Positions 1 to 64,000 of a stretch of DNA of 64,000 nucleotides are shown one piece after another. The first letter of the stretch is position 1. Each line of letters begins with the position of its first letter. The DNA comes from Ovis canadensis (Eukaryota > Chordata > Mammalia > Artiodactyla > Bovidae): contig NC_091255.1 in assembly GCF_042477335.2 (NCBI RefSeq), forward strand, positions 33,830,501 to 33,894,500, read 5' to 3'. The position numbers and the translations under genes were made by a program. The notes beneath the pieces are model-generated. The model searched no databases, had not been told where the DNA came from, and saw only the letters and a list, made by a program, of their open reading frames with translations.

Positions 1-529
1 CATTCATTTGGCTGGAATTGTTCTTGCAGTTATGGGGAAGCCAGAGTGGAAGTGGACCATTAGATAATTTGATAATGTTCACTATCCTGGGCTGAAAGCA
101 TCAAGCCCTAACACATACAGTGAGGTTGTTCTGAGTTAGCTTTTCCTTTCTGTATTTATTTGACTTCACTCTGCCTTGAGGGCTCTCCTGGGAGCCCATT
201 TCTTTGTCTGAGCTGGAAGATAGAGCAGCAGCTTTGTTTTACAGTTGAGCAAGAAGTTCTAATTGCAGCGAAGGCTGGTTTTCTCGAGAATATTTGTGGC
301 CAGGTTTTTGGGGCACTGCACGCTAACCAGGAATGCTCTTGCGGGTAAATGTCTTTTTACATGAAACATTACACCAAGAGCTCCACTGGCCCAGAGCCTG
401 AGTTACCTCCTGAGTCTTTGATGGAGCCGAGATGGGTGCTCTGTGGGGTCCTGACTCCTGGTCTATTTATGCGGTAATGACACCTGCAGGTTGAGGCAGA
501 ATTGGCCTGACTTTTGTATTCTCTGCTAG
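1..529 (+). other. Intron, nothing recognised
   Basis: KIAA0753 intronic sequence upstream of the first visible exon. It ends in an ordinary acceptor with AG at 528-529. No interspersed repeat or further exon was recognised. Confidence 0.6.
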
Positions 530-619
530 ACTCGCTTGGCTAGATGCTGAAACTTCCAAAAGATTGAAGGAATTAGAAGAATTAAAAGCCGAACAAATGG
601 ACAAAATGCAAAAACAGAG
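530..619 (+). CDS. KIAA0753: KIAA0753 coding exon (1st in window)
   Basis: A 90-nt internal exon with acceptor ...tctgctag and donor gtaactg. Its first base closes a codon begun upstream and its last two bases open the next, so it is symmetric and could be skipped or duplicated without a frameshift. It encodes [18 protein letters not shown] followed by a Lys/Glu/Gln-rich, Met-spaced stretch, consistent with an amphipathic or coiled-coil helix. A decayed relative of this exon lies 334 bp downstream (864-953). Later exons join in frame, which supports the borders. Confidence 0.9.
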
Positions 620-863
620 GTAACTGTCTGTTTTCTGAGGTAGAGAAAAACACAGCAGACCTATTTTATATCATCTAGCTATTTTTACAACTTGTTGGGA
701 TTGTTTTTTGGTGTAGTCACACTTTTCATGTCTCTTGTCCATCAGACTGTTTAAAGTTCTTTGAAGTCACCTAAGAAGCCAACAACGGAGCTCAGACAGG
801 AGCCCCTGGGAGTCCTGGCTGGTTTGGGGAGAGTTGGGGTGACTCTGTGATAGTATCCTTTAG

Positions 864-953
864 GCTCCATTAGCTTGATGCTGAAACTTCCAGAAGAACA
901 AAGGAATTAAATGAGCTGAAAACTGAAGAAAGGGATAGTTGTCAGAAACTGAG
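864..953 (+). pseudogene. KIAA0753: Decayed duplicate of the 530-619 exon
   Basis: This block aligns to the exon at 530-619 over all 90 positions with no gap. I count about 64 of 90 identical bases, including the core 'gatgctgaaacttcc' and 'aaggaatta'. The AG that would precede it (862-863) is intact. The donor is lost: bases 954-955 are AT where the live exon has GT. Codon 4 reads TAG (871-873) where the live exon has TGG. Because the parent exon is symmetric, a tandem copy would have kept frame when it arose. I infer an old intragenic exon duplication that is now dead. Confidence 0.8.
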
Positions 954-1999
954 ATATGTGTTAGCTTCTGAAGGGTGGTGCATGCTTGCCTATTCTTAAA
1001 TTGGTCTGGACACTTTCACCACCATCCTGGACTGTGTGGGCCTGACCTCACCAAATGAATGAATGAATGAGTGTCTGCATGCCTGCATGTATTTTGCACA
1101 GTATTTTTTCTAGGAAGTATTTCTTTTGTGTGCAGTTTGAATGATATCTACAGTTTAGGGGGAGTTTTATCTGAAAGATCAGTGTTATGTCTGTTTGTGT
1201 TTCCGCTGGAGATGCTTGTCTCCTGGCCAGGTGGGGTGTACATGTGCAGCCTGCTAGGATACTTCTGCTTCACAGGTTAGCTTGAGCACAGCCTAAGGTT
1301 TTCGAGTGAGGTTGCTTTTCCCATTTGCCCCCAAGAGTGTCACCACCTAAATCCAGGCACGAAGAAGTTCATGAGCGGGCTTAGTTGTTACTGCTGCAGT
1401 TGGCTCATCTGTCTTGCTCTCATAATGAGTCACCCTGAAGTCACGTGAACAGAATCCTCATTGACACAGCTGTGCATTCTATCACCAGTCATGAGAGAGC
1501 GTCCACTCCCAGGTTAAAAGGGCTGTGGCCCTTTTGTTAGAGGGTGAGTGTCGTGAACCACTACCACCCCCAAACCAAGAGATAGGTCAGCACCCCTACT
1601 CTCAAACTCCCTGTGGGTCCCTCCTCAGTTGCATCTCTTTCTTTTTTCCCACAGTTCACCACTGTCCTGATTCCTGTCTTCATCTTTTCATTTCTTGTAT
1701 TCATAAATCTGTTACCCTGTGTGTGTCCCTAACGGCATATTATTTCATCCGGGCAGCTGAGAAGCAGGCCCAAACCTGGAAAGGCAGTGCTGCTGGGATT
1801 AGATGAGGATTCCCGGGAAAGCAGGCAACGCAGGGTCCTTCCTAAACTTCCTGGGAGTTTTTAGGTGCCCGTCCGGAAAGTTTATAGATCATGAATGAGT
1901 CCTGGCAAATGTAGGGCTTACCACATTTGGGGCATCTGGAGATGAGCGAGGTGCAGTGGACCTCTGGAAGAGGCCTGGTCAGGGGAACAGTGGGCTGCC
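954..1999 (+). other. Intron, nothing recognised
   Basis: KIAA0753 intron sequence with a short AATG run near 1055-1070. No exon or clear repeat family was identified; short open frames here have no coding character. Confidence 0.5.
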
Positions 2000-2670
2000 T
2001 TGTGTAGTTTTCCATTTTGTTACCAAGTAGTATTCCATAGTATGACTGTTCACATACACACATCCAGTCTGTTTATCCATCCTCTTGTGAATTAACCTCT
2101 GGGTTGTTTTCCATTGTTAGTTAGTATAGGAGTTCCCTTCTAGTTTTTCTGCATCCCACCTGACATGTGGTAATGTCCGATTTTTAAAATTTCAGTTATT
2201 TTGGTGAGAGCGTGGTGGTATCTTGCTGGGATTTTACTTTGCATTTCCTTGAAGTCTAATGATGAGCACTTGGTAGTGCTTATTGTGATGTGTTTATTCA
2301 AGTTTTTTGTCCATTTTTTATTGTTTTTATAATTACTGATTTTTAAGAGTTTCAAAAAATATGTTCTGGATTTGAGGCCTCTTTTAGAATATGTGCAGCA
2401 AATATTTTCTCCCAGTCCTGTGGCTTGCCTATATATTTTCTTAATGGGATCTTTTGAATACGAGAAGTTTCAAATTTTGGTTAAGATCAGCTTAGCAGTT
2501 TTTTCATTTTACAGTTAAATCTTTGTTATGAACTAGGTAATCATAACCAGTGCTGAAGTTTCAAAGATATTCTGTATTTTCTTCTAAAATGCTTTTTAGT
2601 TTCAGTTTTATTTTTCACATCTGTGATCCCATTTTTAATTAATTTCTGTGTGTGAGATGAAATGCTTATC
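2000..2670 (-). repeat. Old L1 (L1M-type) 3' fragment, antisense
   Basis: The diverged text follows the typical antisense L1 3' order: a tract like 'agtattccatagtatg', then 'ccatttttta' and 'tctcccagtcctgtggcttg', running from 3' UTR into the end of ORF2. No open frame survives. Boundaries are approximate. Confidence 0.65.
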
Positions 2671-3494
2671 AGGATTGATTATTTATCAGGATATCTGGCT
2701 AGTCTAAGCACCATCCAATGAAAGGATTATTGACCTTGAGCTTTACACTAGGGTCATCTGGGTGAACTGTTGGTTAAGGACCATCATGCAGGTCTTTAGG
2801 TCTTTCCTTTGGGGTGTGCCACGCTCTCCAGAGATGAGTCTTTTGATCTGCTGCCTAGAGAGTGAGGATGCGTGTGTCCTTGGAGCTGAGGTGGTCAGGA
2901 GGCTGTGAGTCTTACCCCTCGGCATTCAGCTTGCATCCATGCATCCCTCTTTTCAGTAGGGCACCTACAGTCTCAATGCAGTTGGCATTCCCTGAGGAGT
3001 CAGGAGGCCCCTCCCGAGAATGAGCAACCAACCCATCTTCCCTCAGAGTTGCTGAGAGGCCATGGTCCAGTGTGTGAAGGAGGGAAGGGACCTACGACCC
3101 TAACTTCTCAAACATCATCTGACTCTTGTCTTTTATAGTTAAGCCACCTCCTCCCAGGTTACCCCTAGGCCTCGGGGTACCTGGTGCTCCAAGTCTTGAG
3201 CCTCTTAAGTCAGCAGTGCAAATTGTGTGAGTCCTCGGCTTTCCCCATTACAACCCTAGAATCCAGCCTTCTCAGGTCGGTACGTTGCTTACCACTTTGG
3301 TCCTCGAGTTTCTAGCACCATTTCCCACGTCTTGTCATTGTGAGTTTATGTCTGATTCTGTTATTGTGGGCTTTGGGAGGGAACAAAATTAGTTTCATTT
3401 GTTGAGTCTTGTGCCCTCTTTCGTCGTTTCAAAGCAGCCATTATTCTTTCAAAATGGACTCAGAGCCTAATGTACTTCTTCAGATGTTATCTCA
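2671..3494 (+). other. Intron, nothing recognised
   Basis: Unique-looking KIAA0753 intron sequence. No exon, RNA gene or clear repeat was seen. Confidence 0.45.
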
Positions 3495-3655
3495 GCCTTT
3501 GTCCTCAAAGTTGGGGTCAGGACCAGCAGTATCACATCACCTGAGAGCTTGTTGGAAACAAGCTCCTCTCAGGCCTCCCTCAGGCCAGCCACATCAGAAT
3601 CTACATTTAACAAGATCCCCCGGGATCTTGTATGAAAATTAGAACAGCACTGTGG
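3495..3655. repeat. MER5-like hAT-Charlie fragment
   Basis: It resembles MER5-type nonautonomous elements: 'tcacctgagagcttgttggaaa', a C-rich middle, 'cacatcagaatct' and 'catttaacaagatccc', with near-palindromic ends. The family call is tentative. Confidence 0.45.
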
Positions 3656-3759
3656 TTTTATAATCATTCGATTTTCCTTCGCCTGGGGTGGTAAATAAAT
3701 ATGCACAATAAGATATTTTATTGCTTTTGATTTTAATTTTCAATTTTATTTCTAAATAG

Positions 3760-3838
3760 TGTTTCCACCACCCAGTTAGCAGACAAGGTAGAGAAGGCAG
3801 TTCTGGAGCGTTTGAAGCCTCTCCTGGCCAAGGCCCAG
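3760..3838 (+). CDS. KIAA0753: KIAA0753 coding exon (2nd in window)
   Basis: A 79-nt exon with acceptor ttctaaatag and donor gtaatc. It takes the two-base overhang from 530-619 and ends on a codon boundary. It encodes STTQLADKVEKAVLERLKPL and ends in AKAQ, a basic/acidic alternating helix that continues the preceding charged segment. The following exon begins in frame with RVNSSLEV, as expected for KIAA0753. Confidence 0.92.
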
Positions 3839-4891
3839 GTAATCTAGTTCATCCCATATGCTTGCCTTTTGGAAGCTCTCAAATAAAAAGTGTTGCCCCA
3901 GAGGTCACACTGACCCTTTGCAGGGCTGTGTGTCTGTCTGGCAGCCAGCAGCTGCATTGCTCTTGTGCTTCGTGGTGTGGGCACAGTGCTGCCAGGGCCC
4001 CTTTTGGGCACCCACACTACTGATGTGTCTTCCTTTATGGGTGAGGGGTCAAGATGGGGGAGGAGAGAGAAAGTATCACTTTTGCAAAAGGTGAGATTTT
4101 CGTTTGGGGAGTGAGTTTCGATTGCAATTTATGTTCCTAATCAAATGAAACTACTGGTGGCGTTAGTGTTCAGCTCACTGCTTCCACTCTTAGTTTTGTG
4201 CTCTTTCGTTCAGTGCCCGGAATGATTTGCTGTATTTTTTCCAGAAGAGGGAAATGTTAGGACAGCTTCTGTGCACAAATTAGTGCGTTTTTTCGAGATG
4301 AAATTGTATAGCGCATCACCAGTAGGTTTTGCCATCCTCCTCTGAGCAGTGAGCTGAATGCTATGGCCAGACCCTGTAAATCCATCCTGTAAATAGGAAC
4401 GCTCTTGTTTGTGTGACTAGATGAAGCCATGGAAGAGCACTAGAATCTTAAATGGAGTGAACAACATTCTGGGTCTCTGAATAGGGCACTGAAATTCTCT
4501 ATCTCTTGGTCTGAGACATGTTAAGTCATTTATAGAGTCAATGAAAATCTCAGGAGTCTAGAACTGGGAGGGTTCATAGAGGCCAAACCATGCAACCTCC
4601 TTATTTTATCAGTGGGGAAACTGGAACAGAGAAGTTGAGTAATTGCACAAAAACACATAGCTACTCTGATAACATTTTCAAAATTGAGGGAAGGAAAGGG
4701 GAAGAAAGCCAAGACTAGCACATGGCATTTATTTTCATGAAGACAGAGTGCTTAAATTTCCACCGAAAGCCTAATATAGCTAAAACTGATGAACAGTTCC
4801 ACACAGAAGTTATTCTGGGAGTAGAATTCATTTGTACTAATATGGGTTGTAAATTTTCATAATTCATGAGTGTGCTTGTCTGTTTTAATAG
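3839..4891 (+). other. Intron, nothing recognised
   Basis: A 1,053-bp KIAA0753 intron with GT..AG ends. No repeat or exon was recognised. Confidence 0.6.
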
Positions 4892-4975
4892 AGAGTCAAT
4901 TCTTCTCTGGAAGTAGATACTCATTTGAAGGATCAGCCATCAGAAATCGCAACAACAGCCCAGCCTGCAGAGGAG
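4892..4975 (+). CDS. KIAA0753: KIAA0753 coding exon (3rd in window)
   Basis: An 84-nt exon of exactly 28 codons in phase 0-0, with acceptor tgttttaatag and donor gtgcgt. It encodes RVNSSLEVDTHLKDQPSEIA followed by TTAQPAEE. The composition is polar and probably disordered, a linker after the charged helical region. Being symmetric, it could be skipped in frame. Confidence 0.9.
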
Positions 4976-6999
4976 GTGCGTGTGGTGGGCCTGGCGTTCT
5001 GGACTGACATTGGGATTATTATAGGATAATGTCCTTGAGTATAAGGAAGAATGATACATAGATGACCCTACAGACACTAGACTGTCCCATTCCGGAGGGT
5101 GGAGGTCGTTTTTCACATCTGGCATGTTAATGCTTACAGTGTATCTTTAGCATTATGACATCGATGAGCCTTGTGAACAGCTCACAGAAAGCTCTTGAGC
5201 CACAGGTTTTTGTCAGCGGCTCTTTCCTTTCCTCCCAGTGACAGAGTGTGGGTAGCTGCATGAGCCTGAATGTTGATGGCCCGCGGCAGAACAATGACTG
5301 CCCTCATTTCCTCTTGTTCAGCCTAGTTTTGCTCATTACTGGCCTAATTTCCTTTATACTGAGGGCCTAATAAGTATTGTTAGGCAAGCATGTTTTGAGT
5401 GCCTAGTAATGACCAGTATCTGGCCTGGCAGAGGCAAAAGGTGGCCCAGGAACAAATGATAACGTTTGAGAAAAATGAAAGCATAGCATGTGGTTGTCCG
5501 CCGCTGTGCTCTTCCTCTGGACGTGTGTTCATCATTAGTGGGAATGTTGCCCTCCCTGCCCTTCCACCTCTGCGAAGGGACAAGAAGGTGCAGGCTGCCT
5601 CCGGCGGCTGTTCATGGAGGGCGGAGAGAAGTTAACTGCTTTCTGTGTTCAGAGCAAGTGAAGGGCCGAGCAAGGGTGACGGTCTCAGAGTGAGAAGGAA
5701 ATTGGAATGCTGCTCCACCAGCCCAACGACCTGAGGAACAGGAAGATGGTAGATTCCAAGGATGTATCCCAGTTCTAATTATTAAGCAGTCGTTTAGCTT
5801 TAGCATATTTTTGTAATTTTTACAGTTGTAATTTTATTGTACCAGTATTTTATGACAGAATCTCATGCGAGGTGAGGCATCTGAGACTGGAAGCTGAAAC
5901 CCTGCATCTGGCTCTTACAGACCAAGTGCGTGATGGCTGTGTCTTTTGTACAGAAAAGTAATGAGATTCACCTCTCATCTAGGGAGGCGATTCATGTGGT
6001 ATTTTCATAGGAAAGAGAAATGAAGTGGTCATAAATGCTGTCAGTGAACTAGACATGTTTGAATATTACTAGAAATGATCAGCTTTGTACATGAGAACCA
6101 TGCTGTAGGCATTAAATGGGCTTTAATACAGTTTCTTAAAAAGGAAAAGTAACTCTGTCCAGTATTTACCATTCTCAGCTGCTGTTAAACTTCAGCATCA
6201 CCACACAAGAGTTTCCTAGGCAGCACCATTGAGGGTCAGTGTTTATAAATAACTGAATAGAAGCAAACTTGTTGAAGTTGGCATGATGAAGTTAAAGAAG
6301 AGATATTTTGCTGTGTTAATTTATTAAAGAGCTGTGGGACCTTGATCCCAGATACCCAGAATTCTCATCTCTCAAAGGGAGGAGACGTTTGCTGCACTTT
6401 GCAAATCAGCTCTAGCTCTCAGTAGATTTGCTTGCAGACAGGATGATCTCTGGTGTCAGGAAATAGATTTTGGGAGGGTGCCATCATGGCATATTTGTCT
6501 CCTGCTGCTACTATTGTCATTAACTGAACTTGCGCATGAAATACATTTTTCCAAAGTGTGTAAGGTTTTCCCTTAATTAAAAGCTGTACCTGGATAAAAA
6601 GGCAAACAATTCAGGAAAAGTATCATGTAAAAAGTAAAATCTCCCCACCAATGGGTACTATATGCTCATCTGTATCCAGCTTCTTTATATTTTGGTGATC
6701 TTTTTCATATCAGCTCATTGGGTCCTTCCTTATCTCACAGGATTCTTGATATTTGATTCTTTAAACATTAAAAATGAAAATAACAGATACACACGTCTTA
6801 ACTAACTAGACCTGCATTACTGGTTTAGTTAGCTCTAGATTTCTTGGTAACTTTATTGTATTGGCTATTCAGCTGATTTTTATTTCTTTAACTTTGGTCA
6901 AGGTTGAACACTTCTTTCTTGGTCATTAATGTATTTTCTTCTGTAAACCGTTAAAAGGTTTTAAAGATTACTATGGTGGTAACCGTTCTTTGTGCCAAT
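4976..6999 (+). other. Intron, nothing recognised
   Basis: The first 2 kb of a 5.4 kb KIAA0753 intron. Overlapping short open frames around 5380-5810 occur on both strands and in several frames, with no splice-site or family support. No repeat family was identified. Confidence 0.5.
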
Positions 7000-7200
7000 C
7001 ACTATTTTTTAAGTGTTCCAGTGTACAAGTGCTCATATAATCCTTGTAACTCTGAAATGTAGGGTTATTGTTTCTATATTACAGACCAGAGGATTGAGGC
7101 CCAGAGAGGTTAAGCATACTTGCCCCCACTTTGAGGCATATCAGTGGCAGAACCAGGATTGGGTCCCAGAAATGTCTCCTTCCAGAGCCTGATATCATTT
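7000..7200 (-). repeat. MIR SINE, antisense
   Basis: Antisense MIR signature: a tract like 'tgtgccaatcact', then 'attacagaccagaggattgaggcccagagaggttaag' (in parts) and 'agtggcagaaccagg'. Ancient and diverged. Confidence 0.65.
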
Positions 7201-7368
7201 CCCCAGCAGACATTCTTTGTTAAAAAGCCTCTTTTAGAGCAGATTATAGACACATATTAGAATCAACAGAAATACAACACATATAAAAATGTTTTGCAAG
7301 CTGTAAAGTGCTTTTTCAACGTACAGGATACAAAGTCGAGAAAGGCTGGTGAAACTCTTCCAGGTTAG

Positions 7369-7587
7369 GGGTGCTGTGCTGTGCTTAGTCGCTCAGTCAT
7401 GTCTGACTCTTTGTGACCCCATGGGCTGTAGTCCACCAGGCTCCTCTGTCCGTGGGGATTCTCCAGGCAAGAATACTGGAGTGGGTGGCCATGCCCTCCT
7501 TCAGGGGATCTTCCCAACCCAGGGATTGAACCCAGGCCTCCCGCATTACAGGTGGATTCTTTATTGTCTGAACAACCAGGGAAGCCC
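7369..7587 (-). repeat. Bov-tA SINE, antisense
   Basis: It reads 'cttagtcgctcagtcatgtc' through 'ctccaggcaagaatactgg' to 'ccagggaagcccc', the reverse complement of a full-length Bov-tA. It is flanked by the direct repeat ccaggttag (7360-7368 and 7588-7596), a likely target-site duplication. Confidence 0.92.
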
Positions 7588-7726
7588 CCAGGTTAGTGGT
7601 AGAAAGTCTCAAACAGAGACAAGAATCGTCAACTGTGATGTTGTGAACAGATGTTTTTACAAACAGATGTTTTACTGAACTGAAAGAGAATAGTGTAGGT
7701 ATGTCCTCTGGAGAATATGACATGTG

Positions 7727-7935
7727 CTGTATGCTTAGCTGCTCAGTTGTGTCTGACTCTTTGCAACCCCATGGACTATAGCCTGCCAGGCTCCTGTGTC
7801 CATGGGGATTCTCCAGGCAAAAATACTGGAGTGGGTTGCTATGCCGTCTAGGAGATCTCCCCGACCCAGGAATTGAACCGGGGTCTCCTGAGTTGCAGGT
7901 GGATTCTTTACCAACTGAGCTACCAGGGAAGCCCC
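7727..7935 (-). repeat. Bov-tA SINE, antisense
   Basis: A second full-length antisense Bov-tA 140 bp from the first, flanked by a perfect 10-bp direct repeat ATGACATGTG (7717-7726 and 7936-7945). It is therefore an independent insertion rather than a segmental copy of its neighbour. Confidence 0.93.
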
Positions 7936-7987
7936 ATGACATGTGTAGTATTGAACATTCTTCTGAGTCTAGCACAAAGCAGATACT

Positions 7988-10125
7988 TTCAGTTCAGCTC
8001 AGTTGCTCAGTCGTGTTCGACTCTTTGTGACCCCATGAATCGCAGCACGCCAGGCCTCCCTATCCATCACCATCTCCCGGAGTTCACTCAGACTCACGTT
8101 CATCAAGTCCGTGATGCCATCCAGCCATCTCATCCTCTGTCATCCACTTCTCCTCCTGCCCCCAATCCCTCCCAGCATCAGAGTCTTTTCCAATGAGTGA
8201 ACTCTTTGCATGAGGTGGCCAAAGTACTGGAGTTTCAGCTTTAGCATCATTCCTTCCAAAGAACACCCAGGGCTGATCTCCTCTAGAATGGACTGGTTGG
8301 ATCTCCTTGCAGTCCAAGGGACTCTCAAGAGTCTTCTCCAACACCACAGTTCAAAAGCATCAATTCTTTGGTGCTCAGCTTTCTTCACAGTCCAACTCTC
8401 ACATCCATATATGACCACTGGAAAAACCATAGCCTTGACTAGACGGATCTTAGTTGGCAAAGTAATATCTCTACTTTTGAATATACTATCTAGGTTGGTC
8501 ATAACTTTTCTTCCAAGGAGTAAGCGTCTTTTAATTTCATGGCTGCAGTCACCATCTGCAGTGATTTTGGAGCCCCCCAAAATAAAGTCTGACACTGTTT
8601 CCACTGTTTCCCCATCTATTTCCCATGAAGTGATGGGACCGGATGCCATGATCTTCGTTTTCTGAATGTTGAGCTTTAAGCTAACTTTTCGCTCTCCTCT
8701 TTCACTTTCATCAAGAGGCTTTTGAGTTCCTCTTCACTTTCTGCCATAAGGGTGATGCCATCTGCATATCTGAGGTTATTGATATTTCTTCCGGCAATCT
8801 TGATTCTACCTTGTGCTTCATCCAGTCCAGCGTTTCTCATGATGTACTCTGCATATAAGTTAAATAAGCAGGGTGACAGTATACAGCCTTGACATACTCC
8901 TTTTCCTCTTTGGAACCAGTCTGTTGTTCCATGTCCAGTTCTAACTGTTGCTTCTTGACCTGCATACAGATTTCTCAAGAAGCAGATCAGGTGGTCTGGT
9001 ATTCCCATCTCTCTCAGAATTTTCCACAGTTTATTGTGATCCACGTAGTCAAAGGCTTTGGCATAGTCAATAAAGCAGAAGTAGATGTTTTTCTGGAACT
9101 CTCTTGCTTTTTCGATGATCCAGCGGATGTTGGCAATTTGATCTCTGGTTCTTCTGCCTTTTCTAAAACCGGCTTGAACATCAGGAAGTTCACGGTTCAC
9201 GTATTGCTGAAGCCTGGCTTGGAGAATTTTGAGCATTTCTTTACTAGCATGTGAGATGAGTGCAATTGTGTGGTAGTTTAAGCATTCTTTTGCATTGCCT
9301 TTCTTTGGGATTGGGATGAAAACTGACCTTTTCCAGTCCTGTGGCCACTGCTGAGTTTTCCAAATTTGCTGGCCTATTGAGTGCAGCACTTTCACAGCAT
9401 CATCTTTCAGGATTTGAAACAGCTCAACTGGAATTCCATCGCCTCCACTAGCTTTGTTCGTAGTGATGCTTTCTAAGGCCCACTTGACTTCACATTCCAG
9501 GATGTCTGGCTCTAGATTAGTGATCACACCATCATGATTGTCTGGGTCATAAAGATCTTTTTTGTACAGTTCTTCTGTGTATTCTTGCCACCTCTTCTTA
9601 ATATCTTCTGCTTCTGTTAGGTCCAGACCATTTCTGTCCTTTATCAAGCCCATCTTTGCATGAAATGTTCCTTTGGTATCTCTAATTTTCCTGAAGAGAT
9701 CTCTAGTCTTTCCCATTCTGTTGTTTTCCTCTATTTCTTTGCATTGATCGCTGAAGAAGGCTTTCTTATGTCTTCTTGCTGTTCTTTGGAACTCTGCATT
9801 CAGATGCTTATATCTTTCCTTTTCTCCTTTGCTTTTCGCCTCTCTTCTTTTCACAGCTATTTGTAAGGCCTCCCCAGACAGCCATTTTGCTTTTTTGCAT
9901 TTCTTTTCCATGGGGATGGTCTTGATCCCTGTCTCCTGTACAATGTCACGAACCTCATTCCATAGTTCATCAGGCACTCTTATCTATCAGATCTAGGCCC
10001 TTAAATCTATCTCTCACTTCCACTGTATAATCATAAGGGATTTGATTTAGGTCATACCTGAATGGTCTAGCAGTCTAGCGGTTTTCCCTACTTTCTTCAA
10101 TTTGAGTCTGATACTTGCTTTACCA
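7988..10125 (-). mobile_element. BovB (RTE) LINE, antisense, about 2.1 kb
   Basis: On the minus strand this holds a reverse-transcriptase coding region in two open blocks: about 9977 to 8676 (433 codons) and about 8649 to 8140 (169 codons), separated by a break. The first block carries the finger/palm segment with FIDYAKAFDYVDHNKLW and the catalytic box reading YADG rather than YADD. The second carries the conserved GCESWTVKKAEHQR region and the C-terminal part. The 3' end near 7988 has the cagttcag repeats typical of BovB. It lacks the 5' part of the element, including most of the endonuclease. It lies only about 265 bp upstream of the exon at 10389. The copy is judged inactive from the truncation, the internal break and the altered box. 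Confidence 0.93.
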
Positions 10126-10388
10126 GCTGGCAGAACAGGTAGTAACAGTAATTTTCATGGATATTAATGGTGTTACTCAGTTGACGCAACTATTGAAATG
10201 ACTGTGGTAGAAACTGTCCTGACTGTCCTGCTGTCCTGCTGTCAGTGTTCACTGGCTTAGGAGAGGCTGGATTCAGTGTAGAAACCGCCTGTTGTACCAT
10301 CGCATGGTTGGTCTGTAGGAGCAGTGTTCATATTTAAGTCTCACGCAGTCTTCATGTTGCCTTTCCATCCCCTTCGCTTGTTTTGCAG

Positions 10389-10574
10389 GCTACAGCTGTT
10401 GATGGCGAATCCAGTAACATTCATCAGCTGGATGGTTCTTCGGAAAATACCGCTCACGAGTCCTGGCCCGTGACTCACTCCAAGATCTGGGAGTCTGATG
10501 CCTCGTCCGCCTTAGGGGACGGCAAGGGCAGCCTGTACCTGGAGGCGATGATGCTCCGGATGGAGGAAATGGAA
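10389..10574 (+). CDS. KIAA0753: KIAA0753 coding exon (4th in window)
   Basis: A 186-nt exon of 62 codons in phase 0-0, with acceptor ttttgcag and donor gtaggt. The N-terminal part is Ser/Asp-rich and probably disordered (AVDGESSNIHQLDGSSEN). The C-terminal part, YLEAMMLRMEEME, is an acidic Met/Leu-rich helix that continues directly into [12 protein letters not shown] of the next exon. This junction is one of the strongest matches to my recollection of KIAA0753. The exon is symmetric, so skipping would remove 62 residues without a frameshift. Confidence 0.93.
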
Positions 10575-10764
10575 GTAGGTCGCAGGCGCCGGTCCCGGTT
10601 GGCTGCTGGAGGCTGGCTTCTGTTGGGCACAGCTCCTCCTCATGGTTTTGTAGCTTAAAGCATCAGAGTTACCTGGCCCTCAGTTTCAATCCCAGCTCGA
10701 CTGTCAGCCACGTGTGCCGCTTTCATAAAGTCACTTACCCTTTCTGATAAGTGGGATGGTTTTG

Positions 10765-11355
10765 CTTGTTTTTTAATTTGTTTTTTAATTGGAGGATAAT
10801 TGGTTTACAGTGTTGTGTTGGTTTCTGCCATACAACAAAGTGAATCATAAGTATACACATGTCCTCTCCCTCTTGAACCCCCCTGCCCCCCCGTCCCATC
10901 CCACCCCTCTCGGTCATCACAGAGCGCTGGGTTGAGCTCCCGGGTTGTGCAGCAGCTTCCCGCTAGCTGTCTCTTTTATAGTTGGTAGTGTATGTATGTT
11001 AGTACCGCTCTCTCTAGTCGTCCCACCCTCTCCTTCCCCCGCTGTGCCCATTCCTGTCAGCACCGTTTTTCTAGATTCCCTATATATATATAGATGTGTG
11101 TTAATATATGATATTTGTTTTTCTCTTTCTGACTTACTTCACTCAGTATAACAGGCTTTAGGTTCATCCCCCTCACTAAAACTGACTTAAATTCATTCCT
11201 TTTTATGGCTGAGTGATATTCCAGTGTGTGTGTGTGTATACACACCACAATTTCTTTATCCGTTCATCTGTCGATGGACATCTAGGTTGCTTCCATGTCC
11301 TGGCTATTGTAAATAGTGCTGCAATGAACACTGGAGTACACGTGACTTTTTTAAT
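10765..11355 (-). mobile_element. Ruminant L1 3' end, antisense, 5'-truncated
   Basis: It shows a T-rich start (antisense poly-A side), ruminant L1 3' UTR text ('ttggaggataattgg', 'cttacttcactcagtata'), and then the end of ORF2 in antisense ('tggacatctaggttgcttcc', 'gtgctgcaatgaaca'). About 590 bp remain, with no intact frame. Confidence 0.8.
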
Positions 11356-11639
11356 TAAGTGAGGGTGTTTCTAAGGACAGAATGAGGTATGAAGTGTCTG
11401 TATACTGCCTGACACACAACTCATCATCGATATGTGATACCAAAAACGCTGGGCCAGAGCCCAGTCCTGCAAATGGGACCAGCAACGTCTTCATCCCTCA
11501 GCTTGTAAATGCTGCCCAGTTGCCTCTTCTGCTCTCCTCCCATTGGATCCTGGCAAAACACAGATAACTTTATCTTTCTTAATTCCTGTGACACTGCTTT
11601 AGAATGCTCTTAGAAAATTCTAGACCTCAGACATTATGC

Positions 11640-11785
11640 AAACCAAGCCCTGGATGGTTCTGAGGAGGAAATTGAGACACAGTAAGGGAATGAGTGACAT
11701 GGCCAAGGCTACCCAGAAGTTCCCACCAGAGCTGGGCTGAGAATCCAGGTCCCTAACTCCTAGCTCAGAATTTTCATTTTAACTC
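11640..11785 (-). repeat. MIR SINE, antisense
   Basis: A tract with 'aattgagacacagtaagggaatg', 'catggccaaggctaccca' and 'gagctgggctgagaatccaggt' follows the antisense MIR order. Diverged. Confidence 0.5.
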
Positions 11786-12331
11786 CACCTGGATGAAATC
11801 TCATTTTGGCTTTGCTGCTAAACCAAAAACATAGGCAAGACAACATTTAGTTGGTTTTTGACAATTAAAAAATGTGTAGTTTATCCTGGTCTTGTAACTG
11901 ATTTCCCCTTCTTGGAGGTAACTACCAAATGGTAGTCTATAGCCACACACATGGCCATGTACATACACTGCCATTTACACACATGGCCATTTAATGTAAA
12001 CCAGTTAAAATTAAATACATCACTGCATTACCCTTGGTCAGTAGTTAGTGGCTAGTACATTGGACAGGGGAAAAATAGAACATTTCCATCATCAATTCAG
12101 ATTCTAGTGGGCAGTGTTGGTCCAGATTAGATTAGTTAGTATAGATTAATTGCCTCATTTTATTTTACACTTCCCCTCATGAGCTAACCGCTTCCTGGCC
12201 TGGGAGGTGCCTGTTTTCTGGTGAAGTGTCTTATCAAATGTCTGCTGGACTGTTATAACCTTCCTAGTCCCTGGTTTGTAATGAAACTAATTTTTTTCTG
12301 CATAAATTAATCTTTTTTTATTTTTTTAAAG
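11786..12331 (+). other. Intron, nothing recognised
   Basis: KIAA0753 intron leading to the acceptor ttttttaaag at 12331. It includes a short imperfect repeat of 'cacacatggccat' near 11940-11990. No exon was seen. Confidence 0.5.
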
Positions 12332-12413
12332 AAATACCAGGAGACAGTTCGCCAAAGATATAATAAAATTGTATATACCGACCCTCATTTTTGGATGCAG
12401 GAAGAAAAAAATG
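12332..12413 (+). CDS. KIAA0753: KIAA0753 coding exon (5th in window)
   Basis: An 82-nt exon entering in phase 0 and leaving one base (G) for the next exon, with donor gtgagt. It encodes [20 protein letters not shown] followed by WMQEEKN. The mix of aromatic and basic residues suggests a conserved, structured segment after the acidic helix. The split codon completes as Asp with the exon at 17341. Confidence 0.94.
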
Positions 12414-12575
12414 GTGAGTGTTCCCCCACTTTTCCCTCTACATTGTACTGTGAAAAATTTCACACATACAGAAAAGTTGAAAAAAGTTGTACAGTGGATA
12501 CTCATATATACTTCTTCTAGATTCTACAATTAAAATCTTGCTATATTTGCTTTATCATATATCTCCTTAGCCTCT

Positions 12576-12775
12576 TAGGCTTCCCAGGTGGCTCAGTGGT
12601 AAAGAATCCGCGTGCCAATGCAGGAGACACGAGACACAGGTTTGAACCCTGGGTTGGGAAGATCCCCTGGAGGAGGGCATGGAACCCATTCAGTATTCTT
12701 CCCTGGGAAATCCCATGGACAGAGGAGCCAGGTGGGCTACAGTCCATGGGGTCGCAAAGAGCACACATGAGCACC
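12576..12775 (+). repeat. Bov-tA SINE, sense
   Basis: It begins 'ggcttcccaggtggctcagtgg' and runs through 'aagatcccctggaggaggg' to 'ccatggggtcgcaaagag', the canonical sense order. Confidence 0.9.
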
Positions 12776-13059
12776 CATCAATTCATGTTACTTTTGGATG
12801 CATTTTAGAGTAAGTTGCAGACATTGGTACATCTTACCCGAAACATTTCAACCTGTGTATCAGCAGCTGGAGCTTCATATTTACTTAGAGTGCTTTTTCC
12901 TTTTGAGATAAAATTTACATCAATGAAATATGCAGATCTTAACGGTATTATTTGATGAGTTTTGACAAATGGGTGCATCTTTGTTACCCACACTCCTTCC
13001 GTCACCCTGTGCTCCTTCCCAGTCAGTGCCCCCCTACCCAGCCAACCACTGTGCTTTTT

Positions 13060-14645
13060 TTTTAACTTTAGATTAATTTTGCCTATTCTGGAATTTCATA
13101 TAAGTGGAATCATACATGTATTTAACCTTTTGTCTTTCATTTGGCAAGATGTCTTATAATGTATCTATTACTCATTTCCTGTTGCTAGGGTAACAAGCTT
13201 AAGTTAGTAACAAGTTATAGCACAAATGTAGTGGTTTAAAACAAATTTATTCTCAAATGAATTCCTGGAGTTCCGAAGTCTGACTGTCTCACAGGGCTAA
13301 AAGCAAGGGATTGGCAGGGCTGGCTCCTTCTTTCAGCTTCTGAGGCTGCCTGCGTTCTCAGGCTTGTGGCTGTATTACTCCAGACTGCTTCTGCCTTCGC
13401 ATTGCCTTCTCCTCCCGAGTCCCATCTTCCTCTGCTTGCCTGTTACAGTGACTTGCTGTTACCTTTAGGGCCCATCCCAGTGATCCAGGTTACTTTCCCC
13501 ATCTCAAGATCCTTAAAGTCCCTCCTGCTGTAGAAGAGACATTCACAGGTGTCAGGGGTCAGAATCTGGACATCTTGGGGAGCCACTGTTCAGCCTGCCG
13601 CACCTGGCGTCAGTGTCCATTCCTTTTTATTGCTGAGTAGTGTTCCATTGTACACAGGCACCACATCTAGCTGAGCCATTTGCCTGGAGATGTGCATTTG
13701 ATTGTTTTTAATTTGGGTCTATTAGAAATCTGCTGAGTGTATTCATGTGTAATCTTTTTATGGACATAGGTTTTCATTTCTCTTGGATTAAAAACCTGAG
13801 TAGATTTGCCAGATTATGGGCTAGGCACATGTCTAACTTTATAAAAACTGTCAAACATTTCCCCAAAGTGACTGTACCATTTTACACTCCCTGCATTGAG
13901 TTCCTACTGCTAGAGATCCTTGCCAGCATTTGAATTGTCAAAGTCTTTTTCATTATAACCATTCTGGTACACCCGTAGCAATATGTCTTTGTGGCTTTAA
14001 TTTCATTTCTTTGGTAATAATGATGTTTAGAACATTTTCAGGTAATTATTAGTCATTTGTATATCTTTCTTTATGAAGTGTCCAAGTCTTGAATTGGATT
14101 GTCTTTTTATGTTTGAGTTATAGGAATTCTTCATGCATTTGGATGTGAATTCTTTGCCATATATATACTATTTTCAAAACAGCTCTATTGAGATCTAATT
14201 CACATACCATAAAATTCATCCTTTTAAAGTTGAGTCGTTTTTAGTATATTTACAGAATGTTGCAAATGTCATTGCTGTCTAATTCCAGAACATTTTCATC
14301 ACCCTAACAAGAATCCCAGCTTCCATTAGCAATCACTTCTCATTCTCCCCCATCTCTTCCCAGCAGCCACTAATCTACTCGGGTGAGTGTTTGCAAATAT
14401 TTTCTCCCATCTGTAGCTCACGTATGTATTTTCTCGAATGTGTTTTGTTATGAGGAAACATTTTAAATTTTGATAAAGTCTAAGCTATCCAATGTTTCTT
14501 GTATAGATTTTGCTTTCTTTGATCTCATAAACCTTTGCCTATTCCCACGTTGAGAAGAGAAGCTCTTGTTTTCTTCTAGAAGCTTTATGGTTTCAGTTTG
14601 TATGTATAGGCCTGTGATCCATCTTGAATAAAACTTGGCTCTGGT
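13060..14645 (-). repeat. Old L1 (L1M/HAL1-type), antisense, interrupted
   Basis: Degraded antisense L1 text: 'tattctggaatttcatataagtgg', 'ttgctgagtagtgttccattg', 'caaagtgactgtaccatttt' and 'attcacataccataaaattcatcc'. An unrelated block at about 13155-13605 interrupts it. No open frame survives. The ends are approximate and the 14160-14380 part may be a separate L1 3' UTR piece. Confidence 0.65.
13155..13605. repeat. Interspersed repeat inside the L1, family not assigned
   Basis: The segment with 'gtagtggtttaaaacaaattt', 'gagttccgaagtctgac' and 'gggcccatcccagtgatccagg' matches a common mammalian repeat I cannot name with confidence. It splits the antisense L1 and so is probably younger than it. 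Confidence 0.45.
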
Positions 14646-15137
14646 TTGAGGTAGAGGTTGAGGTTCATTTTTTCCTTCTGCTAATGGATATTCATTTGTT
14701 CTTACACCATTTGTTGAAAAGACTTTGTTTTCTCTTCCACTTTTTTAAAAATTCATACATATGCCTTTTGGCTGCAGTTGCTAGGCCAGTGTCGCAATTT
14801 GGGCTGGGGTGTGTTGCTCAAGTTCTCTTTGACTTATGCTTATCAGTTACTACTTTACTCAATGAAAGAAGGAAAACAAAAGGTGGTTAAACATTACCTC
14901 TAAAGGATTTTTGGTACTGTGAGTATTAAGAGAAGGAAAGGAAGTTGTGGGTATAGAAGATTTATAATAGCAGTGTATGTACATAGACTTCTTTAAAAGA
15001 GGATGAGTTTGGGGTATTGTCTTAGGAAAAGTGTTCTCTGTGTCACATTTTCACTGAAAAATGAGCCATCTAAACACAATAGAGATTCATTCCTTTCAGT
15101 TTGGGTAATTGTTTTTAAAGTGTACCATTCATAGTGT

Positions 15138-15460
15138 TATTTATTTATTTATGGCTGTGCTGGGTCTTCGATGCTGTGTGGGTGGCAAGCAGGGGCTGCT
15201 CTCTGGTTGTGGGCAAACTTCTCTTATTGTGGTGACTTCTATAGATGCAAAGCGGAGGGCTCCAGGGCACGCCTGCTTCAGGAGTTGCAGCATGTGGCCT
15301 CAGTGGTGGAGGTTCTCAGACTCTAGAGTGCAGGCTCAATAGTTGTGGCGTACCGGCTTAGTTGCTCTGCGGCATGTGGAATCTTCTGGATCAGGGACCG
15401 AACCTGTGTCTCCTACATTGGCAGGCGGATCCTTAACCACTGAGCCACCAGGGAAGCCCC
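15138..15460 (-). repeat. CHR-type (tRNA-Glu-derived) SINE, antisense
   Basis: It starts with (TTTA)n followed by 'tggctgtgctgggtcttcg' and ends 'ggcggatccttaaccactgagccaccagggaagcccc' (in parts), the reverse complement of a long cetartiodactyl CHR SINE. Confidence 0.85.
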
Positions 15461-15657
15461 AGTTCTGGTAATTTTTCAGGCTCCATTCTTTGTTCCTCTC
15501 ATTCTCTCTCTCCTCTAGCCCTACTCCAGCTTCTGTGTTTGTCCTCACATGACAGGTGAACCATTCTTCCAGGCCCACCTTATGTTTGCTCCTTCCTGTG
15601 AACTCTCATAGACTTCTGCCATGTCCTGCCCTGTTAGAGATGTTTCTGGAGGGTCTT

Positions 15658-15940
15658 TGCTGCTGCTGCTGCTGCTGCTGCTAAGTCGCGTCAGTCGTGT
15701 CTGACTCTGTGCGACCCCATAGACGGCAGCCCACCAGGCTCCCCTGTCCCTGGGACCCTCCAGGCAAGAACACTGGAGTGGGTTGCCATTTCCTTCTCCA
15801 GTGCACGAAAGTGAAAAGTGAAAGTGAAGTCGCTCAGTCGTGTCCGACTCTTCGCCACCCATGGACTGCAGCCCACCAGGCTCCTCCCTCCCTGAGATTT
15901 CCCAGGCAAGAGTACTGGAGTGGGTTGCCATTGCCTCTGG
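15658..15940 (-). repeat. Bov-A2 dimeric SINE with (CTG)n, antisense
   Basis: A (CTG)7-8 run, then two Bov-A monomers in antisense joined by 'gaaagtgaaaagtgaaagtg'. Near-identical flanks 'ggagggtctt' (15648) and 'ggagggtcctt' (15940) suggest a target-site duplication. Confidence 0.88.
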
Positions 15941-16544
15941 GAGGGTCCTTATGTCTCCCAAATAAGCCAGAGAGGTTTATCATATTAAGTAGTATCCCAG
16001 CTGCATCTAGCAGGGTCATGACCCGGGGATGAGCCTTCTCATCACCGCCTAGTGAATCAGTGGGCATCTTTCGGTTTAGAAGCAGAGGAAAGGGGAGTGC
16101 TGAAGGGCAACTGTTTCACTGTTGGTTTGGCCATTGGCCACAGTCAGGTTGCATCGTGCAAAAGATAGCCTTACCAAGGACTCAGTGTTCTCTTTTTCAA
16201 GGGCAATTTAAATTATTAGTCACTATCTCTGACTCTGCTGGAGTCTAGGTATGCATTTCAAAGGAGCTTTGAAGAACACCAAGAACTGAAATGAATTTGT
16301 GGATACTTTAAATCCAGAACCATGAAATCCTCATAAGAACCCTCTGTCTCTAATTATTCTGATTGTATGTTCAGTTGAATCACAGAAACCAAATTTAAAG
16401 TGATCTGTGAATTGTGCAGTGTCAAATCTGTATCTCTTATTTTCTCTTTTCTGAAGTCAATTGAAAATTGATTGTACTTTCAGTAATATTTTTATAAAAA
16501 CTGACTTATGCAGTATTTCTTTTTATTAATATATTTTTAAAGTT

Positions 16545-16678
16545 TTTGAAAATTAAAAAAAAAATTTTGGCCACTATTGCATGTAATGTGGGATCTTAGT
16601 TTCTCAACCAGGGATTGAACCCATACCCCCTGCATTGGAAGTGTGGAGTCTTAACCTCTGGATTACCAGGGAAGGACC
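16545..16678 (-). repeat. Short CHR-type SINE, antisense
   Basis: 'tttggccactattgcatg', 'gggatcttagtttctcaaccagggattgaaccc' (in parts) and 'attaccagggaagg' give the antisense tRNA-derived SINE order. Confidence 0.75.
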
Positions 16679-16679
16679 T

Positions 16680-17340
16680 ATACAGTATTCCTGTGCGTAA
16701 AAAATCATAAACAAAGAAATACATGAGTCAGAGAAAGGTGTTTGACTTATACTTGCTCTTTACCTAAGAGAAGGGCAATTTTCTTTTTATATCTGAGATG
16801 TGTTTAAAATGATAAATAATCCAAAGCTCCAAGGAGCTGTCAAGCCTGCCGCAATGTATAGTTAATACGTTAATGTTTTGACTGTCATCATGCAGATTTT
16901 CCCAGCGAAGCTCAGACACAAATTGTCAGCTAGTCAGGTGTTCAGGTGTTGAGTGTTCTTTTTTTTCCCTTCTCCAGTAATCAGATAATTTAAAGGTTAA
17001 AAACAAACCCAACTGCTCAAGACTCCTTGAATGAGGGGTGGATCCTAATGGAACCTGGCTTTGCACAGGCCTCTTCAAGGAGTCTACCTCAGAGCTGACA
17101 GAAGCTTTGAAACAAGTTCCTTATTTCTTAAAACTAACTCCTCATTGGTTTGTTTCTTGATAACTTTTACATTCACCTTTTCAGGTAGAACAGAGGCGTT
17201 GTCTGCCTTTCGCACTGCCAGCTCAACCCTTATGCTTAAGAGACATGCCTGTGAACTTCCTCACAGGTTACTGGCCACTCCAGTGATGTCTACTCCAGCA
17301 TTTCTTTACGTATAGTCATTTTATGCCTCTCCTTTTCTAG
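16680..17340 (+). other. Intron, nothing recognised
   Basis: KIAA0753 intron ending in the strong acceptor ccttttctag at 17340. No repeat or extra exon was identified. Confidence 0.5.
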
Positions 17341-17461
17341 ACCAGAAATTTCCAGCAGTAAGTGAAAGGCCTCTTTCTCCTCATCCAATCAGGATCACAA
17401 AGACTGCAGCTCGAAAAGACCCAGATGTGAACATCGTGTTAGAAGGGCCCTGCAGTGGCGC
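17341..17461 (+). CDS. KIAA0753: KIAA0753 coding exon (6th in window)
   Basis: A 121-nt exon. The incoming G plus AC gives Asp, and it ends two bases into a codon before donor gtaagt. It encodes [20 protein letters not shown], then a basic stretch, and ends with [11 protein letters not shown]. Pro/Ser/Arg-rich and probably flexible. The next exon supplies T to complete Ala and continues [10 protein letters not shown], matching my recollection of KIAA0753. Confidence 0.93.
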
Positions 17462-17944
17462 GTAAGTGGTAATGAGCCTGTCTGATTTCATTTGTAGTTG
17501 GTTACCTTTGACCTTGTTGGATTTTACATTCCTCCAATAACCACAAGACAGAGAGAGATTCTTCTCTTGACCAAAATCTTGCCAAACTCCAAGATGGCCC
17601 AGCAAAACAATGTGTTTATAAGATGGGCATTGAGTGTGTTGCATCTTAAGGAGCCTTTAGTAACAGCTGATTTTTACGATTGAAAGCATCACAGTGGCAC
17701 AGGTGACTTTTGCAAGTCATTACGGCAAGATTTGCTTTAAGAATTCTTTTGTCCAGATGTTGCTCCCATGAGGATGGTTGGTTCATGTAAAGGAGAAACA
17801 GTGAGTGGTGATGCTGGGTTTGATGCAGCGTGAGGAAGGAAAATGAAGGTCAGCCTTTGGTTGTCCAACCATCAGGATGCATTAACGGTTTACTCTCACT
17901 TGTAGATGATTTTGAATGCTCTCATCATTTTTATTTGCTCTCAG

Positions 17945-18169
17945 TTCTCTGGATGAAAGTGTGGGAACAGAGGAGAGATCGGAGAAAAGAGAAGCTCCCC
18001 TTCCTTCCCTTTCAGAAGATGCTCAACAGACAGAAGGCCGAGCTGCCCTCTTTGTCCCGCCGGTCATGCGTCGTAGCATCGTTGACTACTGCCGCCGTTT
18101 CGAGCACTACCTGCGGGTGATTGCGCACGAGGCCGTGGGCTCCTTCAACCCATGGCTCATAGCTGAAAG
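17945..18169 (+). CDS. KIAA0753: KIAA0753 coding exon (7th in window)
   Basis: A 225-nt symmetric exon (phase 2-2) with acceptor tgctctcag and donor gtcagg. It begins [20 protein letters not shown], an acidic disordered segment, and ends in a conserved folded-looking region including [20 protein letters not shown], then [14 protein letters not shown]. The aromatic/basic C-terminal half continues directly into [12 protein letters not shown] of the last exon. The intron before it is only 483 bp, while the one after is 11.4 kb. Confidence 0.95.
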
Positions 18170-20400
18170 GTCAGGAGGAGGGCTTGCGCTCTGTTGAGGA
18201 ACAGGGTGCCATGTGTTAACTTGACTGCAGAAAGACCTGGCCGAGGTCTCAGGCCAAGCTTTTGGGTCCTGGAGTTCCAGTGGCTGCTCTGGGGCTGGGG
18301 AACAGGCTTTCTCTGCCAAGTGCCTTTCTTCAGGGAGAGGAGATGGGAAAACAGCATGGCTGATGCCATCCCGAGGAGCATGCTGCAGCCTTCCACCAGA
18401 AGCAGAAACTTTGTTCAGGGCAGGCTTCCTGTTGGTGTTAGTGAGGTCAGCGTCATCAGAGAACGTGAATTATGACCAGGCAGGAAGCAGTTACGATCTT
18501 GAAATCTTCATGGTCAGGTCAGACTTGCAACAGGACAGCGGGTCTATAGACCTCACTACACTTAACCTTCTCCTTCTGGCTGTCGCCTCCCCTGAGAAAG
18601 GGGAGGTCTATGGAGTCAGAAGACAGTCCCACTGCTGCTAGATATTTGAAGAATGGGTAGCCTTCTTTCATGTAAATATTCAATTGAAAGATGTGTGCAA
18701 ATTCATTCTTTAGAAATAGTGCTCAAATTTAAATTCCTTACGAGTATCATTTTATTATATACGAGCAGATAATTTTCATCAGTGAACCTAGAGTATACTG
18801 TTATGACATCTTTCTTGAACAGGTTTCAAACATGTTCCAGGAGTTAATAATTGCCTCTTTTTAAGTTGCTTATTTTTTTAATATATTATTCAAGTTCTTC
18901 ACATTCTAGCCAACACCTCTCAACATAATTTTCCTCGTGATTTGATGTGTTGGTTAATCTCACCTCCACCCCCACTCTTTCTCCTGAGACTCTCTTTCCT
19001 TCTACCCCAGCCTGGCCCAACCACTTTCTAGATGTGCAGTGCGGCTCTTGTCCTGGCATATGTCTTCATCACCACCCTGGGCATGAGGTTCTCCCTCCCA
19101 CGTTAGGGTCCTTGTGTTTTGTTCCCACGTGTCTTCCTCCTTCCTGGTTTACTCCCTTACTTTGATGGAGCCTATACTGCTCTGTGTATCACAGGACAGT
19201 TCCTGAGACTTATACGTTTGAAAGTGTCTTATCTTCATATTTGACTGATGATTTGGTTGAGTTTTAAATTCCTGGTTTATTTTTCCCAAAGAATATGCCT
19301 CTCTTCCTTTGTGGAGGTGAAGGAGGGATAGTCACGTAGCTGCCACGAGCAGGGGTAGAGACCCGTCAGTCTACCAGCTCATCCTGCAGTCTCAATCTGC
19401 GTTCTCATCTCCTACCCAATACTTCTTTCCACTTTCATGGTTCCTGGTTCTCTTACTTCCAGAGACTTTGTAATGTTCTGTGAGACAGATCAGCTTGCTT
19501 TTCCTTGGTGTCTTCTGCTATACACCCTAAGATTTCTGCTTCCTCTGCATTTCCTCTGAACTGCTGAGTCGTTTTGATTACCTGTCTCATCTACTTTTGT
19601 CTTCTTCTCCATGTAGTTTCATATGTTCGTTTATCTCCTTTTATTATAGTGGGGATTTGGGTGGGATCAGAGATAATCACATGTCCACTCCCTTAAGTCA
19701 AACCTGAAGTCCTAAGGCTTCTCATAATATATGTACCCTTTGAAGCATATGAAGACCCTTTGTTCTGGTTGAGATGCCACGTATATTTCCTGGGGAGGAG
19801 AGTAGAGTAAACTTGACTTGCTTCCATGCATTAACCTGCAGCCCTGTAGCATGCCCACTGGTTTGCACAGAGCTTGTCTGGATTGATTAGACTAACTGGC
19901 ATCTTGGGAAATTTAAAATAAGCTAAAGGAGATAGACTGTTCCCGGTATTACATTCTTAACACGTGATTAATGATACATTTTGTTACAGTGCTGTAGATG
20001 TAGGGGGAATCTCTCTCTCCCCCTGTGAGGACAAATAGGGTAAGATATAGAGGTTAAAGTTGTTAAAATATGCCTGAACTTCACAGATGATCTCCTCTCT
20101 TGTCCTGGACCCTCAAGTGACAGCACATCTAAATATTCTAGCTCTGTTTTTGATCTCTCTTGGTTCTTATTTGGGTGTCCCAAAGATGAGAAGTGTATTG
20201 ATCTAATCTTGAAGAAATATCCAAGGATAGCTGGCTTCATCTGATAGCCTCTTGGGTGAGGGAGAAATCAGCTGAGTTTTTCCTCTTTATTTTACTGTCT
20301 CCCTTCCTCCCTTCACCTGGAGAAAAGGACTATTCCAGTGATCAGAAGGGGCAGATAGTATAAACTGGATGTAAATAAAAGCATGATTCTGAAAGGAAAG
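18170..20400 (+). other. Intron, nothing recognised
   Basis: The first 2.2 kb of the 11.4 kb last intron of KIAA0753. Several short open frames on both strands (18107-18641) follow the exon with no homology I recognise. No clear repeat was identified. Confidence 0.45.
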
Positions 20401-20409
20401 GTTTAAGGT

Positions 20410-21389
20410 GGTGATGCTTTTAATGAAAGCAAACTCTTAAGGATTCCTGGTTGGAAAAACAAATCAGGAGACTTCTGGTTGAAAAGAGCAGACTGAACAT
20501 ACGATTTATCTCTACTCCCTGTAGCCCTATATCACTGTATGTCACTGAAAGACTGAATAAAAGGCATGAAACCATAAATGACAGCAAATAAGAACCAGCA
20601 GGAAAATTTTGGAAGCCATGAGCAGTTAGACAAATAGGCAATGACTTACCAGACCAGAGAGAGCCAAGAACCTGATGAGGGTGGAGCCAAGAATCAAGCT
20701 AATTTGTGCAGAAGAATCTTGGTAAGACTCAGGAAGGACAAGCACTGGGGATGCATGGGTGCAAGGGAGTCAGAGCATAGGAGGTTTAACTGGAATTCTC
20801 ATTCTCAAATAGAGCAGATCACTAAGAGATCCCAGCATTTCTGAAAACCATGAAAGCTACAGAGGCTAGTATAAACAGAAAACATTGAACTAACAGGATT
20901 TACAGAATGTGAGAAGAGGGGAAAAGGAGGAATGGAAAACTAACGAGGAAATTCTATAAGAATCTCCAGAAGGTCATTAGTCTCTAGATTGAAAGGATTC
21001 ACCAGTTGTTCACTGCGAGTGCATGGGTGAATAAATGCATGAATAAATGAAACTGAACACATCATAACATGTTGTGCACAGGAGATGCGAGCATCCTCGT
21101 GTAAGGAGAAGATGACGCAAGGCTCCAGAGTTAGAACCGGGCACGTTCAAATAGTCAGAAATGAGAAGGGTGTGTTGTCAGTAGCAGCCCTGCTACGGGA
21201 TATAAGAGCATGCTTCCAAAGTTCACCCTGGAATTCTGTGCCCAGCTAAATTATCAAATAAAAGGATGGAATAAAGACAGTTTAAGGCACGCAAAGTATC
21301 GAAAAATGTAGTTTCTCAGTAAACTTCTAGAGGGTGTTTACCATCAACATGAGAAAGAGGAAGACAGGATTTAGGAAATTTGGGAACTC
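20410..21389 (+). repeat. Degraded L1-derived sequence
   Basis: Old L1M-like text such as 'ccctggaattctgtgcccagc' and 'aataaaaggatggaataaagac' near 21225-21280. No open frame. Assignment and ends are tentative. Confidence 0.4.
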
Positions 21390-22595
21390 TAACACGTGAA
21401 CTTCCAGATATTCAAGCTGGTTTTAGAAAAGGCAGAGCAACCAGAGATCAAATTGTCAGCATCTGTTGGATCATGGAGAAAAGCAAGAGAGTTCCAGAAA
21501 AACATCTATTTCTGCTTTATTGACTATGCCAAAGCCTTTGACTACGTGGATCACAATAAACTGTGGAAAATTCTGAAAGAGATGGGAATACCAGACCACC
21601 TGACCTGCCTCTTGAGAAACCTATATGCAGGTCAGTTAGAACTGAACATGGAACAACAGACTGGTTCCAAAGAGGAAAAGGAGTACGTCAAGGCTGTATA
21701 TTGTCACCCTGCTTATTTAACTTCTATGCAGAGTACCTCATGAGAAACACTGGACTGGAAGAAGCACAAGCTGGAATCAAGATTGCCAGGAGAAATATCA
21801 GTAACCTCAGATATGCAGATGACACCACCCTTAACAGCCGAAAGTGAAGAGGAACTCAAAAGCCTCTTGATGAAAGTGAAAGAGGAGAGTGGAAAAGTTG
21901 GTTTAAAGCTCAACATTCAGAAAACAAAGATCATGGCATCTGGTCCTATCACTTCATGGGAAATAGATGGGGAAACAATGGAAACAGTGTCAGACTTTAT
22001 TTTGGGGCTCCAAAATTACTGCAGATGGTGACTGCCGCCATGAAATTAAAAGACGCTTACTCCTTGGAAGAAAAGTTATGACCAACCTAGATAGCATATT
22101 CGAAAGCAGAGACATTTCTTTGCCAACAAAGGTCCGTCTAGTCAAGGCTATGGTTTTTCCAGTGGTTGTATATGGATGTGAGAGTTGGACTGTGAAGAAA
22201 GCTGAGCACCAAAGAATGATGCTTTTGAACTGTGGTGTTGGAGAAGACTCTTGAGAGTCCCTTGGACTGCAAGGAGATCCAACCAGTCCATTCTAGAGGA
22301 GGTCAGTCCTGGGTGTTCTTTGGAAGGAATGATGCTAAAGCTGAAACTCCAGTACTTTGGCCACCTCATGCAAAGTTGACTCATTGGAAAAGACTCTGAT
22401 GCTGGGAGGGATTGGGGGCAGGAGGAGAAGGGGACGACCGAGGATGAGATGGCTGGATGGCATTACCGATTCGATGGACATGAGTTTGAGTGAACTCCGG
22501 GAGTTGGTGATGGACAGGGATGCCTGGCGTGCTGCGATTCATGGGGTCGCAAAGTGTCGGACACGACTGAGTGACTGAATTGAACTGAACTGAGC
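21390..22595 (+). mobile_element. BovB (RTE) LINE 3' half, sense, about 1.2 kb
   Basis: It opens in the reverse-transcriptase palm, with FIDYAKAFDYVDHNKLW. The reading frame is broken into several pieces (about 21396-21743, 21563-21847, 21783-22031 and 21967-22254). The catalytic box here still reads YADD (near 21815). It ends with the typical BovB 3' tail 'gaattgaactgaactgagc'. It is 5'-truncated and frameshifted, hence inactive. Its whole length is complementary in orientation to the 3' part of the antisense copy at 7988-10125. Confidence 0.93.
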
Positions 22596-22629
22596 ATGGA
22601 ACTTCCAGGAAAATGGCGAAAGCTATTTT

Positions 22630-22770
22630 CAAGAGAATTTTTTTTTTTAATTTAAATTTTGGCTGCACCACGCAGCATGTGGGATCTTTAGTTCTCCACC
22701 CAAGGATCAAAACTGAGCCCCCTACAGAGGAGGTGCAGGGTCTTAACCAAGACTACCAAGGAAGTCCCTC
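22630..22770 (-). repeat. Short CHR-type SINE, antisense
   Basis: A T-rich start, 'ttggctgcaccacgcagcatg', 'gggatctttagttctcc' and 'taccaaggaagtccc'. Confidence 0.8.
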
Positions 22771-23479
22771 CAAGAGAATTTTTCAGTGAGCATAAATTCA
22801 GTGTCGTCTAGAATAGGACAGAGGGCTCTAGGAGGAATAGTTTCCAGACAGGGAAGGCAGGGTAAGAAAGGTTAAAAAAGAAGAAAACAAACACGTTACC
22901 TAATGTGCTTTGGAGCTTGTATTGGGAGCACACATTGAATGTATTTGTGTTTCTCTCATAGTTTGGGGATGAATTAGTGATAGGAATATAGAAAGCAAAG
23001 CAAAGCAAGCATAAAAACAAAACAAAACAAAGCACAAGTAATCACTTCTGCTTCTAGTAAGGATGTACTTGGTAATTTGGACCGCCTCTCCCACTGAGGA
23101 TCACTGTTAATAGAAAAGTTAGATCCAAAATAAAACATATATGCTTGAAGGCCCCAGGAAGTTAACTAGGTAATAAAGAATAACTGGGCCAGGATCCTGG
23201 AGAAGACTGACCCTGGACTGTCGGTTCTGGGGGAAGGTGAATGGCACTTTCAGTGGTCTTTTCAGATCAGAGGATAGCAGAGGGGATTAAGGGCTTGCCG
23301 AGGGCTGACCTGATGAACTTTGCTCACTTCTGATGGGGACCCTGAAGGGTGGCACTCTGGAATAAGGGTGACCTGGATGCCGGCAGGCCCTCCCAGGACT
23401 CTACTCAGCTCCACTTCGTCTCACTTCCTGAGACTGAGCTGAAGTCATTCTAGATTGTTGCCTGACAGCCACCGAGCAG

Positions 23480-23770
23480 AAGCAAACTTAACTTTTCTCT
23501 GAAGATTTATAACACCATCTTAGGATTTAAATTATTCCTGCAGTTTTCAAACTTAATGTCTGATAAATGGTAAAAAAAAGCCTGGCAGCAGAGAGACATG
23601 ACAATAACAAGAACAGACCCACGGCAGCTCCACATATTAGAGCCATCAGACACAGATATTAAAATAACTGTGCATACTGTGTACATAGAGGTAGAATTTT
23701 GGCAGAGAACTGGGAGTAAAACTAAATCCATGTGGACATTCAAGAATTGAAAAGTAGAATTTCTGAAATG
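23480..23770. repeat. Degraded L1-like sequence
   Basis: Phrases such as 'cagacacagatattaaaataactgtg' (in part) and 'ttcaagaattgaaaagtagaat' resemble old L1 internal sequence. Weak assignment. Confidence 0.35.
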
Positions 23771-23771
23771 A

Positions 23772-23862
23772 AAGTGAAAAGTGAAAGTGAAGTCACTCAG
23801 TCGTGTCTGACCGACCCCATGGACTATAACCTACCATGCTCCTCCGTCCATGGGATAAGCGA
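23772..23862 (-). repeat. Partial Bov-A SINE, antisense
   Basis: 'gaaagtgaaaagtgaaagtg', then 'cactcagtcgtgtctgac' and 'ccatggactataacctacc', truncated after about 90 bp. Confidence 0.75.
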
Positions 23863-23913
23863 CTCATCAAATGGGCTTAATAACAAATTAGACACATGAA
23901 AAGAAAAAATTAG

Positions 23914-24765
23914 AGCCTTTTGGCTCTCTGCGTAGTACCATGGTGGTTAGCATGAGTAAGCATCTTATGAAAGGAGGTGAAAAGGGAGCCAAGAAGAAAG
24001 TGGTTGACCTATTTTCTAAGAAACATTGGTATGAAGTGAAAGGACCAACTATGTTCAATATAAGAAATATTGGGAAAACACTAGTCACAAGAACTCAACT
24101 CAAATCACATATGATGGCCTCAAGGGTCATGTTTTTGACGTGAGCCTTGCTGATCTGTGACTGATACAGCTGCATTTAGAAAATTCAAGCTAATTACTGG
24201 GGATGCTCAGGGCAAACGCTGCCTGATTAATTTCCATGATGTGATCTGACAAAATGCTCCATGGTCAAACAATGGCTGACCATGACTGAAGCTTGCGTTG
24301 GTGTCAAGACCACCAGCAGTTATTTGTTTCCTCTGTTCTGTGTGGGTTTTACTAAAAAAAGGCAACAAAAAGATTTGGAAGACCTCTTATGCCCAGCACC
24401 ATCAGTTTCACCAAATCCACAAGATGGTGGAAATCATGACCCGAGAGCTGCAGACAGGTGACATGAAAGAGGCAGTCAGTAAACTGATTCCAGACAGCAG
24501 TGGAAAAGGCAGAGAAACTTGCCAATCTGTTTATCTGCTCCGTGACATTATTGTTAGAAAAGTAAAAATGCTGAGGAAGCCTAAGTTTGAGTGGGGAAAA
24601 CTCATGGAGCTGCACGTGAAGGTAGTCATTCTGGAAAAGCTACTGGGGAGGAGACAGGTGCTAAAGTTGGACAAACTGATGGATACGAGCCACCAGTCCA
24701 TGAATCTGCTTAAAACTCAGACTTCAATGGTGACAAATAAAATATATCTTGTTTGGGGGTGGGGG
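23914..24765 (+). pseudogene. RPS3A: RPS3A processed pseudogene
   Basis: An intronless copy of the ribosomal protein S3A mRNA (264 residues in mammals). It starts in the 5' UTR ('ccttttggctctctg') and continues through ATG at 23940 into [20 protein letters not shown] and [16 protein letters not shown]. Later blocks include [38 protein letters not shown] and FVRKVKM-like text (here [15 protein letters not shown]). The frame is broken by stops and shifts, for example TGA after about 66 codons and another near 24246. It ends in the 3' UTR with 'aataaaatata'. Similar flanks (agaaaaaattagag at about 23901, agaaaagttagag at about 24769) suggest a target-site duplication. It lies in the last KIAA0753 intron, in sense, and is nonfunctional. 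Confidence 0.92.
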
Positions 24766-24822
24766 GAGAGAAAAGTTAGAGACTCGGACATAGGATAGAA
24801 GAAAATGTCTAGAGCGAAGCAT

Positions 24823-25040
24823 GTGCTGTGCTGAGTTGTCACAGTCGCGTCCAACTCTGCAGCCCTATGTTGCAGCCCGCCAGGCTCCTCTGTCCATGGG
24901 ATTCTCCAGGCAAGAAAACTGGAGTGGGTTGCCATTTCCTTCTCCAGGGCACCTTCCCTACCGAGGGCTCAAACCTGGGTCTCTTAAGCCTCCTGCATTC
25001 GCAGGTGGGTTCTTTACCACTAGTGCCACCTGGGAAGTCA
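24823..25040 (-). repeat. Bov-tA SINE, antisense
   Basis: 'tgctgagttgtcacagtcgcg' through 'ctccaggcaagaaaactgg' to 'ttctttaccactagtgccacctgggaag' (in parts). Confidence 0.88.
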
Positions 25041-25880
25041 TGAGTGATACATGGAGACACACAAAAAGATGAAAATGAAGAGAGGATGAGAGACATGGAG
25101 GATAAAGGTCAAGGTCTAATACACATGTGGCTGGGGTCGCAGGAGAGGAAGGAGAGGGAATGGGTCAGAAGGACATCCAAAGAGATCATGGCCGATAACT
25201 TCCCCAAAGTAACACTAGACATCAAGCCACAGATTCAAGAAGCTCTAAAAGTCCCAAGCAAGAAAAACAGAAGAAATCCATAGGTAGCATATATCACAGT
25301 ATTGTTGGAAAATGAAAGACCAAGAGAAAAAAATCTTAAAAATCAGCCAGAAGAAGGAAGATGGAGAAACAAACACAGTGGAGGCTGGGTGCCCTGGTGT
25401 GAAGCTGCAGAAGAGAAAGCTGCCAGTCTGGATGTAAGCCCGGTGAAATGTGCCTCAAGAAGGAAGGCAGGAAAGGTTCTAGACAAAGCCACAAAAATTG
25501 ATTACCAGTAGACCGTCGCTATAGGAAATAGCGAAAGGGTATTTTTCAGGCAGAGCAAAAACAGTCACAGGTGAAAAGGCAGAAATACAAGAAGGCATGG
25601 ATTAAGAAAAAGTCAGTAGTAGGCAAGTGAATATTGACTGTATAAAACAATAAGCTGATATCTTGTGGGGGTGTATGACTATATGCTGAAGTGCATGATA
25701 ACAGTAGCGTAGAAATTGGGAAGAGGATAAACAGAGTTAGTGTCCTAAGGTTCTTGCATTGTCTGGGAAACTGGTAAGAATATCAATTAATGTTATAGTT
25801 TAAGGCAAGGATGCTTATTGTAATCTAGAGTTAGCCCCTAAAAGAATAGTAAAATAGTGTACAATACCCAAATTAAAAGT
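25041..25880 (+). repeat. Old L1-derived sequence, sense
   Basis: A decayed sense L1-like tract: 'gataacttccccaaagtaac', 'acatcaagccacagattcaag', 'aaaaatcttaaaaatcagcc'. No open frame. Subfamily not assigned. Confidence 0.5.
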
Positions 25881-26879
25881 GAAAAAGCAATTTAAACAAT
25901 CACAGAATCCTAAAAAAGTTAAGAAAGAAGAGAGAACAGATAGACATAAAGAAAATACTTAGTATTTTAGTAGAAGGTCAGCTGTATCAGAATTACGTTA
26001 ATGAAAGAGCTCTTTACATACCCATTAGAAGACTAAAGATGGTCAGATTAGCTGCCCCCCCCCCCTCAAAAAAAACAAAACCACAAAACAGCTGGGACAG
26101 GAATGGGGCAGAAGGGATAGGAAAAGGGGAGGGACACTTAGCTTCATTTCGTCTCTTGTATACTTCAGAATTGTTAATGTTTCCTGTACAACCCTCCAAA
26201 TCAACAAGGTTTGAAGGATGTTGAGCAACCCTAAATTGGAATACAGGAAGAAACTGACTGTATATCTAAGAAATAGCCACACTAAAGGGATACACACAGA
26301 TAAGAACTTGTCTAAGTCACTTTTGAATGTAGTATTTTGACTCTGTATCCTCTGGCTAAAGACAAAGACTGTAAACACATGTTAGATTCTAATAAGTAAG
26401 TTTCTTTTACCCAGCAGCATGGGTTAACAATTCTAAAATACTTTCTCTGTATTTTAGTACTGATTGAATAAGTATGTTGTGAATAATGACAGTCAGGTTT
26501 CGGGGGGAGGCTAGAATGAATCCTCTGTTTTGCAGTGAGATTGGAGGTATTATGACTTATGGTTTTTGATAGGTACAGAGATAGATGCGGGCGGTGCATC
26601 CTTGCACCTCTCTGTCTGAGCCTGTCTGCTGAGAGGGCCTGGAAGCCATGACACACTTAGCAGCAACGAGCACACTTGGTACCCAGATTGTGGTTTCTAA
26701 AATACTCTTCTCCATGACAAGGCACCAGGGCTCCTTGGAGAATTGGCCAGTTCCAAGACTGGGGCTGGGAAAATGTAAGATGAACCTGAAACTTCATTTT
26801 GTGCCAGAATGGAAGTGTTCAAAGAATGACGGGGGCATGTCAAGAGGACGTAGGAGCTGACTTGAAGGGACTCCTGCCG
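25881..26879 (+). other. Intron, nothing recognised
   Basis: Last KIAA0753 intron. It contains a C10 run followed by an A-rich tract near 26055-26085. Short open frames are present without recognisable homology. Confidence 0.4.
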
Positions 26880-27800
26880 GCCATTCGGGGAGACACTGAA
26901 TATCAAAATAAGTAATAATAGAAACAGATTGCAAGCTGTTGAATAAGAATCCATAAGACCAAGCTGATATGAATGAATGAATGGATACATAAATTCATAA
27001 ATAAGTAATTGAGAAGGGAAAGCTCTTCCGCACAGTAGCATGCCAACTATTGAACAGAGAAGGAATGATGAAATTAGAAAATCGGTGTTGGCAACCTTGT
27101 AATAATTGATTCTGCAAGTTTGATGAGAAGCAGAATATTTACACAGTCTCAAAGTATCTCCCTGCAACATACGTATTAATTACAAAGGGGAGGTAGTAAC
27201 TACAGGCTAGAGACTTGGCAGACATCAGCATGACCAGGTGACAAAAATTAACTCTCATCGTAATAAGACAAATAATGCACTGAAGGGACACAGCATCCCT
27301 TCTGGGCATTTGTTCCCAAAACATAGAACGTGAACCTGACCATGAGGAAGCGTCAGACAAATCCACACTGAGAGACAGTCTTAAAAACAAAGCTTCTGCT
27401 CTTCAAAAAATGTTAAGATCATAACACACAAAGACTGAAGAACCATTCTAGACGAAACTGAAGACCTGTGACTGACCATTGGCTGCCACACGCGGTCCTC
27501 CATTGAGTCCTGGACAGTCTACAGAATCTTTTCTTTCAAAGGACTTCTTTTGGACAGTTGGCAGAAAAATTGAAAAGGTCTGTCGGTAAGACTGGATAGC
27601 AGTGTTGTGCTTGTGCCTAGTCACTTAGTCGTGTCCAGCTCTCTGTGACCCCCATCAGCAGTAGCCCACCACGCTCTTCTGCCCGTGGGATTCTCCAGGC
27701 AAGAACACTGGAGTGGGTTGCCATTTCCTTCTCCAAGATAGTAGTATTATGTGAGTGTCAGTGTTAAGATGTTTATAATTGTATCAGGCTTATTTAAGAG
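26880..27800 (+). repeat. Old L1 3' end, sense, interrupted by a SINE
   Basis: L1M-type 3' text: 'cgtgaacctgaccatgagg', 'cagacaaatccacactgag', 'cactggactgg'-like decay, then 'cagtgttaagatgtttataatt' after the SINE at 27603-27737. Diverged. Confidence 0.5.
27603..27737 (-). repeat. Partial Bov-tA SINE, antisense
   Basis: 'tgcctagtcacttagtcgtg' to 'ctccaggcaagaacactgg' and 'ccatttccttctcc'. It is inserted into the older L1 3' tract. Confidence 0.85.
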
Positions 27801-28124
27801 AATGTTTTTGTTTTCAGGAAATGTATCCAGAAGTACTGCATGTGTTTGTGTGTGTGTAGAGAAACTTGCAATTTCCTGCCCCCTGTCCCATAAAGAAGAC
27901 CCCCATCCTTTCTTCTGTCAGGCAGTTGGTAAGCTGTGGGAAGTGGGCTGGGCCAGTTAGTTAGCATCCAGCCACCTCTGTCAAGCCATTTAAGTGTCTG
28001 GCCTTCTCTGGCTTCAGCTGTCTCGAGGGTGAGGTCCCTCCAGTAGGTGTTAACAGGCCTCTACCTCAAGCCTGACTTTGGAGTCTAAGCACTACCTTCT
28101 TACTGTCTAAGGAAGCAAGACCTC

Positions 28125-29380
28125 TCACCTTGTTTTTCTTTTTTTTTCTTTCTTTCTTTTTTTTTTTAAATTTTAAAATCTTTAATTCTTACATGCATTC
28201 CCAAACATGAACCCCCCTCCCACCTCCCTCCCCATAACATCTCTCTGGGTCATCCCCATGCACCAGCCCCAAGCATGCTATATCCTGCGTCAGACATAGA
28301 CTGGCGATTCAATTCTTACATGATAGTATACATGTTAAAATGCCATTCTCCCAAATCATCCCACCCTCTCCCTCTCCCTCTGAGTCCAAAAGTCCGTTAT
28401 ACACATCTGTGTCTTTTTCGCTGTCTTGCGTACAGGGTCGTCATTGCCATCTTTCTAAATTCCATATATATGTGTTAGTATACTGTATTGGTGTTTTTCT
28501 TTCTGGCTTACTTCACTCTGTATAATCGGCTCTAGTTTCATCCATCTCATCAGAACTAATTCAAGTGAATTCTTTTTAACGGCTGAGTAATACTCCATTG
28601 TGTATATGTACCACAGCTTTCTTATCCATTCATCTGCTGATGGACATCTAGGTTGTTTCCATGTCCTGGCTATTATAAACAGTGCTGCGATGAACATTGG
28701 GGTACATGTGTCTCTTTCAATTCTGGTTTCCTCGGTGTGTATGCCCAGCAGTGGGATCGCTGGGTCATAAGGTAGTTCTATTTGCAATTTTTTAAGGAAT
28801 CTCCACACTGTTCTCCATAGTGGCTGTACTAGTTTGCATTCCCACCAACAGTGTAGGAGGGTTCCCTTTTCTCCACACCCTCTCCAGCATTTATTGCTTG
28901 CAGATTTTTGGATCGTAGCCATTCTGACTGGTGTGAAGTGGTACCTCATTGTGGTTTTGATTTGCATTTCTCTAATAATGAGTGATGTTGAGCATCTTTT
29001 CATGTGTTTGTTAGCCATCCGTATATCTTCTTTGGAGAAATGTCTGTTTAGTTCTTTGGCCCATTTTTTGATTGGGTCGTTTATTTTTCTGGAGTTGAGC
29101 TGCATAAGTTGCTTGTATATTTTTGAGATTAGTTGTTTGTCAGTTGCTTCATTTGCTATTATTTTCTCCCATTCAGAAGGCTGTCTTTTCATCTTGCTTA
29201 TATTTTCCTTTGTTGTGCAGAAGCTTTTAATTTTAATTAGATCCCATTTGTTTATTTTTGCTTTTATTTCCAGAATTCTGGGAGGTGGATCACAGAGGAT
29301 CCTGCTGTGATTTATGTCTGAGAGTGTTTTGCCTATGTTCTCCTCTAGGAGTTTTATAGTTTCTTCACCTTGTTTTTCTT
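28125..29380 (-). mobile_element. Young ruminant L1, 5'-truncated, with 16-bp TSD
   Basis: An antisense L1 of about 1,224 bp (28141-29364) bounded by a perfect direct repeat TCACCTTGTTTTTCTT at 28125-28140 and 29365-29380. A T/C-rich tract at 28141-28167 is the antisense poly-A tail, followed by the L1 3' UTR. The ORF2 C-terminal part then reads open on the minus strand down to a stop at 28455 for about 300 residues. It includes a C..C..H..C cluster around [14 protein letters not shown] and the usual [13 protein letters not shown] end. The uninterrupted frame and perfect duplication indicate a recent insertion. The 5' truncation means it cannot move by itself. Confidence 0.95.
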
Positions 29381-29502
29381 CTTCCAAAATACTTTAGCCA
29401 TTCTTGGCCCTTTGAATTTCTGTTTAAATCTTAAAAGTGACTCGGTAAGTCCCTCAACTGAGTAACAGAACGGCTCCCATACTTGGCTATATGTACCTTT
29501 AG

Positions 29503-29640
<138 letters not shown>

Positions 29641-30472
29641 CGGCTCACTGGCCAAGGGGTGGCACCCCCGCTTGGTTTTAGCCACAGGAAGGCTTTGTCC
29701 TCAGCTGTCCCTCCGGGCCTAGAAGAGCTGCCCACTGGGACGAAGGACGCGCCTCACTCTGATCCTCTCATTGTCAGAGCGAATGGTTCTGATAGCTTAT
29801 GACGGGATGTGTCCTATTTATGAGTGCCCAGGAAACATGAATCGATGACAGTATAATATTTTCTGAATGTGTAGTTTTCCCATTGAAATACCATGGTCAT
29901 TCCACTGGCTCAGTTTGGTGATCAGAAGGTTCTGAAAGGTAATAGATTAAGTCTGCTTCACACAGGGATTCAAGTTGCTGTTGACCTGCCCTGATGCCCG
30001 CACAAGAGCAGTTACTGTCTGGTCCCATCACCTGGCTCATGTTCCCTGCTCTGAGAGTTCCTACCAGGACACCTGTCCTGCTGGGTTATAGACTTTTGTC
30101 CAGCACAGGACTTGGTTATGCTGCCCAGCCCTGCTCTCTTATTAAAATAGGAACCCAGCAGTTATCCGCGTGTAACAGCAAACACACGCTCCTCTCATTC
30201 TCAGTTGCTAAGTGCTTCTCCACATTTTTAGTCCCTCAAGTCTTCTGTTGCTGTGAGCTGACGTATTCTGATACACAAAACTCTGAATTCAGAGGAAGTT
30301 TATGGACCTCAGGAGAGGCTGCCTTCTCTGGGGTTTGGGCGGAGGTACGAGCTCACTCTCCTCCCTGCTGAGGTCATGAGTGTCTTATGTCTCCGCACCG
30401 GAAGGGAGCCTGAGTGGGAGGACAGAATAGATCCGGATGGTGTGAAGATGACAGGGTCTCCCCCAAGACAGG

Positions 30473-30478
30473 AATAAA
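30473..30478 (+). terminator. KIAA0753: Candidate proximal poly(A) signal
   Basis: AATAAA, 833 bp after the stop, in the context 'caggaataaactt'. Confidence 0.45.
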
Positions 30479-30983
30479 CTTAAGAACCACAACAGCTTAG
30501 TCCTCGAACGTCTTATAAGTCCTGTTTTACCAGGAGGAAAGCCTCTTGTGCTTTCAGAAACTGAGTTCAGAAAAAGAAAAGGAACGTGTCTAAAATAAGG
30601 CCGCTGCCTGGAAAAAGTCCCCTCACTTTTCTTTGCCTGAGGCCTTTGGTGGAAGAAATGTAGAGAACGAGCGACGTGAGACACACCCCGCGGAATAATG
30701 TGAATCTTTTTATAGCACGCACAGTGTTGTCATCTGGGATTTGCCTCTGAAGTACAAGTATTTCAGGTGATAATTTAAGCTGCTTGATCACATGTACTTG
30801 TGCAAAATTGATTTTCATTTAATGTTAATGTTTTCCTGCTTAATTTTATATAACCTCAGAATTTAAAAGGCCTCAAGGGAAATTATAGGTCTTTAATTTG
30901 AGGAATTACATAATGTACACTTGAATGGATAGAAGCGTCTGTTATTGATAATTTGAGTGGCGGTTTTTATTGTTGATTTTTTA

Positions 30984-30989
30984 AATAAA
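30984..30989 (+). terminator. KIAA0753: Candidate distal poly(A) signal
   Basis: AATAAA in 'tttttaaataaagttgg', with a T/TG-rich downstream context. Confidence 0.5.
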
Positions 30990-31159
30990 GTTGGTATTTT
31001 AAAGTATCTACATGTTGCTTTAAAATAATTTACATATCCTTTTTCCTCTCAGGCAAAGTGAAATGGGATTTACAGGAACCACTGAGAATACTTTTATATT
31101 TAATATGAGTATAGTGGATTATTTGCCACCTCTCATCCTCCCCCAGAAAGAAATACATG

Positions 31160-31330
31160 ATAATGAAAGCTAACATTTATTGAGCACATACTATGTACCA
31201 GCCATAGGTCTAAATGCTTTCCCTGTATTAATTTATTTAATCCTCATATCCATGTGAGGTGGATACCATTATTATTCCCATTTTATAGATGAATCAGATG
31301 AGGCCCAGGATGGGGCGATAATCTGATCAA
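31160..31330 (-). repeat. MIR SINE, antisense
   Basis: 'ctaacatttattgagcacat', 'actatgtaccagccatagg', 'tttaatcctcatatcc' and 'cccattttatagatgaatcag'. A clear antisense MIR. Confidence 0.8.
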
Positions 31331-32045
31331 ACAAGCCTATGTTCAGCAATGCCGTGGGCATGGGTTCATTTACTTACTCCATGAAGATAGTTGTCGAAGT
31401 TTTGAGAGTTCACTTGAATGCATCTTCCTGTCTGCGCTCAGCGTGTGACGCCACCCCTCCAGACGCTGTGGTCTGGAGCAGTCCTTTGCTAAGTCCTGTC
31501 TGCTACAGAGTCAAGTCCAGACTCCTTTGCTTTGTTTGCAGATCTTTCCAGCATCTCTCCTACTCCCTGTTGCTCTTGCCTGGGGGTGAGGCTTACACCT
31601 GCTTCTGGGTCCGCTCACTGCTCCACCGCCCTGGCCCACAGCGAACCTCCTCAGCCAAAGCTTATTCTTTGAAGATGCAAAAATAACCACAAGAAATTAA
31701 AACTTTCATCTGAAAATGGAAGTTGAATCCTTCAAATATAAATTTTCCTTTGTACAGCCTTGCAGTTATCCCAGACCTCTAGCATTTGTTCATGAGCAAA
31801 GGCTGGTCATTCTCTAATCCCCTCCAGTTTTCTCCTGACCTGTCCAGGTGTTCTTTTCAGAAACAGAGATGCATGTGTGTCGTAGTCCTGTGTTACATAG
31901 GCTGTCCCAATGGACAGACGTGCTGAAATCCCTGTGTTCCTCGCCCTGATCTGTCCAGCTTCACAGCCCTGGCCACTGGGGGCCCCCTGTTAACATGTTT
32001 GCCTGTTGTCTGTTCAGCTTCTTGAGGGCAAGGCCTCCGCCTAGC
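31331..32045. other. Intergenic, nothing recognised
   Basis: Unique-looking intergenic sequence; a 115-codon open frame at 31339-31686 has no recognisable homology. Confidence 0.4.
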
Positions 32046-32049
32046 CATG

Positions 32050-32236
32050 TAGTTGTCACTAAGTCGTGTCCGACTCTTGCCAGGCTCCTCTGTCCATTTC
32101 CTCTGGATTTCCCAGGCAAGAAGGCTGGAGTGGGTTGCCATTTCCTTCTCCAGGAGATCCTCTCAACCCAGGGGTCAAACCCACGTCAGCTGCATTGGCA
32201 GGTGGATTCTTTACCTAGGAACCTCCAGGGAAGCCT
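32050..32236 (-). repeat. Bov-tA SINE, antisense
   Basis: 'tcactaagtcgtgtccgac' through 'aggcaagaaggctggagtgg' to 'acctccagggaagcc', with an internal deletion after the A-box-distal part. Confidence 0.85.
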
Positions 32237-32835
32237 GGGGACAGGTAGGTAGTGCTCTGTAAATTGTTTTGAGTTAAAGAACAAGGCATACTTTTTCCTC
32301 AGATAGGTTTTGGTTTGGGATGGGGGCTCTATCACATATCTGCAGTGTCCAGGAAAATCTTTGTTAACTCTTGGTGACCTGCTGTATGATGCTGCCTGTG
32401 AGGAACTGTAGATTCCGTTTCTGAGGCACCGAGGCATTGGGGATTCCAACTCAGAACTTCCAGAACTACTGTGGAATGGGCATGGGGAAAGGGCAGAGGA
32501 GTGGATGGGAACTGCAGAAATGACTACTTTGGTGCTGGGGTCCCTTCCCCCTCTGCCTGTGGTGTTGGAGGTCAGAGGGGAGATGGTGAGGAGCATCCTT
32601 TCTGCCTCCCCCCCACTCCCTCCACTCACAGTTCCTGCTTCCCTGAAACTGAGGGGTGGGGACCGTGTGTGTGTGTGTACAAGGAGTGGGCAGCTGGAGG
32701 CAGGGCCTGGAGGAGCTATGAATTGGGCACCAGTGGGTCTGAAGGCAGGGGTGAGGGTCTGAGCGAAGCCTCCAGGGCCCAGAGGAGAGGAAGGAGCTCT
32801 AAGCCGGGTGGGAAATCTAGTTTCCTCTCTGGCGC
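32237..32835. other. Intergenic, nothing recognised
   Basis: G/C-rich unique sequence with a short (GT)n run near 32668. No gene evidence. Confidence 0.4.
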
Positions 32836-33290
32836 AGCGTGCCGCGTGTGTGCTAAGTCACTTCAGTTGTGTCTGAGTCTGTGACCCCATAGACTGCAGC
32901 ATGCCAGGATTCCCTGTCCTTCACTGTCTCTAGGAGTTTGCTCAAACTCAAGTCCATTGAGTTGGTGATACCATTCAACCATCTCATCCTCTGCTTCTTA
33001 TGTCCTCAATCTTTCCCAGGATCAGGATCTTTTCCCATGAGTCAGCTCTTTGCATCAGGTGAGCAAAGTATTGGAGCTTCAGCTTCAGCCTCAGTCCTTC
33101 CAATGAATATTCAGGGTTGATTTCCTTTAGGATGGACTGGCTGGATCTCCTTGCTTTCCAAGGGACTCTCAAGAGTCTTCTCCAGCACCACAGTTCGAAA
33201 GCATCAGTTTTTCAGCATCAGCCTGCTTTGTGGTCCAACTCTCACATCCAGACATGACTACTGGAAAAACCATAGCTTTGACTACACGGT
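32836..33290 (-). mobile_element. BovB 3' fragment, antisense
   Basis: It begins at the BovB 3' end ('gctaagtcacttcagttgtg') and runs back through 'tcatcctctgcttcttatg', 'gtcagctctttgcatcagg' and 'ccaactctcacatccagac', about 455 bp. More diverged than the copies at 8 and 21 kb. Confidence 0.9.
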
Positions 33291-34784
33291 TTATTAGTTG
33301 ATTGACCCTAATGCAGGCTGGCCTGGAAGGGCTTCTGCCAGGCATTTCGAGGGTTTCCTATAGACTTCCCAGGAAATCCCAGTTTGGGCTGCGGCCTGAC
33401 CCCAAGAGATCTCTATCAACTGGTCCATCAGGGCAGGTCTCACCCTGCCCCGGTGCGTAGCTCTGCTAATGGCCCTAGGCTGGCTGGCTCCCAGGACCTC
33501 AAGTGTGGCCTCAGACCCTCAGCCTGGATCAGGGAGCCCCTAAATTGCCCCCACCTTCTCTGATAACCCCCCTATATCTGCTCTTCTTCCTGGGGTCCTC
33601 TTAGCTGTTTCTGGGTCCATCTGCTTAGTAACCCTGATCAATTATTCTTTAACCAAATCTCTTGCTTTTCACCAACTTTTCTGACTGACTTACCATCCAC
33701 CCAACTGAACTTCTTCCTGTGGCTGAGTCCATGCGTTCCTGCCATGAACCTGCTGGCACCCCCACCAGCAATGCCCTAGTGGGTGTGGCCAGTCCCCTCC
33801 ATGTCCCACTGCCATAAAATGGGTACCACACCTGCACCCGCTACCCTTCCCTGAGCCCTGGTTCTCCCGGGAGCTGCTGGAGGGGCTCCTCCTCTCTCAT
33901 TCCACTCTGGATCCAGAAGTCACCCTCCCCCAGAGCCCCTTCTGTCACAGCCTTTGCCTTCCCAGGCACTTTGGCTTCCATTGCAACCCTCCCCCAGGGC
34001 CTTCCACGCCCGCTCTGGGGGTGCCTTCTCACCTTGCTCATTCCCTGCCCTCCCCTATAGCCAGCCTTCCTCACTGCCTCCTCCTGGGACCTTGCCCTTC
34101 TGCTCTGCTTGGCTCCCTGGAATCTTCCACCTACACACCATTCCTCTGTCTTCGCTTGGGTGTGGGTGAGGTCAGCCCAAGGCCTCGCACTTGTCACATG
34201 CCTGTGCTGAGAAACCCCTTCAACACTTCTGCCACTCACTGGGTGGGGCCCTGAAGACCTCGGCTCTGTCCCTGTCCCTGCCCGGCAGCCCGTTAGGGAA
34301 TGGGAGGATTGCAGCAGTGCCCTTCTCTAACACGCTGTGACCAGATCCTGGACACCCGGGCTCTGCCATCTACCCCGTGAACCCCAGGGTTCCCTGAGTC
34401 TGGCCTGAGTTCTAGGAGGCCCCCAGCAGACAGTTCCTCAAGATGGCCTGGGAAGCTGGGAGTCCAGAGAGCTGGGGAGATGAGGCTGGCTACCAGACCC
34501 CGTGCCTTTACAGCCCCTAAAGACCAATCTCCAGGGCCAGGGCCAGGGTCAGGGTCAGGAGGAAACAATGGTTCTCCTTAACCACGATTGTGCAACACAC
34601 CTGACCCAAAAGGTCAGGTGAATACCTGGGGTTTGACCCCATCCCACATCTCCTCAGCACTTTGCAAGTCACAAAATGCCTTTCAGTACATCCGTTCTCA
34701 TTCAGTCACTGCAGCCATCCTGCTTTGTGTAACACCGGTAACACAGACTACTTAAGAATGTGAGCCATGAGTTAAAATCTCCCA
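33291..34784. other. Intergenic, unique sequence with a GGG hexamer tract
   Basis: No gene recognised. It contains the G-quadruplex-type tract (CCAGGG)3(TCAGGG) at 34531-34560. Open frames on the minus strand (33841-34239, 34293-34568) look like GC-rich chance frames. Confidence 0.4.
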
Positions 34785-34932
34785 GGACCTCCATGCCTTA
34801 GTTTCCCAATCTGTGAAATGGGGATAAGAGTAGCGCCCACCCAGGGTTACTACGCAGGTTAAGGGAAATAATCCACGCAGAGTATTGAAAAGAGCACCCG
34901 GCAGATAGTAAATGCTCAACAAATGTTCACTC
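34785..34932 (+). repeat. MIR SINE, sense
   Basis: 'ccttagtttcccaatctgtg', 'aaatggggataagagtagc', 'cggcagatagtaaatgctcaac'. Standard sense MIR order. Confidence 0.75.
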
Positions 34933-35275
34933 GTAGGTTTATCACAAGGGGGGAACTTCTGGCTGTTCTCATAGCCTTTTTTCTGAAGTACTTTCTTTGC
35001 CTCCTTGGCCCTGTTGTTCTTCCTTCTCACAGCTCTGTGTCTCTTCTTGCCCTCGAAGCTGAACACTCGGCAACACTTCGCCATGCCTACGGCTGCCCTG
35101 AACCACATCTAGTTTCCTCTCCAGCTGGTCCCCTGGTCCCCTCAGAGAGTTGTCCCCTTTGGCCATGGGACTAACTGTATTACCGTGGACAGTGATCCTG
35201 CACGCTTGCTCTAGGGATCCCAAAACCTTCTGAAAGAGACCACACCCTTATGGGGCAGGGGGATAAAGTATGAAT

Positions 35276-35430
35276 AGCCTTGTTTTATCCTCTTTTTCCT
35301 TTTATTTGGCTGCACCAGGCAGCATGCAGGATCTTTATTCCCTGACCAGGGATTGAACTCACAACCCCCTGCATTGGGAGCGTGGAATCTTAACCACTGG
35401 ACTGCCAGGGAAGTCTCAACAGCCTTGTTT
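35276..35430 (-). repeat. Short CHR-type SINE with TSD, nested in MIR
   Basis: 'ttatttggctgcaccaggcagc' to 'actggactgccagggaagtc' in antisense, flanked by the perfect 10-bp repeat AGCCTTGTTT (35276-35285 and 35421-35430). It interrupts an antisense MIR that resumes with 'cacagatgaaaaaactgagg'. Confidence 0.9.
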
Positions 35431-35565
35431 CACAGATGAAAAAACTGAGGTCTACAGAAATGACGATGTCTTTTGGGTGCCCAGTGACGGAACCAGAACT
35501 CAGTCTGCCTCTTTTGACTTCAAATCTAGTAACCTTTCCATCCTGTGATACCATTTGGTCTTTCT
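35431..35565 (-). repeat. MIR SINE, antisense
   Basis: 'cacagatgaaaaaactgagg', 'cagtgacggaaccagaactc' and a trailing 'ctagtaacc'. Continues outward from the inserted CHR SINE. Confidence 0.6.
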
Positions 35566-35923
35566 CTCCAGCAGATGTTTCTCAGACAGTCTAGAAAATC
35601 TTGGTAGATATAATTGTAAGTGAAATCTCCATTTAAAAATACTTGTTATGGTCCTGCTCTCTGCCAGGCACTCGGTTTGCTCTGGGCATACAAAGATGAT
35701 TAAGATGTATTTCCCACCCTCCTGACACAGCCCAGCACAGCAGCACCACTGCTCCGAGTTGAGCTGTTGCCTCAGTTTTCGTCATCTGTGTCTCTCATTC
35801 CCTGCCCTCCAGCTGGGCCCTGAACCAGCCGCCCAGAACCCCACCCACAGAGCCTTGATAATAATCCACTGAGTGCTGACCAGGTACTAGGGGCTTCATT
35901 TATATGATCTCATTTGATTCTCA

Positions 35924-36126
35924 TGGGTTCCCTGGTGGCTCAGATGGTCAAGGATCTGCCCACATTGCAAGAGACCCGGGTTTGATCCCTGGGTCAGGAA
36001 GATCCCCTGGAGAAGGGAATGGCAATCTACTCCATTATTCTTGCCTGGAGAATTCATGGACAGAGGAGTCAGGCGGGCTACAGCCCATGGGGTCACAAAG
36101 AGTCGGACAGGACTGAGCAACTGACA
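35924..36126 (+). repeat. Bov-tA SINE, sense
   Basis: 'gggttccctggtggctcaga' to 'ggggtcacaaagagtcggac' and 'gactgagcaactgac'. Confidence 0.92.
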
Positions 36127-36282
36127 CTAAACTGAAATAGAGATTATTAACCCCTTTTACAGAGGAAACTGAAGCCAAGTGAGATGGAGATATTCCCAAC
36201 TAGAAAGTGGTTCTAGGTCTGATGACAAATTTGGGCTATTCCCAGCATACCGCAATGGCTCTCCCTGGGCCCTGGCATCCAC

Positions 36283-36370
36283 ACTCTCACTGCCAAGGAC
36301 CTTGGTTCAAATGCTGGTCAGGGAACAAAGATCCCACAAGCTAAATGGTGTGGCAAAAAAGAATAAAAAT
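36283..36370 (+). repeat. Partial CHR-type SINE, sense
   Basis: 'ccttggttcaaatgctggtcag', 'aacaaagatcccacaagc' and an A-rich end. Confidence 0.55.
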
Positions 36371-37940
36371 ATGTCTTAAGACTAGATCACAAGAGTCATT
36401 TTTGTTTGCATTAATATTCATTCAAAGTTCACTACATGTACAGAAATTCAGATAGTTAAAGCACAGACCCTCGTAAGGCAGAATGAAAACCAAGGTGAAA
36501 CAGAAAGTAACAGAGTATATATTGAAAGGAGTGATTCATTTTTACTGATTGACAGTTGTGATCCTGGTGGTCTTCATGGAGGAGGTGGTATTTGCATTCG
36601 CCCTTGAAAGATAACTGAAACTCTAGTAATTATAGAAGTGGGGAAGGATCCTCCAGGCAGAGGGAACAGCAGGGCAAGGATTGAACTCTCAAAGGGGGAG
36701 GGCATGGGTGAATATAATGCGATTAGGGTAAGGTGCTAGAGGGGTTTAGCCAGAGCCGAGATGCCTGCACGGAGAGCCTGTGTGACCTGGGACTGAGTGC
36801 ATGTGAGCCAGTGCGGAGTGACCTCGGCAGCTCATGACTCCTCTCAACAAGGAATTTTTGTCTGGCTTCGAGAAGATGCCTTGAACAGAAACAAACTGTT
36901 TCCCTCACCTTCCCTTCCCTTGAAAGCAGCGTTTGCCCCAGATTGCCCCTGCTCAAGCCGACTAATCTGTACTCTGTTTCTAAATGGGGGAGTCTACTGG
37001 GAACCCCAGGCCCCTGCCAAGTGCTCCATCTGTATTTAATCAATCCCTCCTCTGAAATCCAATCCGTCATAAATTCCAGCCTTGCAATAAATGTGCCGAG
37101 AGGTCTGCAGGGACGGGCTTCTGTAGTGAATGAGAGACAGAACAGCTACCCAAACCACTGAATCGAGAACAATGGGGATCCGACGGACATGCTGCAAGAG
37201 GGGCAAATGCTGACGCCTAAGTAGTCACCCAGGGAGCCCCAGGGAGCCCCAGGGAGCCCCACCCGCCCAGGGCCCCCGCTGTGCCCTCAGCACGTCCTCC
37301 GCCTGGCCTCCTCGCCCTTATTAGCTCCTGGTAATGGATTTTATATCTGCTCAGTGTGACGGAGGCGTCTTGGCAATCCCAAGACCTGCAGAGTCTCCTC
37401 TAGGCCCTCCAATGAGAAGCCGGCAGCCTCGTCAGGCACGGAGGTGGCTCTCCAGCCAACATTTACTTTTGTGTCAAAAAGAAATCCCAGGCATGTTTGG
37501 AACAGATGCGGGGCCCGCTGAGCCACGGGGGCTTTTCGAGGACAATCGGGGCTGGGCCCTGGGATGTAGCTTTCCCGTTGGTGCTGATTCTGTGGTCCTT
37601 GCCTGGGGAAGGCAGGGCGGCTGGGTGGCCCGGCTCTTCACTCCATGCTGGGCCCTGAGACGCATGCATGGTCGGGCACTGCCGCAGCCCTGTGACCTGT
37701 CTGTGGCTGGCATGGCAGAAGGCCACCTTGCTGCGGGAGGGCACAGGGACGCTGGCTCAGCTCTGCCAAAGCTTTTAATTAACTCATATAATCGTTCACA
37801 GCTTTAGACACCAACACACCCTGGTCTCTCCACACTAACTCGGGGGGCCTCTTTTCTCAGCTGCACAAAGGGCTTGACTGAAATAGGAGTTCTGGCTGTT
37901 TTGAAGAGTCAGAGTCCATTCAAAAATCTGGAAAAAATCA
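36371..37940. other. Intergenic unique sequence, possible regulatory DNA
   Basis: Mostly repeat-free. 36575-36740 looks like an old L2-type fragment ('ggcagagggaacagcagggc'). AT-rich unique tracts at 37030-37100, 37315-37500 and 37765-37800 lie beside GC-rich sequence. A 10-bp unit AGGGAGCCCC is repeated three times at 37231-37260. No coding gene was recognised. Confidence 0.4.
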
Positions 37941-37947
37941 CGGACTC

Positions 37948-38085
37948 TTGCCTCAAAAAACACACATACAAACACAAGTACACACACAAACACACACACA
38001 TATATATATATCATATGCACACATACACATACATATATATACATATATTGAATATATATGCACACATACACACACCTATGGTGTC
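37948..38085 (+). repeat. Compound (CA)n/(TA)n microsatellite
   Basis: Alternating CACA, TATA and CATA blocks, including ATATATATAT tracts near 38001 and 38033. Confidence 0.9.
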
Positions 38086-38261
38086 ATGTCAGGGGGATCC
38101 AGGCAGGCTCGGATGGGGCCTGAACCCTGAACTGAATGATTGTCGGATCTGACCTCTTCCCCTGTCATCCTCCTGAAGCTGTCTGTGTACAAGCAGTGTC
38201 CCCATCACAAAGCTTTTCCTAACCTCTTACTCTGAGGTAGACATAGGAGGTTTATCACCCC

Positions 38262-38462
38262 CTTTGTGCTTAGTCACTCGGTTGTGCCTGACTCTTTGCA
38301 ACCTCATGGACTGTAGCCTGCAAGGCTCCTCTGTCCATGAGATTCTCCAGGCAAGAATACTGAAGTGGGTTGCCATGCCCTCCTCCAGGGGATCTTCCTA
38401 ACCAAGGAATCGAATCCAGGTCTCCCGCATTGCAAGTGGATTCTTTACCATCTGAACCACAG
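38262..38462 (-). repeat. Bov-tA SINE, antisense
   Basis: 'gtgcttagtcactcggttgtg' through 'tctccaggcaagaatactg' to 'ttctttaccatctgaacc'. Confidence 0.9.
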
Positions 38463-38564
38463 ATCTTATAGAAAATCAGGAGTGGAATTGGGTCTCTTTA
38501 CCTCCACTACTGTTTCCTCTAACTTTTTAAGACTATGCCTCCTTTTTTGAAAATATTTTTTTTA

Positions 38565-38720
38565 ATGTGGACCATTTTTAAAGTCTTTATTGAATATGTT
38601 ACAATATTGCTTCTGTTTGTCAGGAGACATGCAGGATCTTAGCTCCCCGACCAGGGGTTGAACCCGCACACCTTGCAGAGGAAGGCGAAATCTTAACCGC
38701 TGGACTGCCAGGAACGTCCC
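38565..38720 (-). repeat. CHR-type SINE, antisense
   Basis: 'aaagtctttattgaatatg', 'agctccccgaccaggggttg' and 'gctggactgccaggaacg'. Confidence 0.82.
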
Positions 38721-39209
38721 TGTGTTCCTTTCGATGCATGGGGGAAAAGATCTCATTTCCCCACCCCAGGAATCTCTAATAACTCACGGTAGGGAGGGGA
38801 GCAGAAATCTACCTCTCTAAGTTGAGGTTCACCAAATCTCAGGCCAGGTGGCTAAATTTTACTTTCTAGAGCTTGAAGTATAACGTGAACTCTGGAAATC
38901 ATAGTTGTTCTTTTTTTCTAACTATGAAATGTCTTAACATTGAAAAATTTGAAATCCTGTTACAGCTTGCAGCAGCCTGGACTAAGAAGCACAATGGAAG
39001 GACTGACAGCCTGTTCCTGTGTTTGTGAGGTCATCTGGCCCCTTCCCTGCAGTTTCCTGCAGGGGACACACCAGGACTCTCGTGTTCTGAGGACACCAGT
39101 CCCAGGTGGCTCTAGGCAGCAGAAAGCAGTGCTCTCTGAAGGTTCTGGCATCCTTAACCTCAGCAAGTCTTCAGGACTGAGCTTTTTTGGGGTGGCAGGG
39201 GCTCTGTCA
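38721..39209. other. Intergenic, nothing recognised
   Basis: Unique-looking sequence. No gene or repeat was recognised. Confidence 0.4.
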
Positions 39210-39438
39210 GGCTTCCCTGGTGGCTCAGCGGTAAACAATCCTCCTGCAATGCAGGAGATGCAGGAGACTCAGGTTCAATTCCTGGGTGGGGAAGATCCCC
39301 TGGAGGAGGGTATGGCAACCCACTCCAGAATTCTTACCTAAAGAATCCCCGTGGACAGAGGTGCCTGGTGGGCTACAGTCCACGGGGTTGCAAAGAGTTG
39401 GACATGAGTAAAGTGATTAAACAGCAGCAGCAGCAAAG
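39210..39438 (+). repeat. Bov-tA SINE, sense
   Basis: 'ggcttccctggtggctcagcgg' to 'ggggttgcaaagagttggac', ending in a (CAG)n run. Confidence 0.92.
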
Positions 39439-39486
39439 TTTATGTCATCCATGAACTGACACAGCCCCCAGTTCCTCAGTGATTTG

Positions 39487-39585
39487 GGGGACTTCCCTGG
39501 CGGTCCAGTGGTTAAGACCCTGTGCCTCCGCTGTAGGGGATATAGGTTCCATCCTTAGTTGGGGAGTTGGGATCCCACGTGCCCT
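39487..39585 (+). repeat. CHR-type SINE, sense, partial
   Basis: 'gggacttccctggcggtccag', 'tggttaagaccctgtgcc' and 'gttggggagttgggatccc'. Confidence 0.8.
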
Positions 39586-40395
39586 CATCCCCCCTCTCTT
39601 CCTTACACATTTCATGACTGAAAGTCAAGGCTTCCTGTGAATCCTTTCCTTGCCGTATTTGCCTTCCTGCCTCTAGAAATGGATTTGCATAAAATAACCA
39701 GAGGGAATTTCTACAACTGCCTCTTTATTCACCCGAAGTCCTTCTGGGCCTGAATGTTTCCTTGATGGACTGCGATCCTTCAGCCGGTAATTTAATTGGC
39801 ACCTGCCCCGTGTAATGTCTCCCCCCCGTGGTTTACAAGGGTGGGGGGAGCGATTTAGCTCTGAAAGGGATGTTTCTGTCTTCGAGAAAGGCCTAGAGTC
39901 CCCCGAGCATCTTTTCACCCGGGCAAGTAATCTAGTATATCTTTAATAAGTGGAGTCAATTCACTTTTGGAGCCCTTGTAAGATTCAGCCTTTGAGTCAT
40001 TCTGACCACAAGTGTTCAGATGCCAATAGGAATAGATAGCTGCAGCAGTGCCCACCCACAGATCTGCCCTGGGATGCGAGGCCAGCTGCTCAGGGGAGGG
40101 AGGCACTGATAGCCCCAGTAGGCTTCTGCCCTGGCCAAGGCTGCAGCATCAGTGCCCTGGAGAGTCCTGCTGACTCAGCTTTTCCACCTGCCAGAGCATC
40201 TCCAGTGTGGGCTTTGGAAAACCACAGAGTCAGGGCCCAGCGGCAAAGATGCTGGGTAAGGACCTAGCATAGACAGGACAGTGCCCGAGGCTGCACCTGG
40301 AGTTTAGTGGTAGAATTTCAGCTTCTCAGCTTCCTGTGTCTTGCTTTTGTCTTATTTATTTCTCATCTTCTTCTCTGTAGAGGTTAAGGGGGAGA
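39586..40395. other. Intergenic unique sequence
   Basis: 39665-39960 is AT-rich and repeat-free, with 'taatttaattggcacctgcc'. No gene was recognised; possible conserved noncoding DNA. Confidence 0.35.
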
Positions 40396-40760
40396 ATTGT
40401 AGACATCAGAGGGCTTGGTTTGAAATACTTGGCCCACCACTTACTAGCTGTGTGACCTAAAGAAAGATACCTAGCCTCTCTGAGCCTGTTCCTTATCTGT
40501 GAAATGGGAACAGTTATAATAATGACATCACCGACTTGATGGACATGAGTTTGAGCAAGCTCCAGGAGTTGGTGATGGACAGGGAAGCCTGCCTTGCTAC
40601 AGTCCATGCGGTCACAAAGAGTTGGACACGACTGAGTGACTGAACTGAACTGATAATAATGCCTCCCTCATTATATTGCTGGAAGGATTAAATGAGGCGC
40701 CACGTGAAAAGGACTTAAAATACTTCCAGGTACACAGTAGTCACTCAGCAAGTATCTCTT
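40396..40760 (+). repeat. MIR SINE, sense, split by a BovB 3' end
   Basis: MIR text 'cacttactagctgtgtgacc' and 'ccttatctgtgaaatggg' is interrupted at 40524 and resumes at 40662 with 'ctggaaggattaaatgagg' and 'caggtacacagtag'. Confidence 0.8.
40516..40661 (+). mobile_element. BovB 3'-terminal fragment with TSD, sense
   Basis: About 128 bp of the BovB 3' end ('gatggacatgagtttgagc' to 'ctgaactgaactg'), flanked by ATAATAATG at 40516-40524 and 40653-40661. It is inserted into the MIR. Confidence 0.88.
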
Positions 40761-40761
40761 G

Positions 40762-41772
40762 TTGTTGTTGTACTGTTGGAGAGAAACAGAGTGGATGTAA
40801 AGAGCCTTCTTCCAGCTGGCCTAACAGAGAGGTCTGAAGGTTTTAGCAAAGTCTGGAGACAGAAGGATGGACAGATTGACCCCTTCTTAGCAGTTCTCTC
40901 CGAGTCTCTACAATGACTGTGTCTTGGCTTCTATCCAGCAGTTATCTGAGCCTTGGTGGTGTGGGGTCCTCTCTGGAGAGTTAAGACTAATACACTTTGA
41001 TATCTGTATCAACAAATACCGATGATGCCTCTGCAGAGAGAGTGGTGGGAGGTGTGGTCTGCAGTGGGAGCTTTAATCACACGCGGGCCACAGGGGCTGC
41101 CAGCGTTTATTCCTGTTGAACAGGAGGCCTTTCTGTGCTGACTTCAGCTCAGACCACCCACCTCCTTCTCCATCACCTCCTGGGGAGGTGTGTGGTGGGT
41201 ACCACCCTGCTTGGATCTGGAGGAGAGTGAGAAAACTGGTATCACAGGCTGAGCTTCCGGCTCAGTGAGGCTGTGGCCGTCCTGCTGGCTCTGTGGAGTG
41301 TTCTGAGTGGATGGAGCCTCCGGTTCTAAATTAGGACAAGTCCTTTTCCCTGTTCTGGCCTCCCTTTTACTATCATCAGATGGGGCACTGGCAGAACACA
41401 CTCTCTCAGAGTAGCTTGCTGTTGCGGTGACTTGGGGAATCTACGTGTCCCCAGTGGCCCTATGGCTCCTGCGCTGTGCATGTGCCCCAGAGAATCTCCA
41501 ACGTGGAAACACAAGAAGCGCAAGGGGATGTTTGCTGGAGCAGTATTTGTAGCAGCGAGGAGCTGTGAAAACTAAAGGCCCAAGAGGGGATGAGGGAATA
41601 CAAGGTGAGGTCTTACCACACTATGAAACACTAGCATCGAAAGGAACCAGCCAAACCTACCAATATCAGTGTGAACAGATCTGAAAACACTGTTAAACGG
41701 GGGAGTAAGAAGTAGAACCAGCTAGCCACGGTGCCCTTATGGAAAGTTTTATATACATCCACGCAGGTATAT
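40762..41772. other. Intergenic, nothing recognised
   Basis: A short (TTG)n run lies near 40760-40771. No gene or repeat family was recognised. Confidence 0.4.
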
Positions 41773-41998
41773 AGGGCTTCCCAGGTGGCGCTAGTGGTAA
41801 AGAACCCACCTGCCAATGCAGGAGACGCAAGAAGCCCGAGGGTTTGATCCCTGGGCTGGGAAGGTCCCCGGGAGGAGGGCATGGCAACCCGCTCCAGTAT
41901 TCTTGCCTGGAGAATCCCAGGGACAGAGGACCTGGTGGGCTACAGTCCATAGAGTGGCAAAGAGTCAGACACGACTGAAGCAACTGAGCATGCACACA
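41773..41998 (+). repeat. Bov-tA SINE, sense
   Basis: 'gggcttcccaggtggcgctag' to 'agagtggcaaagagtcagac' and 'gactgaagcaactgagc'. Confidence 0.92.
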
Positions 41999-42370
41999 TG
42001 CAGGTATATAACGCTCAGGGTAAACAGACAGGAGAAAGAGCTTCTAAAGGTAGACTGGAAAAACATGAGCATTTGGAGGAGAGGAATGGACTGGGCATGA
42101 AGACAGAAAGAGACCAAAAAAAAAAGACTTTGCCCAGACTGCTAGGAGATGCCATGAGCTCGTAAACACCAATCTTATTATAACCTACTAGGTGCCTCTC
42201 GGGTGAAAACAAAACAGATAAAGATGGTTCAGGTCAAGAAGATTCCCTCAGGACCTTCCAGCACTGCCGTCCAGGTACTCGATCAGCATGGCCAGAGCTA
42301 GGACCTTGTAGAGGTTCAGAGCAAGGACCACATGGAGTAGTGGAGCCAGAGGAAAGTCGTATCTGAGGTA

Positions 42371-42650
42371 TGCTGCTGCTGCTGCTGCTAAGTCGCTTCA
42401 GTCGTGTCCGACTCTGTGCGACCCCGTAGATGGCAGCCCACCAGGCTCCCCTGACCCTGGGATTCTCCAGGCAAGAACGCTGGAGTGGGTTGCCATTTCC
42501 TTCTCCAATGCATGAAAGTGAAAAGTGAAAGTGAAGTTGCTCAGTTGTGTCCGACTCTTAGCGACCCCATGGACTGCAGCCTACCAGGCTCCTCTGTCCA
42601 TGGGATTTTCCAGGCAAGAGTACTGGAGTGGGGTGCCATTGCCTTCTCCT
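42371..42650 (-). repeat. Bov-A2 dimeric SINE with (CTG)n, antisense
   Basis: (CTG)6 followed by two antisense Bov-A monomers joined by 'gaaagtgaaaagtgaaagtg', the same architecture as 15658-15940. Confidence 0.92.
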
Positions 42651-42769
42651 AGGTGCGGATAAAGCCACTGTCTATTACATAATCTATTTACATAATCTGG
42701 TTGCGATTTCCTGTCTTGTCAATACAGTTACATTAGGAATCAGGACCCACAGGCTGATCTATTGTCTCC

Positions 42770-42870
42770 TTGCTGCTGCTAAGTCACTTCAGTCGTGTCC
42801 GACTCTGTGCGACCCCATAGACAGCAGCCCACCAGGCTCCCCCGTCCCTGGGATTCTCCAGGCAAGAACA
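42770..42870 (-). repeat. Partial Bov-A SINE, antisense
   Basis: 'ttgctgctgctaagtcactt' to 'gggattctccaggcaagaac', then an abrupt end. Confidence 0.88.
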
Positions 42871-44124
42871 CCCTTAGGGCCTTATCATCCATACCTGTGT
42901 TTGGTTCTCTGCGTACTGGAATCTGTCATATATAAACAGTGTCACGTGCAGGGCCAGGGCAGGAGAGCAACAGGGCTGAGGTGGGCGAATCAGTAAGAGC
43001 TTCTTTCAGGCCCAGGTACTGATGGATGTTTGTAGGAGCGCAGACTCCAAGGACCACTCTTGCAGTGTGTTTTCAATTTTCACCCAGTTCTTCATTTGTA
43101 TTTGGTCTAAATATAACTTGAAGACAACTGGGTTTGCTTGGGGCCAATCTCAACAGACTTGACATCAAACAAACACAAAATGCAGCTCCAACTGCAAACG
43201 GGAGACTCAGAGATAAATCGCTGCTAACCTATTGGGCAGCCTCTTAAATCAGCTCATTCCTCACAGCAGCAGCCACCTCTTTCTGCCTCCAAACAGCTTA
43301 CCTCTTTTCTTAAAACACCTACCCTCAGCCTCTCCAGATACTCTCTCCAAAATCCCTTCTACCAGCATGCCCCACTCAGAAGAAGAGAGGTGCCAGCGAA
43401 ACAGCAATTGATGAGATAAAATCTAGACTGGAGCCTCAGTTCATCTCAGCACTCAAAAAATCAGGTGAGGTATCAGTTCAACAGGTTCTGCAAGATGTCT
43501 CCAAGCATCTCTCAAAATCCGTGAGGACTCAGGAATGTGAATGTCATCTAAATTTTGCAGCCCCTCACCCATCTTGTGGGCCTGGGGTGGACCATGGTCT
43601 CTGTAAAGGAGGAGCATTTGCCTTGGTCTACTGGCTGAGGTTCTGTCCCAGCCAGAGGCTCTTATACCTGGGGTCTGGCACTCACCTAAAAGGTCATTTG
43701 TGTTGATCTTAAGGGAATCTCCCTGCCTCTGTGCCTCTGCAGGGAGAGGCAGATGAGACCCTTGGTGATCCAATACTTCCTTTACAGCATTTGCTGTGAA
43801 CATGAGGCTGCAGTTCCTGATGTAGCAGGAAAGGGGACAGACAGAGTCCTAATGCTTTCTGAGATTGAAGGAGGAAGCACGGACTAGATAAGCCACAGCT
43901 CCCAGCAAGAAGGAGAGTTCTGGATACAAAAGCATATTCTCTCCAGTGTCCCGGATGAATTGGGGGCAGCCAGGTGAGAGAATGCAATAGTGAGGACAAA
44001 CCAGCTCCTCCCAGCTGTTCTAGAAGGTTCCAAAGAACAGCATCTGTTCCTAAGGTTGCTTTTGTGATTGGAGGTGATCCTCATGGCAGTGAACAACCAC
44101 TTAGGTTCTTTAAAGTGTGGGAAC
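42871..44124. other. Intergenic, nothing recognised
   Basis: Unique-looking sequence; short open frames on both strands have no recognisable homology. Confidence 0.4.
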
Positions 44125-44306
44125 CAGGGACTTCCCTAGCAGCCCAGTAGTTAAGATTTCACCTTCCAAAGCAGGGGCTGCGGCTTCAATCCCTGGCCAG
44201 GGAGATAAGATCCCACATGCCTCTTTGCCAAAAAGTCAGAACATTAAACAGAAGCACTATTGTAACAAATTCAATACAGACTTTGAATTAAAAAAAAAAA
44301 AAAGCA
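44125..44306 (+). repeat. CHR-type SINE with poly-A, sense
   Basis: 'agggacttccctagcagccc' to 'attgtaacaaattcaatac' and an A15-type tail ending at about 44304. Confidence 0.9.
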
Positions 44307-45608
44307 TGGAACCAGTGAGGAGGGGACCAAGAAGGGGAAAGCCAGGCCAGGAGACAGAGCTGGAAGGTATTTCCAGCGGTTCCACTGAGAGAGGATCACG
44401 TGAAACTGGTAGAGGCTGGGGAACTCAGTGTGGTGGGCACCGTTGCTGCCGGGCTTGAACTGGCCCTAGTCCTGCTCCAAGCTTCCTTCTGCAGGCATCC
44501 ATTGGCAGTGGACGGGAGTAAGTCACTTAACCAGCCCATTGTCCTGCTGCTGACCCCCATACTGTCCACAAGTCACCATCAGAAAGTTGGGCAGTGGCCG
44601 TGCCAGGCCCAGCAGGCATGGCAATACCGAAGTCCACCAGCTGCCATGTGTCCAAAAAGGAAATAATTATAACCTGGTGTGGCTACCTCTCCATAGGGCC
44701 ACACTGGCTGTTGTTGATGGTCACTTATCTGTCCAAGTGCCTTGGCAACCCCTCCCCAGGATGGACACCCAGGTCTTCCGTCTATAGTGTAGAGGAGTCT
44801 CCCCAGCCATCCCCCACTCCCCACCCGCCTGAAGCCCTCTGCTCTGTCCACATCTGTGTTCATGTTTTCCTGGGGACAGGCAGCACTGGCCTCTGCACCA
44901 TTCCCCTAATTCTCTGGGCTGGCAAGCTTGGCTGAGCCTGGGGTCACCTGGCAGTCCAGAGGCACCAGCTGACCAGATGGTGGGCAGGGGAAAGGGCCTG
45001 GGCAGCAGGTCCCAGAGGAAGGATCCTGTCTGGAACTCTGACACCGTCTCTTGGTCGCAGAGCTGGGAGCCCTGGCTGACTCTGGCTTCTCTCTCCTGCA
45101 GGCAGCCGAGGTCAGCGTCTCTAAATTGCTAGTTACTTCTTTCTTCAATTAAGGACGATTCTTCTGACGCAGGAAGTTAACTTCCACCAGTTAATCTAAT
45201 GGCCTTGTGTCCTGATGTGTTTGCTGTCTGAAGGCAGGGCCAGCAGGTCACAGCCAGCACATTTGGGGGGCCAGGGCCCCACATTCCCTGTTGGACTCCA
45301 GAGCCACACAGCAACACTGATCTTCACGTGGGGGCTGGGACTGTGGCGGAGGTTGGAAGTGGGGAAGCCATGGATGGAGCCTGGATGTGTGTTGTCATGT
45401 GGCAAGTCTCCTTCACCTCTGGTCTACTGCCTTCCCATCTGAGAAATGGGGACATGGAGGAGGGTCTGGCTGGATGATTTCTGTCATTCCCATCAACTGG
45501 CCGCATCCCCTTACCCACCACACTCCCCTGCAAGAGTTTGTGGTGACTGCATGGACTGGTGGGAGGGGTCTTAGTGCCCACCTCAGGAAGCATGATGTCT
45601 TTGCCTAT

Positions 45609-45610
<2 letters not shown>
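44307..45610. other. Intergenic, nothing recognised
   Basis: GC-moderate unique sequence with many overlapping short open frames on both strands and no exon-like signal I can support. Confidence 0.4.
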
Positions 45611-45613
<3 letters not shown>

Positions 45614-45650
<37 letters not shown>

Positions 45651-45660
45651 GCACACACAT
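45614..45660 (+). repeat. (CA)n microsatellite
   Basis: About 15 uninterrupted CA units, then CGCACG variants. Confidence 0.95.
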
Positions 45661-45947
45661 GTGAGGTGCTGCCTGGAAGCTAGGTCCCTGCCAGGCTGCG
45701 GTCACAGCTGCCACTGTGAGCCAAGGGTCCGGGGAGGTGCTAGGGCCCAGGTGTGTCCACTCTGAGGCCACTTTATTGTTCCGCTGTGACAACTCACACC
45801 CACAGAGCAGGTGGCCAAACCTGGACATGGTCCGAGCAGTCAGGTTTCTGACTGTGCCCCACCTGCAGGGAAGGGTGAAGACAGTCGAGCCCAATGGACG
45901 GAACACAGGCACCGAAATTTCTCGGCCTCCCTTTCCTTGTGTGTGTT

Positions 45948-46155
45948 ACATGCTCAATCCCTAAGTGGTGTCTGACTCTTTGAGACCTCATAGACTGTAG
46001 CCCTCCAGGCTCCCCTGCCCATGGCATTTTCCCAGCAAGAATACTGGAGTGGGTTGCCATTTCCTTCTCCAGGGGATCTTCCCAACCCAGGGATCAAACC
46101 CACGTCTCCTGTATTGCAGGTAGATGCTTCACCACTGAGCCACCAGGGAAGCTCT
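45948..46155 (-). repeat. Bov-tA SINE, antisense
   Basis: 'catgctcaatccctaagtgg' through 'agcaagaatactggagtggg' to 'gccaccagggaagctc'. Confidence 0.9.
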
Positions 46156-47739
46156 TCCTTATGTGTAAACTGGGCATAATACAAGACATCTGAGGATATT
46201 ATATAGGGAGTGCCTGAGGGTTAAATGACATGATATATGTGTAATGCCCTGAGCATACCGCCTGCCCACTCATGGCTAAGTCTACCCCCACCACGCCTGA
46301 GTAATGGGGAAAGGCTGCAGGGATTCACTCACGTGCTCCCAGCTGCTGACGGATGGCGCATGCTGGCCAAGAGCTCTGGCTACAACCTCAGAGCTGCTGA
46401 AATTCTGTCTATTGGTCCGCACTGCTGTCTGGTTCCAAGAACCAGCACTCTGGGGTCTGAGAGACTTCTTGGGATATGTGACTTTCAGTGCTAAAACCAG
46501 GGGTCTCTGGCAAATCAGCCTGGTTGGTCCTTCTCGGTGAAGCCACACTAGGGGATTTGGACAGATTGTCCTTGGTTTGGTTGAGTGAGGTCCCAGAAGG
46601 ACCCACTGAGGGTGGGGTCATACAGTGTGCAGAGTTCAGCTAAAACAAGGGGAAACATTCCCACGATCAGCAGTGTCCAAAGATGGAAAAACTCTTGTTT
46701 GAGATACTGAGCTCCTGGTCCTTGGATGCAATAAACCAGCAGCCGAAGGGCCACTTGAGGGGGATCCTGTGGATGGAGACAAAGTCCCAGAGTGAGGGAG
46801 TCAGTGCTGGGCCAAATGCCCACTGAGGACCCGTTTAGCCCCATGCGTGCCCTGTTTCTATAGACGGGTTAATGGGACCCTGGAGCTGGGACCGTGGCTA
46901 GCCTGAGCATGGAATTATTCTTTTCCCTGAACAGCCGGAGTGCGACAGGGTGGGTGGGGAGCTTGGCTACAGGTTGCAAGTGGGTTTTAGCCCTTTCCAG
47001 TTCCTCGGAAGGAAGCAGAGAGCATCTTCCCAAGGGAGCTTAGCTTGGGGGAGGTTGAAAAGTCACCTGAGAACAGATACCCACTAGCCCTCTCCAGCAG
47101 CAGACAGCCAGGCAGCCGGCTATGGGGGTGTTGGGAGCTGCCAGAGCCTGGTCAGCCATCTGTTGGGCCCATGGATCTGGCCCAGCCCTGGGCTAGGGAT
47201 AAGACTGCTCTCTCCCCTGAGCCTCCCATCTGGCTACCCCCCCAAGTGCCAGTGAGACAACTGGCCTTCTCTCATCCCCTTTTGGGGCTGGACCGTGAAT
47301 CCCTGGCCACCACCAGGCAGAAGCCACAACACCAACCTTCCTAGCCTCTGCTAGGCCTGTTCACCAGGATGTCTGCCCCCTAGGTTTGGGAAGCGAAAGT
47401 GGGCTATTGCTCACCGCTAGGCTCCTGGCCTCCCCAAACTGCTCCAGCCTGGAATCCCAGGGGGGCTCTGCATGTGTTTTTACACCTTCTTTTAGAGCTA
47501 AGGGCACAGAAATCCCTTCCCCTCTGAGGCTAGTTTACACCCAGGTTCTGGATCCTAGAAAACGATTCCATGGACTGGGGGCTGATGGAGGGTCCATCTC
47601 GCCTTCGATCCCTGGAGCCACCTCCCTCTTGGCTTCCCGGGAGCCCTCCCCAGGTCCCTTCTTCCTGTCTCTCCTCTCTGCTCTCCGTCACTCTCCAGGT
47701 GCCAGGGAAGCGAGTCTGCTCCGAATTTCTCTCCCCCTC
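46156..47739. other. Region upstream of the PITPNM3 CpG island
   Basis: Unique sequence becoming GC-rich toward 47.7 kb. No gene or repeat recognised. Open frames here overlap on both strands. Confidence 0.4.
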
Positions 47740-48665
47740 TCCCGTCGGGGTTTCGGCCCCAGAGGTGTCTCTAGTGCCCAGTGTCCGTGGCTCTCGCCCC
47801 CGACTCCAGGTCCGCGTGCCCATCTCCGCCCGGACCGCAGTGTCTCCGCGTCTCCGCGCCCGTCCGGGGCTCGGAGCGGAGCGTGTTGGAGCGGCGGCCG
47901 CGGCCCCGGGCGGGAGTGCGGGCCCGCGGGGGCGGCGTTGGGCGCCTTCCTCCGTCAGGCCCTCCCCGGCAGCGCGGGGGGGCCGGCGCGGCCGCCGCTC
48001 GGCGCCTTTAAGGGAGCGGGAGGGAGCGGCGAGGCGGCGGCGGCTGCGGTGGCGGCGGCCGCGGCGAGCGGGGCGGGGGCGCGGGGCGCGGCGCTCGGAG
48101 TCCGCTCGCGGCCGGAGGCGGCTGGGCGGCCGGGACTGGGCTGGGAGCCGCGAGGAGCGCGCGCAGCGCCGCCGGAGCCCGCCGCCCGGGCCATGGCCAA
48201 GGCGGGCCGTGCAGGTGAGGGCGGGCGCCGGGAGGGCCGGGCCGCCAGCGGGGGGAGGGACTCGCGCGGCTCGAGGTGGGGGGGCCGCCGGTCCAGGTGA
48301 GCCCCCGGCGCAGGTGGGCGGAGGTTCTGGGCGGGCCGAGCGGGCGGCTGCGCGGCCGGCCCCCTGGGAGCGTGGAGAGGGGGCTCCGCGCGCCCCGCGT
48401 CCTTCCTGCGCCCCCGGTCACCTCGTGGGACACCGCGTCCCCTCGCCACCGCCCCTCTGGAAAGGGCTAGGTCCGCGGCGCCCCTGCCCGGCCCGGCGGA
48501 GGGGAACAATCGCCACCCTCCCGAGACCCTGGGCAGACCCGGGCGCGGGGAACGAAGGCGAGGTCCCGCGGCTGCCGCTCTATCCCACGCCCCCCGCCCC
48601 AACCCCAGCGCCAACCAGGACGCGCCCCCTTGTCCTGCCGCTCTCGCTATCCAGGGCGCGACAAC
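47740..48665 (+). promoter_or_regulatory. PITPNM3: CpG-island promoter of PITPNM3
   Basis: About 0.9 kb of very GC-rich, CpG-dense sequence surrounding the first coding exon, in contrast to the sequence on both sides. It holds GC boxes (for example GGGGCGGGGG at 48070-48079), NotI-like GCGGCCGC at 47893-47900, and a CGG-rich stretch at about 48030-48065. There is no clear TATA box; TTTAAG at 48007-48012 is a weak candidate. I infer a dispersed-start CpG-island promoter with transcription beginning a little upstream of 48193. No ATG lies between about 48020 and the start codon. Confidence 0.88.
48193..48214 (+). CDS. PITPNM3: PITPNM3 exon 1, coding part
   Basis: ATG in a strong Kozak context (gggccATGG), followed by codons for MAKAGRA and one base of the next codon, then the donor GTGAGG at 48215. 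These seven residues and the split Gly codon match the N-terminus I recall for human PITPNM3 (NIR1). The CpG-island setting and the position downstream of KIAA0753 on the same strand fit the human 17p13 order. The full protein is a membrane-associated member of the PITPNM/Nir family with DDHD and LNS2 domains but no PITP domain. It is reported as a CCL18 receptor and linked to cone-rod dystrophy. Only seven residues are present, so the call relies on the exact N-terminus plus synteny. Confidence 0.85.
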
Positions 48666-48899
48666 CAACTACCCCCGCCTCCCCGCCCCCAGCTCAGGCA
48701 GGAGACCCAGATTTCTTCTGGGGAAGGAGGTGCTCCGCTCCACACCGGCTTGTGAGCCGTCCCGCCCCCTCCCCCTCCCGGACCCTGGGAAGCAGAGCCT
48801 CGGGGCCCGAAGTCTGAAGGGTGGGGGGGTGCTCTTCTGCGGTCCCCAGGGCTCTGCCCTCCCCCAGACCCAGGCCGTGTGGTCCGGGGTGTGAGGGAG

Positions 48900-49055
48900 T
48901 GGGCGTTAGTCATTTCTTCATTCATTCGGCCAGACGTTCATTCACCAACATCTGCTTTGTGCCAGGCCCAGAGCTGGGCACTGGGATGAGGAGGTGGACC
49001 AGACGCTGCCCCTGTTCGCACTCTCTGGGCCCGAGGGTGACTTGAGAGGGCGCTG
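48900..49055 (+). repeat. Old L2/MIR-type fragment
   Basis: 'catttcttcattcattcggcc', 'ttcattcaccaacatctgc', 'tgccaggcccagagctgggc' resembles ancient L2-type text. Confidence 0.5.
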
Positions 49056-52000
49056 CAACGAGGGTGGCAGCAAGCCTGGTCGCAGCAGGGCCGGCTTTCG
49101 AGGCTGGCATGTGTAAATCTCCTGTGCACTCACACCCAGCCTGTGACGTTGGCAGGTGCCATGGCACCCCCTTGGACTCAGCAATGGTTTGGCACGAACC
49201 CCACCCTCTCTCCGTCAGTGGTGGCAGAGATGGAATGAGTGTGAGTTCACTTCTGCACACACTTGGAGTGGATTCTGCTGGGCTGTGTGTGTGTAAAGCC
49301 ACTGCCACCCCTTGGATGCTGCCCTGATCCTGGACCAGGTCCCGATGCTCCTATACATATGCTGGGTGTGTGCTTTGGGTGCCTGAGAATATACTCCTGT
49401 TCTGTCCCCTGGAGTCCTGTCTGGGTGGGGCTGGTTGTGTGCGACACAGCCAGTGAGGAACACATCTAAACACTCCCTTTCTCACTTCCCTCCCTTTTCC
49501 TCTCCAAAGGGAGGCACCAGGAGATGACACCCATGGGGCTGGAAAAGGCGGTCTCCTTGGGTCCTTGCCCACCCCCATTCCTCACACAAGAGCACATGGC
49601 AGGTGTGTGTCCCCCACACTGTCCTCGCTCCTTGTGTGCATGCGTGTGCAAGTTCATGCATGCCCCTTGCACACTTCACCTACCCGAACACCGTCAACAC
49701 AACAGCAGTTAACAATTGCTGCTTTTACTAGGCACCAGGCAATGTGCACCACCATCCCGGGAGGCAGGAAGTGTTACTCTTCCCTTTTGAAAACATCTGC
49801 AAACCGAAACTCAAAGAAATACCTCCATCCAGGTGGCCCAGAGGGTCTGGGCAGAGCCTGGATGTCGGGCCAGACTGTAAGGACTTCTAACGATGGATTT
49901 TCTCCAATGTTACCCTCAGAGGTTCCAGCCCTTCCACCTTGGTCCGTGTGTCGTTTGGTCTCTAGACCAAGAGTCCGTGGGAATTTGTTCCTGTGACAGG
50001 TGAAGAACTGCTCTGCCCTGAGCATCGGTGCCTCGTGCTATTCTAACATCTTGTCTTTCCTGCTGCAATTTCATGCTTGGCCCTTTCCTTCAGGGCAGCA
50101 TGGACCCCCCCTCCCCGCCTTTCTCCTCCATGGGTCCAACAGCCCAAGCTTCTCCCTCCCACGCTCAGCTGCCACCCCAAGGAGCCTTTGGGATCGACCC
50201 TAGCAAGATCGGATTACTCCTCCTCTTCTGAGTTCTTCCAGGCTCCTTTGCATTTTGTAAAAGTCCCTTCTCTTCCTAAGCCTTCTAAGCTTGTTGACTT
50301 GAAGACAGCAGGCAGTAATGTGTGCATGGAGATCGAAGTCTGTGAGGATGGACTGGGGAGCTTTACAACAGAGGGAGTCCTTGGCGACAGGGGCCCAGGT
50401 CCTTCTCTTTACAGCTAGAGAAACTGAGACCCAAGGAGGGGATGTGACACAGACAGGGGTGGCTATTCAGGACCATCTACTGTGGATGGACAGACTGACA
50501 GAAATGATCAGGCCTTCACCCTGGGGGTGACATTAGAACTGAGGAAGGGTGAAGGCTGTGAGAATCTGGCCTGTGAATGAGAGTCTGCTCTGTGGCCTAT
50601 GAGGTGTTCTGTCTAAATCTGGCCAAGGGGACCATTGACTAGAGATAGAGGTTTGGGTCTCAGAGCCGCCCTAGTGCCTGACTCCAAGGTCATTGCATTG
50701 TAGTCCTGTGAGAGCAGCCCAGACTTGTGCAGTGCACACCCTAAGCAACCAGCCATGGCTGTGTCAACAGAGTCACACAGGAGCTGAAAGGAGGCAGTGA
50801 AAGGAGCTGCCATGTTGTCAGGAGAACCCAGGTACAAGAGAAAATGTAATCAAGTCTTAGAAAGGATTGGATAAATGGCAGGGGGTGGATCCCAAATGGG
50901 AAGGTTTCAGTCACACAGACCAGGATGGTTATGGTGCCCTGTGTCCAGTCTTGACAGAAAAGGCTAGGCAAGGAGAGCCCTTGGTCTTGGCCTGAGGGAG
51001 CGCTCGATCTACTGGACAAAGGAGGAGAGATACTACCTATGGGATGAAAGTCTGTAGGAGGGAGGAGAGGGGGATAGTGGGGAGGGTCTGGGAAATGACC
51101 TCTTACAATACAGAGCTATCTGGGTGGCAGGCCTCAAGTGTGTTGCCGACAGGGAGGAGGCCAATGGGGGCTTGAAACAGTGAAGGCTGAATTCCTCTAG
51201 AAGCTGGGCCTTTAAAGGGTGGCAGAATTTGGACAGAAAGGTGCAGATAAGACCTCCTAGTCTTGGGAATGGGAAAAATGTGCCTGTAGAGGGGGTGGGT
51301 GGGGAGGAGGTTCCTGGAGGGGTGCAGAGGGCTGCGAGAAACTCTGGAGAATGTGGAAGATGGGAGGGACACATAAGGTTTGGGTGTTTTGACAGATCCC
51401 TCCTAGGAGGGCAGAGAGAGAGGCCAGCCGGGCAGGGCTCAGTAGGGAAGGGTTTGCGCTGGTTCCTGCCAGCCACCGGGCCCCTCCCTTCCTCCCTATG
51501 CCCCTCTGGCCTCAGCAGGTTGGCAGGCAGGTCAACCCCGGGGGCAGGACAAGTGGAAGGCCCTGCCTTGGCGGGAGCCGAGGCAGAAGCCAGGACGGTT
51601 TTTGAACCTCTCTGGCTGGGCCAGAGCCGCTGTCTGGAGAGGCTGGGAGGGGGCTATAGGGCTGGGCCCTCTTCCAGGCTGGAGGAACCAGTTTATTTGC
51701 TCCCAGGTGTTGGGGAGGAGCCAGCAGGCTGGAGTGTATCAAACCCAGTAATTTGAGTCAGTAAAATACTGATCCTTTAGGAGCAGAGCTGGGGGCACGC
51801 CTTCAGAAACTTATGTTCAAAGCATTTGCCAGGAGCTGACACTGAGCCCTGGGGAGGGGGGCCCAGTGGAAAAAGGTGGTGGCAGAATTGGGCTCAGAAC
51901 CTGTGTCTCCAGAGATTTGGTTTGAACCTGGTTCTGCTGGGTCAGCTGCCCTCTCACCATCCCAAAGTCAGACCTCCTCCTGGGCCTCTGCTTCGTAGTC

Positions 52001-52255
52001 CCCAGGTGGTGTTTATGGCGGGGGAGACGAGGGTGAGGGAAGTGGCCGGATCCCTCAGAGGACAGAATGTTTTGGAGCTTGGGAAAGGGACCAGCTCTGA
52101 GATTCTCAGGACTTTGAGGAAGAGCCAGATTTGAGGCACGACTCAGAAACTCCCAAGCCTGGGGTACCAGAATGGCTTTGCTGTGTATCTGCCGAAGGGC
52201 CTCATGATTCTATGTGGTGATGGCAAACACAGCTTTGAGGTTCCTAGGGAGCCAT
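49056..52255. other. PITPNM3 intron 1, nothing recognised
   Basis: Repeat-poor unique sequence. 49710-49800 may be an old MIR-like remnant. 51720-51790 is an AT-rich island inside GC-rich DNA. No exon-like signal was found. Confidence 0.35.
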
Positions 52256-52480
52256 GAGCACACGCTCAGTCACTTCAGTCATGTCCGGCTCTCTGCAACC
52301 CCATGGACTGTAGCCCTCCAGGCTCCACTGTCAGTGCGATTCTCCAGGCAAGAATACTGGAGTGGGGTGCCATTTTCTACTCCAGGGGATCTTCCCCACC
52401 CAGGGATCGATCCCATTTCTCTTACGTCTCCTGCTTTGGCAGGTGGGTTCTTTAACACTAAGGCCACCTGGGAAGCCCCT
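52256..52480 (-). repeat. Bov-tA SINE, antisense
   Basis: 'agcacacgctcagtcacttc' through 'ctccaggcaagaatactgg' to 'aaggccacctgggaagccc'. Confidence 0.92.
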
Positions 52481-53204
52481 AAGGAGATGGCTAGGGCCAA
52501 ATCAGACACCAGCGCCCCAACTCAAAGCCCTTCTAAAGCTCTGCCTCCAGGAAGCCTTAGCGGCCTTCTGTGCAGTCATAGACGCGCTAGAGCTTGGGCC
52601 TGTCTCTGGTTCTTCTGCAGTTACCTGTCATAGCAGTCAACCTGGCAGGCCCCAGCAGGCTTCAGCTTGAGACCCTTTGGTGCCTCTTAGCCCTGCCTGT
52701 GATGAGGTGTGGGGCGGTGAGTCAACACAGCACAGTTCGTAAAACAGTCCCACAGCAAGCACATGATCCTGGGCCCATAAACCCTGGTGGCGGTCTTGGC
52801 TGGTGTTTGGGAGTCCAGTGGTGGCACACAAAGTCTGGACACATGGCTAGACCCCCTTCTCTGGGGCCCTGTCTGTGTCAGACTGGCCAGAATGTGTGAT
52901 GCTTTCTCATATATATCTTAGTGGACTGTAACAGTTCGTCACTAGAAGAGTCTTGGAGATCTTCCGGTCCTACCAGTTAATTATACAGGTGGGAGACCAA
53001 GGCCAGAAAGGCAAAAGGTTTTTCTCTGAGCTCTGGTGTCTTCAAGAACAGAGGGTGTGAACTCCCAAGACCAGTGAGGACTTGAGGACTGGGGGCTTCT
53101 TTTTGATCTGGGTGCCTCCTAGAAATTCCCTGGGATTCCAGGCTGGGAGAGGGTCAGTGATTAGCATTCCAGGAACAATCTGGCTCATTTTGGGTAGCAG
53201 TCAA

Positions 53205-53500
53205 CATGCTTTCCTATCCGACAACATGCCAACGTCTCTTTGAAGTAGGGCTGATGTCATTCCCATTTCATGGATGAGAAAACTGAGGCCCAGAATGGTT
53301 AAGTATCTGATTCCAGGGTCACACATGAAGTTAGAGGCAGAGCTGGAATTAGAACTTAGGTCTCTTCTCTTGGATTCAGCATTCCTTGGAATTTGACTGT
53401 GTGACAAAGAATAGACCTGGCCCTGTCACTGGTTGCTCTTGAACTGCCCCTCTGGGCCTCAGTTTTCTCACCTGTAAAAGGGGAATGAGAAGGAAAGAGT
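53205..53500 (-). repeat. MIR-type sequence
   Basis: 'tcccatttcatggatgagaa', 'aactgaggcccagaatgg' and 'agaggcagagctggaatt' give antisense MIR. A sense-like MIR piece ('cagttttctcacctgtaaaagg') follows at about 53450-53485. Confidence 0.7.
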
Positions 53501-56500
53501 CGGGGGGGACAGGACAGCTCTGAGTTTGCTCTAGCTCAAACACTGCTCTCTTCCTCCTCAGCCTCTCTCCCCATGGCTTTACTGTGCCTTTCGGCCCTCC
53601 GCTCCTCCCATCTCCCTCCTCATGGGGACCCTCCCAGAGGCTGGTGGGGATGGGAGGACAGATGGGGAACTGAGGATAGGCATTTGGAGAGCACCTGCCT
53701 CCTGGGGGTCCCAGGACCCCAGCCTACCACCACATCTGCAGCTAGGAGCTTTGTGGAAGAGGGTGGCCAGGGCCCCCAGGGAAAGGGCTGGGGGTGGGAG
53801 TGGGGAGGAGAGAATGCATAACAAATGAGTTTGGAAATCAAATAGGATCTGAGCTCCCCACCCACTCCCTCAAACCTCTTTATACTCCTTCTTTTAAAAT
53901 TCTTGTTTTCTGAAGAGAAGGAAAATGCTACCCGGCACCCCTTTTGCAAACGAATGGGCGCCTTAGTGAGTCACGCAGGAGGTAAATGCCACCCCCAGGG
54001 CCCCACGTCTGCCTGCCTGCGGAGGCCTGCACAGCCCCCATGGGGGTACACGTGTGGGGTGCCCCCTGCCTGGCAGAGGCTTTGGGGTGGGAACTGGGTG
54101 CCTGTAGTGGAGCCCTGACCCTGCCTCCTCCAGGCTCTCGCCAGGGTGGCGTTTTATGAGGTTCAGTTGTGGGTGGGACCACGGCTCAAACTGGGGCCAG
54201 GCTGAATGCAGGTGTGGCCACATCAGGGCTCGGTTGGAGACTAGGGGAGGGGCTGCAGGGGCTTGGGCTGTGACCTGTCCGTGGGGTGAATTCAGGACCT
54301 TCAGGGAAGGTTTTGTGGCTGTGGGGCTGCCAGGGGCCCCGCAGGTGGGGGGCTGGTGGGGGGGGGCAGGTGCTAATGAATCCGTCTCTGGAAACCAGAG
54401 TTCAGGGGCATTAAGCTCTTCTCTCCAGGTATCCTGGCAGAGGCATGGTGTGTGTGCTTGTCTGGAGTACCGTCTTCCTTTTGGATTGTCAGCCTGTTAA
54501 TTTGCAGACCTAGGGCTGGGGAGGCCAGGGAGGAGGTGTTCCCCCTTCCCAGATGACCTGTTATTCTGGAGGGAGGGAAGTGGCCGTCTGTTAGCCGGGG
54601 ATGCTAAACAAGGGTTGAAAGCAAAAATAGAAACACGTCGGGCTCTGTGTTTGGGAGGGGCACCGAGTTCTGGTGGATCCGAGAGGCCTCTTCCGCGCCG
54701 TCTGCCGCTGATGCTGTGTTTGCTTGGCTCAGTGTTTGCAGAGCACGTCACTCCTGCGCTCTTGACCTCCTCGGGGATGCGTCTAGGTGTGCGGGCTCTG
54801 GGCTCGGGCTCCAGGGGCTGCGGCTCTTCTGTGAGCCTGTCTTCAGGGGGTTTCGAGTGGCTGTGGCCACCCATCCATCCCTCAGACACCTCTGGCCTTC
54901 CCTGGACGGCTCCCGAGTGGTTCAGCTCACTGCTGTCTGGATCAGAGCTCCTTTTGGCCTCCCATTCCTTTCTCATCCCCCGACTTCCCACCTCCCGTGA
55001 AGCTGGTCTCAGCTGACCGACTCTGGAATCATCCCTTGTGGTAAAAAGAGCTATTTTCAGCCTTCCCATTACTGCCCGGGAGGGGGGGGGGGTGTTTATC
55101 CCTTGCTGCCGTTTTGCTTCCTTCTTGTACAGTGTAAACTGGAGCGGTGTGGAGAGCATTCCACAGCCCCACCTGCGGGGTCCCGCCTGGCAATTCCCTG
55201 GTGCTGTGATTTGGCACCAGATGCAAAGCCTAGTGGGGCCGAGGCCACCTTGGCCCCCCTTCCTGTGCCATAGTCATCCCAGGGTAGCAGGGTCACCAAG
55301 GCTCCTGTGGAGTCACCTCGGCCTTGGCTGGTGGGGGCCACTCCCCCATTCAAACTGATGGCAGCCTTTGGTGACCTTACTGACAAGCTGGCCAGGTCAC
55401 TGAGGTTGGGGGGGGGCTTTAAAGGAGCCCCCAGCATCCTTTGTTGAGTCTATGACAACCTCCACCCCCAAATCTGGCCTCCCCATGCCCTGGTTGGATG
55501 CCTGGGTCCCTCCTGGTCTCTGTTCCCTGGTCCACACTGCGGGTCCTGGGGTGATTGGAAGGGGCCCCTCTATCCTGGTTTTTGGGCCTCCCCTCCCCAC
55601 TCCCCCACCCTTCTGAGGAGCCTGCAGGTGGCAGAGCCATCAGTGGTGAATTGGCAGGTGCACTGGAAGCTCCCGTTAGAGGCAGGAGAAAACCTCTCCC
55701 GTATGGAGCAAGAGTCTGGTGGGACAGAGGGGGACATCTGGGGCTGGAAAAAATTGTTCCAAATAACTCAAAACTGTTGGGAGCCGAATTGGCAGAGCAA
55801 AACAGAAGTACAATAGATAGCCAAAGCTATTAATCACTAATTATCTCCTAAATAAAGTAATTAATGGGTATTTAAGTGGCATATTTATGAGACACCAGCA
55901 GGTCTTCGAAAACCACATTTTTTTCCCCCCAGAGCAACTAGTTGGGCCAACTGTGTCCTGCTTGGGAGACTGGGGTTGTCATCCCACCCTCAGGCCAGCC
56001 AACCTCCCCACCCACACCCCCGGGCAGGGAGCGTGGCCCCATCTGAGCTCCTCCCTTTGTCATCAGAGCGCCTCTGAACTGACCTCACTGGGCTGCCCTG
56101 GGGACCGTAGGAAGTGCCTGCAAACCCCTGGCAGTGGTGGAAAATGCTGCACAGAATTTATGTTAGCTGCAAAAATAGCCTTGAAGTTGTATGCTACAGC
56201 CCCTGATGGTGCCCAGTGCTGTTTATGGCCAGGGTCAGGCCGCAGTCGGTGGCTAGAGGCATTGCTTTTTTTTTTTGAGTCCTTGCTGAATGTGCGGTTG
56301 GGTCAAGGCTTAGTTTGTGGCGTGGCCTGTGGTCAGCTTCATGGCCTGTTTGAGATGGGGTCCCAGTTATTCTGTGATTGGGGTTGTGACTTGATCTATG
56401 GGCAGCTTGAGGTTAGGCTGTGGTTGAGGTCAAGGATGGGCTGTGGTTAGTCTGAGGAAAATTCTGCAGCCTGGAGTCTCAGCCTCAATCCTTGAGTCCA

Positions 56501-57600
56501 CCCCTGGACTGATGGAGCTACCTTGGTGCCCTGGAGACTGTATTCCTTCCAGATCCTGCAGGATCTGGGCTTCAGGTGCTGGGAACCCCAGCATGCAGGC
56601 ACTTCTGGGGTGCCTGGCATGTCCCCTGAAATAGCCCAGCACACGAGCTCATCAGTGGTGCATATAGCAGTTTGGGAGATAGTTAGGACCTGTTTCTATA
56701 GCAACCAACCCCCAACCAGCACTGGTTTCCTTCAATAATGCCTTTTTCTGGAAGCAGCTTCTCCTGGCCTCTTGTTTCTCCCTGGGTGGCCCCATAGCAC
56801 CTTGAAGGCTGAGCATGGGCTGGTTGGCCCTGATTGATCTTGTCAGGTTCATCCTGACCCAGAGAGGGGGCCTGAGGACATTCCCTAAGGGATACTTCCC
56901 TGAGAGAGGACTCTCCTGAGATCTACCTGGTGCTGGGCCATGCTGAGCATAACAAGAACTTTCTCTGGTCCTGGGCTAGGAGAGGCTACAGGCCTGGGGA
57001 GGATACCTACTGGGTGTTTGCCTGGAGGAACCCACAGCCCAGTGTAGCAGGCAGGCCTGGACCTATTCTACAGACAGGCACTCTGACGGGCTCAGGTAGA
57101 GGATGTTACGAAACAAAGAAGAGGCAGGTGCCCAGACTAGCGTGGGGGTCAAGGAAGGCTTTCAGCTGGGGGCTGGGGGCTGGGGATGGAGGGTATTTCA
57201 GGTACCAGGAGCTTCAGGAGCAAAGTCTTGGAGGGAAAGAACATGGCATGGTGGAGTGGGGGTACTTCCCAGTGGTGGCGTGTTACTGGAACCCAGACTG
57301 ATGATGGGTGGTGGGGCTTGGAGAAATTGCAGTTCCTGGCTTTAGGTAGCTCAAGATCTGGGGGAGGGGGGCAGACAAGATATAGCCCTAGGGAGCTGCA
57401 CTGGCAGAGAGGAGAGAGGCCAGCCATGCAACAGAAGCAGCCCCAAGAGTGTCAGGGCTCAGGCTATTCTAGCCTCTGGGTGAGGCGGGCAGTTCCTGCC
57501 CTGCCCTCGGGGCTCCCGTTCCAGGGGCTGGAGAAGGAGAGGGGCCCATTCTTGGGAGCGTCCACTGTGAAAGGATCAAAGAAAGCCCTGTGGATATCAT
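53501..57600. other. PITPNM3 intron 1, repeat-poor block
   Basis: About 4 kb with almost no recognisable repeats. It includes a G-run at 54356-54368, another at 55083-55092, an AT-rich TAAT cluster at 55740-55890, and a G-quadruplex motif at 57168-57193. Open frames such as 54497-55159 on the minus strand look like chance frames in GC-rich DNA. Confidence 0.4.
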
Positions 57601-57604
57601 GATT

Positions 57605-57821
57605 TATTTATTTTATTTAACAAACCCTTTTATAGCACTGTCTGAGTGCCAGGCACTATGCCAAATCTTTTTCAAATATTCATTCATGTGATCATTCTAG
57701 CAGCTCTAAGGGAAGACTGTTACAATCCCCATTTTACAGAGGAGGAGACTGAGGCACAGCGTGCTGTAGTGACATTTATTAAGATCACTTACATGAGAAG
57801 TGGCAGAGCTGGGATATGAAC
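57605..57821 (-). repeat. MIR SINE, antisense
   Basis: 'ctgagtgccaggcactatgcc', 'ccccattttacagaggagg', 'agactgaggcacagcg' and 'agtggcagagctgggatatg', cut by the following SINE. Confidence 0.85.
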
Positions 57822-57823
57822 CA

Positions 57824-57976
57824 GCCCTTCCCTGGTGGTTCTGACGGTAAAGAATCTGCCTGCAATGCAGGAGACCCAGGTTCAGTCCCTGGGTCGTGAA
57901 GATCCGCTGGAGAAGGGAATGGCAACCCACTCCAGTATTCTTGCCTGGAAAATTCCATGGACAGAAGAGCCTGTCT
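57824..57976 (+). repeat. Bov-tA SINE, sense, 3'-truncated
   Basis: 'cccttccctggtggttctgac' to 'gcctggaaaattccatggac', ending early at 'agaagagcctg'. Confidence 0.88.
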
Positions 57977-58216
57977 TTTCACTACTGGGAGCATGAGGGG
58001 ACAATGAGAGGCAGGAAGGCAGGGCTCTGGGAGGAGGGGCAGAGAGGAGGTGGGTCACATCCCTCCCTCCCACTCCCCGCCCCTCCTAGTCCCCCTTCTT
58101 CGCACCCTTGCCTGTCTGTAGGAGCCTTTCCCAGATTCTGTGTGTCTCTCACTGCATCCAGCGTGTAGAAGGACCCCTGGGACCTCAGGTCAGAGCTGAG
58201 GAGCGGGAAGTGTGAT

Positions 58217-58258
58217 TCTGTGTGTGTGCGTGTCTGTGTGTGTGTGTGCCTGTGTGGG
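58217..58258 (+). repeat. (TG)n microsatellite, imperfect
   Basis: TGTGTG blocks broken by CG and TC units. Confidence 0.85.
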
Positions 58259-58291
58259 CCACATTTGGGCTCCGGACTCTACATGTCCTGG

Positions 58292-58508
58292 CTTCCCAGG
58301 TGGCTCAGCGGTAAAGAATCTGCCTGCAATGCAAGACCTGCAGGAGATATAGGTTTGATCCCTGGGCCAGGAAGATTCCCTGGAGGAGGGCATGGCAAAT
58401 CATTCCAGTAGTCTTGCCTGGAGAAATCCACGGACAGAGGGGCCTGGCAGGCTACAGTTTACAGGGTCACACAGAATTGGACACGACTGAAGTGACTGAG
58501 CATGCGGG
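58292..58508 (+). repeat. Bov-tA SINE, sense
   Basis: 'ggcttcccaggtggctcagcgg' to 'cagggtcacacagaattgg' and 'gactgaagtgactgagc'. Confidence 0.92.
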
Positions 58509-59837
58509 CATGCTCCCTGCATATCTGTGTCCACGGGGCTCCCACTGTCCTCAGGGCAGCCTGATGATTTAGCAGCATCGATGATCAGCAGTTAGACCCA
58601 GATACTTGTGCTTGTAGAACCTGCCATTCTCGTGCCCGTGTGAGTGTATGTGGACACAGAAGGCAGAGACTGGAGACGAGGGCCCTGCCTGAGCCCTTTT
58701 CTTCCAAGGCGCAGGTTGCCGGGATCCAGCCGGCTGGCCAGCTCTCAGTTTCAGATGTATCCCCAGGCAGGACCGGGCACAGAAGCTGTGGCCACGGTCA
58801 CAGGCGGCAGGCTCAGTGCCGGGCACCTACCTTGGCCAGCTCAGAGGTGCTGTGACTCCCTGGAGGCCTGGACATTGTCACTTGAACCCCTGCAGGGCCA
58901 CGGCGGTCAGAGCAGACGCCCATGTTCCCTCCCTCGCTCTTACAGGTGAGGAGAAATTTCTGGGTCCAGCATCTCTTGGAAATTGCCTAAGAGATTGCTT
59001 TGACCCCTGTCTCTCCTACCTCTCCCATTCCCCAGCCTGGCCAACTCTGCCCCGACTTCCTGTAAGGCTCAGTTCTGCCTCCTCCTCCAGGAAGGCCTCC
59101 AGGCTGCCTGCCTCTGGGAGGCGCTGTCTACACCTCTCTGGGCTCGGTTGATGTATTTCACCCAGGGGCCAGGTTGCCCACCCCTCCTTTGTCCCTTGCC
59201 CTATGCCGGGCCACATAGGTTGGGCCCCGAGGCTGGCACTGAGGCCAGGGATTGAGCCCATTCAGCTTTGTCAGAGCTCATACCTCCTAGGTAGCATCTG
59301 GTTCAAGGTCTGGCCCAGGAGGAGTTGGCCAATGCCTCCTACCTCCCTCACTTTACTGGGCCAGGGCCTTCCTCGCTGTGGACTCTCTTTCCCCTCAGAC
59401 TGGGCTCCCGAGAGCAGGGTGGTGTCTCCCTTCTGGGGTGGGGAGCGCTGACCTTCAGGCCAGGGCTGCTCTGGAGTCCCCGGTAGAGGGCAGAGCACCC
59501 ACTGTTGGCTCCTGTCTGTCTGTCCATCTTCCAATTCCTGTGTCCATGGGAACCAGGGCTAAGGTGGGGAAGTGGGTGACTGCTGGCTGCACTCATGCTG
59601 GGGAGACCCAAGCCTGTAACGAGGTCAGGGAGACTGCACTGGGCCTGATGGGGGTGGGCAGATGGACCAGGAGAGGGGCAGGAATGGCTCTCCACAGCCC
59701 CTCCCCCTGCACCCCGCTTCTCTGAGCTCTGCTGGGGAACCTGTGCACCATGGGGTGTGAAGGATCGTTTATTTCTCTGGATTGCCAGGGAAGGATTGGG
59801 GTATTCCCTTTTCTCTTTTATCCTGATTTAGAATGTT
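58509..59837. other. PITPNM3 intron 1, nothing recognised
   Basis: Unique GC-moderate sequence. No exon or repeat recognised. Confidence 0.4.
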
Positions 59838-59951
59838 TTTTGTTTTTTTTTTTTGGTCTGTGCTGGATGGCTTGTGGGATCTTAGTCCCCTAACCAGGGA
59901 TCGAACACACCCCCCCTACATTGGAACCATTGGACTGCCAGGGAAGTCCCT
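59838..59951 (-). repeat. Short CHR-type SINE, antisense
   Basis: T-rich start, 'gggatcttagtcccctaacc', 'agggatcgaacac' and 'ggactgccagggaagtccc'. Confidence 0.85.
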
Positions 59952-60114
59952 TGATTTAAAGTTTTGAATAAGTGTGACAGAGAAGGTGGGACAGAAGAGT
60001 CTGTTGGAGGATGTAGGCTGAGCCCTGGAGACCCTGCAGCCTGGGGGAGAGAAGCGAGGAAGAGACCCGGGCTCCTGCCCTGAGCTCTTCTGCAGAGCAC
60101 ACCCTGTCTGGTGG

Positions 60115-60290
60115 TCCTGAGCACAGGCCCTGGAGTCAGATGGACCTGGGTTCGGATCTTGCCTCATCCCTTATGAGCTTTATGACTTCAGTTGGATGAC
60201 ATCACCTCTCTGAACTTTATTTCTTAAACTGTAAGATGGGAATTCCTGACACCTGCTCCATGGGACTTGGTTAGGATGAGTTTAGATAAT
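60115..60290 (+). repeat. MIR SINE, sense
   Basis: 'ccctggagtcagatggacctg', 'gggttcggatcttgcc' and 'catcacctctctgaactt'. Confidence 0.8.
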
Positions 60291-61108
60291 ACCTGTGAAG
60301 CCACCAGCAGGTCATTTTTTGTTCATTTGCTTGTTTAACAAACACCTCTTGGCTTTCTTCCGCCTGGGCCCCTGTACTGGACACAGAATGCAGAGAAGTG
60401 AAGGGCAGGGACCTACCTCAAGGAGGTTGTGCTTCTGGGCCTTTGCCCTCACTGATCTGGGATCTAGGCACCCACCTTCTCTGACTCTCAAGACCATATG
60501 TGGCCTTCAGCGACCTGACCTGAGACCCTCTACCCCTTGGGAGATTTCTGAACCTCTTGGGCATCTGGGTCCACTCTTTTGGAAGTAAGCAGGTGATAGA
60601 CTCTGGATAGAGGTGAGAACCTTAAAACCCACCTGTCCTGAGCTCCCATCTATGACAGGCAGGTGAGCCCTACCTGTTCGGGCTCCATTTCCTCTCTCAC
60701 CTCTTCTTATACCCGTCTCCCCCTCTTTCACTGGCTCCGGCCACGTGGGTTTCTTTCTTCCCCTTGTGGGTAACTTTGCCCCTGCACTTCCTTCATCCAG
60801 GAAGGTGCTTACTCTCATCCTCTGCCTGTCCACGCCACACGTGTGTGCCAGGAACGTGCATGCACACACAGAGATGTACATACCAGCGCTTAGGATGTCT
60901 GGCTCTTTCTCACCATTCAAGTCTCCACTGACCCTCCACATTTTCAGAAAAGTCTTCCTCTCGTGCCCTCCCAAGAGTCTATATCAGTGTTTTCCTTTTT
61001 TGAAATATGACCTTTGCCGTTTGCTAAAAAAAAAAAAAAACCCTGCATGCCGGAGGAAGAGATGAAGGGAACATCTTCCTCCAAACACCAGGTGACGGCT
61101 ACTTCTTT
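60291..61108. other. PITPNM3 intron 1, nothing recognised
   Basis: Contains a short A14 run at 61027-61040. No exon was recognised. Confidence 0.4.
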
Positions 61109-61496
61109 ACATGATCTGTCCTTTTTTTTTTTTTTAAATAACTTTATTTATTTGTTTTATATTTTGCTGCTCTGGGTCTTTGTTGCTGCCCGAGCTTTTC
61201 TCTAGTTGTGGAGATTGGGGGCTACTCTCTAGTTGCGATGCGTGTCCATCTCATTTCAGTGGCTTCTCTTGTTGCGCAGCATGGGCTTTAGGGGCCCCAG
61301 GGGTTCGGTAGTTATGGCGCGTGGGCTCAGTAGTTGCAGTTCCTGGGCTCCAGAGCACAGACTCAGTAGGCGTGGCACACGGGCTCGATTGTACCATGGC
61401 AATGTGGGATCTTCCCAGACCAGGGATTGAACGTGTGTCTCCCGCATTGGCAGGCGGATTCTTTATCACCGAGCCACCAGGGAAGCCCACATGATC
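61109..61496 (-). repeat. Long CHR-type SINE with TSD, antisense
   Basis: A T15 tract, 'tttgctgctctgggtctttg', 'gctccagagcacagactcag' and 'gagccaccagggaagccc', flanked by ACATGATC at 61109-61116 and 61489-61496. Confidence 0.88.
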
Positions 61497-62785
61497 CATT
61501 CTTATAAGTTCTTTTTTGCACCAGGGTAGATAACTGAGATCCTCCTATGTATTGAATACCTACCTTTCCAGAAGCTGTTTTGAGCAGCCTGTCTGCAAAG
61601 AGGGAAGGACTGTAGCAAGTTTAAACAAACGTAGAGTGTGCATTTAAAAATCAGTGAAGGTATGCATTTTGAAAATAAAGAGGATGGCACTAAACCAGAT
61701 AAAAGATGCTTTTAAAGAGAAAATCAACTGTAGATACAGACCACAAAGGAGACTCGACACTCAGGTGAAGGGTTCATGCGGAAGGAGAAACAGCACTGGT
61801 CCAGTGTTTATAACTCACCGGGTGACAGAGTTCTTTTGACGATGGAGCCAAATGCCCTTGTCATCATCCCTCAGTGGATGTAGAGATCCACGCGTTCACG
61901 CCTGTCTGTTCTCCAGGCTATGACGACACTGTAAGAGACACTTGAGGAAAAAGGGCATTGTGGAGGTGGGAAGGGACGGTTTTACATTCTTCCTAGTACT
62001 TGCTGCTGCTGAAAGGATTGTTGCTGCTTCCTTGGTTTAGGACTGCCTCCTCTGTCCTCCTGTAGAGTGCAAGCTTTGGGAGGGCCCCACTCTGTCCCTC
62101 TTGTTCACCACGATGTCCCCAGCACCTAATACAGTGCCTTGCAGGATGGGCAGCTCCCTTTGACACCCCCAAAGCCCCACTCCCTTTCTGCCCATCTCTA
62201 GCTGGAAGAGCATCTCCTTCAAATGGAGCCGAAGCAGGCTCCTTGCAGGCTTCCCTGCTGCTGGGCTCTCCCCACTGGGACTCCCGCCAAGCCCAGCCCA
62301 TCACATGGTGTGGGTGTTGTGATGACCTAAGGTGATGGTGGCCTGCAAGGATGGATGCGGTGGGGGCGGCGAGGGAGGGACGAATTCCCGAGCTCTCCTC
62401 TTTTCCTCAGGCTCTAACACAAGCTCTCTTTAGGAGGGGGAGGTTGACAGGAATGCCGTTGCCCGTGGGTGAAGTATACACTGTGTGGGTAGGAGACCCA
62501 CCATAGCCAGTCCCTTCTCGCTGAAACTTCACTATTTAAATTCAGGAGACAAATCGACACAGATATATCTTTAGATGAACCCACCACTAATTAAACTCTT
62601 GCTGCTCATCATACAAAACTCAGGGACCAAATAGATGAGGTTAATATGACTGTCCTGACTGTCCAGATTCTTGCTTTCTTAGAAATGGAATAGATTTGGA
62701 CAGCAAGGGATATTTGCACATTCATATCATATGTCTGATAGTTTTTATATCCTTGATATCTGTTGGTTGAGAAAACATATAAAAT
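61497..62785. other. PITPNM3 intron 1, nothing recognised
   Basis: Unique-looking sequence; 62520-62785 is AT-rich. No exon was recognised. Confidence 0.4.
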
Positions 62786-63200
62786 TAATGTAAAATCAGG
62801 AAGGATTTTAAGTGATTGTATTTTTTGGACCATAGAAATCTTCACATACATTTAATGTATACCTATGCACTTCTTTATTTTATTGTATTTTGGTGCAATA
62901 AATGGTATTATTTTTCAAATTTCAAATTCCACTTGTTCATTTCTGACATACAGGAGTGCAACTGACTTTTCTATTTTGATTTTCTATCCTGTCATCTTGC
63001 TATCCTCAATAATTAGTTCCAGTAGGGTTTTTGGTTTCTTTTTTTGGTAGATTTTGTAGACTTATTGTTTTCTAGATAAACAATCATGCCATCTGAGAAT
63101 AAAAGCAGTTTTATTTTTCCTTTCTCATATGTATACCTTTTATTTCTTTTTCTTGTCTTATTTCTCTAGCCAGAACTTCCCCCATATACCTTTGGGAAAT
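62786..63200 (-). repeat. Old L1 ORF2 fragment, antisense
   Basis: 'ctatcctgtcatcttgctat', 'aataattagttccagtaggg', 'aaacaatcatgccatctgag' and 'aataaaagcagttttatttt' are classic antisense L1 ORF2 phrases. Confidence 0.75.
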
Positions 63201-64000
63201 GGTCCCATAGTCATGTTAGAAATACTCACTTATTGTGTATCTGGATTCTTCCAACTCCCTTGCAATAAATCCAGGGTCATAGGAAGGAAATTGCTGATCA
63301 GACTGTCATGCTCTCTACGCTGTTGGGTGAGAATGAAGAGCTTAGAGCGTCCCCACTGGGCATGTAGGGGAAGACCCAGATTTACACCCAGAAGTGACTC
63401 CCAGGTCGATTTTCCTTATGATCTCTGCCTTTTCTGTGTTTCAGAACGTGCTTTTTGCTTGGCTTCAAGCCATGAAGGTCAAGTGGGGTGTGTGTTTGGG
63501 AGTTTGTGGTGGGTGGGGCAGGAGGGTTAGGCAGGAGGGCTGGGGCCCTGGGCTGACCTGTGCTGGCCTCTCCCTTCAGGAGCAGTTTATGTTCTGGGAT
63601 CTGGGCTCAGGGCAGGAAACGGTGCCAGCATCCTGCAGCGTAGCTGGGTGCAGTGAGCTGAGGCTGCAGCAGGTTTTCTGGGGAATGCGTCATGAGGTGT
63701 GTTCTAGCCAAGGCTGGGGGAATGCCCACCTCTTGCTGGTTCATTTACATCTACTATTGCCAGATCAGCTCCTCAAGCATCAGTCAGAGTTGAAAAGTTT
63801 CAGGGGAAAGTCTCTTTTGGGTTACTTATTGCACGGATGCGGGAACCAAAGTAGGGGCATTGCTGATGCAAGAAGCCATGTGTACTGGATGGCCAGGGCT
63901 GAACAGAGGAAGATAAACCCTGTGTGCAGGGTGGTTTTACTGTTTTCCACTGAATTACGATGCAATGAATTGTAGGGTGCATCACTATTTTCTTTTTTTT
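63201..64000. other. PITPNM3 intron 1, nothing recognised
   Basis: No exon was supported. The window ends in a T-run that may be the start of another antisense retroelement. Confidence 0.4.

Follow-up and report, generated by a model that had tools for sequence, protein, structure and literature searches.

The window, as the whole stretch of 64,000 nucleotides of Ovis canadensis DNA is called here, carries on its forward strand coding exons 10 to 18 of KIAA0753, the gene for Moonraker (OFIP). The first-pass annotation had named this gene from the letters alone, and matches to the Pfam profile PF15718 (MNR, Protein moonraker) along the locus bear it out. All 18 of the genome-wide matches listed for this profile fall at the locus, 15 of the 18 exceeding the cut-off on their own; among the matches listed, profile positions 1–964 are jointly covered with the exception of 644–670. 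Exon ends were set by hand at AG/GT sites that agree with the profile. The resulting chain of 18 exons encodes 970 amino acids; codon 646, which lies in exon 11 (864–953), is its only internal stop. Upon removal of this exon, the remaining 17 are all open and give a chain of 940 amino acids free of internal stops. AG acceptors are found at exons 2–18 (17 of 17) and GT donors at 16 of the 17 exons numbered 1–17, the exception being exon 11. A further candidate exon near 5826–5925, proposed by a crude exon scan, has no Pfam match and was discarded.

Table 1. Coding exons of KIAA0753 in the window, with the signals and lesions of exon 11
Feature	Position	Strand	Evidence
Coding exon 10 of KIAA0753/Moonraker, first 30-residue repeat	530..619	+	Pfam MNR 613-641, 33.8 bits; intact AG/GT
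Kept acceptor AG of putative dead exon 11	862..863	+	Read from sequence
Putative dead coding exon 11, second 30-residue repeat	864..953	+	64/90 to exon 10; fills profile 643-671 gap-free in joined chains
In-frame TAG stop; TGG in sister exon	871..873	+	Codon 646 of the 18-exon chain
Lost donor, AT for GT, remaining donor consensus kept (GAG/ATATGT)	954..955	+	Read from sequence
Coding exon 12	3760..3838	+	Pfam MNR 673-698, 34.8 bits
Coding exon 13	4892..4975	+	Pfam MNR from 699; alone weak, 14.2 bits
Coding exon 14	10389..10574	+	Pfam MNR up to 788
Coding exon 15, with K-Y-Q at its start like the human exon at c.2359	12332..12413	+	Pfam MNR 789-815; human variant numbering
Coding exon 16	17341..17461	+	Pfam MNR 816-856
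Coding exon 17	17945..18169	+	Pfam MNR 881-930 and 855-931 (separate searches)
Coding exon 18, the last, carrying the stop codon	29523..29640	+	Pfam MNR 929-964

The last intron of KIAA0753 also accommodates fragments of a LINE-type reverse transcriptase (21477–21874) and a candidate processed pseudogene of ribosomal protein S3Ae, RPS3A-like (23988–24582), both matches being split over two frames. Further along, 47841–48820 contains two strongly coding-like stretches, 47841–48214 and 48537–48820, in which Arg, Gly and Pro codons abound; they perhaps represent a CpG island and the first exon of the downstream gene. This neighbour is presumably PITPNM3. Sheep KIAA0753 and PITPNM3 have been placed on chromosome 11 at 24.88–25.88 Mb (PMC10376747).

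Searches for relatives beyond the locus returned none. An 84-residue Moonraker peptide gave no confirmed relative among genomic contigs (112 pattern matches) or viral contigs (14), a tblastn search of plasmids gave none, and neither exon 530–619 nor the C-terminal chain matched a solved structure. A retrocopy predating the proposed loss of the exon, which would have revealed its former use, was sought with the C-terminal protein and not found, as all nine matches listed (E up to 1) lie at the gene's own locus.

Two related exons and their splice signals

The first-pass annotation had described 864–953 as a decayed tandem relative of exon 530–619, free of gaps and with about 64 of 90 bases identical. 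An ungapped alignment gives exactly 64/90 with no gaps, and a repeat finder run on positions 1–2000 reports one direct family, 527–627 with 861–961, 71% identical over 101 nt at a spacing of 334 nt. When exon 530–619 is slid along the forward strand of the window, the mean is 22.3 identities (standard deviation 4.5), so that 864–953 stands 9 standard deviations higher; the runner-up placements reach 45 on the forward strand, by self-overlap, and 44 on the reverse. A likeness no better than that of shuffled intron, named in advance as evidence against kinship, was thus not observed. The core 15-mer GATGCTGAAACTTCC, with at most one mismatch, has two sites in the window, both in the pair, against an expectation of 0.02.

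The protein likeness of the pair was equalled in 43 of 5000 trials of a shuffle that retains the observed substitutions, which supports past coding selection on the two stretches taken together; as exon 10 is coding anyway, this frame signal is no evidence on exon 11 alone. The number of stops is uninformative, since one stop or fewer occurs in 48% of shuffles.

The earlier reading of the signals in 864–953 also stands in its particulars: the 3' splice-site AG is kept, AT takes the place of the donor GT, and TAG replaces TGG at what had been called codon 4, which is the third full codon of the exon and the fourth if the split codon is counted. The second stretch carries two disabling lesions. 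The repeat exon is symmetric, as claimed, being composed of 1 + 29×3 + 2 nt. Upon skipping of exon 11 exactly 30 codons are removed and the frame is kept, with AG + T leaving Ser at the new junction. By a simple donor matrix, the exon 11 donor with G restored at +1 would score 4.6; the donor of exon 10 scores 3.5, and those of six further exons of the window range from 1.8 to 6.1. The site is thus one base away from an ordinary donor.

U12-type AT-AC introns have the donor ATATCC and the acceptor AC. The donor here reads ATATGT and the next exon has an AG acceptor, so AT as a working donor of this type was rejected. Downstream of the dead exon, at 278 nt, a strong and unused-looking donor, CAG/GTGGGG, is located at 1231; among sites that score well, it is the closest one by which exon definition could be rescued.

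A simulation of neutral decay of a 90-nt exon has a broad likelihood top at 0.10–0.16 substitutions per site. Assumed mutation and indel rates translate this into an age of about 15 to more than 100 million years, on which the present interpretation does not rely.

Position of the repeats in the Moonraker profile and in the human gene

The PF15718 profile holds two consecutive repeats of 30 residues. Translated alone, exon 530–619 matches 613–641 (33.8 bits), 864–953 with X at the stop matches 644–670 (21 bits, short of the curated cut-off, which is 27) and exon 3760–3838 matches 673–698. Joined, these three exons produce a single gap-free match over 613–698 of 122.3 bits, with the split codons translating to R and S. 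Scrambling the second repeat by hand reduces the score to 76.9 bits, close to the 76.5 bits obtained when exon 10 is joined straight to exon 12; this latter chain, the expected present mRNA, is placed in the second repeat, at 643–698. The nine exons of the window, including 864–953 with X at the stop, match 613–964 without gaps at 611.3 bits; omission of 864–953 costs 49 bits, leaving 561.9 bits and coverage of 643–964 only.

The assignment of each exon to its slot is less sharply defined. On the two repeats alone the natural order scores 69.7 bits and the swapped order 57.0. In an anchored factorial comparison, in which the pair was anchored by its flanking exons on either side and each repeat had its first three residues masked, the natural arrangement (E1E2, with E1 for exon 530–619 and E2 for the dead exon) is the best of four at 167.3 bits, followed by E1E1 (165.6), E2E2 (157.7) and E2E1 (156.1). 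The preference of exon 530–619 for slot 1 thus amounts to about 9.6 bits; that of the dead exon for slot 2 is about 1.7 bits, despite its decay. Without masking, E1E1 reaches 182.2 bits against 180.1 for E1E2, and in the three-exon chain 124.2 against 122.3, so that the intact exon 10 suits repeat 2 about equally well. Chains with a single repeat score 119.0 bits with exon 10 and 136.2 with the dead exon; each was scored as two stretches and these values were not used, although the second, at face value, favours the dead exon. A six-frame search of the genome with the profile aligned the dead exon to repeat 1 (611–642) at 20.5 bits, below the cut-off (E 0.12). The profile score alone is a poor discriminator between the two repeats, and the slot assignment therefore rests on exon order, on the tiling of the profile and on human numbering.

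The human numbering, taken from published patient variants, serves as an independent check. A human synonymous variant has been reported to cause skipping of r.719_825 (PMC8472897), and coding exon 3 of the present gene, 107 nt long and preceded by 93 + 625 nt, occupies positions 719–825 exactly. Two human exon starts lie 813 nt apart, as marked by the splice variants c.1546-3C>A and c.2359-1G>C, of which the second deletes Lys787–Gln789 (PMC5686170). Here the starts of exons 8 and 15 are separated by 816 nt with exon 11 and by 726 nt without it, where c.1546 is taken as the start of exon 8, located at 1552 in the present gene. The human protein effect tabulated at Asp439 (PMC5686170) is compatible with exon 7 being skipped, since by arithmetic on the exon layout codon 439 here is the Asp that straddles the junction of exons 6 and 7. 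Likewise, the K of the KYQ motif is residue 787 in human, and here residue 790 with exon 11 and 760 without. A spacing of 813 nt, set beside 816 and 726, leaves room for a second repeat exon in the human reference transcript, and the human gene appears to keep this exon, as judged from published variant numbering.

Probable loss of exon 11 and competing explanations

In all likelihood, 864–953 is the fossil of a normal coding exon 11 of KIAA0753 that has been lost here, the pair stemming from an old tandem duplication whose products were both once coding. It carries inactivating lesions, the AT donor and the TAG at codon 646; the rest of the gene is open, with the frame kept on skipping; and use of the exon in relatives is indicated indirectly by the second repeat slot of the profile together with the human spacing (813 against 816/726 nt). 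The evidence also points the way of the suggestion in the first-pass annotation that the copy might be intact and used in other mammals.

The view of a decayed duplicate, taken in the same annotation, is not supported where it would mean a lineage-specific tandem copy of 530–619 that failed next to the genuine exon, decaying in the intron and never having been a standard exon. The likeness, the order, the kept AG and the lost GT would be expected equally under this scenario, which is nevertheless very unlikely: the family profile already places two repeats at this very point, 644–670 is covered by none of the other exons found in the genome, and the human exon spacing fits only with an extra 90 nt. 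Moreover, the intron flanks of the two stretches are dissimilar past the exons and their splice edges, which argues for an old duplication. It is because the profile holds both repeats and the human spacing has a place for the second that a lost normal exon is preferred to a side copy. The two exons were also considered as a mutually exclusive pair; both in the profile and by the human numbering the two repeats belong to the same chain, and this argues against exclusivity.

Similarly little credence is given to a regulated poison exon, in which the acceptor at 862–863 would be combined with a downstream donor and the TAG would trigger mRNA decay. The acceptor is indeed retained, and the donor at 1231 (5.7 by the simple matrix) would create an exon of 367 nt, with a fair alternative at 1276 (3.3); however, the exon's own donor is destroyed, no GT between 871 and 1230 scores above −1.0 and nothing points to use. 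An interspersed repeat or an assembly artefact resembling an exon can be practically discounted, as nothing was found in its favour, the two separate lesions interrupt a frame that in other respects resembles an exon, the rest of the host gene is intact, and 840–980, searched against the 2.97-Gb host genome (E up to 1), yields two matches, its own position and the parent exon 530–619, and no unrelated repeat elsewhere. This search omits very common words and scores the best candidates alone, which makes it strong but not absolute evidence; the 501 bases of 500–1000 likewise match the same genome at their own locus only.

For the loss of a normal exon 11, the following course of events is proposed. 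An old tandem exon duplication would have generated two adjacent 90-nt exons, each encoding a charged repeat of 30 residues, and both would have become normal coding exons. In the lineage of this ruminant the exon 11 donor would then have changed from GT to AT, and exon 11 would be expected, from the state of its donor, to be skipped, with exactly 30 residues removed and the frame kept. The skipped exon would have decayed afterwards, acquiring among other changes the TAG. The donor change, or skipping, probably preceded the stop, because, as long as the exon was included, a premature stop in it would have deprived an important ciliary protein of its last third; published human KIAA0753 nulls are severe (PMC5686170, PMC9314610), hence such a stop should not survive. 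The present protein is probably 940 residues long instead of 970, shorter by one helical repeat. It is an improbable extension that the loss is old and common to all ruminants or wider, and that having one repeat fewer, instead of being the neutral loss of a redundant unit, altered how far Moonraker reaches, or how it binds its partners, in the distal-appendage (DISCO) complex.

Defects in KIAA0753 underlie human ciliopathies (PMC5686170). A mammal that lacks this exon in frame would, if the reading is true, represent a natural test of whether the protein can do without the 30-residue unit, at least when the sister repeat is present, with a bearing on the interpretation of human variants in the second repeat exon and on exon skipping. 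For annotators and for alignments, 864–953 is not to be forced into a ruminant transcript.

Comparison with known systems

No exon loss in KIAA0753 was encountered in titles and abstract openings of a partly covered literature, which does not prove the absence of an earlier report. Conserved genes are known to lose single exons in frame: among the conserved genes still flagged after step 7 of one published analysis, 85–91% had lesions only in a single, not entirely conserved exon (PMC5865188). The present case resembles these single-exon inactivations in conserved mammalian genes in that splice-site and stop lesions reside in one exon while the gene is intact. It differs in that the lost exon adjoins an intact sister repeat, which may explain why exon 11 was dispensable, and in that the gene is a human ciliopathy gene. 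What is new is the loss of a tandem-repeat exon of such a gene beside its intact sister unit, and not a new mechanism.

A second parallel is provided by the tandem exon duplication of B7-H3, where duplicated exons likewise gave rise to tandem protein units whose number varies among mammals (PMC3172298). The units of B7-H3 are Ig-like domains present in two isoforms (PMC3172298), whereas here the unit is a charged repeat of 30 residues, one copy of which is dead. With respect to the PF15718 family itself, the exons of the locus tile profile positions 1–964 minus 644–670, the very gap that the dead exon fills in the joined chain; the deviation from the family pattern is that, of the two 30-residue repeats, this genome has the second in broken form.
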